A stretch of 64,000 nucleotides of DNA from Branchiostoma floridae. Its lineage: Eukaryota; Chordata; Leptocardii; Amphioxiformes; Branchiostomatidae. A model generated the notes under the pieces. The model saw nothing but the letters and a program-made list of their open reading frames with translations, was not told where the DNA came from and did not search any database. Every line of letters begins with the position of its first letter. Positions within the stretch are counted from its first letter, which is position 1. The stretch is taken from the NCBI RefSeq assembly GCF_000003815.2, contig NC_049984.1:8142197-8206196 (forward strand), in the 5' to 3' direction. A program made the translations under genes and the position numbers. Positions 1 through 64,000 of this stretch are shown here, piece after piece.

Positions 1-3000
1 TGTGTAGGGCAAAGAATGTCACCTGTAACAAGCTTGACTGACTATTCATTGTGCATAATATATTACATTGCATTCTGTAAGCTCTGTAAGGATATCTTAC
101 ATTGAGCCATTCTTTTACACAGGAACCCTAAGGAAAACATTTCAGCTCTTAGGCATTTCAAGTAGTGTAGTTGTTCCTTTTCTTATTGGTGGGAAAGAAA
201 AACCTTGCTTTATGCTAGTTTGTGTGTACAAAGTTCTGGGTGTTTCTGTCTACAGTAGTGTAAATTCAGTTAGTTTCCCTGTGTTTACATTTCGCTGTGG
301 GAGGAAAGATTAGACTTTTTCTGTGTTTCTTTGCAGTTGAAACAATTTTGTCCCATACTTAAGTCTTACCGCGGGATATATTCATAGTGTCATGAGTTAC
401 AGACCTTGAACACTGCAAAAATAAAACCGCTGCAAAGGTTTCCTGATTTACAGTGGCCTGGGAAAAGCTACAGCAACATGTTCACAGTGATAAAGCTTGT
501 TAAAAAGTGTGGGTACAATTTTTAGTGTTTACATCAAGTTTCCAGAAGTGCATTTATATAACACAACCCCTATCTCAGCTTAACGTTTCCTGACATGATT
601 GCTATGGTAATTCCAAATATTATTCACAAGAAATCAAATACAGCAATGTTTCATAACAAAGGTTACATAACACTAGCTTTTCGAGCTGAGTACTCTTCTG
701 TACTGTACTGTACAGGGTGAACAAAGGTGCTTCAACTGGTGATAACAAGTGCCGGGCCCTCCTGATTTCAGCTGCATCTTGTGCCAAAGTACAGAATTTT
801 CCTGAATTATCATGACACATCTCCCATTTAAGAGTAACTTCATAGAAAGAAATGGGAGTTACCATGTAACAAGGAGGTTGAAAGGTTCTCCACTACTAGA
901 GGTAGGTACCTGTAGTGAAGGTCCAGGTACAATCTAGGTCAAGAGGATCAGGTCCAGGCCCAGAAGTAAACCTGGCTGGACCTGATTATGATAATGTGCT
1001 TTGGGAGAGTGTGAGTGCTACAAATATAATGCTGAAAATTTTATATTGGAATGATGTGGCTATTTTCAGGGCATTTTACAGCTGACTATTAACAGAGCAG
1101 CCTCAAAATGAACCTTCATGCCTTAGAGACAGAACTGCACCCTTTTCTTCCTATTTCTTTTGGACCAGTCCTGTAAGAAATACTGTGTACTTATGATCAC
1201 TTCATAACTTATTCATAGCTACAAATGCAGTTACGGTAGTATCTACTCTAAAAAATCCATAATAACCCATATATCATCATAACATCATACCAAAGGGCCC
1301 TTTAGAGACCCCAAAAGAAAGTCTGTCCACCACTGTCATAAGATTCAAAATCATCAAAAGAAAACACCTGTACATTGAGGGTTTACCTGTGCACAGGTGA
1401 GCCACTCCCATTGTTTACATGACAGGTGTGTCACAGCACACACAGGTTACCAGCTTCAAATATACATACCGACATGCGTCAAAGCAAGCACCATGTTTAC
1501 CCAGAGCAAAAATATCTTTGCAAGGGGTAAATTCCGCCTCGGCTACTGACATATTTTTCTGTGCCCTTTTGATAACATTATGGTTATTCATAAATATTCT
1601 CACATCTATTGGTCATTAGTATTGATGGATTGGGGACTAAAATGGCTGTTTTTCTGTTCTTTCATGTTTGCTACAAACAGGAGCAAGTGTACACAAAAGC
1701 ATGCTGAAATTGCCCCCATGAACAAATTATCCTGTGATTATGGAGTGTCCAGAAACAAGTCAGATTAGCTATTTATTGGTCAGGACTGCATTAAGAATAG
1801 AAGGTCTGTTGCCAAGAAGATCTGTTTGTTTGTGTGCAGTTGTTTATTTGTAGACAGCATAACTCAAGAAGTTGGAGATGGATTTTCATAATATTTCATA
1901 TATGAGCAGGGGTTGGGAAATTGAAGGCATAGTCTATAATAAGCCTTCTAGCCATTTGCTACGGTACTGCAGTGATACTTCCAGTTTTGATATCTCAAAA
2001 TGTTACATTTAAGAGGGAGTTTGGTGTGACAAAAGGACGCTGACATGGTTCCATCTTTACCTGCGATTAAGTCTCATCATGTAGAAGTAAAAAGTGTGAG
2101 ATGTGAGATGTAACCTGGGGGGCCTTGCTTGAGCCAGATAATTACACATAATAGCACTGTGTCATGGCAGGTAGTGGAGGCTCTGCAAGTCATTGTTTTC
2201 TTAGAGCATGCCACTTCTTATTTCATGTACAGGCACTGCATTATATAGGTAAAATACAGTGACACTCCAAAGGCTTGTAATGTAACACTAACAGGACTAT
2301 CTTAATGTTGTCCTTGGGACAAGCAATCAAGAAAACGTGTTTTTCTGCTACATTGAACATTGACCATACAAATGTAGTGTCACATTAATCTTATGGAATC
2401 AAGGACAATATGGAGGGCATAGGTGCAAAATGTTGGTAAGGTGGTCTTGTGGTTAGGCTTGAGAACTTAGAATCTGCAGGTTCTGGGTATTTAATCCCTT
2501 ACACCTATTTCCTCACTCTACCTAGGTGAAAATGAGTACCTAACTTTAGCTTGGGACGTCCTTTCGAGTGGGACAAAAAGGTGGAGGTGCTTGAGGACAG
2601 TCCCACCTTGAGCATATCAAAGAACACACACCACACTAGGGTCCTTCCCAGTGTGAGTGGATCAAACCTTATAGTCTTGTCTTGCACAGCTTGTACCTAC
2701 TGTACAAAACTGGTGTATTACACCTAAAGGCGAATTACTGATTACAAAAAACAAGCAGACAAGCAATATAGCGCTAGATGATACACACTGCATTCTGTAA
2801 ATCTATGTTTTTTCTAAAAAAAAAAGATACTAAACATTCAGTCATAGGACATCTTCCAACCAAACAAAACAAAAACATTGACCATCTACTTCCATTTGAA
2901 CAAGTACAACATTCTCCAACTTGTCTGAAAAAATGGCTAAGCATTTTTGCAATTGGATCTGAAATTTTGGCACAGATAGGCAACAGCTGTGCCAGGAATG

Positions 3001-4662
3001 TGCATATCTCTAACATGTCCTCAGTGGGTGACTATTACTGAGAACTAGCCTGTCACTCAGTCCTTACCTAATGCCCAATGCCTGAGGCCAGGTGAAGGGT
3101 TTTTGTTTTACCCAACACACAACCTGTGCATCAGCAACAGGTGACATCATAGGTTATAATTATCTTTCTTTTTGTTTAGAATCCTCTAGAAAACACACAA
3201 CACGGATGTACAGTTTTTACAGTCAATCTGTCGCTGACTTTTCGAGTTGTCAAAGTAAGAAAGTTTCAACCCACTGACTTTTAATCTTTGCTAATACTGT
3301 ACCTGGACTTTAGCCAGCTACACAAAGTGACAAGAATAGGTTCTACCTTTGTTCCCAGCTGACAATCTTTCTTCTAATCTGAGATCTAAATATGGCCACC
3401 CTGAGGGTGTCAGGGCTGCCTCATCTGTACACAGACAGGTATACCTCCTGATATAGGCTATAGTAGTACACCTGTCCTGTTGACTTCAAACAAGGAAAAT
3501 CATTGAAAAGGACTTAGGTGTAAAAAAAAAGGCTGGTTACCAGGATATAACTTTTATGTAGACATGATTTACTGTAAACCATGAAACTTTTGCTGTGGTT
3601 TTATTTTAGCTGTTTTGTCACTGCAAATATGTCTAATTTGCATGACTACTATGTTACAGAATCCCTTCAAAATGCAAATTCAAACACAGCAGAAATCTTT
3701 TCCTTCCTTCTGCAAAAAAATTAATTTACAGCAGCATTCTATGATAAGGTGTTGACAGCTCAGAGACATAAACCCTATCAGCTCCTATTCAACACACTCT
3801 ACACACCTGTTTAGAATTATCCCTTAGAATCCTGCATAGAACTTGGGGGGAGAGCTTTAAATCCCTTGTAAACACAGGAATCCAAGCTTTGGCCTTCTAA
3901 AGTACTTGAACCTATAAGATGTACAAAAGGAGTAGATGGCTGGAGTTAACAGGGAATTCTGTACCTAACTTCTATCCAAACGTCTTAAGTCTTTAGTTTA
4001 TAGTTTTTGTTTAAACACCTGCTAGAATATTTCACCTGTAGAACAAACACTTAAGAAATGTTTTCTCCTTCAAAGAGAATAAAAGAGGCCAAGCCAGAGC
4101 CTTCATGCAAGAGTCACCCAAATAGATCTATAGAAAATAATGAAGTGAATATTTGCTGGCTGCCAGATTCAGGTGTTTGATAGAAGCCAAAAATAAGATG
4201 ATCATACTTTAAGTCTGGTGATTTCTTACTACAATGTCAAGTTTGAGTATGCCATAATAATGACCACATGGCAGCCAACACTTTTTGAACAAGCCAACAA
4301 TTGATTTACCCTAACTTCCGCCAAACTAGTCCCTATTGAATGTTAACATCAATGCTGGTTACAAATGCGCTAAAGCCCCTGGCACGCAGAAAGGGCTGAT
4401 CTACACATGATGATGTAAACTATCTAACAATGCCACAAACACCTAGAATGTTTTCCCACACAATTCACTTAGAACTCTGAACAATGCCACAAACACCTCA
4501 GACAATTCACTTAGAACTTTGAACAACTCATAGGAGATCGCTTGTACAAGACCAAAGACTTGAAATCTGGAATACAAAGGCTGCAAGCACAGTCCATTTG
4601 TACGATAATTACATGAGAACCAGTCAGTATAATGTGGGGTGTGATTCGGTTGCATATTTTAC
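1..4662 (-). other. Rhophilin intron 2 (partial), no exon seen
   Basis: AT-rich sequence between rhophilin exon 2 and the left edge. No stretch here encodes the expected second half of HR1 or BRO1 sequence on the minus strand. The only structured item recognised is a SINE copy at about 2430-2735, which lies antisense to the gene. Open frames such as 620-865 and 2774-3041 show no family resemblance. Confidence 0.6.
2430..2735 (+). repeat. tRNA-derived SINE, copy A
   Basis: The head carries a tRNA-like A-box region (GGTCTTGTGGTTAGG, from about 2442) and a B-box-like GGTTCTGGGTATTTAATCCC at 2479-2498. The body has GTGAAAATGAGTACCT (about 2526), GGGACGTCC and CCAGTGTGAGTGG (about 2648). The tail reads ACTGGTGTATTACACCTAAAG (about 2710). 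The same ordered blocks recur at 7370-7612, 33498-33715 (inverted) and 63718-64000 (inverted), which defines a family. Boundaries are approximate. Confidence 0.7.
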
Positions 4663-6074
4663 CTGTACAGGTTCTCGGCACCGGCTCTCATCCTCATCTC
4701 CTTGTTGATCTGTGTGTTGAGCACGCTCCGCCTGTGCTGCAGTCGGCCACGTTGTGTCTGGTTCAGTGGGTTGGAACCCTGCAAATTATGATGGCAAAAA
4801 TTGGTATCCATGATTACTATGTACACACATACCATTGCACATTGACTTTGAAGTCACTGGGATGTATATCGTTTCTGCTTAATACATCTGTATGGGTTTT
4901 CATCTGTTACTGTATCTAAAAAGTCAGTATATCTGCCCTTCAGCGTAATACACAAGCTTCGTAGACATGCGGCACATCAGCAGCTGGTTATCAAACTGAA
5001 CGACCTGTCAAACCTAACCTTTGCTCATCTAGCGGTAAGCATTGTTTGATTTTAAGCTATCCGGTGAGAGGATCTCCAACAGTACAAGGCACAAACTATT
5101 TGATGTGGGGGAAAAACAATAAAAGATAATCAAGGACATGTTGGAATTCATCAACAACTGTTTTTTAATATAAATGCTATATGAAAAATAATTTCATACA
5201 CATAAATACCCTTCTTAAATCATTGTTGCAATGATGTACAATGTATATTTCTCTAAAGAGCAACTGGTTGCAACATGAAGCCATAATACCAAACTCCAGA
5301 GCAAAACAAATCACAATCAGATATACATGCAAGCTCTTCAACACACAACACATACCTGCATAGATAAAGGAGGTAAAATAGGTTTGTGGAAAGTAGTCTA
5401 TTGTGATACAAACTGTTTATCACACATTTTCATGACCTCTATAATGACAACAAAGCCTGCAAATCAACAGGTTATTTCCGGCATGTTTGCATTACTGTGC
5501 TCTCAATTTTTCCATCTGTACCTCAAATAACACATTTCCATCCGTCCATTGTAATACAAAATTGTTTACATTCCTCTACAGATGCCCCATTCTAGTCTGT
5601 TTTCCTCTAGTGACTACGTATTCCAGAAGTTTATGAAATTCCAGAAGACACCACACCCAGTTTTACTGATAACTTAACAACCTGTGGACTTTGTGTTCGC
5701 TGACCCCTTGGATTTAGTCACTACCTGTTGTTAGTGAGTCAATATCCGATCCTTGAGGGGTTTGGTGTCCACCCATACACTGGACCTACCAACGCTTTAG
5801 GCTCTATCTCTAACCCTATTTACTCACCGTTATCGTACATGTGCGAATGCTAGACACGGGAAAACAATACAGAAACACACATTCTATGTTGATCGCTAAA
5901 ATCGGCTTCCCCAACCCCTTCCCATGCGGTTAGACCGTGTCATCTTGTTCTGTCTCGGCGGAGATTCTCGCCTAGCCCCCCGAAACATACCTTCCGGAAC
6001 GGTCGGTGACCGTTTGGCGGGCTTTTCTCCCCCGTCTCTTCTTCTATGCTCCCGTTGACTATGACATCTGTCAT
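4663..6074 (-). CDS. RHPN: Rhophilin (RHPN1/2-like), first two coding exons, partial
   Basis: Rho-GTP effector scaffold; the family has an N-terminal HR1 domain that binds Rho-GTP, a BRO1 domain and a PDZ domain. Two exons are visible. Exon 1 is 6074-5991 (28 codons, phase 0, starts MTDVIVNG, ends HRPFRK, donor GTATGT). Exon 2 is 4778-4663 (38 codons plus 2 nt, acceptor TTTGCAG, donor GTAAAA). The joined protein runs [14 protein letters not shown] and then an HR1 first helix ending [12 protein letters not shown]; the same arrangement of short leader, FRKG-NPL and MR-R-GAENL is found in vertebrate rhophilins. The start was chosen because MTD at this spacing matches RHPN2 and the upstream in-frame reading is low-complexity 5' leader. 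The next exon (rest of HR1) is not found between 1 and 4662, so that intron is at least 4.6 kb and the gene continues off the left edge. RHPN1 versus RHPN2 cannot be decided; an invertebrate chordate probably has one pro-orthologue. Confidence 0.88.
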
Positions 6075-6220
6075 GGTTCTATCTTCCACGTCCAGACGTT
6101 TCTCGCACAGATATACGGAGCTTTGATAGGTAGAATTTCTCTCAGTTTGTTCAGAAGCTGTGACCACCTTGTGCCGTGTCCACAAACCTTTGGTGTCCTA
6201 CGTGCTACACCCTGCTGTGC

Positions 6221-6228
6221 TGACGTCA
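6221..6228. promoter_or_regulatory. Perfect CRE (TGACGTCA) upstream of rhophilin
   Basis: Palindromic CREB/ATF site TGACGTCA, 147 bp upstream of the rhophilin ATG, in a locally GC-richer stretch (about 5880-6250) that looks like the promoter and 5' leader. No TATA box is evident. Function is inferred from motif and position only. Confidence 0.4.
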
Positions 6229-7369
6229 CGGACCACTACACCCCGGGAATGTAAAGGGGTTCCTTCACATAAAATACTTCCGTTCCAAATATTAAGTTCT
6301 TTCCATCCGTCATTGAGAGTGAAGAGATCAATGTAAAATATATATAACTTGTATTGAAAAACTTGACTAGATCCAATATGTTTTAGTTCAATTCGGACAG
6401 ATAAGCAGACTAGAAGTCCTAAAATCAATCCCCCTAGAGATTAAATGGGATAGTCTATAAAGGGCGAAAGGGCAAATATCCCAGAGGCTCACGGGATAAA
6501 AAGTGTTTTTTGGCGACGGCGCAAGGGGCGGGTACAGACGAGTCAGATTACAGTTCTTGACCCAGTTATAATGTTTTCATCTGGAACAGTTCGTGGGAAA
6601 GCTTCCGTGGGTTGCCAGGATCGTCAATCATTCTCTCTAGTGGTCCCTGTAATTAATGACACGTTTAGGAAGACAGACTCGATAAGATAAGCGCGAAGTT
6701 TGACGTCTTTGAGTTTGACGCGTATGTCCTTCTGTAGACCAAAGTATTTGAAGCTCTTCTTCATCTTCTTTGTGTTAGGTGGCCACCATCATCTTGTTCT
6801 TTCAATCTTAGGAGGACTAGACTTTTTAAGCATGCAAACTCAATTAATTCTCATCCATTATTTACACAAGAGATCACAAGATTGTTGTCATAGTCATTAT
6901 AATGTCCTCGCTAGGCTAGAGTTTTGTAATGACCAAAGTGACTGTTTCCAAGGAAAAGTACATCACTAAGTGTATAAAGTGGGTTATACAAGGAACTACA
7001 CGTTGACTTTTATATCATTATTAGCAGAATTATTTAGGTAATAACAAGTATTTTATTTCATGTCATACGTATTACTCTTCGTGATTCGAGAACTACGGAG
7101 AAGCGGAAGATCTTAAGGCTGCAGTGAGCATTGAAAACGTAAGGCGTCGCTTTAGCCAAGCATCGACATCCGGACAGGCTAGGTCAACTGACCTCTCAGC
7201 AAGGAGCTTGAAGGGTCACGGGCGATAACTAGTAAATCAATACAGTCAGTGCTTTTGTGAACAACGAAGATCGATATTGTCTAACGAAGTAAAAGAATAC
7301 AATATTTTTGCCTGAATTTAGTCACAACATACACATATAGCCTAATTATGTCACTGAAGTCTTCAGATG

Positions 7370-7612
7370 GGACGGTGGTGTTGTGGACGTGGTTATAATC
7401 TAAGGGTTATGGGTTCATATCCCTAGCAGATCCAGACGTTGTTCCGTTGGAAAAAGTACTTTCCATCTATGTTCTCACTGGCACATCCTTTCGGGATCAA
7501 GTACACTAATATCGAAACGAAAAGGTGTGAGTGGAACAAACCCTACAGTCCCGGACTGACGGCCCGGTCTTACGCGGCTTGTAATTACTGTGACAAACTG
7601 TTGCGGTTTACC
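7370..7612 (+). repeat. tRNA-derived SINE, copy B
   Basis: B-box-like GGTTATGGGTTCATATCCC at 7405-7423 follows a tRNA-like GTTGTGGACGTGGTTATAA. Downstream it shares TCTCACTGGCAC, GGTGTGAGTGGAACAAACC and TACAGTC with the other copies. More diverged than copy A; limits are approximate. Confidence 0.6.
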
Positions 7613-8743
7613 GTGCGGAACAAACCAGTCTTCAGAAGAATCAATACTTCCAAAAGACAAAACTCACGATTGAACATAACGATTTTAAGTTAAGTATACT
7701 CCGGCGCTTCAACGAGCACCCGAGTGTTTAGCAACAAGAGAATCCAGATAAATATTTAGCCCATCAAAAATCATTTATCATCGATTGTATTCCACTTGCC
7801 GCACCAAAAAGGAGCACTTGCGTCCTAAAGGTCCAAAAGGTCACAATTCACCATAGTCATTATCGATACATGTTTGCCAACGTCAAAACGACAGTTGACA
7901 ACAAGAAGTGACTATCAAGGACCAGCTGATCATGACAGCAAAAAATGTTGCTGTTTCGAAATTCTGCATATTAAAAGGAGTAGAGTAGATCGCTATAGGA
8001 TAAGGATATTTTCTACAGTATAGCCATGGACGTGATATAATATAACGCCCTTGGTATAGCTTAAAGTTGTAATAAAATGCAGAACCATGCATTTGGGGAA
8101 ATGCAGATGTTACAATTTGTGCAACACGTACTCTGTAAATTCGCATACACTTATTTTAATAAGAGACAGGTGAACGATAGTCGTAGCATTATTTTATACG
8201 TTAAACTGTTCTGTGAACGAAGATTTCATTTAGTGCAAGGGGGTTCAAGATAGAGTTTCGTCCATACAATTGTTCACTAGAAAAAACTAAAAGTGAAGGT
8301 AACCTTTAGTATTTTCTGTGGGTATACACGTGCACATAAAGGTAGTCATCGCTAATAATTTGATTATCATGATCATGTATAAAGGCACTGTACCTCTGAT
8401 ACCTCTACGTCGGCCATATCGTTTGGAGCAGCACACATCTTGTGATCTTGCCACAGGACCTCGTACCTTTGGTAACGTTATGGCAGTGTCAAACAATCTG
8501 AAAAGTTATTTTTACAGGTTGCCGCTGTCGAGTTCAGAGAGCAGTGGTTGTGTTTAAGTACAAAGTACAGAGAACTGCAAACAAGTCAGTCGTAAATACC
8601 ACGACTTATCCCACGTTCAAACGGGTCACTCCCCTCGCTAGATTGTTGACTCGGTCAACACTGGAGGAGCAGTTTCTTTATGACGCCATTGGCGTGTTTG
8701 CAGTTTTGTCTGACGAGATAGCATCACATGACTACCCTGCCAT

Positions 8744-8804
8744 CACGATGCTTCGATTGTTATTCCTAACTGACAGTCAGGAATAACAATCTCGAAGCAT
8801 CGTG
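8744..8804. repeat. Near-perfect 61-bp palindrome
   Basis: Left arm CACGATGCTTCGA (8744-8756) plus TTGTTATTCCT (8757-8767) pairs with AGGAATAACAA (8779-8789) plus TCGAAGCATCGTG (8792-8804). There is a 2-nt bulge and an 11-nt loop. It is probably a small non-autonomous element or its remnant. Confidence 0.8.
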
Positions 8805-10071
8805 AGATCTGAAGATAGACAAAATGAAGATAGAAAATAATCCAGTGAGTGACTTCATCGTGAGAGGAAAATGTCTTCAGATCTACTACTAGTAATTCTG
8901 ATCCGCTGGATCACTCCGAGAACTTGTTCTTGTAATTATTCCAACCTTTTTATATGGTGAATTGTTGGAGATATTATATATATGAATTGGCATCGTCAGA
9001 TTTTCTTGCCTTGATTCATGACGTCAATGTGGAGCAGACAGAGCAGAGTAAGAGGCAATCGATCACGAGGGTCCTCTAGCGAGTCAATGAATAAATGCAG
9101 GAAAAAGTTTTTTGCTGCAGCGGTGGTCACCGCTGACTATCGCTTTTTGACACTTATCGTTTTTCTTTACGATCATTTGATAACTACAAAATGATTGTGA
9201 AAGTTCAGAATAGAGACGAAGCACAGACTGTACCTTGATAAAGAAACAAATAGTACATCCATGCTTTCGTGTGCGTACACAATGAAGTAATACCGAAGAG
9301 AATCGAGAACGTAACAAGTGGTGCATAAGCCATGACGCTAGGTTCACCAGTCTATCCGCCGAAATTCATATATATATATACCTAATGCAGCTAGATAAAC
9401 CTCCCACCAAAAGGTACATTTGATCTCCAAGAGTAATATACAAATACTAGTAAATGAATAACGTTAGATAAATTTCTACTGTGCGAAGGGAGTAGAATTT
9501 ATTAAATGTTAATTAGTTATTTTGCACTTGTCAACTTTCAATATATTTGTTTTTGTTTGTTTGTTTATTCTTATTTATCCATGGGTACATGTCGCCAGGC
9601 CGGCGTTTTTTAAAGATCCCTGGGGGGGAAACCCCGTACATACATAACAATAAATGATAACAATATAAAATCAAATAAATGGTGACACAGCAACAATCAG
9701 CAAATAATAACGTAATTCAACTAAGACAAAATAAAGCAAATCAATTGTACAACGTTAATGCGACTTGTAGATCTATTTGGCGCACAAATGTGAGGCAATG
9801 AATAAGTGTCTTCATTCATTTATTCATATTTCTCCCAAATTCACAATAAATTCACGTGTACCTACAAAAGGTAGCTCAGGGGTCACGACTTCCTCACGAC
9901 CACCTTGAGACTTCACGGGTTGGAAATCGAATTTGTAACTTGGTGCCAATGATAGGAAATCAGGCAATTCAAAATTCGGCACTCTGTCGACAGTTTCGAC
10001 ATAACCATGTCAGACTTTGGCGAAGGTCGGCACGAGGTCACCGCGGTTGAGAGAGAACTAGCCCTCGATTG

Positions 10072-10137
10072 AAGGAGGTTAAAATCGGACTCAGCCTTTG
10101 TATCATAAATGATACAAAGGCTGAGGTTGCCTCCTTT
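10072..10137. repeat. Palindromic element with AAGGAGG ends
   Basis: The core is a perfect hairpin: CTCAGCCTTTGTATCAT at 10090-10106, loop AA, and its complement at 10109-10125. The flanks GAAGGAGG (left) and CCTCCTT (right) extend the inverted repeat. It shares the AAGGAGGTT motif with other hairpins in the window. Confidence 0.75.
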
Positions 10138-11844
10138 ATGATACCCTCGTATAAATATATATATTGGAAGCGGTTCAAAGTAAAGTACGACAAGATATTT
10201 AAAAGTTGTCATCCGGAGCACAAGCCCATTGATCATTTTTTTTATGTCTTTGATAAAAATACCTTTATCAAGTATTATTTTTCAAGTTTTACCTTGATAC
10301 GCAACTCATGGAATTCCTGTCTTTTTTCTATGACGTCAGATTTGATCGAGAGAGATTTTTCGCTGGTTGAAAAATTCGCCAGACCTCTAATTTTCACCGT
10401 TTCATAATTTGGCCGTCTGTACATGGTGGGACAATTCTTCACTTCCGTGCTGCTGACGGATACATTTTGCCTGGGTCAAATTGAGGTTATGCTCATGAGT
10501 GTGCTATCATTGATAACCATCTTCTCTGAAACGATCTTGCCTCTATCACAATAGTGACAAAAAATGCTTATAACACGCATGCTGTAATTTTTTAATCTCC
10601 TGCGAAAACGCGCTTCGCACCGTCTCAAGAATTACTTCTCACCGAACTGTGTCAAAAGATGAAGAAAGGTCAAAAGGTGGTCAGCCTGCTAATGTCTTGG
10701 GGATGCAGGTGGTATTTATTCCGGTAGAGGGCGCTTTACGCAGACAGAGAGCTGCTGTACTGGTCTGTACCCCCTGTAATAGGTTTTTGACCCCCCCTCC
10801 CATTGTGTAAGTTTATTTGCCCCCTGATATTTAGAGTCTCTTTATACGTGTATATAGCGAAGAAAAAGAAAACTTTCCCGCTGAAAAATTCACGGGTAAA
10901 CACTAGTTCGTGAGTGTCCCTATTCTTCGCCATATTTGTCAAGTTTGCACTCCCATGCGAGGAGCGCTGATGCATAAAAACCCAGCCTATTTGGCGTGAT
11001 GTCCACTTAAGTTGGTTTAGTGGTGCCGTTGTCGCCACATCGTTTTAAACCGTGATGTTTGATGTCAATATCGGTAAATTAACTCCACAACAGACTCACT
11101 TTGTTTTCGTTTGAATCTTGTGCTTACCTTGTCTCTTCTTACGCTCTTTTTGAATTGTTTTTAATTAGTGGCTATGTGATATATAATGAATACTAGTACC
11201 ATGTGTAAAATGTTTCGATGTAAACTCACATTCTGAACAATTAGAATCAGTAGCTACTAGCACATGTATATGAACAGAGAATTGAATTTTGTCAGGGCGC
11301 GCGTTGTCCTACGTATAAGTAACTTATATTATATATAAACTTTGGCAAACAACGATTCCCCAGTGTCAAGTTAAATTTCTCCTTTAGACAAATGGATGCT
11401 GTGTTCCTGATCACAATCACGGCCCTAAAAAAACTAGGGTGGGCAGGGATTGCCTGTTCTCTAGGTTTCAGCCGAAGTCATCGATGACTGCAGTTTAATA
11501 ATGTATAACTGAAATGCATCAGGACACTATTATTTTCAAAATTCCATGATCTCATTATAATCATACAACCATATGATGTGCCTTGTACAGGTGGATCAAA
11601 GCAAGGACATTGTACAACGCCCTTGATCAATGTCAAGCTGAACAATTGGAAGTAGAATGTTAACTACATAGGTTTTGTTTTACATAAAACTGTAAGAGAC
11701 AAGGAATTCTACAAGAAAAGTAGACAATTTGGAACCCAGTATGAAAATAATGAAGGAAATTAATTCTGGCTCATCACTCCCGTGACGGATCGAAAACTTG
11801 ATGTCCCTTAGCTAAGATCGGCTGATCTTTGCTAGGATCGATTA

Positions 11845-12035
11845 TACCCCCCTCACATTAGGCGCGATTCGATCGGACGACGAGTCTGCGCGCTCTCAAT
11901 TTCGAGAAGGCATGAATCTGACGGGAAGAGGGAACTCTGCCATTTCTTCGTCAGCATCAGGGTCATTCCTCCTCGTAAATTAGAGAGCTCGCAGACTCGT
12001 CGTCCGATCGAATCGCGCCTAATGTGAGGGGGGTA
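11845..12035. mobile_element. 191-bp MITE, PIF/Harbinger-type
   Basis: 46-bp perfect terminal inverted repeats begin TACCCCCCTCACATTAGGCG at 11845 and end with the complement at 12035. Weaker inverted similarity continues inwards (GCTCTC, AATTT). The element is flanked on both sides by TTA (11842-11844 and 12036-12038). A 3-bp TWA target duplication is typical of PIF/Harbinger elements. No coding capacity. The near-identical arms suggest fairly recent insertion. Confidence 0.9.
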
Positions 12036-12540
12036 TTAGATAACCAGAAATACAATTTCTCCTAGGCCTCTGCTCCTACAGTTTACGTATCTTAATTTCA
12101 CCCATGGATTGTGAGTCTCTTGACCGTGGAAGTAGTATGTAGAAGTCCACTGGCAGAGTTCACAGGTTCTTATCTAATCTCAGGTTGTTGGACGTCTTGA
12201 CGACCACTTGTCAAACCCACCGCAAACAAACGCTTCGTTAGCGTCAATTACCCGTCTTCGCACCTCCTAACGACCGCATGGGACGATCTGTAACGATTTG
12301 TAAACAGAAGTTAGCAGAATGTTTGACTACATTAGCGCCAATTGCTCAACTGTGAGCAACGATGAAAAAGGAGAGTACTTTCAACCGGTTAACCCCAGAC
12401 AAACTTTGAAAAGTGCAACAGGATTGTAAGAGAGAAGTGCGACCAGTTTAAACACATCAAGGGTTTTCGTATAAACTTGTTCCAAATCGGAGCTTGTAAC
12501 ATAAAGCTAATTCTTTTTTTAGTTATCAAAGTTTCTCTTC

Positions 12541-12597
12541 TATATATAACATAGATAAGGAGGTTTTATCAAGATAAAACCTCCTTGATATATATAA
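12541..12597. repeat. AAGGAGGTT hairpin
   Basis: AAGGAGGTTTTATC (12557-12570), loop AA, and the perfect complement (12573-12586), bordered by TATATA on both sides. It belongs to the same group as 10072-10137 and 13529-13565. A single AAGGAGGTT also occurs at 12718 within TATCAAGGAGGTTGATA. Confidence 0.75.
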
Positions 12598-13528
12598 TAC
12601 ACATAACCTTTAATATGCTTATATTTGTATACGTTATATAAGGCGTCCTTGGAAGTTGGAACTATGAAATATTTATTTGCACACTAATGCCCAAAGGCTA
12701 ATTGTAAAGTTGATATCAAGGAGGTTGATACACAGATGCAACAACGTATCAAAATGGATCCGGAATCTTTAAAATGTGCCTTCAATGGGTCTAAACTATC
12801 TGATGCTTCTGTGTACATTATATTGGGGTCTTCTTTTAATAGAGGCAGTTGCTAATGAATAGTCCCGTGTTTTAATCATAAATAAAAATGATTTTAGTAC
12901 AATAGTAGAAACTAGACATGCATTTTTTCGGCTTTAATTTCTTGATGGTGACAGCTAACAGGGAGATCGTGGATTCTTTTCAAAGAGTTTCCTCTCTGTT
13001 TCAAAAAGCCGGTTTGAGTGTTTCTTTCGCAAATTCGGCCTCTTTAGTTCTGTTCTCTCTGAGCATTTTGTTTTCTTAACATTTAACTTTCTCATGGTGC
13101 AAGATGTTTTAACAGCTTTCTTGATTAATTGACTGCGTTTTGCATTTATATTCTTTTCTCCTTTGCACCAATCACGCTGGCATTGTTATGGATGAGGCGG
13201 CCATATTGAAACCCGAGGTTTTGTGACCACTGTGCAACATTTAGACACCGATCGCAAGAAGTGGGCTTTTCATATTCAAAAGTCTCGGGCATTTCAAACG
13301 GCGATAGCACATGGGAAAGTTCGCACAAGTCTCACTTCTGTGGACAGAAAAAAAACGGGAAAGCAGATTATGAATGAGGAAAGCAATTATTTAAAGAAAC
13401 GATAAACTAATCTGAGCTACCTTGTCAAAACGTTCAAAAAGCTACTATGATATCCAAAAAAGTTTTTTTTTAATTATTAAAGATAAACTGAGGCCTTCAA
13501 GACTGTTTCCACTGGAATTGTGAGTTAC

Positions 13529-13565
13529 CCAAGGAGCTTTTATATCTGATATAGAAGCTCCTTGG
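13529..13565. repeat. CCAAGGAGCTT hairpin
   Basis: CCAAGGAGCTTTTATATC (13529-13546) pairs with 13548-13565 with one mismatch around a 1-nt centre. It is a variant of the AAGGAGGTT hairpin group. Confidence 0.75.
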
Positions 13566-15557
13566 TTTACCTGTGATAGACGTCAAAACGTACAAAGAAC
13601 TCAGTGGTTCGCTCAAAACGATGACTGGCGATTGTATACACGATGTGTATTTTTTTGTTATTAAAGATGACGTCGTCTTTCACCAGCTATTGTATTGTTT
13701 TCTAGCGGCTTGTCGCGTGCAGTGATTTTTTCAAAAGTGTAAAAAACACTCATGACGGCTCGTCTGTTCCGTCTCACCTGTTGACGTCGGTCCCTTTGAT
13801 GGTTAGCTCAGGTGAGAATGAGGTATCACACCGCTGAGAGCGCGTGGGGCCGTCAGCGGTTTGCCACTGGGGTGCCGGGATCAAAAATCCAAACACAACA
13901 AGCTTTGTGCAGTTGTCGTTTCTCTAATAGCGGCCCGTCCTTAATACGCACGCTCCGCCTTGAGGTTGTTTATACAATTGCCAGGGTGGGAATTGATGGT
14001 CAACAGTAATTGTTGTGTGTGGATTTGTGGTAGCAAAAACACGTGCGCTTCATCGAGTATACTTGTAAGCACGATAGTGTATTCTGGGTGGAGAAAGAAA
14101 GCCGTGAAAACTGAAAAAGCTTTGGCGGGCACGTCTGACAAACAAAGACAACTTGTTGGAAGAGGGTCAGCAAACAAAACCAATTGGGAATACACTCTAC
14201 ATAAACCAACCAGCCAACAGACTGTGTAGATCGTCAGCAGATGTTATGAATACATCCTCATAGCTAGGCTACGTCTATGTTCTAGGCTATGTTGATAGAT
14301 GCGTCGATGAACTTGAAAGTTAGACATCAAAGTACCGTAATATGATACGCCAAAAAAAGCAGTTACGTTCACTTAGCTAGTCAAGCAACTGGATTTTATT
14401 TTGGTAAATCCAAACGTATATCCAGTTGATTGAATAACTTCTTTTTTGGCCGATGTTCAATGATTATGTTGATAAATGTAGTTTCTATACAAAAAAAGTG
14501 AGACGGCCCCCCTCCCCATCCCTCTGCCAAGATGGCACCTGTTGATGAACACCTGACGACCGGGGCTGTGCGCGCCTGGAGCTCGGGCCGGCAGGCCGCC
14601 TCCCCCGGGGAACATACATCCTTCCACTCCGGTCATTCCACACGGGGAAATACCATCTGGAGATAAAGCTCGGGGGAAATTAGAAACAAATGGAGGTCAT
14701 GTTGTACGTGTCTCTGTGGTTACGGGTGGGAGGGGTGCTTTTTATTTAGGTCGGGAGGTGGGATTGGAGGCGACCGCGCTCGCTAAGTTGTTCCTCCTCC
14801 TCACTTTTACCTGGGTTTACACTAGTTCACTGCATTCTGTTGTACACAGTTGAGTAAAAACATATGTCCGGTCTATGCATTCACGACATGATACCCAGTT
14901 TTCAAAATAAATGACACACGTACAAATGAACATCGGTCCCACTCAAGGAGGTTTACAAGACGTCTTTGTCTTTTCTCTGAAACTCATTGTTCCACCCAAG
15001 AAGGTTAAAATGGTCCACCAGAGCGTTGTATGACTTTATTTAACATCCTTGAGAAAAACTAAAGAAAATAACGGTATTTTTGGAAATGATTTCTTAATTT
15101 ATAATTTGCAGAATAATCAACACATATGCAGTATTTGAAAAACAAGCTGAACAAAAATTTTGACAGCGACCACGGACATGTCAAGGCAGAGACATGAAGA
15201 AAGACAAGGCTTTATATAATAAGTTATAAAAAGTGTCATACTATGAGATATGGATGGAGGACATCAAATTTATTGTGAATCCATGGAAATTTGTTTTGCC
15301 GTATCAAATGTGACACCAAAACGATCAAACGCTCTCCACCAGTGCAGTAGCCGAATGTGACCCCCTCCCAGGATACGAATAACAGCTGCAGTAGGGCGGT
15401 GATTAGGGATAGCCTCGTGAACAGCCTTCCGGAAGGATGTTACTTGCCCTTTATTCATCGCCATTCAAAATTAGTCGGGAAAACTGTTGCGGTGAAGATA
15501 ACCCTAAGCAATGCTCTTTTAAAGAAGATACTACCCCCTTTAGCATTGCCCAAAGCC

Positions 15558-15573
15558 AGGAGGTTAACCTCCT
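15558..15573. repeat. Perfect 16-bp palindrome AGGAGGTTAACCTCCT
   Basis: Head-to-head copy of the AGGAGGTT motif with no spacer. It may be a collapsed remnant of the hairpin family. Other single copies lie near 14945 and 15752. Confidence 0.6.
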
Positions 15574-16570
15574 TGCCCAAAGACAATGGAATGGAAGCGT
15601 TTTAGCCACCTGTCGATGCATTTTACGAGGATGAGCTATCCATAAACATTGACGCCTGATGGAACGAAAATAGAAGAGAAGCGACTATACAAAACTACTA
15701 GGGTGAGCAAAGAAAGGAAATTACACGTTTTGAGTGATGATATCTATATTTAACCTCCTTGGTGTCTAACCGTGACACGAGAAAATGTCTGCCGACTACT
15801 TTTTGATTTCATCTTTAGGATTTAGAATTCGCCTGAAGACAAGTTCCACCTACAGAAACACAATGTCTTTTCCTCTTGCCGTGACACTGAATATATGTTT
15901 TCGATTGTCTGCTTTTCGTTTGGCCAATGCCTTTTAATATGTTCACGTACTATTTGTTGCCGTGAGAAACATGGCCTTTTGGGTGAGTGAGAAATAATCC
16001 AGGCAGGGCAGATGACCGTATTTGGAAGTGATTGACAGGCGCAACGGACGAGACAGGTGATACTCGGACCACTTGTGTGTACCTACCACACACATGGTCA
16101 TCTTCACAAATGGCTTTTCCGTATGCTTCTGGCATGCTTTAGATTTGTTACAAATAAAAGTTTCAAAACTGCTCTTGGACAAGGTTGACATTCCATTGCT
16201 AAAAATGCAAGACATGGCATGAGTCTAATATGAATATCAAGTTCAGAATCTGAGGAAAGGTTGTATTTTCTAGTTCGGGAAAATTTCACAATGCGGGAGA
16301 GCGCTATAACTACTAGTGTGTTTTCATGCTTTATTGCAATGTCAATAAATAAATACAAATGTAAGTGGATAGATAAAGATATATAACGTTGGGCTACAGT
16401 TAGATGAAATGAGGACCGCATATATTTTCGTTATATTTTGTTCTTTTGTATCTATTTCACGAAATGTGTGCAAAGTTGTCAAATGTTTCATGTGTCAAAG
16501 ACAAAAGGATGCGCCTGTCCTCAGATCCATCTGTGGTATTGTTTTATCACTCAGACATGCTCAGCTGTCC

Positions 16571-16735
16571 ATTGGCCGACTTTGTCCGTATTTTTAGCCC
16601 CGCCCTTGGGAACATCCATAAAAGATTCGCGCAATTTTGGGGGCCCGCCTCCTCAAATTTGACTAAAAAAGGCGGTCGGTGGTTGGCGTATTGACCAATC
16701 AGCGCGGCTTGTTTGAGACCCGCCCGGCCCTTTGC
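16571..16735 (+). promoter_or_regulatory. Scratch promoter region
   Basis: Motif cluster upstream of the Scratch ATG: inverted CCAAT (ATTGG, 16571-16575), GC box CCCCGCCC (16598-16605), TATA-like ATAAAAG (16618-16624), CCAAT (16695-16699, in CCAATCAGCG) and a second GC-rich box CCCGCCCGGCCC (about 16719-16730). The spacing suggests transcription starts between about 16650 and 16800. Motif-based only; no TSS data. Confidence 0.5.
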
Positions 16736-16908
16736 GTGACGACACACGGACATACCGCAGGCCGACCACTCAAAATAGCCCGACCGTCAGCCGGCTGAGA
16801 CATTCTGACACTTGTTGCTCGTGAACTGCGGAAGCACAGTCTGCCAACTTCCCAACTCTCTGTTGTTTCTCTGCTACCGCGCGGTTTGCGATACTTCTAC
16901 TGTTCACC

Positions 16909-19900
16909 ATGCCGAGAGCTTTCCTTGTGAAGAGATTCAAGCACATCTGGGAATCTGGCGAGGCCAAGGAATCCGAACAGGGCGAGATGGGAGGTAAGAA
17001 GAGCCACGTTTTGTCCAGATTTTAGCACACAGGCAGTGGTTATCTCTAGCCATGGGTGTTTACCTATGCAGTGTGTGTGACAGGACCCGGTCCAGTGACT
17101 GTAGTTGATCCTGCCGTACCATACGGACATGCTTGCATACCGTGAATCTAGGCTGCCGAAGCTCTGTCCTTATTCAAACTTTCAGCCTCGAGAAAATCTT
17201 AAACAGAAGCTCGTAAAAAGCTCAGAATTTCTCCATCGGATGTCCAGACGACGCGCCCGCCTGTTCTAACTCGTTCCGACCGTTAGGTCTCACCACGAGC
17301 CGCGTGCTTGCCATGATAGGACCTGGCATAGCTTGTTTTAAAGCTGATTAATTGGACCCATGTTATATTTCAAGGGGTGGCTTGTGGCCCCAGACCATGT
17401 GTGGTATGAGCCAGGCTTCCTGACTTGTAGGCCACCCCGGGGTCACAAGGCTAACAGGACAGGACGGCCTTTTCTTCAACACGTGGGTTCTCTGCGTCGA
17501 AAATGTAGCAATGTTCAAAGACCACGAAATGAACATGTAGCGTAAACAACGTCATGGTGAATGCAGCTCAAACAATAACATTGTGGTTTTAGAAGTAGGG
17601 GTTTTAGAAACATCACATTTCTTCTGTTGCTTGGGTATTTTCAATACTTGGCTAGATATAGAGCCTGGTCGTGATATCACATCCGCACATCCGAGAGATA
17701 GCAACAATTAAAAGTCATGGGCATGTTATTTAGCGGATCTAACGTAACTTCCCCCGTCATGACGTGTTCGTCTGTACAAAGTCTGCTGGACTAACACTAA
17801 CACTGGAAAATGAACTTGGATTACGTCATATGCTGTTCTACGCGTTTCCGTATTCTTGGAATCATTTCGTGTGTATTACAAATTTGTGTAAGTCGGTTGT
17901 TTTGAGTCGCTAAAATCCCAAACTATCCAACAAGACGGTTTCTTGGAAGTGATCGTCATTCATATATGGCGACGGAACCTGAATATTCCTCATCCCAAAT
18001 GGTTCCGTCTGATTTTGAAGGAGTCAATTGGTCAAATTCGTCAACATTGCCATTAAAAAAATCTGATTCTATTACAAGAAACATGTCAAGCTCAGCCTCT
18101 GCGTCATGTAAACGATCGTCGTCCAAAAGTGTCGTCTGCAGGGGTTGCCTGGGCGACAGGACACTATAAATAGTCCCCTCCATCCCGGTGAGGGCCCCGT
18201 GTCCGTATATAGTCAAAGTGATGATGGGCGATACATCTCTGCTCGTGTTTTTGTACACATCATGTGTTACTAAATACCCCCACCACTCTTGCAGGTCTGT
18301 TGTTTTGTAACGCAGGACGAGACAAAATTGAAACTTTTTAATTCTTTAGCAACGTGTTACTGTCGCACATGGGTATTACTGTTGCATATGTAGGAGCTGT
18401 CCACCTTTGTTCTTCTCATCAGTGAGCTAGAAATGACCCATGTGGCGGATGACCACCTGTGCTGGTCAGTTACAAATGGTCAATCTCCAACTACTCCCCA
18501 CAAATCAGCAGTCAGCTGTTCCATACCAACTTCATCATTCAGACCGATACGCTGTCAATGACGTAATAGTAAACTTACCGTGCTTCATCGAGACATACAC
18601 AAGACTGACATTGTGCGACGATTCCTTAGAGTAGATTTTCTCAAGAAACACAAAACTTAGGAGTAACCTTGGCGGAAACCCAGGGGTGTGCTCAAAGGTA
18701 ACACTGACTGCGGTAAGAACAGGCCGCCTTTGTCTGCAGATGCCCCTGTTGCGGCTAAAGTTTCTCCCTTCGCCAATTTTGGTCCGGAAAGGTAGAAGTC
18801 TGTGATTCTGAGTCTGGGTTGTCTCTTGTGAATTGACTATAATCTGGCTTTTTTCTGTCTGCCGAAATTTATCCGACCGCCTTCTTTAGCCTCCTCTGCA
18901 GACTTATCTTTTTTTTTCTTGATGGATTTCAGTTCAGTAATTTGCAGCATGGTCACAAAATCAAAATTCAATAAAACTGATCAGAAAACCGTCAGAAAAA
19001 AAGCATATTCTAAGCCCGACTTGTGGAGCCCGCTGTATATAAAGGAGGCTAATCATTACTATAAATGGAATGTATAATCCTCGCATGAGACGGACAGCTG
19101 ACTCGACTGAAACCTGTGATTAGTATATGTAAAATTATTCAGATGCGTTCTTGTTTTTTAATTGCTTTTTTTCTTTCATTTTTCACATCGTTTGTATGAC
19201 ATGATTATGTATGCTTAGTAACATCTACTAAGGCGTTGAAGGTCACAAAGAGCATTTCAAATCTAGATCTCCGATTATCGGAAAATTGACAAATTCCAGA
19301 CTTCGGCTTTCCTTCTTTTCACAAAGACCGTAAAGTCGTTTAAAGCTCTTCAAAATTATCCCAACCCATTGTGTTAGCTAATTCTTTCTTTGTGTCAGAA
19401 ATCACCTTCTGTCTTTGAAGTCTGGCGCCTCGGCAGACATAGGAAAAACCACGCTGTGGTGTTTTCCAAAAATCTGTTGTACTAGCCTGATTGGTTTATA
19501 ATAGACTGTCTGGAGCGTCGGCCATTTTAAACGATTGTCATTGTGTAGCCATGGAAATGTGTATCTATCTCTATTGTTCGTCTCTGATCATCGAGGTGTC
19601 GCGACATGTTACGGGACAATGAAACAGTGAAAAGACGGGAGGAACGATGTCTAATTGGAGGATAATAGCGGGCCAGCTTTGAGTCGGGCCATCCGGTCAT
19701 CTACATGTCCGACATGAGTCCCACGCATCATTAGAGAGTTTTTGCCCGAAGTCTAATTTCTGCCTTGTTGCAAGTAACAAGAAAAATGGAGAACGGACAA
19801 ACAATGGAGAACAATATTATATTTGATTACTGTGGTCTAAAAATGTTGACTCTACTTTTCCTCAGACAATGGAAGTCGAACGATATGCATAAGGTGAATT

Positions 19901-22676
19901 TGCACACCTACACATGACATTTTGCATCAAGAGTTCAAGTTATATAAAAGACTCGTACGTCAGACTCAGTTTCCAAGATTCTACAGCAGACGAAATTCAC
20001 ACTTGCTCCCTGATTTTCAGAAGCCCCCGAGCCGGTCACCCTGGTTCCCGTGGACTGGAGTAAAGGCTACCACCCCGCTCCCTTCTTCAACCCGCTCGGC
20101 CTGCCGCTGGTCGCCCCCCACCCGGACACCAGCCCCAGCCGCCGGAGTCCAGTCGAGGGCACCGCTCTGCCCCCCTCCCCACCCCCGGACCTGCACACCG
20201 ATGACCTCAAAATCAAGGTCGACGATGAGGACATTCTCAAGGCCACGACAACACCCAACAACAAACACAAACAGGTGAGTTTAGTTTGAACATACATCAT
20301 GTACATGTAATAGTTTGTCAGAGAAAGCATGGTCCGTAGGTTTTGTTCAGAGACTTTACCCTGAACTGGCTAATGCTAATGACCAAAATGGTCGTTTCAG
20401 CTAGTGCCAACAAACTTTCGCTTTTCATCGCGTTGAGCTCCCGTGAAATTGGAGGTAAATTATACTGTTAGCTTTCCACTTCGCGCTGTTTGTTCCGCTT
20501 AAACACCGTTTACCTATACTCGGGTTATATGTGTTTGTTTTCGACAGCGGTATACATACACCAGTGCACTATCTAAGACTTTCGTAAAGTGTTGTATGCG
20601 ACATACTTTCTTTTCAAATACTATGGTCGACTGAGTACCGCACTAACAAAGTAACTACTCACAGAGCGACCAAAAACAAACTACTCTCTTCCGTCCGGAT
20701 CTTGTGCCCATATAAACCCCGTACTAATTGGAAACGCGCTAATCGCTGTGTGGCGTGGGGACTCGCGTAAATAAACTCGGATGTCCAAAAGATTACACCA
20801 ACTCGAAACAGCACCGGCCATCGCCATGTTCTTGTTGGGGACCGATCACTGGTGAAGATAGAACAGGGGTAAATGATGGATTGGGGGTTCGTCTTTTTCG
20901 GAAGCAGTGGAAGACGAAGTATCCGACTTTTTTCTGTGTAATCACTAGTACTTAGTGGATTTTATAGTTTTCTCTTCGCCATTGCATGGGAAGTATGTTC
21001 TGAAAACAACAACAATGCTAGCAAATCAGAACGAGCTACATATGTAATAAACAAAACCGCAGACGCACACCAAGACAAACAAACAAACACATAAACGCAC
21101 AATTTTCTCGGAGGCAATAGGTAAAACAACTTCTTGATTTATTTTATTTGAACAGACCAAGACCAAGAGGGAGCGGTCCGACAGCGAGTCCTCGGTGAGC
21201 CCTCGGGGCGGTGAGACGCCGACCGGCCCGTACCACTGTCCGGAGTGCGGTAAGCGGTACAGCACGTCCAGCAACCTGGCACGGCACAGGCAGACTCACC
21301 GGGACCAGCAGGACAAGAAGGCCAGGAAGTGCCCGCACTGCGATAAGGTAAGCATCAAAGCCTTGTTGATAAAACAGCAAAAGATTCACTGTCCTATTTA
21401 GGCTAACGTCACATTTCCACAAAGGGGTCCGGCCAGACAGTTTTGGGGAACGAAAAGTACGATATAGATGACAAGTAAAACTCAAAACGGACCAAAAGTA
21501 ATTTATCAACATGTCTTGTGCATATTCATTGGAATAAACTTTGATTTTTCCGAAATTCGTTTCCGCAAACAGCCCGAACGGGCCCCGTGTAGGGAATATG
21601 ACGAAGGCCTTAATCGTTGTCGATCGATCCCATACGAGCGACCGCTATGATGTCACGGTGACGTAATGATAGGCAGAAACCAAGTGTTGATTATGAATTA
21701 TATGTTAGCTGCTAATTTGAATACTACTTTGTAATCTAACCTGCGGACGTTATTTTACCTGCCATTCGTCGAATACGCCGGATGTAAACATAACAGTCAT
21801 CGCTCTTATAGCCCTGCCCACCTTCGTCAGAAGACTCAGAACGTAGTAATTCAACTTTTATTGAATATTGAAAGATTGATTCTGATGATTTATCTCTTGA
21901 TGTGTTCCAGGTGTACGTGTCGATGCCCGCCCTGTCCATGCACATCCGCACGCACAAGCAGGGGTGTAAGTGTCCGTACTGCGGCAAGTGTTTCTCCCGA
22001 CCATGGTTACTACAGGGGCACATCAGGACCCACACTGGTGAGCAACCCTCAACTTCTAGTTGCCTTCGCAATCAATTTGTTTATTTGTTTGTTTGTTTTT
22101 CCTGTCGTGAACCCGTATTGACATGGATTTCGCATAGTGGCAGCATATGAGGAGGAAGTGGTGCAATAGGATACTTGGAGTATTGGAAGTGTGGTTTGCT
22201 TTAGTTACAATGGTATGATTGTCGTTAAAAGCCAGGATAACTCATGGTTACACACACAATGTAATATCAGATTGACTTGTATGGATACAATAGTTCATTC
22301 TAAAGCTCTTCGATAGTTTTCTACTAAAAATATAATTTTTGTTGTTTTGTGCCCAGAAATGTATACTAACGGTGATTCTTTGTCTGTTTGTTGCACAGGA
22401 GAGAGACCATTCGTGTGCCAGATCTGCGAGAAGGCGTTTGCCGACAAGTCCAACCTGCGGGCGCACACCCAGACCCACTCGGACGCCAAGCCCTACGTCT
22501 GCGGCCGCTGCGGCAAGGCCTTCGCGCTCAAGTCTTACCTGTACAAGCACGAGGAGAGTGCCTGTCTGCGGAGCACCGGCAAGGTCACCAAGGCGGCAAC
22601 AACACCCAGACAGGCACAGAGGCAGGGCGCGGTGGACAGACGGGACCCGCAGGCCCCCATAGCTGTGCAAGGATAG
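16909..22676 (+). CDS. SCRT: Scratch zinc-finger transcriptional repressor, complete
   Basis: Snail-superfamily repressor of the Scratch branch, nuclear and neural in other animals. Five exons join in phase to 311 residues: 16909-16993, 20021-20274, 21156-21347, 21911-22037, 22399-22676. Residues 1-9 are a SNAG repression motif (MPRAFLVKR); start context CACCATGC. Residues 30-113 are proline-rich and acidic. The five C2H2 fingers have ligands C141/C144/H157/H161, C172/C175/H188/H192, C198/C201/H214/H218, C226/C229/H242/H246 and C254/C257/H270/C275; the last is CCHC as in the family. [41 protein letters not shown] and [10 protein letters not shown] mark it as Scratch rather than Snail. Finger 2 is split by the intron after CDK, and the TGERP linker spans the last intron. 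Human SCRT1 is slightly longer (about 348). Paralogue level is undecided; a single pre-duplication orthologue is expected. Confidence 0.95.
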
Positions 22677-23605
22677 ACTTGACCTTCAAGTATGATGGAC
22701 AATGTTGCAAGGGGCGTGTTGAAGTCCTGAAACGGGCTACGCGTGCCATTAAACAACGCTATACTTTACAGGCGGGTAAATACAGGCGTGATATAGGCTC
22801 AGGTTATATAAGAAACAATGTTGCAAGGGCAAAGCCATTCTGGACAATCAAATGTACATGATCTATAGTCTACTTTAGGTGCCTGTGTTGTAGATACGCA
22901 AGAGTGGACACACCCAACAAGAATAGCAGAGATGACACACCAAATGTACCATGATTCTGACATACTTTCCAAAAGTCGATGTTCAAACTAGTTTCTTAGA
23001 ACGATACTACAAAGATGAACGTATGTTGTATATTGTTGAGTAAAGTGTATTCTGTACCAGACCTTAAGTGCCAAGAATTTCGGAGGATCTTCCGAGGAAT
23101 TTCAGGGACAGTGACCCATAATATTTACGTTTGTTGGTCGCCATGACAACAAATACAGACGATCCAGAGAGGACTGATGTGTGCGAAGTGACGAACCACA
23201 TATGGATAGGTTTGTCTTGTCTTGTCTGAAAACAACAGCAATGTTCAATCTCGATTCAAATGTTTTATAGAAAACCTCATGTAAATACAAAACCTCGCAA
23301 ACACAAATTTTACCATGTCAAATGTTAACCATTTTAAAGTTACGATTATTGCTTTCATTTGAATATCACAAAGTAACTTTTTAGGTACTAGGTGTCAGTA
23401 CGATGTTCCTAAGTTATTTGATAAGTTATTGCCGATCACATTCTGTTAGATACAGTTCGACAGTTTAGAATGAAGTTCCAGTTAAGCGATCGGTCAAAGA
23501 GTGAGGACACACTCATGTATAGTTAACGGTATTTATTTGTAAAAAAGGTCTATATGGCCATCTTTCCCAAAGTAAATAAAGAGATCTTTATATTCACAGT
23601 TTATC
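22677..23605 (+). other. Scratch 3' UTR (probable)
   Basis: Non-coding sequence after the TAG stop. A canonical AATAAA at 23575-23580 inside AGTAAATAAAGAG suggests cleavage near 23595-23610, giving a 3' UTR of about 0.9 kb. Inferred from the signal only. Confidence 0.5.
23575..23580 (+). terminator. Polyadenylation signal AATAAA of Scratch
   Basis: First well-placed AATAAA downstream of the Scratch stop, about 900 bp after it, followed by T-rich sequence. Confidence 0.5.
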
Positions 23606-23900
23606 TGCTTTGTGTTATTTGTCTAGATATGTCCTATTATCAAATCATTTTCTTTACTACTAGTAGTTACATACACACGTAAAGGCTTTGACATTTAAGT
23701 TTGAGCAACAGGTTGTTTTCATTCAAGGTCGCGAAAGAGCATTCCAAGAATGTGCTGCACTAGGAATGTTGACGCTACAGTGCCCGAGGGTGACATGTCT
23801 TACCTAGGCCAACCACTCCAGTGCTTACATCACACCTTCTGTATACTATAAGTCAATTTACTTTTGCGGTAGTTTCATATTGCGGTAGGAGGGAAAAGAA

Positions 23901-24268
23901 GTGTTTAAATTCGCTCTGGACAATACTCCAGTGCGTTGTTGGAGACGCACATTCGCAATGTTGTGAATTTGCTGTGGAGAGGTCACTGAAAATAAAACAC
24001 CGCAAAAGATTTACAGCTGCTTGACTTCTGAAACAGGGAGCTAATAAATACGACCCAATCACGTATTGTCGTACTGAAAATAAGTGTTTGAATTCGCTAT
24101 TGAAACAATACTCCATTGCGTCATTGGAAATGCATAGTCGCAATGTTGTGAAATTGTGGTCGAGAGGTTACTGAAATCAAACCACCGCAAAAGATTTATA
24201 GTTGCATGTCTGCTGAAACATAGGGAGGACTTGTGCTCAGAAATACGACCAAATCACGTATTGTTGTA
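23901..24268. repeat. Diverged tandem duplication, two units of about 184 bp
   Basis: Unit 1 (23901-24083) and unit 2 (24084-24268) share many ordered blocks: GTGTTT-AATTCGCT, CAATACTCCA, TCGCAATGTTGTGAA, GAGAGGT-ACTGAAA and ACCGCAAAAGATTTA. The CGACC-AATCACGTATTGT block closes each unit. The units abut head to tail. Confidence 0.85.
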
Positions 24269-25054
24269 AATTATGATGTCATTGTGTAACCTCTAACATG
24301 CAATACATTGTACAGACATTGCAGAAATACTTATCCACGCGTTTGTGTAAGCATCAGTAAATACTAACGTTAGTAAATCACACAAACCGGCACATTTTGT
24401 ATTCGACAAAGTCGTCCAAGAAGAAATATTTCACCCCCAAACCATTTCATTAGACCACTAGGGTTGTGACCTAGCTGTGACCGCCCTGCGACCAAAAATC
24501 GTCAACGAATTTGATAGATGAAAACGATTTCTACGCTTTGTCTGGTATGAAACCAACACAAATCCAATCTAGATCGCAACGCTATCAGCGTCAAGTGGAA
24601 TTCGAAGCCTGTCCTTTATTTTGAAACAAAAAATCTCCTCCCCAAAGTAGAATGAAGTACATGTATCACGTAGTACTGTAAGATCTCAACCTCTCGTCCA
24701 GAAGTGCCAACCCAAGTTCTACAACTTGTTTTCTCTCTACCCGCGCAGGATATTTCCCCTGCGGGGATCTTGGCTTGCAGCTGAGCGAGCCCACGAGGAA
24801 ACACGCGAGACAACAGGTGGGAAACCAAAGTACACTTGGCACTGAACTTCAAAGCCTCGTACGGCGGTATCAGATAAGAAGCCTTAAGTATTCTGTCCTC
24901 GCTTTGTGATCACAACGGCTCGCGTGTTGTGTTAGTGAAGTATTCTGTTCGTGTTTAAAAGATTGCCACCTTCCTCGTGTCGCGTGCCCACACCTGACAC
25001 GAACCATATGTGATGGTATAAACCACGCCTGGGTTGCGGTGTTGATGTTGATGC

Positions 25055-25068
25055 GTCGCCATGGCAAC
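25055..25068. promoter_or_regulatory. RFX X-box match GTCGCCATGGCAAC
   Basis: Fits the RFX consensus GTNRCC-N(0-3)-RGYAAC at every position with a 2-nt spacer. Isolated in intergenic DNA about 2.4 kb downstream of Scratch. RFX binding is inferred. Confidence 0.4.
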
Positions 25069-25357
25069 GGGACGACAGTGTCGTTATCACCGAGTGCAAG
25101 GTCGTGGCGGACACGCCCGTGTGTGACCTTGGATGTCCTTGCCCACGAGTCTGAGTCCCGCCCGGCTGTCTGTCACGTCACCAGACATCCTCACCCCACT
25201 CAGACATGAGTCAAACCACATGGGCAGGGCGGGTCAATCAAATATGACAGGCCGACAGATAACAACTGTCAGTTTACGGAACTGTTATGAAGATCATCGT
25301 TTGAGATCAACAGGAGTTTAAAATGGAGCCGACTTTACTTTCACAAGAACACGGTAT

Positions 25358-25575
25358 ACATTCCGTCGCACGATCGTCGTACGATATGAAAACGAGAGCA
25401 GTCTTGGGAGGTGGTTGTGCCGCGGTGTGTCGTACAAAATTCAGCTGACCTGTCTTGTTACCGAGAAGGTTTTCATTGTTGACTGTTGGTTGTGTCACGT
25501 CCAGTCCACAGCCTACTTGAAAATCCTACGACATCAAAATCGCACGACGACCTACGACGTATGTGATCTCGCCAT
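25358..25575. repeat. CGTACGAT-rich dispersed repeat, copy 1
   Basis: CATTCCGTCGCACGATCGTC begins a block ending near CCTACGACATCAAAATCG and CCTACGACG. A second diverged copy at 34552-34736 has the same start (CATTCGTCGTACGATCGTC) and end (ACATCAAAATC-ACCTACGA) with similar spacing. Confidence 0.55.
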
Positions 25576-28229
25576 AAGCAATGTCTATCTATATCTTCAA
25601 TCGTATAAAAACATTGCATATGTGATTATCTAATTCCTGAAGGATTTTTTTCCTGTTTTTCTTCTTTTGGCACTGCTACGTATACAATTTAATGTTTATC
25701 ATCATAACTTTCATCTATACGAGCTTGGTCCTTATTCCTTTTATGGTCACCTCGCCGCTAAGGCTTACATAAGTTCGTCTGCGTGCGGTGAGTCAGATTG
25801 CAACCACTTGCTGAATCCGTCACTGGGAATTGGGCCAAGCGCCGAGGAAAGACTAGAGCCGATGTTTCAGTGTGCACCGCCCCTGGAAGCTGCCGACAGC
25901 AGGCTCTGCCTAATGGGAAGCAGAAGAAACCTGTTTGCAGCCACCCCCGGTGTCACCGCAAACTGTTCAGGCTCCACAAATATTTGGCGGGAACACACCG
26001 CCGGGTTCGAGGCAGGGTGCGGAATTTCTTGGCCGGTGCTGAGAAAAGACAACAACATTGAAACACCGTGTGTCATGAAGAAAAACCTTCACCTTGCTTT
26101 GTAAATTAAGGGGAATTCTACGCTTGGGCAGGGACTGTGTTTAAAATCACCTACTTTAGATGTTGGCCGGTGGATTAATACTTTGTGATCTACTGTCTCT
26201 GAAGGAGGATTAACCTCATTACTGACTGCGACTTGAATAATAGTAGAGAAATTTATTCTCTTTTTAACACAATCAGCCCCTGCAGTTCTTAAAAAAGCCA
26301 CTAGAGGGCCCAATACCACAATATTTACTCTCTACCCCAAGAGCTATCGAGCTAGATAGTAATAATAATAATCGCGATCATAGCATGTCCGGAGTGGGTG
26401 TGCTGGATCCTTACATCTTCTTGGAGATGTAAAGACCACGCCCTAAAGATGAACAGCAAGGTTACATCAACACTCAGGAAACACTCGTGTCCTTGAACAC
26501 AGGAGAGACTACATAGGTTTTGGAAACGGAAATAGAGAAGATGATTGACCACAGCTGAATCCGCTGTTCTGTGAAACACCTGATAGGATCCATGTAGTTA
26601 TTTTGTACGATGATTTGTACCGTACGGCGACTAATTGAAAAATGGTCAAAAATGAGCACGGCCGAGGTTGGGATAGTGCGACTCACGAAATGTCGAGGAT
26701 AGTAAATCTAAGAAGTAAGAACACATCGAATCCCAGGGCCTGATGATCATGACCCATATTCGACACGCGATCGCCTCACGATCACAAACGGACGCCAGAT
26801 TAGTCGTACAGCCTTCTTGTAGAAGAGCGACACGAGCGCACTTACAGCGATGTCAGGCTACCACTCTATCAGAACTTCTTGAATACGGGAATAAAGGACT
26901 TCTTGGCTATGATGCCAACTATTCAAGCCTTCTTGCTGCAACGTTTATGGTCTCTATTTTGAAAATTTGGGCATATCTTGTGTTTTTGCACTCGTGTATT
27001 AGATATGGAGTCTACAGAGGATGTCATCCATAAGATTAACTTCCCGTGGCCTGATGTCAACCTAACTAGTTCACGCCACACTAATTCAGGTCACAGAAGT
27101 AGCACAGCTCTCTCTGCGGCTTCCCTTTACCCACATATGATGTACAGGCCAACATCACTGGCGGAACGAAGTCTTCTGACTTTGATGCTTGCAAGTTGAA
27201 ACAACCCGGGACCGTGCAGCCTTTCCGAACTACTGTCAGTACCAGCGGGCCAGATGGGCACACTTAGCTCTTTATTTGTAGGATGACCTTATCAACAAAT
27301 CAGGCTGGACAACAAAAAACGTGAAAGATTAGAACCTACGTTTGAGGATTACCGTGGTGAAGATAACGAAAAAGGAGGAAATAATTCATTATATCTCCAT
27401 ATGTACAAACAAACAAACAAAACGCTCAGAAAACTGACAGTTGATTTACCTTTGATTTTGCTATTATGCTACATAAAAGTGAGCCAAGGCGACATAACTA
27501 GGAATATTACAAAGGACAGCTACAATGAGGAAGACCAGTGAAAGAACGCATAAATGTTGATGATTTTCGTCATGATACAACAAATAAAAAGGCCCAAAAT
27601 TGGGCCTGCCCAATTGAAACGGTGAAGACTCAAAATCACGAGGTCTTACCGCAAAGGTGGAGGGTTAAGTCACGAAAGACTCAATATCCTTCTTTTTACG
27701 TGATCAAGATTAGGTTTAATACTGTCCACATTGCCTTGTACAGAGGGAGTCTGACTTTACTTTGGTAATTGGTTCTCTCATCTGTTCCCTCAGGCGACAG
27801 GGCGTTGTTGTGCTTCAGGTCAGGATGTGTCCAGGAACCTACAGCCGGTCGCGATAACAGCCAAATAAAGATTAGGCTACCATTACCATAACGATGGTAG
27901 CATTGGATCTACCACTCCTGACATTACATAAGCTACAGGTGTAGTCGCTCCGCATGCTCTCGGTGCAGTCGGTGCAGAGAGATCTTCCGAAAACAAAGAA
28001 GCGTCTTTTGTCTTGATACTGTTTTTTTGTCGTTGTTGTTGTTGTTATTATTTTGAAGTCGTCCCATATTGCCTTTATCCGAGCTAGTGGACTACCCGGC
28101 ACTCAACACTTTAATAGCATATGCTAGTAGGTATTACGTTCTACTGCGGTGCTTTTCCAGTAGCCGGTGGTTACGAGATGGGCGGTTTCAATGGGACGGT
28201 GGGGAGTGTCTGTCATCCGGGCTACTTCC

Positions 28230-28243
28230 GTCACCATGGCAAC
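28230..28243. promoter_or_regulatory. RFX X-box match GTCACCATGGCAAC
   Basis: Second perfect fit to GTNRCC-AT-RGYAAC in the same intergenic interval, about 5.6 kb downstream of Scratch. The nearest downstream gene start is more than 9 kb away. Confidence 0.4.
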
Positions 28244-30516
28244 GGCTATCGAGCCATAGGTCTACATTCTTGCAAATCCCAGGTTTTTAACACCCTGTTG
28301 TGCACCATGTAGCAAGTGTTCTCTTACATTTTGGAGATGCAAGTTTACCGTAACATGAATACAAGACATTAGGATATAATGTAGAAAGTAAGTTCTTAAG
28401 AAATACCTTTACTTAACATAGATACACTGATGACAATCGAAATGTCTTGATCGACCCTGTAAGCGACCTTGACCGTGGCTGTTATTCCGTACAGCAGGAC
28501 CACATTCCCCTAACGTGACGGCATGGGCCCAGCCTCACCCTCCTCCAGCCGTCAATCGGTCCTTTGTTTTCAGGAAACTCAACCTGAAGCTGGTCCAAAT
28601 TTTACCAATTACATTTGATCCCAGCGGAATTTCTATAAACACCAGGAAGTCCTGTTTATGCGTTGATCTTCAGACGAGCTTATAAGGAGGTCCTGTGTGT
28701 GTAGCAGAGTTGGTAGCTTTTTCTCGCGCTTTTCTTTCTGAAGAAAAATACGGCTCGGTGTCTTTGACCTTCCTGTCAAGGTCTTGCAAGTGAGCTCATG
28801 TGCGTGCAGATGGGTGGGGCATTGACTTTCCCGCGAAGCCTCGGATTCTGACCCGTACATTCCGCCACAAGGCCTCGCTCTAAACCTGCAGTCGTTTTTC
28901 TGTCAGAATATCGGCCTGTAAAAGTCTTCATTAAAACAGAAAGCTCGCTGCACCAAGACTTGACGATAACCACTACCAAATTAACACGCCAGGCCTATTT
29001 TCCCCATCCATGCATCAATAATAAATCTCGCAATGCGTTTGATCTAAATTTGCCCTCGCTGCGCTCCGCAGGCCCGAATATGGAGGCGCGAGCAAGTGGC
29101 CAAGCAAGTGGTCTGATTTTGGAAAGCCAACAAGTAGTTGTTGGGTGTAGGGTTACGGGAGGAACGCCAGATGCGCAATGAGAGGGGACAGCGTGGCCCG
29201 CCTCCATATTTGGCGGGGCAGAGCGGACAGGGGCCGGGGAATGCGGTCTCTCTCTGTATCCCCTTTTCAGACAGATAACGAAGTCTGTGCGCGCAGATAC
29301 GTGTATATGGCGACTGATACAGACTGAACTATCTCGTCATACCGTCTATGGCGGTCCCAAACATGTGACTTTGACATAATCCTTCGTCCTACACCGGAAG
29401 TTGAAAACGCCATTGTCAGGAATCAGAAGACAGGAATTAGCCTCTTCCAGGCTTCACATGTCGCTAGAACTGAATGTCGCTATCTATATTTTGGCCTGTT
29501 ATACTCATCTGGGTGTGTTACTTCTTCTATTTCTCCTATTTCTGCTGATTCTCACCCTCCAAACTCAGGCGAAAACTTTACTTTGAAACGCGACTACTAC
29601 AAGCCTAACAAGGGTCCTACAAGACAACGTTGCCGGTAAGCTCTTTCATCAAAACTGACGGAAAGTCACACATTTTATACCACTACTGCGTACTTGAGTT
29701 GTAACTGTTTGTATCCACCCTCTCAAGCACAGACACTCAACGTTTAATACTCAAACAATGTGTCTTTGTGGAGGGTCAGGTCTATGAAATGTGTGTTACA
29801 TAGGTTAGATAACACGTAACATTCCTACAGTGTATTCCGTTTCACAACACTAGCGGGCGCGTAACAAGTTGCAACTGGATTGCCGCCAAATATTTGTTGA
29901 GTGGGCGTTGTGGATATAGTTCTCCAGCGGTTGTCACCCTTCTCGTGAACTTTCATAAACCTGTTCAAACCGTTTTTTTTTACCTTCGCTAGAAGGTTCT
30001 GTTTTGTGTGTTTCTGTGTGTCCTTTTGTCAATAGAAATGACTTCCTAGATAGATGGATAGATAGATCGTTTTGATATGTGGGAAGACCTCCGTATGATT
30101 AGATTTTGGGCCCCTACTAGCGGCTTGTTGTTGTATTGCAGCAGAACGTCCGGTATCGGAAAAGATGTAGTAGGTTTCGATCCCCTAGCAGCTTGTTTTG
30201 ATGTTATACTGCTCAAGTTCAAGAAAGATGGAGATGGGGACAAAAAAGACGCGACCTTATATTTCATATACACGTTTCTTTGATGTTCAGGAAAGCGTCA
30301 AGATGCAGGGAATCGTATATTAATATTTTCCACTAGAGTAACCGTCTACCATCCTTCTTATAGCTTGTTTTTCTATAACTGTTTAGTTTAGTCTCTAAAC
30401 CAGTCGCAAATTTATTTTGGTGACGTCAAGAAAGAAGAATCCTGGGCCGGGGCGTTTCCGTCTTTAGCCAAGCCAAGATCAAGAAAAGTCGGCTCACGGG
30501 CAGCCAAGGAAAGGAA

Positions 30517-30546
30517 ACACAGTCATAACGACCGTTATGACTGTGT
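30517..30546. repeat. Perfect 14-bp-arm palindrome
   Basis: ACACAGTCATAACG (30517-30530), 2-nt spacer AC, then the exact complement CGTTATGACTGTGT (30533-30546). Origin unknown; possibly the core of a small palindromic element. Confidence 0.8.
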
Positions 30547-30973
30547 ACGAACAACAAATAGGCACCCCACGGAAGACATGCAACAAGTAGTTGAAAGAAT
30601 GTCTTGTTCTGTGAGACTGGCCAGATGTGGTGTGTGTGTGGGACGGCAGGGCATGTTTTCCTAATAAGGGGTTCGTGTCTGCGGGATGCGGTGTGTAGCG
30701 GCCAGTTCTAAAGCCGCTTATTCGGATTATGATATCATCTGGCGCGCGGGAACTATTTGTCAAAGTGAGGAATGTGATAAATGGCAGAGTGGACTAATGT
30801 TCCAATCATGGACGGCTACATCAACTCAACTTAAGTTGTGGTCCTTGATATACCCCTTTTTAAATCCCCAGAAGGTGTAGAATTTCTCCTATTGCGTTTA
30901 TTTTCCAATTATCGCTCGCACGCAGATATATCACTAGAGTACCGCGGGTCTAGAGGGGGTTAGTGATTCAGAT

Positions 30974-31394
30974 GTCTAAAACGCCTCCTTGGTAAACATG
31001 ATGACGGTGAACCACCCTACCACACCCTTCTCCCATCCTCTGAATCATAATGGTGGCACCGCTAGGGTAATCTCTAGGCAAATTTATCAGCTGTTTCAAA
31101 GCTGGTTAAGGAGTACAGCTGTCCGAAGGGAGTCATCAGCCACTGGGTAGCCAAGCACTAGGCAGGCTTCACTCCTCTGCCAGCTTTTGATACTACATTG
31201 TGTCTTATGCTACCGTAGGATCTGCTTGGAGATTAGCACCGCTAGAGGCCTCGGAGGCACGCAACAAGTGGTCTAAAACGCATCCTTGATAAACACGATG
31301 ACAGTGAACTACCCCTCCACACCCTTCTTCCATCCTCTGAATCATGGCGGTGGCACCGCTAGAGACCTGGGAGGCGCGCAACAAGTGGTCTAAT
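30974..31394. repeat. Diverged tandem repeat with unit about 118 bp
   Basis: A 92-nt block starting GTCTAAAACGC and ending GGTGGCACCGCTAG occurs at 30974-31065 and 31271-31362, sharing CATCCTCTGAATCAT. A following block, GCACCGCTAGAG through GCAACAAGTGGTCTAA, occurs at 31236-31276 and 31353-31394. Between the first and second copies lies unrelated sequence of about 170 bp. Confidence 0.8.
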
Positions 31395-33089
31395 TCAGGA
31401 AGCTGACAAGTGTTCCCTGAACGTCACTCCGACTATCGGGTGTCCCGTGTGGCAGGCTGCCGGGCCGCGGACGCTAACCCCGGCCCGCGCCCCGTATTTG
31501 GCCCGGTTATGTAGCCAGCAGGGCCCAGAATCCGCGCTATGTGTAAACTGTCGCCGTGAATAACGGAGAGCATGTGTGCGATGTAGCCTAGTAACAGGCC
31601 TTTCGGAGAGGTTACTAGTAGTGTCCTCCGTACGTATACGGAGTTATATAGCCTTGAAGTTACGTAAGTTACGTATGCTGTTAGGTTGCATTCCTGTTTT
31701 TGTTCAAGTTATAATAAATCATTGTTTGTGTGTAGCTACCCAAGGACGTATCCCAAGAATTGGAATAAACTGAATCATTGAAGCATGGAATAAATGAATG
31801 GGTATTTGTGAGGGATAGTCGGGATCTGCCCTAAGAAACGTAAGAGACAGCAGGGAGTGTACTACACTTCAGTCATGAAAGAAGACCCAGTGCATATACA
31901 TCCACTTGCGTGACATCCCGGACAGCTGTACCCTAACCTTGGTGGGTCCCAGCTTTTTAATAGCGTTGTCTCTGGGCGGTGACCTTGCCGCCTTGTGGTT
32001 ATGTCAGGCCGACCGGAGAATGCCCCCAGGCGGCTGGCGGCGTAGCTGCATAACAGTGAACTGTTCAGGCGAGTGACAGGTGGCCGTAGTGGAAGTCCCT
32101 ATACAAATTCCAACTATCTAATATAGCTGGCTGCTCTTAGTTTGTCCACATCGAAAAGCCACGTGGTAACGTAGCTGTACCCGTTATCGTACGGTACCGC
32201 CTAGCACAATTCTTCGGCATAGACATCAGTATACTAGTAGATACACACTTGAAACAGGTGGAGAAAAAGTTACAGACCGTGCATCGTTCTCTTCCGAAGA
32301 GTTGATGTTTCTTTCCATAGCTTAACACATTTTGCTCGGCCAGTGGATTCTGAGATAAATGACGTTTTGAACAAATCTGATGATTATTGGTCATTACGTT
32401 TGCAGTAAAGGTTAATCAGATATTGCAAACGCCGATCTGGTATCACAAGAACACAGAAAGCAGTTTCCACAACTCCAAGCTGCATAAAAAAGAGGGGAAG
32501 CGTGTGTACATACACACTAGATACGAGAATACCAGAAATCGTCACATTTAAGTACAGCCTGTGGCAGTGTAGCTAACATATCGTCGGTAAACACTGGTGA
32601 CCTTTTCCATGCATTGTCTTTTGCACGAAGATGCTCCAGTGACGTGTACAACAAAGAGAACAATATGATAGTGATGGCACGAAACATCACAAACGAACGT
32701 TCGGTGGTTGACAAGCGGCTGATCTAACGTTTTTAGATATTGGGAGGAATGAATACAAATCAGCCAAGTGAAAGAATGTGTATTGCGAATGGAAGTTCCG
32801 ATGTTGTTGTATGTAGCAATGCCTGAATTACTGAGGCCTTATAATTCATAATCCAATAGGTAAATTCCTAATTCTAGACAAAATCACAAAAATCCATTTA
32901 TGATTGTTTTGCTATTCTTTTCACAAACCTTGCTGACCGAAAGAGGTGTAAATGTAGCATCTATAACGAATGCAATATTTATATATCTATTTTTCGTTTC
33001 GCATAACCGGTAAGTGCAACACACCAGTTTTAGTATTACAATAGGTATAGCTATGTAAGACTGAGGCTATATCGGTCCACTCGCACCGA

Positions 33090-33490
33090 TATACACCTTT
33101 CTCACGCGGCGGCCATGATAGATCGAAGAAGAGGTCAATGAGGCAAACAGACAAAACTTATTTCTAAAATCAGGTCCCATTTAGTTTTCCCCCAAACCAC
33201 ACAAATTTTCATGATATAAGATAGAATAATAAGTATTACAAGAAGTGTTATGCACCGAAAGATGTAGCAATTTAGAGTAGTGTAGACTGACCCCATAGTC
33301 CCTTAAGAGATGCAAAATAAAAACATAATAATGCAAATTTTTAACGAATTTGCAGCCATTCACTTATTGGTCGATTTCCTAATTGGCAGGCTACCATTGG
33401 TCGAACTGCTAATTATGATGGACAGCCTTTTGTTTGCCACATTGAACTCGTTTTAGATCTATCATGGCCGCCGCGTGAGAAAGGTGTATA
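33090..33490. mobile_element. 401-bp terminal-inverted-repeat element (MITE)
   Basis: The left end starts TATACACCTTTCTCACGCGG at 33090 and pairs perfectly over 35 bp with the right end at 33490. Imperfect pairing continues for about 25 more bp (TCAATG-GGCAAACA). The outermost TATA allows a TA target duplication flanking TACACC, which would suggest a Tc1/mariner-type element, but the true end is ambiguous. No coding capacity. Confidence 0.85.
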
Positions 33491-33497
33491 GGCCCCC

Positions 33498-33715
33498 TCT
33501 CTTTTTGATAAGCTTGGTGGGATCTTTAACATGGTTGTGGCTCTCCTAAGATACGGGACTTCTGACTTTACGTCCTATCTGAGAGGACGTCCCTAACCGA
33601 AGTAAAGGTACTCAGTACGAGTGAGAAAATACAACATCACAGTCTGCTACGGATTCGAACCCAGAACCTTTAGATTTTTACCACACGGTGCAGGTGTGTG
33701 CCAGGTGGTCGGGTG
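33498..33715 (-). repeat. tRNA-derived SINE, copy C
   Basis: Reverse-oriented copy: on the minus strand the B box reads GGTTCTGGGTTCGAATCC (33668-33651), close to a tRNA B box. It is followed by TCTCACTCGTACTGAGTACC, GGACGTCC, and GTTAAAGATCCCACCA-GCTTATCAAAAAGAG. It lies directly against the right end of the TIR element, 8 bp away. Confidence 0.75.
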
Positions 33716-34551
33716 AGATGAACTGTTGTTTGTTTGTGTTCCGCACATCTGATGGCGAAGTTTGTTGTTGGCATTTGTCGTGAAGGTCTCACACCAGTAA
33801 ATTACGTACACGACAGACACAAACCCACCTGTTATGAGACAGCACAACTACTAGTATTTTAGCACTCTTGATTAAGTACATCACATTGTGAAATAAGTAG
33901 TTCTCCAGCTGTTATTGTGTCCGATTGCTTGTGTGAAAATCTGTTTTGTGTTCTTTTCGGAGCACATCCGACGCGGCGCCGTCGTGTCTCTATCGTATGA
34001 CGATTGTGGGCAACTGAACTTGCACATGTGATGTAAAGAACACATAGAGCGGGGTCGGTAGCAAGTACTAGCTAGCTAAAAGCCAAGAATTCCAGGCTAA
34101 CACTGCGCCATCTTGAACACATTCAGAGAGAGATCAAACGTCTGAACGTGTCAGCGTACTGCTAGAGTGAGGGTAAACACCCTGACTTCCACGCAAGACC
34201 AAGGCCGGGCACAGCAAACACCTGTTGATGTTGTAACTCTGTAGAGAGCAGGGGAAAGATCGAGCTGTTCGCGTCACCAGGCTCAGACAATAGGGAGAAG
34301 ATCCTACAGATATACTGGACAGTTTCCAAAACAGAAGAACTGTGGCTGTGTCATTAGTGTAATGGTATCGGTGTGAGACGAACTGGGGAGACAGCAGGTT
34401 TTTTGTTGGGAAAACACGGAATAGGGCAAGATAACTGAGCAGAGCTTGCTCAAGGTGAATTCCAACTTAGTTTATAATCGTGTACAACCCCGTTCCTCCA
34501 CACCGTAACCGGCGTGGTGTAAAAGCAGACATGAAAATATCCACATATAAG

Positions 34552-34736
34552 GACCCGTTCACATTCGTCGTACGATCGTCATACGATCGCAAGGAGGACA
34601 TTTTCGGGGTAGTCGTGCATGTGTCGTGCAAATTCAACCGTCTACTTACTGAAAAGGCCGTCTTAGATTCTTATCTGTGTTGGTTCTCCCTTAGCCTGCT
34701 GGAAAGACCCTGCAAAGACATCAAAATCAACCTACG
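34552..34736. repeat. CGTACGAT-rich dispersed repeat, copy 2
   Basis: CATTCGTCGTACGATCGTCA followed by TACGATCGC at the left, and ACATCAAAATC-AACCTACGAT at the right. Comparable in length and layout with copy 1 at 25358-25575. Confidence 0.55.
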
Positions 34737-37541
34737 ATGAAAGTTTTCACAATTGATACAGGCATTTACATCGCTGGTTTGCTTTGATCTACATACAGTT
34801 GGTGGAATGTCGAAGAAGTATCTTTGCCTGATATTCCTTCCATTTTCATGGTTGTAACTCAAATGATAGCTCGACGAGCGTGCCCGGTGATCTTTCATCA
34901 AGCATATAGGAACTCTGACTTTGGACCAACACCAGACGTAACTTACGCCCACTTATTCTTAGCAGCTTTGAAAGACAAGGCTATTTCTGCCGTCTGTGAA
35001 GGTCGCCTGATGTGACTTTAGCTCTCGTTTGGGGACATGGGGATAACAGATGTGTGTTTGTCAAACGCTATATCGAGATAAGACGGATTCGAGCCTAAGC
35101 CCATGTCACTTAGTCGACTAATTTCGACTGTATTTGCTGAGTACCAGAAACCTCATCGAATCTAATTTTTTAAAAATCACCAGAGACTCGGATGTGTTTT
35201 TTTCACCTGAAGAATCTACCTCCATCACATCAGATGGGGCCCGGGAACCCGCGAATATCGGCTGATCTATAAAAATCGCGCGACGATCGAGAGAACATTT
35301 AAGTTTTTTTATAATAAACCAAGCCATGTTAATCATACTTTGTATAGTAAATCGACTATCCAGATGCCATGCTCTATAACTATAAAGGCACCCCATAATC
35401 ATATATACACTTAAATGCATATGTGTATAGCTTGGACTCGGTCCAGTACTGGTGCTGAAAACATGTACAGCTACCTGTTGATTTTGGACGCTGTGAAACG
35501 GAAGAAACAAGAAAAACAGTCTAAGGAGAAAGCTAAAGAAGAGTTTATTTGGATTCTTGAGAAGTAGCATCATGTCTACGAGCCCAGTCCTGTCCGATCA
35601 AAACAGCCCCGTCTTTGTTTCCCAGACGTGCCAGTGTGATAAGTTTACCCATCCTCATGGCTTACTTTCCCCATCCAAACACACGGTCATGCTTAGAGAA
35701 GCAACAATTACAACCGGAGCGCACGAAGACGTGTTTTCCCAACTTGTACCCAACTCTGTCTACACAATGGGCGGACTTCATCACACCACTGCACGCGCTC
35801 TGACGGCAGCTGACACAAATGTCTATTCCATACAACCTGTGTAAACAGTCTCTTAGTCACAGGTACTAACTATTTTACACATAAAATCTAACCAATGTGG
35901 ACTTTTAAAGCAAATGGAAAGCCCTTTTGGCCTGCAATGTCTATTTAAAGACCATAGTATATTTCTACAACTGTCAATGTTAACATTATCTTATGCAATT
36001 CGTGACAATCAGCACATCTTTGCTTGCAAATGGTCTCAATAGATGGCACAGGCACTAGCTATTTACACCTAAAATAGAACTGATGAGTACTTTCAGGGCA
36101 ATGCAATGAAGTTCAAACGTTGTCCTTTGGCGTCTAGTGTCTAATAGTGTCTAAGATGTTTCTACACATGTCTTCTTTTTCAGATCTACTTTCACAAACT
36201 ACGTAAACAGCGTGATCTAGTTTGAAAATAGTGCCAATAGATGTTCCTCATATCTGTATGCAATATTAATCAGGCATTTCATTAAGATAATTTATAATTG
36301 GCTTCAACTCCGGGATTCGATGAACGTGAAAGTTTTGTGTTAGAGATAGCTCCTGTGCTCTAGTTTGGGCCCTCCAGCAGCTTCTTTTGGCAATGCAGGA
36401 GCGTTTCATATATTGATATATCTCATCAACTCTTGGACCACCAAGTTTAAATTTATTTCTATTCGATCAGTTAGTAAGGCAAGGTAACATTGACTGATGT
36501 GTTGTCTTAGATGGTGGATAAATGTTTACCAAGGAACAGGGAAACACTAAACAAGGAACTGTAAAGGCGTAGATTGGACCACATAACTGCTGCAAGCTTT
36601 CCAATTTTCGAGTCACCATCTTCCCACCAACGTACCGCATATACATATGGGCTGTTGATAACTTGTGCTTGCAAAGGATTCGATTGCGAACATTTTCTTT
36701 GTAGTGATCTTCACTTGCCGAGAAGAAAGGCGGGTGTATATATAGCACCTCTTGCGTTCTCATACAGTACTGCAAAGGCTTTACATCAAACGCGTACCAT
36801 GGTGGCAAGTACCTTGCGCATACCTTCGTAGACTGTTCATCTCTTTAACCAATGATAGAATGGCAATTAGTTTTGTTTTAACCAATGAGAGAGTGGCTGT
36901 ATGTGTGTTGTTAAACAGTTGTATGTTTCTATTTCACATTTTTACGTTTTGACGGAGGCTCCGGTGGATGGCTAACGGGGTCGGTCTATTGATGACATAA
37001 CGTTACTTCCATTGTGTCGTTGTGGATCTTTTTTTTTTTCATTAATTCAACAAAAAATACATTTCAATATCAATAGTTACGTGTACATACCGTAAATCCG
37101 GATGCAAGATATTAAGGAGGATAGTAACAGCTGTCATCTTTTACACAACGCTTTATCAATAGTGCAAATATCTGTACAACTTAATCATCTGGGAAATCTA
37201 TCAATACATTTCATTATTTTGTCACAAATGATGCACGTGAGGAAAATAACAAACGTAGTGGAGTTACATTTGCCTTGTTCTGGGCGCGACCAAGAATATC
37301 ATAACATGTCTTTGGTGCGACTGTTGGTAGCGTCCTGAGTTGCCTAGCAACTGTTTTCGCCTGTATGTAACAGCTGTGAGTCTACTCTGATGCCCACGTC
37401 ATGTATTTCTGTGCCACGTTAAGTGGCGGAACAGAATATTAAATTATAGGGGTAGTTTGTTTTCTATTTTCCTAATTTAATCATAAAACATTCTGTGATA
37501 TCACTGTAATAGTATTTCATGTATCTCATGCATTGAAATGA

Positions 37542-37549
37542 TGACGTCA
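37542..37549. promoter_or_regulatory. CRE/ATF site (TGACGTCA) upstream of the PDI-like gene
   Basis: Perfect TGACGTCA within GATGACGTCAGTG, 108 bp upstream of the TATA box. ATF6 and XBP1 sites share the TGACG core and drive many ER-chaperone genes, so a role in ER-stress induction is possible; inferred from motif and context. Confidence 0.4.
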
Positions 37550-37656
37550 GTGAAATATTTGGATACAAATTGTGTATTCTAGAAACGTTTGGTATTACTG
37601 ATATCGTTTTAACTACCTAGACTTCCAATGGGAAAAGTCCTGGAAAAAGAAAATGC

Positions 37657-37664
37657 TATATAAG
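37657..37664 (+). promoter_or_regulatory. TATA box of the PDI-like gene
   Basis: TATATAAG lies 41 bp before the ATG at 37705. A start about 30 bp downstream of the box would give a 5' leader of under 25 nt. It is the best core promoter motif in the window and supports the chosen first exon. Confidence 0.65.
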
Positions 37665-37704
37665 ACATCTGATAGAAACAAAGAAACAGTCCTACACGGC
37701 TACC

Positions 37705-40700
37705 ATGTGGACCGCGGTGTCTGTGATATTTTTTATCTGTCTGCTGGTCTGTCCCGAGTCGGGGGCTGTTGTGATGCGACTAGACAACGCCACATATGAC
37801 CAGGTAACGTTTTTCTTCTTGTAGTTCTTCTGTGCACTGTATACAACGAATCCTATGCGTTCTGTCTTTTGATTGTAGACATTACGATAAGTAATCACCA
37901 GCTTTCAGAACGATATAAAACTCCTACAATTGTATATTGTGTTTTAGTTACACACACATTTGCACACAGAGCTATCGTTTTGTTCGTAAGTTGCAGAAAG
38001 ATGACGACGCCCTCATCTTTGTGAGTTGATGGCATTGTGGGCACTGAGTTCCATAATGTGTTCTTCTATTGTTTCCAGGTCACACGCGGAGATAAGTTCG
38101 TGCTGGTGCAGTTCTATGTCAAATGTAAGTGGAGATATACTATGATATGATATCACATAATATCATATCACATCATACCATATCATATCATACCATACAG
38201 TGTTATATCATATTACTATCACAGCATGTATCACAGCATATCATAACACTTCCCAGTAACAATCTTTGGCCAGTGGTCATAAGAACGAGCAAGTTTTGTT
38301 CAAAAATGGAGGTGACACAAAGTCAGTTATGTCATGGAAACGCGAATTTAAGCACTTGTTGAGTATAATTTAGTTTGTTGGTTGGTTTGTTGCTCTATAG
38401 TTTTGTCATGGAAACGCGAATTTAAGCACTTGTTGAGTATAATTTAGTTTGTTGGTTGGTTTGTTGCTCTATATTTCTTTCTTCAGCAATCACACATGTT
38501 ACCTGATCCCACCAGGGAGCTCCGTCTGTCAGAAGCTGGAGCCGAAATGGGAGGACGTGGAGAGGAGGTACCGGGAAAGAGACGATGTCGTCATCGGGAA
38601 GGTTAACGCCCAAGAGGACCGGATTCTCGTGACCAGGTTCCGCACCACCACATTTCCAACCATTTTCTACTATCCAAAGGGAGTTACCGAGCACCAACCG
38701 TGAGTTTTGTTCAATTTTTGTCACATTTCTTTCTTGGTAATATTTCGTTTCTTAGAACCACTTTACTAGTGTGACAGGCACCATACCAAAAATCGAATCC
38801 TTAGCTCGGTCTAGCAGAGCCCCCACAAGGTATTATACAAATGTATGTGCTGCAGACGCGGCTTTGCATTTAGAGAATGCTTTCAACTGAAGAGTCTAGC
38901 CTGCTTCTCTCTTCTACCGCAGGTACGAGGGTCGCCACACCATCGCGGCGTTTGTAGAGTTGATAGAACAGCACGCGCCCACTACCTGGGTTCGGAAGGT
39001 CTTCACCAAGGAACTCAACTCCACCAACTTCGACGAAATCGTCCTGGACAAGGACAAATTTGTCATGCTGCAATTCTACAATACAAGTAAGGCATACTTT
39101 GATAGATTGGGAGATGGTAGATGCACACACAATTAATAGCTTCCTGAAACCGGTCTATACAAAAACGTTACGCAGAAACACAGATCCATGTACAACAGTT
39201 TTCTTTGTATTCTAGATTGGATCTTACTATGCCCGCCTGGAATCTGTGATTATCTGTACTAGTAGACGGTCTTTCTTTTAATGTTGACTATTTATAACAG
39301 CTGGTCGGAGGGCATGTCCGTCCACATAGCTCGGTCCAGTTTAGAACAGCCTCCCCAAGCTATATCATAGTCATGATTCTTATTATGCCATCTAGCGGAC
39401 TGCTACAAATGTAAGAAACTACAGCCGGACTACGAAATGGTAGCTGAGACCTTCCACAATGAGAGAACAGTGAGTATTTACGTCATACAGTCAAATTATT
39501 TTGTCAACCAGTAGAGAAAGTATGCATGATATATAAGTGATACATGTACAAGCAAAAAATAGTGAGGTGGCGTGGGTAGTGCTAAAGAGAAACATGAAAT
39601 TGATTAGAATGAGGCTTTCTCATCTTTCGCCACGTTAAGAAATTTTTAAAGGCAAGACTATGACGGTTATATATAGCCTGGAATCCAGCCGTGTTGTGCT
39701 TTGGTCGCTCCCCCAATTTACGCTTCCTATGTTGGCAGGCTAGGTTATATACTGTTATGATCAAGAAATTACCAAATGGATTATGATTTTTACAGATTGT
39801 CGTGGCCAGAGTAGACACCGAAACACACCCAGAAATAGGGGAAAGGTGAGACCAAATAAAATGCTACCATGAATTTTATGTCAAAGAAACAATGCCAATT
39901 CTGCTTATGCTTTTCAAAACATATGGTTTAGGGAATGGAAATAAGACATGTTTCTTTCGTGTTCTATTTTGTAGGTTTGGTATAGAGCAACATCCGAGAA
40001 TTATGTGGTTCACAAGAGACAACAAAAGAGGCATCCCGGTAAGATTCATTCACTAACTACTGCTTTGGTCCCACTTTTCCACCAAAGACATGCATGGTAT
40101 AAATTTGAAAGCTCGACTTAAAAACCTTTGTGAAAGGGGGAATGTACACAGATGCTTTATTTTCGCTTTTTAGCAGAGACTTCTTCACCGGAAACATAAA
40201 CCTACTGCGAAAGGTTTTGTTCTGTCTTCAGCCCACACACTCTCTTGTTTATATCGCAAAATCGAAACCACGGCGAACATTTCCGCTTTTACAGTATCTG
40301 AACTACTTGAAGCTAATCCAGGTTAACATGAATACTTCACTCCTTTCTCTCAATCTAGTACCAGTCGGCCATGAAGCCTCTCCAGCTTGTAGACTTCATC
40401 AACCATCAGTGTCACACGGCCAGGGAGCTGGGAGGTGGACTCACTAGCCAGGTAAATATCACCGGGCACAATCTGTTTAAGGGTTGAAAAAAGGTTGGGT
40501 CCGAAGGCATAGCCTTGTGGGTCGTTGGCACAGTGAATGTTCCAAGCTAAGTTCGCAATACCTCTATAACGAATTGAGAAAGTAACGCGCCCGCCGTTGT
40601 GCCCGTTGGCTCAGCCATGGTGCTGAAAAGCCTTCACTTGGTCTCGAAATGACATCGACCGTTTCAAATAGCAATGGCAGTTTGCAAGACGGAAACGCTT

Positions 40701-42199
40701 GGCTTCGACACAGCTTCATATTAGTGCATTCCGTTGACTTATAGGCGTGGGTAACAGTCTGGTACTTTTTCTCCTCCTTCAAACAGGCCGGAAGGATGGT
40801 GGAAATGGACGCCGTAGTTTCCAACTTCATCGCCAGCATCGTAAGTGGAAAGCTGACTAACGTTACATGTAATACTGTGAAGAGCTTAGAGAGTGAGATT
40901 AAACTTGCAATGTGGTACACTAGGACTGGCAGAAGTTAGTGAATTTCAATTACCAGATGCTCAAGCAGAATAACTATGAAATGAGTGGCCAGGTGTTATA
41001 TGTTAACGTTAATATTACTCCTTTCTAAACATTTTGTCGAAAGACGCTATAATATACACTCTGTTCCTATGTATGTAGAGGTACCATGGGAGGAAAAAAC
41101 TATGGTAAAGGAAACAAGTGTGTTGTGTTTTACACGCTCTGTCCTTCTACAGGCCGATGTACAGAAAGAAGCGGAGAAGGTGAAGGATAAGATGGCTGGC
41201 AGACAACATCCACATTTCAAGTACGTCATTTCCTGTATCATCAACGTCATTTCCTTGACACGAAACATTTACTGTACATAGCACATGAAAGGCACTTTAA
41301 TACTTTATCAACAACCCTTTTAATGAGGTTACAACAATGAAAGTGGCAACAAATTATAAAAGTTATACTAAAACTTCTGACGACCATTGTGTTGGTCGTA
41401 ATAACTTCAATCCCTCTTATTGTTCTGCAGCTACAGCAGTTTTTACATGGATATGTTGGACAGGATCGGTAGTCGTGGTTACGAGCTGGTCACCATGGAG
41501 ATAACAAACCTTCAAAATAGTCTTGGTGAGTTCTGGTCGCAATTGAGAGCACGGAAGCAATGGAGTTAAACCTGCTTGGTTTAAGCATATGAGAATAAAA
41601 GTCAACATCATGATAGATGAATGAAAGATCTGGATCTACTAGAAGTGGGACAATTACTTTCGACTTGACCTAAGAGTCTATGACTTGTCAAATGCTTCAA
41701 GACATGTAATATCAAAAGATTCATATGTTTTACAGAACTTGTTTGTCACTCGTGAGTCAGTATGATATACGATACTGGCTATAAGATGATATGGACCGCT
41801 TCCCTTCGATGTATAGGGTATCACAAGAAACGGCTGGTTCCTACAACCACCTCATAAACCACCAAGTGAGCGAAGCGGACCATGCATTATGACAGTGTAT
41901 ACATTTCGGGATGGTCATTAAACTTATATTTGACTTTTTCAGCGACATCTCCAAAATCGATGCCAGAGGAAGAAAGGGAGGATCTGATCATGCGTGTTAA
42001 CATCCTCCGCGTTTTTCAAAAGGCATACAGAACTCAGTTTCCAAGGTTGCAAGACTCCGATTCCGACGAAAAGAAGGGCGAAACTGCAGTTGTCGAACAG
42101 CGTGCTAAAGACCCTCCCAACGCCTTCCAGAGGAAGGTCCGGGGAAGGGGGAAGAAGGGATACACCAGCAAGATGCGGAGTATCAAACATGAGCTTTAA
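37705..42199 (+). CDS. PDI-like ER protein: two thioredoxin domains plus ERp29-type C-terminal domain
   Basis: Twelve exons join in phase to 415 residues: 37705-37803, 38079-38124, 38516-38699, 38923-39086, 39396-39469, 39796-39845, 39975-40038, 40359-40451, 40787-40840, 41153-41220, 41431-41525, 41943-42199. Residues 1-21 form a hydrophobic signal peptide. Thioredoxin 1 (about 24-130) has the site W49-SSVC-53, lacking the first cysteine, and cis-Pro96. Thioredoxin 2 (about 134-245) has FYNTTD-CYKC (C167, C170) in place of PW-CGHC and cis-Pro213. The helical ERp29c-like domain (about 259-362) includes MRVNILRVFQKA. A basic tail ends KHEL, a KDEL-like ER signal. N28 and N142 are glycosylation sequons. 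The expected role is thiol-disulfide exchange or chaperone work on secretory clients. The layout matches plant/protist PDI-D (PDIL2) rather than animal ERp29, which has one thioredoxin domain. Domain calls are firm; orthology is not. Confidence 0.9.
38138..38247. repeat. Degenerate ATATC/ATACC pentanucleotide tract
   Basis: Roughly 110 bp of imperfect TATCA/CATAC units in intron 2 of the PDI-like gene, a microsatellite-type sequence. Confidence 0.75.
38330..38473. repeat. Perfect 70-bp tandem duplication (period 74)
   Basis: 38330-38399 is repeated without change at 38404-38473, beginning TGTCATGGAAACGCGAATTT and ending GTTGCTCTATA. It sits 42 bp before the exon 3 acceptor of the PDI-like gene. 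It is either a very recent duplication or an assembly artefact. Confidence 0.95.
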
Positions 42200-43905
42200 T
42201 CAACTAACTAAAATCAGAAATTGAAGATCTCATATTTCCGTGAAATATCAATATGCGCAAGGAGGTTAAAAATCACGATTTGTAACCTCCCGAAGTTGAT
42301 ATGCGCTATAATAGTTGATGCTCAACAAATCTCAAGACACCCATGTGTCATTGACCTTGCCGGGCTGTCTGTGGACTATACCACATCATTTCCAGGAAGG
42401 GGGTGTCGTCCTGTAATACTGCAGTATAACATATACCCATCACCATGTTTCTTCGCGACATTAATAACTACCTACATACCATAATCGTGAACACTGACAC
42501 ACAACCCAAAACAATAATTCTACCCCCGATGGAGGTGAACCTCTTTCCCGGAGGTATTTATCAACCAAAGCGTAAGGCCATAATACTAATAGACTTGAAA
42601 ACTATGTTTAGCCGAAGGTGTCAATTTTAAAGTAAATGCAAAATGGGCACCACTTGAATGTGCGTAAAGCACCAACACTGATTTATTTCTTCATTCATTA
42701 ATTGTGAAACATGTCAACAAAGTTTTGAAACTATTCAGTCGTCACCAGACAATGGTATATATTTCTGACATTGGTAAATGTAGGAAAAGCGTATTTCACA
42801 AATGTAATGGCATATTATGTACATATAAGCCGGTTTATTTAATATTGAGTGTACCACACTGTATCATCATTATGTAGCTTTGCACAAAGTTCTTTATGGC
42901 GCCCCTTCCATTCAAAATCGTGCTAGAATATCACTTGTTAGTAACCCTTATCATTAAACATGTAACGGTTACTGAATTATCACTACTATCTATCTTAATT
43001 GTGCAGTGAGTCACAGAAAATCAAAAACAACCAACGATTAAAGTGGTTATTCTAAAAAGTACCTATCTAAGCAACAAACGTGGGTTTTATCGGTAACATC
43101 AGAAATTAGTGTATAAAATAATAGCAAGAAAATAGCAGCAATTGGCAAACTCCTAGCAACATTTCAATTTACTGATAGACAATACTGGATACACATGCAC
43201 ATTTTAGTGTATTACAGGTAACGGTTAGAAACTACTGGCAAAGATGCTGAATGCAATATAATACCTTTGTTCTACACAGTGCCTTGTCCGCGGCCTGTAC
43301 CGGGCTAAGGTTTTCACATTTGTGGACGTGGCCTCATCTGAATAGCTGAGAATCGCATAACTTGTTTTCTTTGGGTAAAGCCGACTCAATGATTAGCTGA
43401 CAGCTGGTTGGGTCACGAGTCTCTCACGACCACAAAAGTGAAAATTTCAGCACGGTTTAGCAGAGCCACCCCAACGTATTCAGTAAAATCGAGGGGCGAG
43501 GCTATGTTAAGAATGGGCAATACTAGTAAGGATCATGACAAATTTGAGGAAACATTATACAGCTTACCTTTAAAAAGAGGTGTACAGTCACTTTTCAAAA
43601 TGATCTTTCCATGGTCGATATTTACAATTAAATAAAAAATACTGTGTTGTTGATAATACTCATGGCTCAAAATGTGTTGTTGGTACTTAGACAAAAGCAT
43701 TAAAATTGATTTAAAAAAAAGATAATAGCAGCAACGCAGGTATAAATGGAAGATCTAGTCAAGACTACTTTTATCACGGGTAATTCCACATATAACTAGG
43801 TTCTTCGTATACAACATTCTTAAGCGGACAAGTGTCGGTGTTGTCTTCAATGTTGTCCTCTCCCCAGCCCTGCTTTTTCCCAAACTGCAAGTCGTTGGTG
43901 TTGCT
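42200..43905. other. Convergent intergenic region and 3' UTRs
   Basis: Between the stops of the PDI-like gene (+) and TEPP (-). It holds an AAGGAGGTT inverted repeat at 42251-42306 and AT-rich sequence. Candidate poly(A) signals are ATTAAA at about 42952 (+) and TTTATT at about 42834-42839 (AATAAA on the minus strand). Which UTR ends where cannot be settled. Confidence 0.5.
42251..42306. repeat. AAGGAGGTTA inverted repeat
   Basis: GGAGGTTA (42261-42268) pairs with TAACCTCC (42283-42290), inside flanking ATATGCGC (42251-42258) and GATATGCGC (42298-42306). It is another member of the AAGGAGGTT hairpin group, just after the PDI-like stop. Confidence 0.55.
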
Positions 43906-46900
43906 TTACCGCCAAGCGTCTCTTGAAATGTCCCGACTGAAACAATCATAAAGAAGAAAACTGGTAAGTACAGGCAACAACGGTGCTATCCTGTACATGT
44001 GTGATAACTTCTCAGCTGAAGAACAAACATTTTATCATTTTTTTCTTGAAAATATCATTTTCTTCCAGATGGTTGTACTTTCAATACCATTCGAGGTTTG
44101 TTGGTCGAGTGTGTTTGTGAACAGGAAAATGCGAAATTCGAAAAGCTTTGGACATTTGATAGATGGGCAGGTGTCAGAAAATGAAGTTCAAGTTCAACAA
44201 TGGGTCTCCTAGCGGTACTTAGAATTGATGTAACTTCATGTGTATTTTTCATATGGGTTTGTATGTGGGGTATACCTGAGTAAAGCTAATTGATGCATCA
44301 GCCCAGGATGGAATAGTACAATTCGTAGGGTCCTTTGTTAGATTCACAATGCTACACTGACTGATTAACTGTAGTGGATTTTAAAGTACATGAGAGTGAC
44401 TGACCTGTATTGAGGGTAGGTGTCCCGGTAACGGCTGCTGCTCGATTCGGAAAGGAAAAAAAGCACAGTTAGAGAACAAAACAGTAAGCACGCCAAAATA
44501 TAGAAGAACTTTATTGCACGACAATTGTACATGATACAATGTATGGCAACAACTATTACACAAAGTACAAGATAGTAGAGGTATAGAATATATATTAGAA
44601 GAAAATTCATTCTGCGTTAAAACGGATGGAAGTACACGACATCTTAGCTGACTATATTATGTGGGAATGCAAACATGTACTTACTATATGTTAGCAGGGA
44701 TGGGCTTCTGTCCGTACTGGTCTAGTGTAGGCTCCTGGCGCAAGGCGTACTGTGGAATGGGACAAGTGAACCACAGTTAGAACAGGTGAACTGATTACAA
44801 GAATACATCAACAAGCCAAATAACGACAGAATGTTTGTTATTGTTGCAAGGGAAATACCGACCTTCCAAGAGGAGGTGATGCTGGGGCGTATGTGCCTCA
44901 CTGCGTACCCCGTGAAGTGGAAGTCTGCAGGGAGGGAGAAAAATGTGAAAGAGGACATTATTACTTAATTTCTTGGTGACGCCTCGGGACCGAAGGCAAT
45001 TTCATCATACTAGTACTTCCATACATAAAAGACAATGTCTCAAGTATTCCAAATTTAATAAGCTATCCAATTCATATATTAGTATATGAAAGTTGTTAAC
45101 GTTTGACTAACCTTTAGGGTCATGAGACATCCCCCTGAGCTCAGTTGTCCGTCCCAGCCATGTGGCCCAATCACGCTTCACTTCACTGCTGGAAGGCAAG
45201 AAGCCCCGGATTAAATCATAGAATCGGTTTGTATATGATGTGTTTTATCATTATCCTATTTATCATTTATGTAGGGTAGTCATTTCAGTTTTCAAGAAAC
45301 TGATTTCTGAGGTTAAAGTGCGTATGTCCCACCAGATTGTAAGGTCGTACAACTGCAGATGTATGAGATAATAGATAATCCTGTTCCACTTTTGGTTGTT
45401 GAAATAATTCAGCCGAGAGACACTGGTTCCTACATTATCTTTTATTACCTGTTCATATATAATGTTACAGATCTAGACTGTTGTCTAGTATTCTCGACCT
45501 AAAGTAAGATGTAAAGCGAAACTATCCACTTACTCAAGGATGCTGGGATCCACTTTGAATCTCTGGGTCTTCTTCCCGGTGTTGGTTATTCTCTGTAATA
45601 GAGAAACGATAACTGTTAACAACCTTACCTCATTTACCACCTGCAATAGTTTTGTTGCCTTGCATAGAGCGCTAGAGTAACCTAAAGCGTCACCTTGCAA
45701 CAAACAAATTAACTGCAGCCACATGCACAAACACCTTCACAAAGTTGATCAGTATTCCGTGCGCGCCTGAATAATCGTTTAGCCCAAAGCGGTGTTAAAG
45801 GATTGGTGTAGAGTTTCTCAGGGCATGTTTTGGGTAATCAGAATGTTCAACAAAGTGTCCTTGTGGCCACCTGAAACCGATGACATTTTGACACTGGAAT
45901 AAGCTTAGCGTTCCAAACAACGCGATTCGTTAGCTACGTAGTTTGCAATGAAGACCTTCTCCGATGACTCGTGATTTGAAATAGCTACCGTTTTCGTATA
46001 CCATTTTGTCATGTCTTTGACGCTTTCTCTGAATCTGCGTCCTTGAAGAATGACGCCATTACACCTGTTGTCCCCTGTACAGGTACACCTTTGCGTCTGT
46101 GCGCCGTTCCGTCTGGATGCACTTGACTGAGAGAGCATACTGACCGCTTTCAATAACGAGTGCCTAAGCCTTCAGAAAGGCAAACCTTGCATCCTGTCTT
46201 GTAAAAATAGCAGAGGTTAAACCCACATAGTGGAAAGAAGGCTGTGTGTGGGAGGGTGGTATTGTTTTATACTAAAAGTATTATTATTCATAACATAACG
46301 TTACATGCAGCATAACACTTTGGGAAGGGGGAAAGTTTACGGTGTACATGGAGAGTGGATAGAATTACAACGTTGAAACCTGTTTGGCGGATGAGAGAGT
46401 AAAATGCAGCCATTGTCCACAACGGAACCTGCAATCTATGCTTGAGCGACGATGACTGTGTATGACAAGTGCTAGAGTGGTTTTAACAAGAGGCCGGGCA
46501 CAAATACAAGTCCTGTACAACACAACCTTGATACGACTGAACTTATTCGAGCAATGTGGAGGCTCTTGTACGAGAAAGTTTGCAGCATTTGGTTCTAAGA
46601 TTAGTGTCGCAAAAGTTTGTGTGGTGACAGTGCGTGTTTGCGACCGGCCTATGCGCGTAATTGCGGGTAAATGTGCACCACACAATGCCACATACCTGAA
46701 CAAAACAGGCGTTTCCCCGACCCCCGAAAACCGTCTATTTGGTCATGGCGCCGTTATTGGCTAAAGTCTATGGTTTCACAACAGGCAATTGCCTATACAA
46801 GCAGTGAGTTTCCCGTTGTGTTTACTCAGGGTAAACTTAGTAACGTAAGTCTGATGACCCAATTAACGAAATCCCTCAGTAAGATCGTTTGTCTGAATAT

Positions 46901-49045
46901 CTTCGACCCGTTGCCAGGGATCTATATTAGGTATCCCTTATCTTTCTGATCGCATCTGAGACATTTTTGCTTAACAACCGTCCCGTCCTGTTCTGTATTG
47001 TTGTGCCTACACAGGTGTTGCTATTGTACATTCTACAGGTAAACAGGACAGGTGAGATAGGTGTGCTGATCACAGTAATAGCCGTCAGAAATCGATAAAA
47101 GAAGCCATAAAAGCGCTCGTCACAAAAGAGTGCTCAGTCCTAGATTGTTTAATTAGGCTGATTTGTTTGTCAAAGGGGCGTGGAGTGGGTAAAGACTCAT
47201 AATTGGGACAAACACAAAGACAAACCTAAGTGTCACGTCTCGTCCATCTAGAATAACCTGCTATAGAATAACCACAAACGATATATAGTTTATCTACTGT
47301 CTAGGATGACTTTTGGGCATTAACCACAATACTATTTTCAGCATGCTCTAATTCTTCCAAAATAATTCTCGTACACAACCACGACACTAGTACTAGTAGC
47401 AAATCACTATAACAGACCATCAGGCAGAATGCTATCTAAGTCTTAGCTTCCTCAGTCGCTAGTATAGCTTTAAGCTGTTTTGAATGACACAGATAGAAAG
47501 TCCGGAGTTACATACATTACATAAAAATGCTGCAGGCATCGCTTAATTTGGGTCATATGTAATGTATGTAATAGCAACTTTTACAATGTGTACGGCCTTA
47601 TGGAGTGAAGAAAACTGTACTGGGTGAACAGACAAATCTTTTCGTCCGTAATTTCTCGCATGTATACTTGCTGAAAAGAAGCGCCACTATGCCTTTCACG
47701 AACACCATTATGAACTCTCCCAGTGACTTTTGGCGCTAAAAAGCTGACGACAGACCCAATCCATACTAGGCCCCTGCCCTCGGGTTAAAATTAAAATAAA
47801 TGACTGTCGGCCTGCCAGTTACCATAGATAACGCCATGGTAACCACAGTCTAAGGAGTACACAACACAAACGTGGACTTAGTGTTTTTGAAGGGTGCTTG
47901 AGGTTTATTCATGAGTGTGCCAGGTATACAATAGTCTGGGTAAGGAACTAGGGTATGTTACCAAGGCGGTTTATCCATAGGAAATAAGAAACAATCTTCA
48001 ATTCTATACTTCGAGGGGTTTGTTTATGAAAGATATCAACTCTCGATCTTTGTGTCAAACCAAAAACACGGGAAACCTTGTTGCAAATTCACTGACTTAA
48101 TCGTACAACAATGAAGCCAAAACTGGTTAGATTTCGTCAGTTGATACACATCGCTAAGTAGCATGTCATTTCTATGTAAAAATGGCATGACCATCAAATG
48201 ATTATTCTCGTTGAGATGTTAATTGCGAAATTACTTGATGAAGACACGATTGTATAGTTGCCGTATACTTACCAGGCCGGACATGGTTTTGTTGGGCGGA
48301 TGTTGCAGTGTTGTTGTAGCGTTACTGAAGTCAACTGGGTACAAACAGAACAACATGTATCTAAATTAACATTGTACGCTCTAAACAAAAGAATGATATT
48401 CCTAAGTATACATTTGCAAGTGTTTGCTATAGGTTTGGTTTCTCTCTAACCATGGTACAAGATGGCAAAACGCCAGTGTTTTATTAGTATCAATCTACTA
48501 AAGCTATAACGCCGCACTGAAAAAACGCATACTAGAATAATATTTTGAAATGTTGCTAAGGTGTTCACGGTAAATCATTTTCTACCATGATCCTCACAGG
48601 TACAAGTTTATAATAGAAGTGACGGCATGTCGAGTGGGAAAGCAAATACATGCCCGTATGGTCCAGTCAAAACATCTTTCTAAACAAAATCACTAAATTT
48701 AAAAACATGGGCTTTAATGCTGTTTTGTACGTTGTGCAAAACGTTGGTAAAGTATTTGTTATCATGGCGTTATGCTTGTAGTTTCTACTTCTTTTCCTAA
48801 ACTATATTTTTCATTTGCCCACCTGGTCCGATATCGGTGGTGGTTCTGCAGTGCTCGTCCGGCAGCCTGTGTCCGGCTGTGTCCATGTCCATTCTGCGGA
48901 TGGTGGGCAGTTTGGGGTGGTATATTCCCTCCTTAACCGAGGACAACATGACCCTCTGCAGGGAAGGGTAGCGGAAGAACATATCGGGCTGGGACCGAAG
49001 GCCCGGCGGCGCTGAGCGGTAGCGAACATCGGCGACAGCAGCCAT
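43906..49045 (-). CDS. SPMIP8: TEPP / SPMIP8 orthologue (sperm microtubule inner protein), complete
   Basis: Eight minus-strand exons join in phase to 203 residues: 49045-48823, 48334-48273, 45592-45534, 45188-45112, 44924-44863, 44749-44685, 44437-44405, 43936-43906. Human TEPP (testis, prostate and placenta expressed; now SPMIP8) has the same landmarks in order. These are IYHPKLPTIRRMDMDT then DEHC (residues 41-66), DF-NA-TTL-PPNK (76-90), TG-K, GYAVRHIRPSITSSW (146-160), YGQKPIP (173-179) and a short aromatic C-terminus (ends AWR). The family decorates the inside of sperm-tail doublet microtubules and has no enzymatic motif. The exon 2 acceptor at TACCCAG is needed for the frame and restores the DF-NA match. 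Exons 4 and 7 have tandem AG acceptors (start 45188 or 45185; 44437 or 44434) that add or remove one residue. The start ATG 49045 gives MAAVADV, like the human N-terminus. Confidence 0.9.
47819..47844. repeat. Inverted repeat GTTACCAT...ATGGTAAC
   Basis: Perfect 8-bp arms separated by 10 bp in intron 2 of TEPP. Each arm equals one RFX half-site (GTTACC / GGTAAC), but the spacing is too wide for a standard X-box. Confidence 0.5.
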
Positions 49046-49328
49046 CACGATATACTGTAGACGTTAGCGCTTCTCAAGCTCCGCTGACAAAATATCTTAC
49101 ACCTTGAGATTGTCTCCAAGACGTCTAATATCGTGAAGCGGTTGCAGTTCTTTACGAGGTGTCCTCTGTCGGCTGCCCGAATCACAGACCACTGCTAATC
49201 CCGGCCGCTGATCGCCTGAAAGTGTCCCTCAAATAAATGTTTGCAACCAAACAAAAGCCGGGTGAAAAATTAGATCGTGCCTCACAATGCCGGCCGGCGC
49301 AACACTACCTATTGAGACCCCAGACGCC

Positions 49329-49342
49329 GTGTCCATGGCAAC
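49329..49342 (-). promoter_or_regulatory. RFX X-box-like site upstream of TEPP
   Basis: GTGTCCATGGCAAC (GTTGCCATGGACAC on the TEPP strand) has one perfect half-site (GTTGCC) and one degenerate half. It lies 284 bp upstream of the TEPP start. RFX factors switch on many cilia and sperm-axoneme genes, so position and gene class fit. Confidence 0.4.
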
Positions 49343-50807
49343 AGTGACATGTGATCGTCCGGCCTTTGACGGGACGTCTATGAGCCAACCGCTGCCTTTA
49401 TTCTCCAGGCGATCTGACTTTCGACCCCAACAGAAAGAACGTGTCACCTCTTCAAAAACACGGTTACTATTTATGATGGGTGAAGAAATAAGTAGTGTTA
49501 ACTTTCCAAAATTGAATAATGTTTCGCGGTGGTGGTGGTGAACATTTCCTCAACTCCAAACATCATTTGTTCGTATATGTACACAAAAGTTGTATTTTGA
49601 AAACATAGATTACGTAATGTTCAGCCAGATACTTCGGATGAAAGTAAACTTTTCTGACCTGCTGCGGGCTTGTCTGACCACACTTTTCTTCAAGATAGAG
49701 TACTGACAGAAAACTTTTGACGTAGTTAAAACTACGTCAGTCCATCCATCAACTGGAGAATATAATCACGTATACTCATCATCATCACAGTCTTTTTCGT
49801 ATCGGCGCAAATATGTACTTCCACACTACACATATAACGTTACTTACGAATGTAGGTAATGTGGACTCCGCACCACAAAATAATAATTTGATATCGACGG
49901 TCGGAAGTAGTTCTAGTTCTAGCATTCCTTGCTTAGAAGCACTGTCACAATTTTACCTTAGTGAAAATGGAGGTATTGTTTTCGGTCTGTGTGTTTGCTT
50001 TGTTACGTGTCTGTAGTTATTTGAATTCAATATTGTAGAGTGACAAGGTGTGAGGATGAAAGACGTTGTGACCGAAGAGACTGGCAGGGTGGTATGGTCG
50101 GCTCAAAGTTTCGCAAACTGACAGAAAGATTAATAAATACAAAATGTATCTTGGACAGTCAAACCCATACTTGTGTCAATCTCTGCATAAGGACCATCTG
50201 GCCATCGAGGCGACTTTTTGAGGCCTTTATAGATTATTTCCCCACTGCATGTTTAAACCGATCTCCTAACATCACCCATGCATCTCCGTCAAACTGCAAA
50301 GCTAGAAATGTTAAATATTTGAAGGACATGCAGCCACTCCCTCATTGTCCGAACCGCTAATTGCCATGCTAATTGTGATGGACCGTAAAGAATACTTCTA
50401 TAGTGGCCACCTGTTTACCTAGGCCTCCTTTTTGAAAGTGATTGAGTGGTCACTATTGTACGTTGTTTGGTATCTTAACAGGACCAGACACCATGTGATG
50501 ACTTGCACTTCTAACCAGGTACTATCTTCTCCCCGCACACCTTTCGTGGTTTGGAAGTCAGAAGTGGTGACTACTGAGAATAAGGTGGGCATTTTTACCT
50601 TACATTGAAAGGAAAGCTTGTATTATAGAATCAGCCAATACATTAATCTAACGTAAACATCCAAACCTCAGTCTGCCACTGACAGCCGTGGTGTTCACAT
50701 CGGTAGAGGCCTGGTGAAGATAGTTCAACCAAGTAGAAGTCACTCTTAATTCAAAACACCTTTGAAATGCATGGGCAATGGTCTAACGATATAAGGCGTC
50801 CAACTTT

Positions 50808-50943
50808 TACTCTCCAAGCAGAGGTTGAATCGCGCAGATATAGTAGTAGTCGGGCATTTAATTAATTACAAGTACGGGCGCTTTTCGTGTAATTTTTCCG
50901 ACTACTACTATGTCTGCGCGATTCAACCTCTGTTTGGAGAGTA
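50808..50943. mobile_element. About 136-bp MITE with long inverted repeats
   Basis: TACTCTCCAAGCAGAGGTTG (50808) pairs over about 45 bp with the right end at 50943; the arms also share GAATCGCGCAGA and TAGTAGTAGTCGG with few mismatches. The sequence TCCAACT flanks both sides (50799-50805 and 50944-50950), a probable 7-8 bp target duplication that would fit hAT-type elements. The two extra T residues at the left make the exact end uncertain. Confidence 0.8.
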
Positions 50944-51749
50944 TCCAACTATAACTGCTAACCTATAATATTAAACGACAACATTGGCTCCCCATGCTCT
51001 GTCTGACAGTGTCAGACATTGGCTGCCGTTAGTTACACGTAAATTTTACAAAGGTTCAGCCCGGCACACTGGTTTCTTAAGATACCAAACATGCGCCATA
51101 AATGCAAGCCATATTTCTTGACACACAATTATCACAGCTTATTCACCTAGGAATAAATTGTAAAATTGCATATAACGTTAGACGCAATCAGACACTTCGA
51201 TGCAACTTTGACCGGGCTCATTTGAAAATTGAAATTTGAACACGAGGCTGTTTTTCCAAGAACTGAAATCCTTACTGTTGTCTTCATGTCTTTACCTTGT
51301 TACAATTGTCTGTTATTTTGCTTTGTTTTACAATTTTACTCCAAGAACCAATATAAAAAAATAGTTTGATCTTTTTCGAAGAGTTTGACCAGTATTAACG
51401 TTATGTAATCTGTTTCTCGCGGCCACTCTTTTTATCGGTTGACAGGTCAGGATTTGTATATGTTTAACGTTATGTATTAACGGGGGTCAAGACAACTGTT
51501 AAATGTTTATGTAGTTATAGGGTTCAATTCAAACACGACAAAGGTCACAATGGGGGGCACTTTATCGCCTAGGGCAAAAACTGAGGGTTCCACTCTTTAA
51601 CCATCCTATATAGTGTGTCAAAACGGTGCGTCAGAAAAACGTTACACTTTTCCATCCCCCAACTTCTGCTCGGAGATCAATGAAAGGGGGCGGAAGGTTC
51701 TTTGATTCTTATTGGCTGATCTGGAGACCTTACGAGTATTGTTTGGCCT

Positions 51750-51852
51750 ATGAATAGCCTAACCAGACACCTGTCAACCATTACAACCGGTGTGCCAGGT
51801 ACTGCCGGGCGGGTCACGGTGTGCGTACATCGGCGGCACGGACTGTAGTAAG
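51750..51852 (+). other. Candidate FA2H 5' UTR exon
   Basis: Locally GC-rich stretch with an ATTGG (inverted CCAAT) at about 51710 and a strong donor, AAG|GTAAGCAGG, at 51853. Its ATG-initiated frame stops before the donor, so it would be non-coding. FA2H's first coding exon begins with an acceptor (TTTCAG at 54734) two bases before its ATG, so an upstream leader exon is expected. The pairing is inferred. Confidence 0.35.
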
Positions 51853-52159
51853 GTAAGCAGGTGTATTCTTTTAATCAAGAAATTATATATAAGCTCCCAT
51901 TTCGTGTTCGGAATCCAAATTTTTGATCGTGGACGCTCTGAACGCCATTTAGTGTTCACTACATACTGAGTTGTATGTTGGGCCAAAGTCCAGTTCTCGT
52001 TTGCCATGGGGTACCGACCGTAAGGGCATGTGGGTTAAAGTGGTCAAAATTTAGATAGCTATCATCAAAAATATATCGACATGAAAGTTTTAATAGTCTA
52101 CTTGAACTAGTGTCTGTACCATAAAAGTCATTATTTCGATAGAGCACGGCCAGCCCAAA

Positions 52160-52230
52160 CCCATCCCTAACGTTAACGTTGAATTAACGTTGCATAACGT
52201 TGGCAAATTTCTATAACGTTAACGTTATCC
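52160..52230. repeat. Cluster of AACGTT palindromes
   Basis: Six AACGTT hexamers within about 60 bp, for example GTTAACGTTG, TTAACGTTGC, ATAACGTTGG and TATAACGTTAACGTTATC. The longer form TAACGTTA occurs repeatedly elsewhere in the window. Confidence 0.6.
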
Positions 52231-54736
52231 ATTCATAGGTTCTTGCTTTATGCTGTTACATGTAAACACTACATATTATCCTTCTTGACAAAGGTAACTA
52301 CTACTGTGCTGGTAATTTTATCCACTCCCTTTTGAATCTTGTGACCACTAGTATGGCTGTCCAGCCAACGCACACATGATATGTTTAACGTCGTTACGTA
52401 CCAGTATGACGCACACTCATGTCTATAAGGAACTAGGAAGGTGTCAAATAACATTACGTCAGAAAAAGTAAGAAATTCTCCAAAGCAAGTAAAAAAAATG
52501 ACGGAATTTATATTTTATTAGTTTCGTGATGTTTCCTATCAAAAATATTGTTCTTCGTCTGTTTAGCTATTTATCTCCCTCCCGATTATCAAGAATGGTA
52601 TATTCCTGTTCATTCATTTTGATCACTTCCGGGTCAAAGGTTACAGGTGTCAGACCTGTGCGTGTGTCACCGTGAGCGGGGTGGGGCGTGACAAGGTGTA
52701 TAATGGATCTCCACAGGTAGACATAAAACAATGTAGAAAGCTGTAATGTACCCCCCGGGGACTTCACCTGCTAATGCCGATTGTACAACAGTGCCTAGAC
52801 AGTGCCACGACAACTTCTGGACTCTTCCAAGAGGTTGGTATCAGGACTTCGTAGCATATATAGTTGTTCATGGTAGATCCGTAGTAGCAAAAGAGAAGGC
52901 ATGGTTACGTGGACGTTTGTGACAAAGAAAGCTGTCTAAGCTTACAGAATGACCGATAGAGCGAGTGACCTGGCAGCGTTGTGTAAATGTCCAACGTTAC
53001 TGTAGTTCTCGATCCAACGGACGATTCGAGAATGTTTTTGAGAGTTTTGACTTTGAGGGGCGTTCGAACTCAGGACCATTCAGGTGACGTTAGATATGTC
53101 CTAATTTTTCTGGGTCTTGGTCGAATTATTTAGCTAGATGGAAGATGTATGGTTGCGTGACGGAGCAAATAGATTCATGGTTGAAGTAGTCGACAGAATA
53201 TGTCTGATTTAGATGGATGGATGACCCCACTGAATGTTGTATAAGACCATGGCCGGGTCGAGGTCTGGATATAAATAAAGTAATTTGTTTGTTCGTGAGC
53301 AAGGTCCAAGTGCTCTTGGCAGGGAGGTTACACAAATGTATATCCATATATGACCATATAAACTTCTTGGTGAAAGTAGGGCGGGCACCAGTTCTGAAAA
53401 AAATTGTCTACATTCACTATTAATCTGGCAATCCAAGAGGGCCATTATCACCCTCACCTCACCTAGTCCCATCCTCATCAGGAGGGTCGGGGACTATGGT
53501 TGTCTCCATTATAATCATGAGTTTTTGGCCTTTATGCCTAACATTGAATTGACTTGCTATTGGAAAGATTTGGGGAAGGAGTACATTGAAGTGTACTACT
53601 TTATGAGCAAACTGGACAAAAAATGTTAATGATAAGTTTTCATGTAAGACAATTAATTATACAGTCTTCATAGTTGCACCCATGCAGATTGATTAGTCTG
53701 AATTCATTTACCTTCACCCTGGTTTTACAGTTGTATTTATTCATTTTTTTTAATGTCTAAACAAGTCTGCAATACAGTAGTAGTAGACTAGTAGTACAAT
53801 GGAGCCAAATGAATTCCTTGTGGATGGGCGTCAGGACCTGCCAAAATGTGAAAATAAAACCACAAAGTTTCAAGATTTATAGTACATGGCTGTGACAGTT
53901 ACAGGTATCCAGAATATCTGCATATTAATGAGCACAAACTCCATTTTTTCAAGGTAACCATGAAGCCATTAATCAATGGGAATTGTGGGAATTCTACATT
54001 TGCAGGGCATGCCTCTTCTACTTTCCAGAAAGGAATGTTAATCATGTTGATTTAGGGAGTGGGGTTGAGCCAGTAGGCATACCGGTGTTGTCATTGGAAA
54101 CTTGCCTGGTACTGTTTTATTTCCAGCTACTGTAAATGCTAAACTTTCCAAGTTCTGCAAAAAGGAGGAAGTAAATCAAGAACATTTAATTTGTTATTGT
54201 GTAACTGTTATGTTTCTTACGGCACAGACTACAATTTACAAAGAGAAGGCTATTGCATAAACAGCCTCATAAAATTGACAGATACATAAAATATTCATGA
54301 ATGACTTCACTTATTTTACCTTTTTGCCTTAGACTGCTAGATACAGATCGTCTGTTGTGTGATGTATAAAATGTTTTAGAAACTAGCTAGAAACGCAAAT
54401 ATATTTTGACCTCATGTTGTTCAACATTCCCACAGAACACAGTCCAAGTAGTTTGGATATAAAGTAGTAAACCACCGGTTTAGAGATTCTTCTGTGTACA
54501 TCAGCAAGGCAGAGCCTGTGCTGAATGTTCACTGGTATAAAGGAATATGGCCAGTTTTGAGGTGTATGAGTTCATTGAGTTGGATTGCGATGCTTGTTCA
54601 GCAGGCATTACGTTAAATTTGTTACCATCTACTCCTGTGCATTAGCATCATGTAACAAACATAACAGTTATTGTATTATTCAATTTAAAGTACTGTCTTT
54701 CTTATGAATTCACCTGTCATGGCTTGTGTTTCAGAA

Positions 54737-57700
54737 ATGTGTGAAAACAAGTCGAGAGCAGGAGATGGAAGGCTCAGATTGGTGCATGATGGGAAGCATT
54801 ATGACGTCACTGAGTTTGCACAGCGCCACCCGGGAGGGAAGCTGGTACTGCAGAGATATCAAGGTCAAGATGTTACAGCAGTCATGAAGGTGATGATGAA
54901 AGATGTATTGTATCCCTGAAAAGTTGTAAAAGCTAATATCGATGGCGTATTTTTTATTCTATATTGGCTCCTGTTGCTAGAGTGTTTGTTCTTGATGTTG
55001 ATGTAACATATGAATAATGCATATTGATAAATGTTCTCAAACACAAGCTCGACGCTCAAAATAAAGCAAAGTATTTTTTCCAGGGCCCTCTTCACAGACA
55101 CTCCCCAGCAGCCTACTCCATGCTGTCGCAGTACTGTGTAGAGGAGATAGGAGGAGCTGCTGATTCTAACGGCAATGTCAAGTTACACCATAGAGAGGTA
55201 AAAAGCATTCTTACAGGATTTGATAATACAAATGTAGCACCTTTAATGTAAAATGCACAGACACAATAGTCGTAAATTCATGACTGAAGAATGTAGTACC
55301 AGGCACATAATGGAACCCATTATGATATTATTGATGATATAATGGAACCCAGATAATATTTGATGTCATCAGTATTATGCATGGTCTTTCCATGTAAAAA
55401 TTGAGATTCGTCACTATAGAGATACCATATTGTTTTACATAGTAGTGATACTAGGTTTACGTTTCTTTGTCTACAAAACATACAGCTTAACACAAGCATT
55501 TGTTAGTATCCCAAACAATGAAAATGTTACTATTGTCTCTAGTATTCTTTTGTTTGTGTGCAAAACACGTATAGGAAGTCAGCATTGTTACTTTGTAGCG
55601 ACTGATTTATGTTTTGAATTATTAAAAAGCTGCTGTTGCTGTGCCCAGCTTGATGACGTACATGTTGATTGGGCTTGGTTATTAAAAGTGTTTTGGAGCA
55701 ATATCGTGTTATCTCTTGCGGGATCAACCACAATTATAAATCTATTCTCCAAGCAATATTAACTCTTGGAGAAGTGTACATGTATTTGTCACTAATATAG
55801 TACCTATACATGTGTGGCTTGTATTGATGGCTAGAAATGAAACAATTCTTTAAAAACAATGTTTTTTTAATGTTCTTGTTGTAGACTTTCTACTGCTATG
55901 TCTTAATTGGTTAACAGAAACATAACATACAATTGATTAATTTGTCATATTGCCCAATTCATGGGAACTTCTTTGATATAATATTAAGAATAAGAATACT
56001 TAGAAAGCTGAATATGTTTCTTTGATCACCCACGATCCTGTCAACCCTAACCCTAACCCTGAGGATTGTCTGTAAAATGGTATGAAAATAAGACTTATTT
56101 TAGATTCCTCAGCAAGAATGACAAAAGATTGATGTTTAAAAAAAGCATGTCNNNNNNNNNNNNNNNNNNNNNNNNNNNNNNNNNNNNNNNNNNNNNNNNN
56201 NNNNNNNNNNNNNNNNNNNNNNNNNNNNNNNNNNNNNNNNNNNNNNNNNNNCTGGAACAAACCACTGCTGGGGCAGGTGGGTCAGCTTGGCGACCTGTAC
56301 GATGAGTGGGTTCACTATCCCGTGGAGAAACCGTACCGACTCTTCAGCTCGGAGGTGTGCGAGTTCTTCTCTCGCTGCCCGTGGTTCCTGGTGCCAACGC
56401 TGTGGCTGCCGCTGGTGGTGTACTTCGCCTTCACGAGCATCGTGGAGTTACGGCAGGGTCAAGTGCAGGTCTTCACACAAACATGCAGTGGTCAGTCTTC
56501 TTACCTGCTTAGATGTTTTCAGTGCTGTTTGTGTGTGTGTGTTTGTCTGTGACTGCGTGTGTGTGTTTGTGGACAGAGTAACTTGAAAAACAGTGAATAG
56601 ATCCGTATAATATTTTTTCAGGTTGGCATGTGTTGGGAAAATGAACGTCAAGTTCGATAATGGGCATCAGAGTGGCTATTTGTTGTAAGTTATTTATCAA
56701 AAGATCAGAAAATTTGCATGCCAGTCATGATCGATGGGATTTTGAGGAATTGTTATACAAGCACTATTTGTCTAATCTTTACTTGGAAATGATTGTTCAT
56801 TGCATGAATAGATATGACTGAAACAACAATTTTATTTAGTCAAGCAAAGAATCATCATTGAAAAAAAGGTGCATTGTAATGTTTGATTTTTTCTTTCTTT
56901 AGCCTTAAAGTTCACAGCACCAGTGTCCCTGTTCCCTGTGGTATTTGCTGCTGGTGTGATGTTGTGGACCTTCTGGGAGTACTGTTTACATCGCTTCCTG
57001 TTCCATTCCAAAGCCGTGACCAGCTCACCCGGACTCATCATCGCACACTTCTTACTACATGGACAACATCATAAGGTGGGCTACAGCTGTTTTCAAGTGT
57101 TTGTTTCACATTATTGGTAACTGTCTTAAGGCATAGTATACCTGGACCAGTTTTGTACAATAGATCTATGTACATGTTGCATTAGACCAGATTGTAGGGT
57201 TTGATCACACTGTGATGGACCAATTGAATGGATCTCTACTTTTTTTGCCACGCAAGCGCAAGTGCTTTATTCTAATCTTCTCTCTCTCCCTCTTTCTGCT
57301 AGGATTGGCACTGTGCTAATGTGGTTCTTTTTCTATTACTTACAAAGTTTCTTCTGCCACCACTTCATCCTCAACATTATGTTAGCTTGTGCAGCCAGCT
57401 TTTTAAAAAGCATTGCTTGCCCTTCCAAGAGGATCTGTCAGTGACAGCAAACATCTTATTCTGTTTTTCATTGCCTTTTCCAGGTGCCATTTGACCCCGG
57501 TCGCCTGGTGTTCCCGCCCGTGCCTTGTTCCGTGTTCGTGACACTGTTTTACGTGCTGTACTCCCTGCTGCTGCCCCGCGCCCTGGTGCATGCCCTGGTG
57601 TCCGGGAAGCTGTGCGGTTACGTGTGCTACGATCTGACCCACTACTACCTGCTCCACGGATCACCCAGAGAGGACTCCTATTTCCACAGACTGAAGTCCT

Positions 57701-58221
57701 ACCATGCCAAACATCACTTCGTACACCAAGAGACAGGTGAGTTGGCATGGACCGATCCTCTGATAGCATGCTTTAACGTCGAGGAAGGAAGTTCACCTCC
57801 AATGGGGATATTGTTTTGGGTGTGTTTGGGTTTTTTTTTAATAATAACTCAAGATCATTTTGATGGATTTGTATGAATTTTGATAGATATTGAGGTCTTG
57901 TATGTGATTTGGGTCCCCTAGCGTTTGTCTCAGGTATTGCAGAATTACTGATGAACACCCTCATCTTAAAAGTAGTGTGGTATAGTCCATGGACAACTTG
58001 TCAGCTGTCCCAGATGAATGACCCCTAATGGAAGGAGATTATGGGGAGAAGGGCAGGGGAGGATCACTAATGTCTGTAATGATGAGGGCTATGACACTAA
58101 GCAATCAGTCTATTGACTACTTTGAACTTTGTTATAACATCATTATTTTCTTTTGACAGGGTTTGGAATTTCTAGCAGGTTCTGGGATCGTCCGTTCGGA
58201 ACGCTGATTCCAGGCTCCTGA
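54737..58221 (+). CDS. FA2H: Fatty acid 2-hydroxylase (FA2H), interrupted by an assembly gap
   Basis: ER membrane enzyme that 2-hydroxylates fatty acids for sphingolipid synthesis. Exons: 54737-54889, 55084-55197, [gap]56252-56490, 56903-57075, 57484-57736, 58160-58221; all visible junctions are in phase. The N-terminus is a cytochrome b5 domain: HPGG (axial H31) and GPLHRHS (H57 as second ligand). After the gap, WNKPLLGQVG, YDEWVH and two hydrophobic spans lead into the di-iron histidine clusters HRFLFH, HFLLHGQHH, HYYLLH and HAKHHFVH. The C-terminus FGISSRFWD matches the FA2H end, followed by a short tail (TLIPGS). The linker between b5 and hydroxylase domains is partly missing because the gap swallows the exon 3 acceptor and first codons. 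An acceptor just before the ATG implies a 5' UTR intron. Orthology to animal FA2H is strong. Confidence 0.95.
56043..56060. repeat. Short interstitial telomere-type repeat (CCCTAA)3
   Basis: AACCCTAACCCTAACCCT, three units of the animal telomere hexamer, 92 bp left of the N gap in FA2H intron 2. Too short to show a chromosome end. Confidence 0.7.
56152..56251. other. Assembly gap of 100 N
   Basis: A run of exactly 100 N, a common placeholder for unknown length. It removes the acceptor and 5' part of FA2H exon 3, where other FA2H proteins have the b5-hydroxylase linker. Confidence 0.98.
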
Positions 58222-59470
58222 GGAGAGATTTGTGAGTGTCCAGTAAAGGCTGCTCCATTGAACAGTTCAGGGGGAAGTCAAAACGCTTTTGGACACCCTA
58301 ACCATTTTATTTCATCACCATCTCTTCACGTATGAAATGGTTTGACCCTACAAGGGGGTCTATACTGAAGTTCTGGGTTTTATATGGGTTCAAACATGTA
58401 AGGTAGAAGGTGTGATGTAAATGACACTGGAGGTTTTAGGAAAACCAGACAGCAAGACAAAAATACTTACAATTCTCCAAGTATCATATTACACCACTTT
58501 TGCCTTACATGCTGCCATTTTTCAATATTCACATCGGTACAGACGCACACCAAGACAAACAAACAAATGCATCAACTTCCAATGGAAGTAAACAGAAACA
58601 ACACAGATGTGTGAAAGAATGTTGGGATAAAAAGAAAAGTCTAAAGCATTTTCAACCCACCTGAATTCTCAATGGAAGTAGCCTTCTGGACAATCAGAGT
58701 ATGCTGCATATCATACAGTTAGGTATACTGTAAAGATTAATTGCTCTACAATTGAACAGGCTGCAGTAATAAGTGCCCTTAATTCACAAAATGAATGTAC
58801 ATATCATTATCTATTTTACAGCATAGATAAATTATAAGAGTTCACATATCCATCCTCACAATATATATTATATATATCAACAGTAGCAATAGCATTGTGA
58901 GCTGATTTGTAGCTAAAATGTATTTTGATATTTACAGTCAGACCTGTACAAGTGACCACCTTTACATGGATAATTTTTCCCTTTGACACAAGCATTAAAA
59001 ATGCTGTCTATAGTGAGCACCTGTCCATATAGATCAGTGCCCTGAGTGGTCCTCTTGTGCAGTTTTGACTGCATATGTTTAGCGGGTGCAAGCTTCAGTG
59101 TTTGTTACCTGTGATGGATGCTGGCCTCATTTTAGGGGCATTAAATTTCATAGTGCTGTGGATTGTATAACTAGGTGGAGATGCTGTATAGTTCTAGGTT
59201 GTAGGATCCTTTGTCACTTGCTTCTGTGTGATGAATTTTGTGTGTACTGTTGGGCTTCCCTATCTTGATTATATGGATGACATCTACCCGTGCATCAATC
59301 TCATCTATTTCCCTCCCCAAAATTGCAACCATACCGTGCCCAGAGCGTGTCATCCATATAATCAATTCAGTTTGGCCTTACAGGAACTGACAATCATATC
59401 AAATGTGTGTAGGGTTGTGTTACATTGTTTGGTTAGAATAGAAAAGGTTCATACAGACAAGAACACCTTA

Positions 59471-61235
59471 GGGACCTGACGATATTTATCGGGGGGGGAG
59501 GGCTGGTGCATAGGTGGGGGGGGCCAATGAAAAATTTTTTGAGCCGAGGGGGGGGCCATTGAAAAATTTTTTGAGCCGAGGGGGGGGCCATTGAAAAAAA
59601 ATTGCCTGAGGGGCCTTGATAAATACTACCAAAATGTGCCCCTGAAATGCAGGAAATGAAGTTTCAGATGGTCAAGATTTCAATTTTTCTCTGGACGTCC
59701 CTTGCGACGGCTTGCGCCTCTGGCGCACACAACACTTCGGCGCTCGTCGCCATCAAAAGTCTCTTCCTCTGACAGAAAATTGTCATTACATTTAGCATAG
59801 TCTACCAGCGAAGTTTATCCCTCAAAATACAGAAAATCGTGTCTCAGAGGGTCCAAACTTCATCATTTGAATGACATTTCTCCAGACCTACCTTGCGACG
59901 GCTCGTGCCATGCCCGGCGCTCGAAATTGTGGAAATACGTTGGGGGCGTCGTCGCCCTCAAAACCATGTGAAGTTCTAATAGAAAGGCTATTAAACTTAA
60001 AGCTTAGTCTGCCAGCAAATTTTGCCCATCAAGATTTAGGAAAGACCGTTTCAGATAGTCAAGATTTCCAAATTTTCCCGGTGGCCGGAGCATGCCCCCG
60101 GACCCCCAAGGATTACGTTGATATAGTTCGCCCTCCCCATACTGAGAAATTTTCTGCAGCCGCCTCTGTCGTGTGATTCCATGTTCGCACGAAGTTTAAG
60201 AAAACTATAGAAACTAAAATTGGTATAAATATCAATCCTGCGTGCATCTGTTCTTTGTATACAGAATGGTTCACGGACGGCAACGGGATAAAACATTACG
60301 ATGTTTACTTTCGTGACAGCGGGCTCTCTGCTGCATATGACGTCATGGTGGCGCGAATTTTTTTTGGCAAGTTTGCAGGATGCAATTGGCCGAAATAACT
60401 CCCGTTTTGGAAAGATTGAAGCAGTCTTGAAGCGGTTTTCGAAACGATATCGCTAAAATGTACCCAAGTCTCTTCCATCTACATCATTAATTTGTTTTCT
60501 TTTGTGTAAATTTCGTACATGTGCGGTGGAAAAGATCGCCGAAGTTGGATTACCGCCCCGCCCCTCCCCGCCCGCTTTCTCTTTGTTGATGTGGACGCAC
60601 AAAATCCAAATTTTTTTGCCTCACAGAATGCGGGAAATTTCGTTTTAGAGGGTCAAAAATATCAAAATTTCCCGGGTAGCATGCCCCTAACCCCCGAGAC
60701 CGGTCGGGCCTTCGGCCCTCCGATCCCTGGACGGCCTTTAACAGCTAGCCGTCGGTCTGGCGGAAACGTTCAGTTTCGTGATCTTGCATATTAAACGTTA
60801 CCAGAGACTTTTTTTCACGTAGATTGGAGAAGTGATATCAGACAAGGTAAGTCTTATAACCGTTGCAGCGTGAGTGTAACAACATCAAGTGCTACATGAA
60901 AACTCGGCTGTTGTAAAACTTTGGGAGATAACATATGCCCCAGCAGGACTCCAACGTGCGTAATTTGTTGACGTGCGGGTCTTGACACCCCGGGCCGATC
61001 GTCGTCACGTTCAAACAACGCCACCGCTATTGTTAATGCTATATTATTTAATGACAGACTGTGTGTAATGGAAAAGGTAAGGAAAAATTGGAGGGGGGGG
61101 CCATTGAAAAATTTTTTGGGGCGAGGGGGGGGGCCATTGAAAAATTTTTGGGGGCAGGGGGGGGACCATTGAAAAATTTTTTACCAGACCTATTTTGCAC
61201 CAGCCCCCTCCCCCCAGTAAATAACGTCAGGTCCC
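59471..61235. mobile_element. 1765-bp TIR transposon, non-autonomous
   Basis: The left end GGGACCTGACG, followed by ATTTA, a G run and GGGCTGGTGCA, is matched in inverse at the right end (TGCACCAGCCCCC, C run, TAAATAACGTCAGGTCCC). TTA flanks both ends (59468-59470 and 61236-61238). Just inside both ends are copies of GGGGCCATTGAAAAATTTTT (three left, three right). The interior (about 59640-60720) holds four degenerate modules, each with a GGAAA-type start, TTTCAGA-GGTCAA and a GCATGCCCC-like end. No transposase frame is seen. Class is uncertain. Confidence 0.8.
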
Positions 61236-62473
61236 TTATTTGTTTATACAGCAATGATATAAAGTGATGACAAATGTATTTTCAAAAATACAATGGCTTT
61301 GTTCTTGGGTATTACAATTGCTGGTGTGTATGTGTTGTGTTTGTTAACTTTTCATGGAACCTATTACATGTATATACATTCCTTATCTACTAGTATTTAC
61401 TTAATTGCTTCAAATCAAGGCTTGGTATGTTTATTTATGCTACCCCAAAGATATAATGACCCAAACCTCTGTAGATTTCAAAGTATTTTTGTAGAGGACA
61501 ACTATTTGTTATTTTCCTATGAAGTAAGGTTATAGAAACACTGTGAATTTTGACTGTGTATTTATACCTACTGTAAAATCTAGTTACCTTTGAAGAATAG
61601 AATGAGAAGATCAGATAAAACCTGGACTGCTACGTGTCTATGGACAGCTGATGTGATCTAAGAAATTAACTTACTGTGGCCTTACAATGTATATCTGTAT
61701 CATTAGTGATACCTATTTTCTACCAGACCTCCCTGGAGGAATCACACATTCCTGTCAAGCGTTGTGCTAATCCTCATATCATGGTCCCCCTATACTGTAC
61801 ACCTGCTTGACTAGGATGTCTGGTAGAGACTACAGTAATTGTCACACACCTGTGCCTTACATTGACTACACTTGGTAAGAGTATCTTATTGACTGGTGTT
61901 AAGTAACCAATTCTTTTTCTCCTAAGGGTTCTGAAAATCCAGACTTGTGTGCCACATTCAACAACTGCAACAAGAAATTAAAAGCTACATGGTAGCTTGC
62001 TCATTAAACATTTAGAGATATTCGAAATTTGTGAACAGCTATCAATCGGCTGTCTATACCTCTACTGTTATTATAGTTGTACATAAACGTTGCCAACTGA
62101 ACTTCAATGAAACTTGGGGAGAGTTAAGCTGGGGTATGATTGCTTAGACGTTTTTTTGCAAAAGTAGGTAATCAGTAGCATCTCTTATCTACTGTCAAAC
62201 ATTTGGTCGCACTGCAGTAAAAGCCACAAGGGGGTGTAAAACTACAAAGATGCCTGTCTATTCATTCCTTACATTTTGAAATTACATGTATCAGAGAAAC
62301 TTGCTCTTGTTGAAGGTGTCAAAGAACTTTTATTGTGCAGAAATACAAACATTGGAGCTGGTGTTTGTCACAGTATTGTTGTTTCCAGTGTCATTGGAGG
62401 GGGGATGTGTGATATGGTGAATAAAACTACTTTGAGTTGCTTTGTATCTTGCAAGAAACTCAAGTGTGATTAC

Positions 62474-62479
62474 TTTATT
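62474..62479 (-). terminator. Candidate polyadenylation signal for the minus-strand gene
   Basis: TTTATT on the plus strand is AATAAA on the minus strand, about 355 bp after the stop at 62833. A reasonable 3' end for the unidentified gene, but unproven. Confidence 0.35.
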
Positions 62480-62832
62480 ACAAAAAAGTGACTAAGGAAT
62501 AATTCTTGACAAAATAAAGCAGGGCTATAGCTAGCTTGAATTTTTTCGTCATCCCAATTCCTATTGATTAAAAATCTCATTTTTACTGTCATAATGTAAA
62601 ATGTCATTCTTCACTTTTCCAGCTGGTGTTTGGGCATGATTTCTTCAAATTTCTAAATCTCTAGTTTCTCTACAAACAATTTTTTTCCAATTTTGTTGAA
62701 TGACGGGTGTTGGACAGAGCCCTGCCACAAATGTTAGCTTCTACAAGGGTATGATGTCTATCATTCTTCTAGACGTAAAAGTTTGTCTATATAGCCTGTA
62801 AACCATTGCAAAAGTGACAGATAACATCATGG

Positions 62833-63616
62833 TTAGCTACTTCTTCCTCTGATGATGATATTTGAGCCAGCACTAAATTTCAGAGGAATGTAACCATCCT
62901 TGTTGGCCGTAACAACAACAAAATCTCCCTTACAGAATAATTCCACTGTTCTTAGTCCAAATGCTGCCTTAACCGCCTCCAGCTTCAGCAAGCCTCTATC
63001 TAGTAAAAAAGCCTTTACAATCTTCTCAGATAATTTGGAATCTTCATATGTTATATGTACAACTTCAGCATTTTCTAGACCAGGATATTCTGGATGTTCT
63101 TGGACATTACTTGTGTGTTGGGATATTCTGGAGTAGGCAACAAGGCTTTGCTTTATTCTTGTTATCTTCTCTATCTGTTGTCTCATCTCACCTTCTAATG
63201 ACTCCACACTATGTAAGGTGTCCATGAGACCAGGAAGAAGTTTTGAATCTGCATTTTGATGCTGTGAGTTTGTCACTCCTTCATTTCCTACTGAAGAGTG
63301 CTGTTTTGATTTTAAATTAGCAGCTAAATTGTGTGACAGCAAGTCTTCTGCTCCCCGGCATTCTGAGGTGTTTCTTCTTGCACCCAGCACCAACAGGTCT
63401 CTTCCAAGTGCTTGTTGTGGTATGTTGGTTACGTCTTGTAGCAGGGGACTCCGTGTGTTGTCTTGTGAGCTGCTTGTCTGCGCCTCTGTCCTGTGCTGTT
63501 CCTGACCACATGTGAACAGTGAAGGGAGAACCCCACCACTGGGCAGCCTCAGCTGAGACAATTCTACCTTCTCCTCTTTTGGCGATGTGTTCTGAATATC
63601 CTTAAGCTCAAAACAT
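62833..63616 (-). CDS. Last coding exon of an unidentified gene, 260 residues visible
   Basis: The exon starts at 63616 after a strong pyrimidine-rich acceptor (TTTTCTTTCCAATCCAG), supplying the third base of a split codon, and ends at TGA 62833. The open frame extends 11 codons further upstream only by reading through the intron. Residues 1-125 of the exon are polar and Ser/Gln/Asn-rich, probably disordered. About 137-160 is a charged heptad-like helix (VESLEGEMRQQIEKITRIK). About 184-255 looks folded, with alternating helix and strand (ITYEDSKLSEKIVKAFLLDR, then VELFCKGDFVVVTANKDGY). The length, codon bias and acceptor make it a real exon. I do not recognise the family; centrosomal or meiotic scaffold proteins have this texture but no diagnostic motif is present. 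Confidence 0.7.
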
Positions 63617-64000
63617 CTGGATTGGAAAGAAAAGTGAAAAACTATCAAGAATGGTGATCATTAAACCTCACATTTTTGTTGATTCAAAATCCTTGAACAT
63701 AACCAGAAAACCGACTTGGCTTTAGGTTTAACACACCAGTTCTGTACAGAAGTTGTATAAATAGGACTGTAAGGTCGAAACCACTCACACTGGGATGGAC
63801 CCCTAATCTTTTTTGATAAATGTGGTGAGATCTTTAGCATGGTCGAGGTGTGGCTGTCCACATACACTGGACCTGTGGCTTTATGTCCCATTATCCTAAC
63901 TAGAGGTACTCATTTTCACCTGAGCTGAGTATGGAAATATATTGTGGGTGCAAAGTGTGTTTCCCAGGGGCAGAACTTTGGGACTTGCTAGGGATTCAAT
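63617..64000 (-). other. Intron of the unidentified gene, mostly SINE
   Basis: No further exon before the right edge. Most of it is SINE copy D. Confidence 0.5.
63718..64000 (-). repeat. tRNA-derived SINE, copy D (cut by window edge)
   Basis: On the minus strand the order is ATTGAATCCC (B-box end, at 64000-63991), AGGTGAAAATGAGTACCTCT, CTAAAGATCTCACCA, TTATCAAAAAAGATTAGGGG, CCAGTGTGAGTGG, and CTGGTGTGTTAAACCTAAAG. These are the same blocks and order as copy A. The tRNA-like head lies beyond the window. Confidence 0.75.

Follow-up and report, generated by a model that had tools for sequence, protein, structure and literature searches.

A predicted a-a'-D PDI of Branchiostoma floridae with two altered redox sites and an ERp29-type C-terminal domain

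PDIs of the a-a'-D type, among them PDI-D, PDI-S and ERp38 (TigA), carry two tandem a-type domains, no b domain and a C-terminal ERp29-type helical domain. They have been described from plants, fungi and Dictyostelium, for example as AtPDI11, TaPDIL4-1 and K. phaffii Erp41, the last an a-a'-D protein whose sites are unequal (CSHC and CGYC) and which is reported to be very active (PMC10938136). Their presence in mammals is denied in one account (PMC3017771), and a 2022 paper states that they have no ortholog in animals (PMC8836223). Two other kinds of protein contain parts of this layout. ERp29 (Windbeutel) combines one redox-dead ERp29_N domain with a C-terminal D domain and a KDEL-type end, and PDIA6 (P5) begins with two tandem N-terminal a-type domains and, in the a0-a-b order given for it, ends in a b domain (PMC12781119).

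Here we describe a gene whose predicted 415-residue product has the a-a'-D order. It shares the D domain and the KDEL-type end with ERp29 and the paired a-type domains with PDIA6. It differs from ERp29 in having two a-type domains and lacking the Arg223 contact, and from PDIA6 in its ERp29-type third domain. The known a-a'-D PDIs, compared here by description only, are described as having CXXC in both a domains, whereas this protein has SSVC and CYKC; no plant, fungal or protist a-a'-D sequence turned up in PDB searches.

All positions below are counted within the window, the whole 64 kb stretch of DNA that was analysed. Twelve exons, placed by eye from the sequence and then joined, are predicted with GT-AG borders throughout, downstream of one short motif:

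37394..37401, minus strand: TGACGTGG, 304 bases ahead of the ATG
37705..37803, plus strand: exon 1, start codon, hydrophobic leader and first strand of thioredoxin domain 1
38079..38124, plus strand: exon 2, domain 1 through base 1 of the W49 codon
38516..38699, plus strand: exon 3, altered site W-SSVC of domain 1 (C53) and cis-Pro P96
38923..39086, plus strand: exon 4, end of domain 1 and start of domain 2
39396..39469, plus strand: exon 5, altered site TTD-CYKC of domain 2 (C167, C170)
39796..39845, plus strand: exon 6, domain 2
39975..40038, plus strand: exon 7, domain 2 with cis-Pro P213
40359..40451, plus strand: exon 8, final helix of domain 2, then the linker with C245
40787..40840, plus strand: exon 9, start of the ERp29-type D domain
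41153..41220, plus strand: exon 10, D domain
41431..41525, plus strand: exon 11, D domain, with N325, N328 and S329 where human ERp29 has R223, R226 and L227
41943..42199, plus strand: exon 12, last part of the D domain, a basic tail and the terminal KHEL with the stop codon

The joined exons amount to 1248 coding bases whose phases chain without an internal stop, and the predicted protein runs from a hydrophobic leader (assessed by eye) through two thioredoxin domains and an ERp29 C-terminal domain to its KHEL end. With the first base of the start codon at 37705 and the end of the stop at 42199, this in-frame chain covers exactly the span given in the preliminary description, and the twelve-exon gene proposed there stands as a prediction from sequence. 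A spliced aligner written for this analysis, with five human PDI domains as its only guide, picked identical residues and phases for introns 1-7. Introns 8-11, which interrupt the linker and the D domain, are based on the reading by eye together with a Pfam match that spans them.

Profile searches bear out the earlier reading of two thioredoxin domains followed by an ERp29-type domain. Pfam Thioredoxin matches two stretches of the protein (E 5.8e-33, 113.4 bits, cut-off 23.5) and scores 60.2 and 60.9 bits when each domain is given alone; NCBIfam pdi_dom (TIGR01126) reaches 141.7 bits against a cut-off of 107.2. The Pfam ERp29 C-terminal domain (PF07749) lies at residues 260-355 and spans positions 1-95 of the 95 in its model (E 7e-09, 36.8 bits, cut-off 24.3); a single-sequence PDB search gave E 0.048 only for it. 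The Pfam search placed no extra domain, and so no b domain, between the thioredoxin domains and the D domain. Kinship with OST3/OST6 was considered and set aside: PF04756 passes its cut-off of 27 with 52.7 bits, compared with 113.4 for Thioredoxin, and its best stretch takes in just positions 15-136 of 294. Animal ERp29, which the preliminary description had held apart, is indeed a different protein. The ERp29_N profile gives 135.6 bits on the ERp29 of this same genome versus 17.4 on the whole 415-residue protein, under its cut-off of 20.7, and finds no match on domain 2 at E up to 1.

The hydrophobic leader and the KDEL-like KHEL end make residence in the ER lumen likely, as had been suggested. 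They also bear on the idea that the predicted gene is two genes wrongly joined, one for a two-domain PDI and one for a D-domain protein. Such a join would fit the start of the D domain almost exactly at the border of exons 8 and 9, at a phase-0 intron. Yet the leader is found in exon 1 only and the retrieval-like signal in exon 12 only, and all 12 exons are in frame, on one strand and within 4.5 kb, so that we regard a wrong join as very improbable.

Both redox sites are altered, as first described, and the alterations are written in the DNA. Site 1 reads W49-S-S-V-C53 and keeps the second cysteine alone. Site 2 reads N163-T-T-D-C167-Y-K-C170, with one residue extra before the first cysteine and no tryptophan; domain 2 still has its two cysteines and its cis-proline, and N163-T-T, a glycosylation sequon, stands four residues ahead of C167. 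By comparison, W-CGHC is present in all 18 other a-type domains recovered from the same genome, a set found with a CGHC-based guide that would miss altered domains. The loop arginine, absent from domain 2, is present in 17 of these 18. Changes at the buried glutamate and lysine weigh little, the former being missing in 10/18 of the canonical domains and the latter in 8/18. The two sites have thus degenerated in opposite ways: site 1 keeps its surroundings and loses the attacking cysteine, and site 2 keeps its cysteines and loses its surroundings.

Each altered site adjoins a phase-1 intron. Other junctions that restore CGHC, the outcome named in the preliminary description as contrary to its reading, did not appear among 59 in-frame alternatives (36 at site 1, 23 at site 2) that use a GT or GC donor up to 45 bases away and an AG acceptor up to 60 bases away. 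One of those at site 1 uses a weaker donor and would give C-N-S-V-C, a CxxxC. Two of the lists of alternative junctions hold stops. Selenocysteine at the first-cysteine position was rejected, the codons at SSVC being AGC TCC GTC TGT. Degeneration of both sites, together with the long branches of both domains (below), might also be expected if an ordinary PDI gene were decaying into a pseudogene. Against such decay, twelve exons remain open and spliceable with the start and the KHEL end intact, and G+C is 0.50 in exons (0.63 at third positions) versus 0.39 in introns; we consider a pseudogene hardly credible.

Since both redox sites are altered, the protein may work mainly as a chaperone. Our preferred reading, at a probability of roughly 0.6, is of a fast-diverged a-a'-D PDI of the ER lumen whose main role would be that of a non-classical chaperone or adapter, and in which no more than one weak thiol site would remain. 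Lacking the attacking cysteine, domain 1 would run no oxidase or isomerase cycle and may bind clients without catalysis. Domain 2 could still form its own disulfide; given the missing tryptophan, the inserted residue and the missing loop arginine, it would be a slow thiol site at most. The D domain, in turn, may bind clients or partners. PDI proteins without the first cysteine include PDILT (SKQS, SKKC) and TMX2 (SNDC), as listed in PMC12781119. Both resemble the present protein in having a PDI-family domain that lacks this cysteine (SKKC in PDILT), and differ from it in domain layout; ERp44 (CRFS) is the reverse of SSVC as to the cysteine kept (PMC12781119). PDILT is counted among chaperones (PMC7687155).

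A working, specialised thiol enzyme, in which domain 2 would use CYKC to reduce or oxidise a narrow client while domain 1 would serve as a binding module, is rather unlikely. The cysteines and cis-proline that domain 2 keeps make real redox activity possible and speak against the mainly chaperone reading, and the highly active fungal Erp41 is an a-a'-D protein with unequal sites (PMC10938136). The replaced tryptophan, the residue inserted directly ahead of the first cysteine, the loss of an arginine kept in 17/18 sister domains and the nearby sequon all weigh the other way. A client trap, with a mixed disulfide formed at one site and resolved at the other, had also been proposed. It finds no support, because domain 1 has kept the usually resolving cysteine and lost the attacking one, and domain 2 has a pair of its own.

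The D domain itself differs from ERp29 at contact residues. In ERp29, R223A, R223E or L227E abolishes P-domain binding (PMC7687155). In a MAFFT alignment, N325, N328 and S329 of the D domain stand for R223, R226 and L227 of human ERp29. The genome's own ERp29 has Arg, Lys and Leu at the 223, 226 and 227 positions, and the calnexin-binding Arg223 is kept in it, in human and in fly. Elsewhere in the domain, K204 is replaced by Asp and K237 by Glu, Arg at K208 keeps the positive charge and Leu241 is kept; position 204 lacks Lys in fly ERp29 as well. Identity to ERp29 is only ~20% (20/104 with human), so the residue matching at 223 could be shifted, though HMMER and MAFFT agree on it. From these residues, the D domain probably does not bind calnexin or calreticulin in the ERp29 manner.

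Upstream, TGACGTGG matches what we take to be a UPRE-type core (ATF6/XBP1 site). It occurs as a single copy in the 64 kb window, where 1.41 are expected by chance, and would fall within 500 bases upstream by chance about 1 time in 100; the motif was chosen after looking, as one of two tried. The ERSE motif, allowing up to one mismatch, matches the window once, at 17508, and not near the gene.

The origin of the gene was approached through trees and through its relatives in the same genome. An exon-by-exon search that scored only the best candidates, 24 in number, yielded 21 matches with E no higher than 1. The gene itself accounts for 12 of these matches and other PDI genes for 9; no second copy, haplotype or paralogous, was among the 24 candidates. 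The genome holds a separate, ordinary ERp29 gene and a separate PDIA6-like gene with CGHC. Both thioredoxin domains fall outside the ERp29_N clade of the tree, and placement within an ERp29 clade, which the preliminary description had set against its reading, was thus not found. The trees held just one PDIA6-like domain; the second, poorly recovered, and PDIA5-like domains 5 and 6 were absent from them. A PDIA5 origin was prompted by the phase-1 intron in the Trp codon, which the gene shares with all six PDIA5-like domains, and was rejected for domain 1 by the tree test (p 0.005). Clustering with PDIA5 domains was likewise rejected for both domains together (p 0.012) and was not rejected for domain 2 (p 0.17).

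The trees also touch on a possible link between the two architectures, in which ERp29 arose from an a-a'-D protein that lost domain 1 and the site of its second domain, with the present gene as a survivor. Chordates would then have kept an a-a'-D PDI whose domain 2 is the closest surviving relative of ERp29_N. Such a descent, which concerns history and fits either functional reading, is in our judgement quite unlikely. Domain 2 lies directly next to the D domain, the position that ERp29_N has in ERp29, and groups with three ERp29_N sequences at 91/77, or with a single one at 94/90. However, 91/77 is under the support mark, and long branches are involved: 2.39 for the ERp29_N stem and 1.35 for domain 2, where the median end branch is 0.42. 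Keeping domains 1 and 2 as one group is not rejected (p 0.18). ERp29_N fails to match domain 2 at E up to 1, and a single exon encodes the D domain in the genome's ERp29, versus four in this gene. Without the three ERp29_N rows, domains 1 and 2 group at 100/99. This grouping carries no inference, as it is counted against PDIA5 rows only and both branches are very long (4.08 and 2.6).

As an architecture, the predicted gene is a counter-example to statements that animals lack a-a'-D PDIs. Since the same genome also carries a true ERp29, comparing the two genes would make it possible to test how ERp29 arose and what becomes of paired redox sites.

The gene at 37705-42199 reads as 12 exons with GT-AG junctions throughout, and the exons, set by eye on the DNA, join in one frame into a coding length of 1248 bases and a product of 415 residues (the window protein) with a C-terminal KHEL. 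As a junction cross-check, a spliced aligner was written with five human PDI domains as its guide; it recovered the eye-placed introns of domain 1 (three) and domain 2 (four), and introns 8-11 lie outside its reach. The twelve-exon reading of the preliminary description stands. G+C is 0.50 in exons and 0.39 in introns, with 0.63 at third positions, the contrast of a coding gene. Intron 2 carries a 74-base unit in two copies matching at 98% (38325-38473), and a TATCA-rich stretch lies nearby at 38141-38245. The hydrophobic, leader-like N-terminus and four glycosylation sequons (N28, N142, N163 and N299) suit a protein of the ER lumen. KHEL is KDEL-like, human ERp27 having KVEL (PMC3500226); an ER location is predicted. 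A single copy of TGACGTGG stands 304 bases upstream of the start codon and, considered post hoc, hints at control by the unfolded protein response.

Other features of the window are as follows:
22317-22673 (+), C2H2 zinc-finger exon, 48.9 bits
56.1-56.3 kb (approximately), run of unknown bases
57445-57873 (+), open frame, possibly FA2H-like, whose fatty acid hydroxylase match is weak (23.8 bits against a cut-off of 31)
59516-59598 and 61093-61182, short arrays, one at each place, of almost the same 32-33-base unit, which includes eight consecutive G
62836-63657 (-), open frame that scores 57.2 bits for WDCP (WD repeat and coiled-coil-containing protein), above the cut-off of 25.3

The layout first proposed, two thioredoxin domains followed by an ERp29-type helical domain (D domain), was recovered by Pfam: Thioredoxin matched in two stretches, and the ERp29 C-terminal domain matched at 260-355 across its entire 95-position model. 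The NCBIfam PDI domain also scored above cut-off, and the closest solved structures by sequence are PDIA4, TXNDC5 and PDI. A PDB search with the D domain alone gave weak matches to ERp29 and Windbeutel, at E 0.048 or higher, and an unrelated protein ranked among them at 0.08, so the D-domain assignment rests on the Pfam profile match.

Both redox sites are altered, as had been claimed. Domain 1 reads FYVK-W-SSVC-QKL, retaining Trp, Lys and cis-Pro with the loop Arg shifted by one column. Domain 2 reads FYNTTD-CYKC-KKL; both cysteines and cis-Pro are kept, Trp is replaced by Thr, one residue is inserted, Lys becomes Arg and the loop Arg becomes Met. None of the in-frame alternative junctions listed (36 for site 1, 23 for site 2) restored CGHC; such a restoration had been named beforehand as refuting. 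The sequon N163-T-T (exon 4, 38923-39086) precedes the first cysteine of site 2 by four residues, and a glycan on N163 would mask that site.

For comparison, the spliced aligner yielded 18 a-type domains in six further gene stretches of the genome, picked as matches to the window protein and named here from sequence. W-CGHC and cis-proline occur in 18/18, in a control that favours canonical domains through a guide built from CGHC domains; a poorly recovered 19th (score 107), outside this count, also starts W-CGHC. The loop Arg is present in 17 of the 18. Lys is missing from 8/18 and its change carries little weight; Gln for the buried Glu carries none, since 10/18 also lack Glu. A whole-genome search with the window protein gave 21 matches, 12 within its own gene and nine within other PDI genes, each of these loci with CGHC.

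The window protein is not ERp29, and the genome has a separate one on contig C11 (ERp29_N 135.6 bits, D domain 81.2 bits, KDEL end; best PDB matches ERp29 and Windbeutel). This was the one ERp29 C-terminal domain found by a genome-wide family search that reads exon by exon; the search misses the intron-cut D domain of the window gene and could miss other intron-split ones. Arg223 of human ERp29 is essential for calnexin/calreticulin P-domain binding, Lys204, Lys208, Arg226 and Lys237 also take part, and R223A, R223E, L227E or L241K abolishes it (PMC7687155). Residues at 223/226/227 are R/K/L in the C11 protein, R/R/L in human and fly, and N/N/S in the window protein, which alone has Asn for Arg at 223; those at 204/208/237/241 are K/K/Q/I (C11), K/K/K/L (human), I/K/K/L (fly) and D/R/E/L (window protein). 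The window D domain is identical to C11 ERp29 at 20/105 positions, to human at 20/104 and to fly at 23/99; C11 and human share 38/111.

Proteins with two a-type thioredoxin domains and a D domain (a-a'-D) occur in Entamoeba. One account places them in plants and Dictyostelium and states that animals have no ortholog (PMC8836223); another names A. niger and N. crassa beside Dictyostelium and says that mammals lack them (PMC3017771). ERp38/Erp41 are fungal examples (PMC10938136). Among the papers listed by full-text searches, which leave most subscription papers outside, no animal case was recognised by title or abstract start, and unnamed animal relatives may well exist among predicted proteins in public databases. 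Gene content (ERp29_N, WDCP) points to an animal as the source of the present genome.

Descent was approached with two trees (24 and 29 rows, PDIA6 as one row). Domain 2 grouped with ERp29_N at 91/77, below the support mark, and both window domains with ERp29_N at 73/56; a' domains are nearest to domain 1 by path. A single clade of both window domains was not rejected (p 0.18). PDIA5 clades were rejected with both domains (p 0.012) and with domain 1 (p 0.005), and not with domain 2 (p 0.17). The Trp-codon intron of domain 1 is in phase 1, as are the intron at the corresponding position of domain 2 and that of 6/6 PDIA5-like domains. It is in phase 2 in six domains (PDIA4-like 2/3, PDIA6-like 1/1, TXNDC5-like 2/4, PDIA3-like 1/2) and absent from four, and two P4HB-like domains have an intron three codons earlier. 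The PDIA5-like stretch here (contig C16, 15955000-15994999, minus strand), which may be one gene, has six W-CGHC domains, all with the phase-1 intron; the a domains of human PDIA5 number three (PMC12781119).

The layout, sites, leader-like start, KHEL and altered P-domain contact residues are read from the sequence. In PDIs the second active-site cysteine is usually buried. Domain 1, its nucleophile lost and that cysteine alone left, would therefore be unable to attack disulfides; domain 2 may form a disulfide within a disturbed site. The D domain of AtPDI11 increases activity and binds calreticulin (PMC8836223), and that of the window protein would similarly provide substrate or partner binding, without the known P-domain contact. 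Overall, these features fit a protein predicted to serve a special set of clients as chaperone or adapter.
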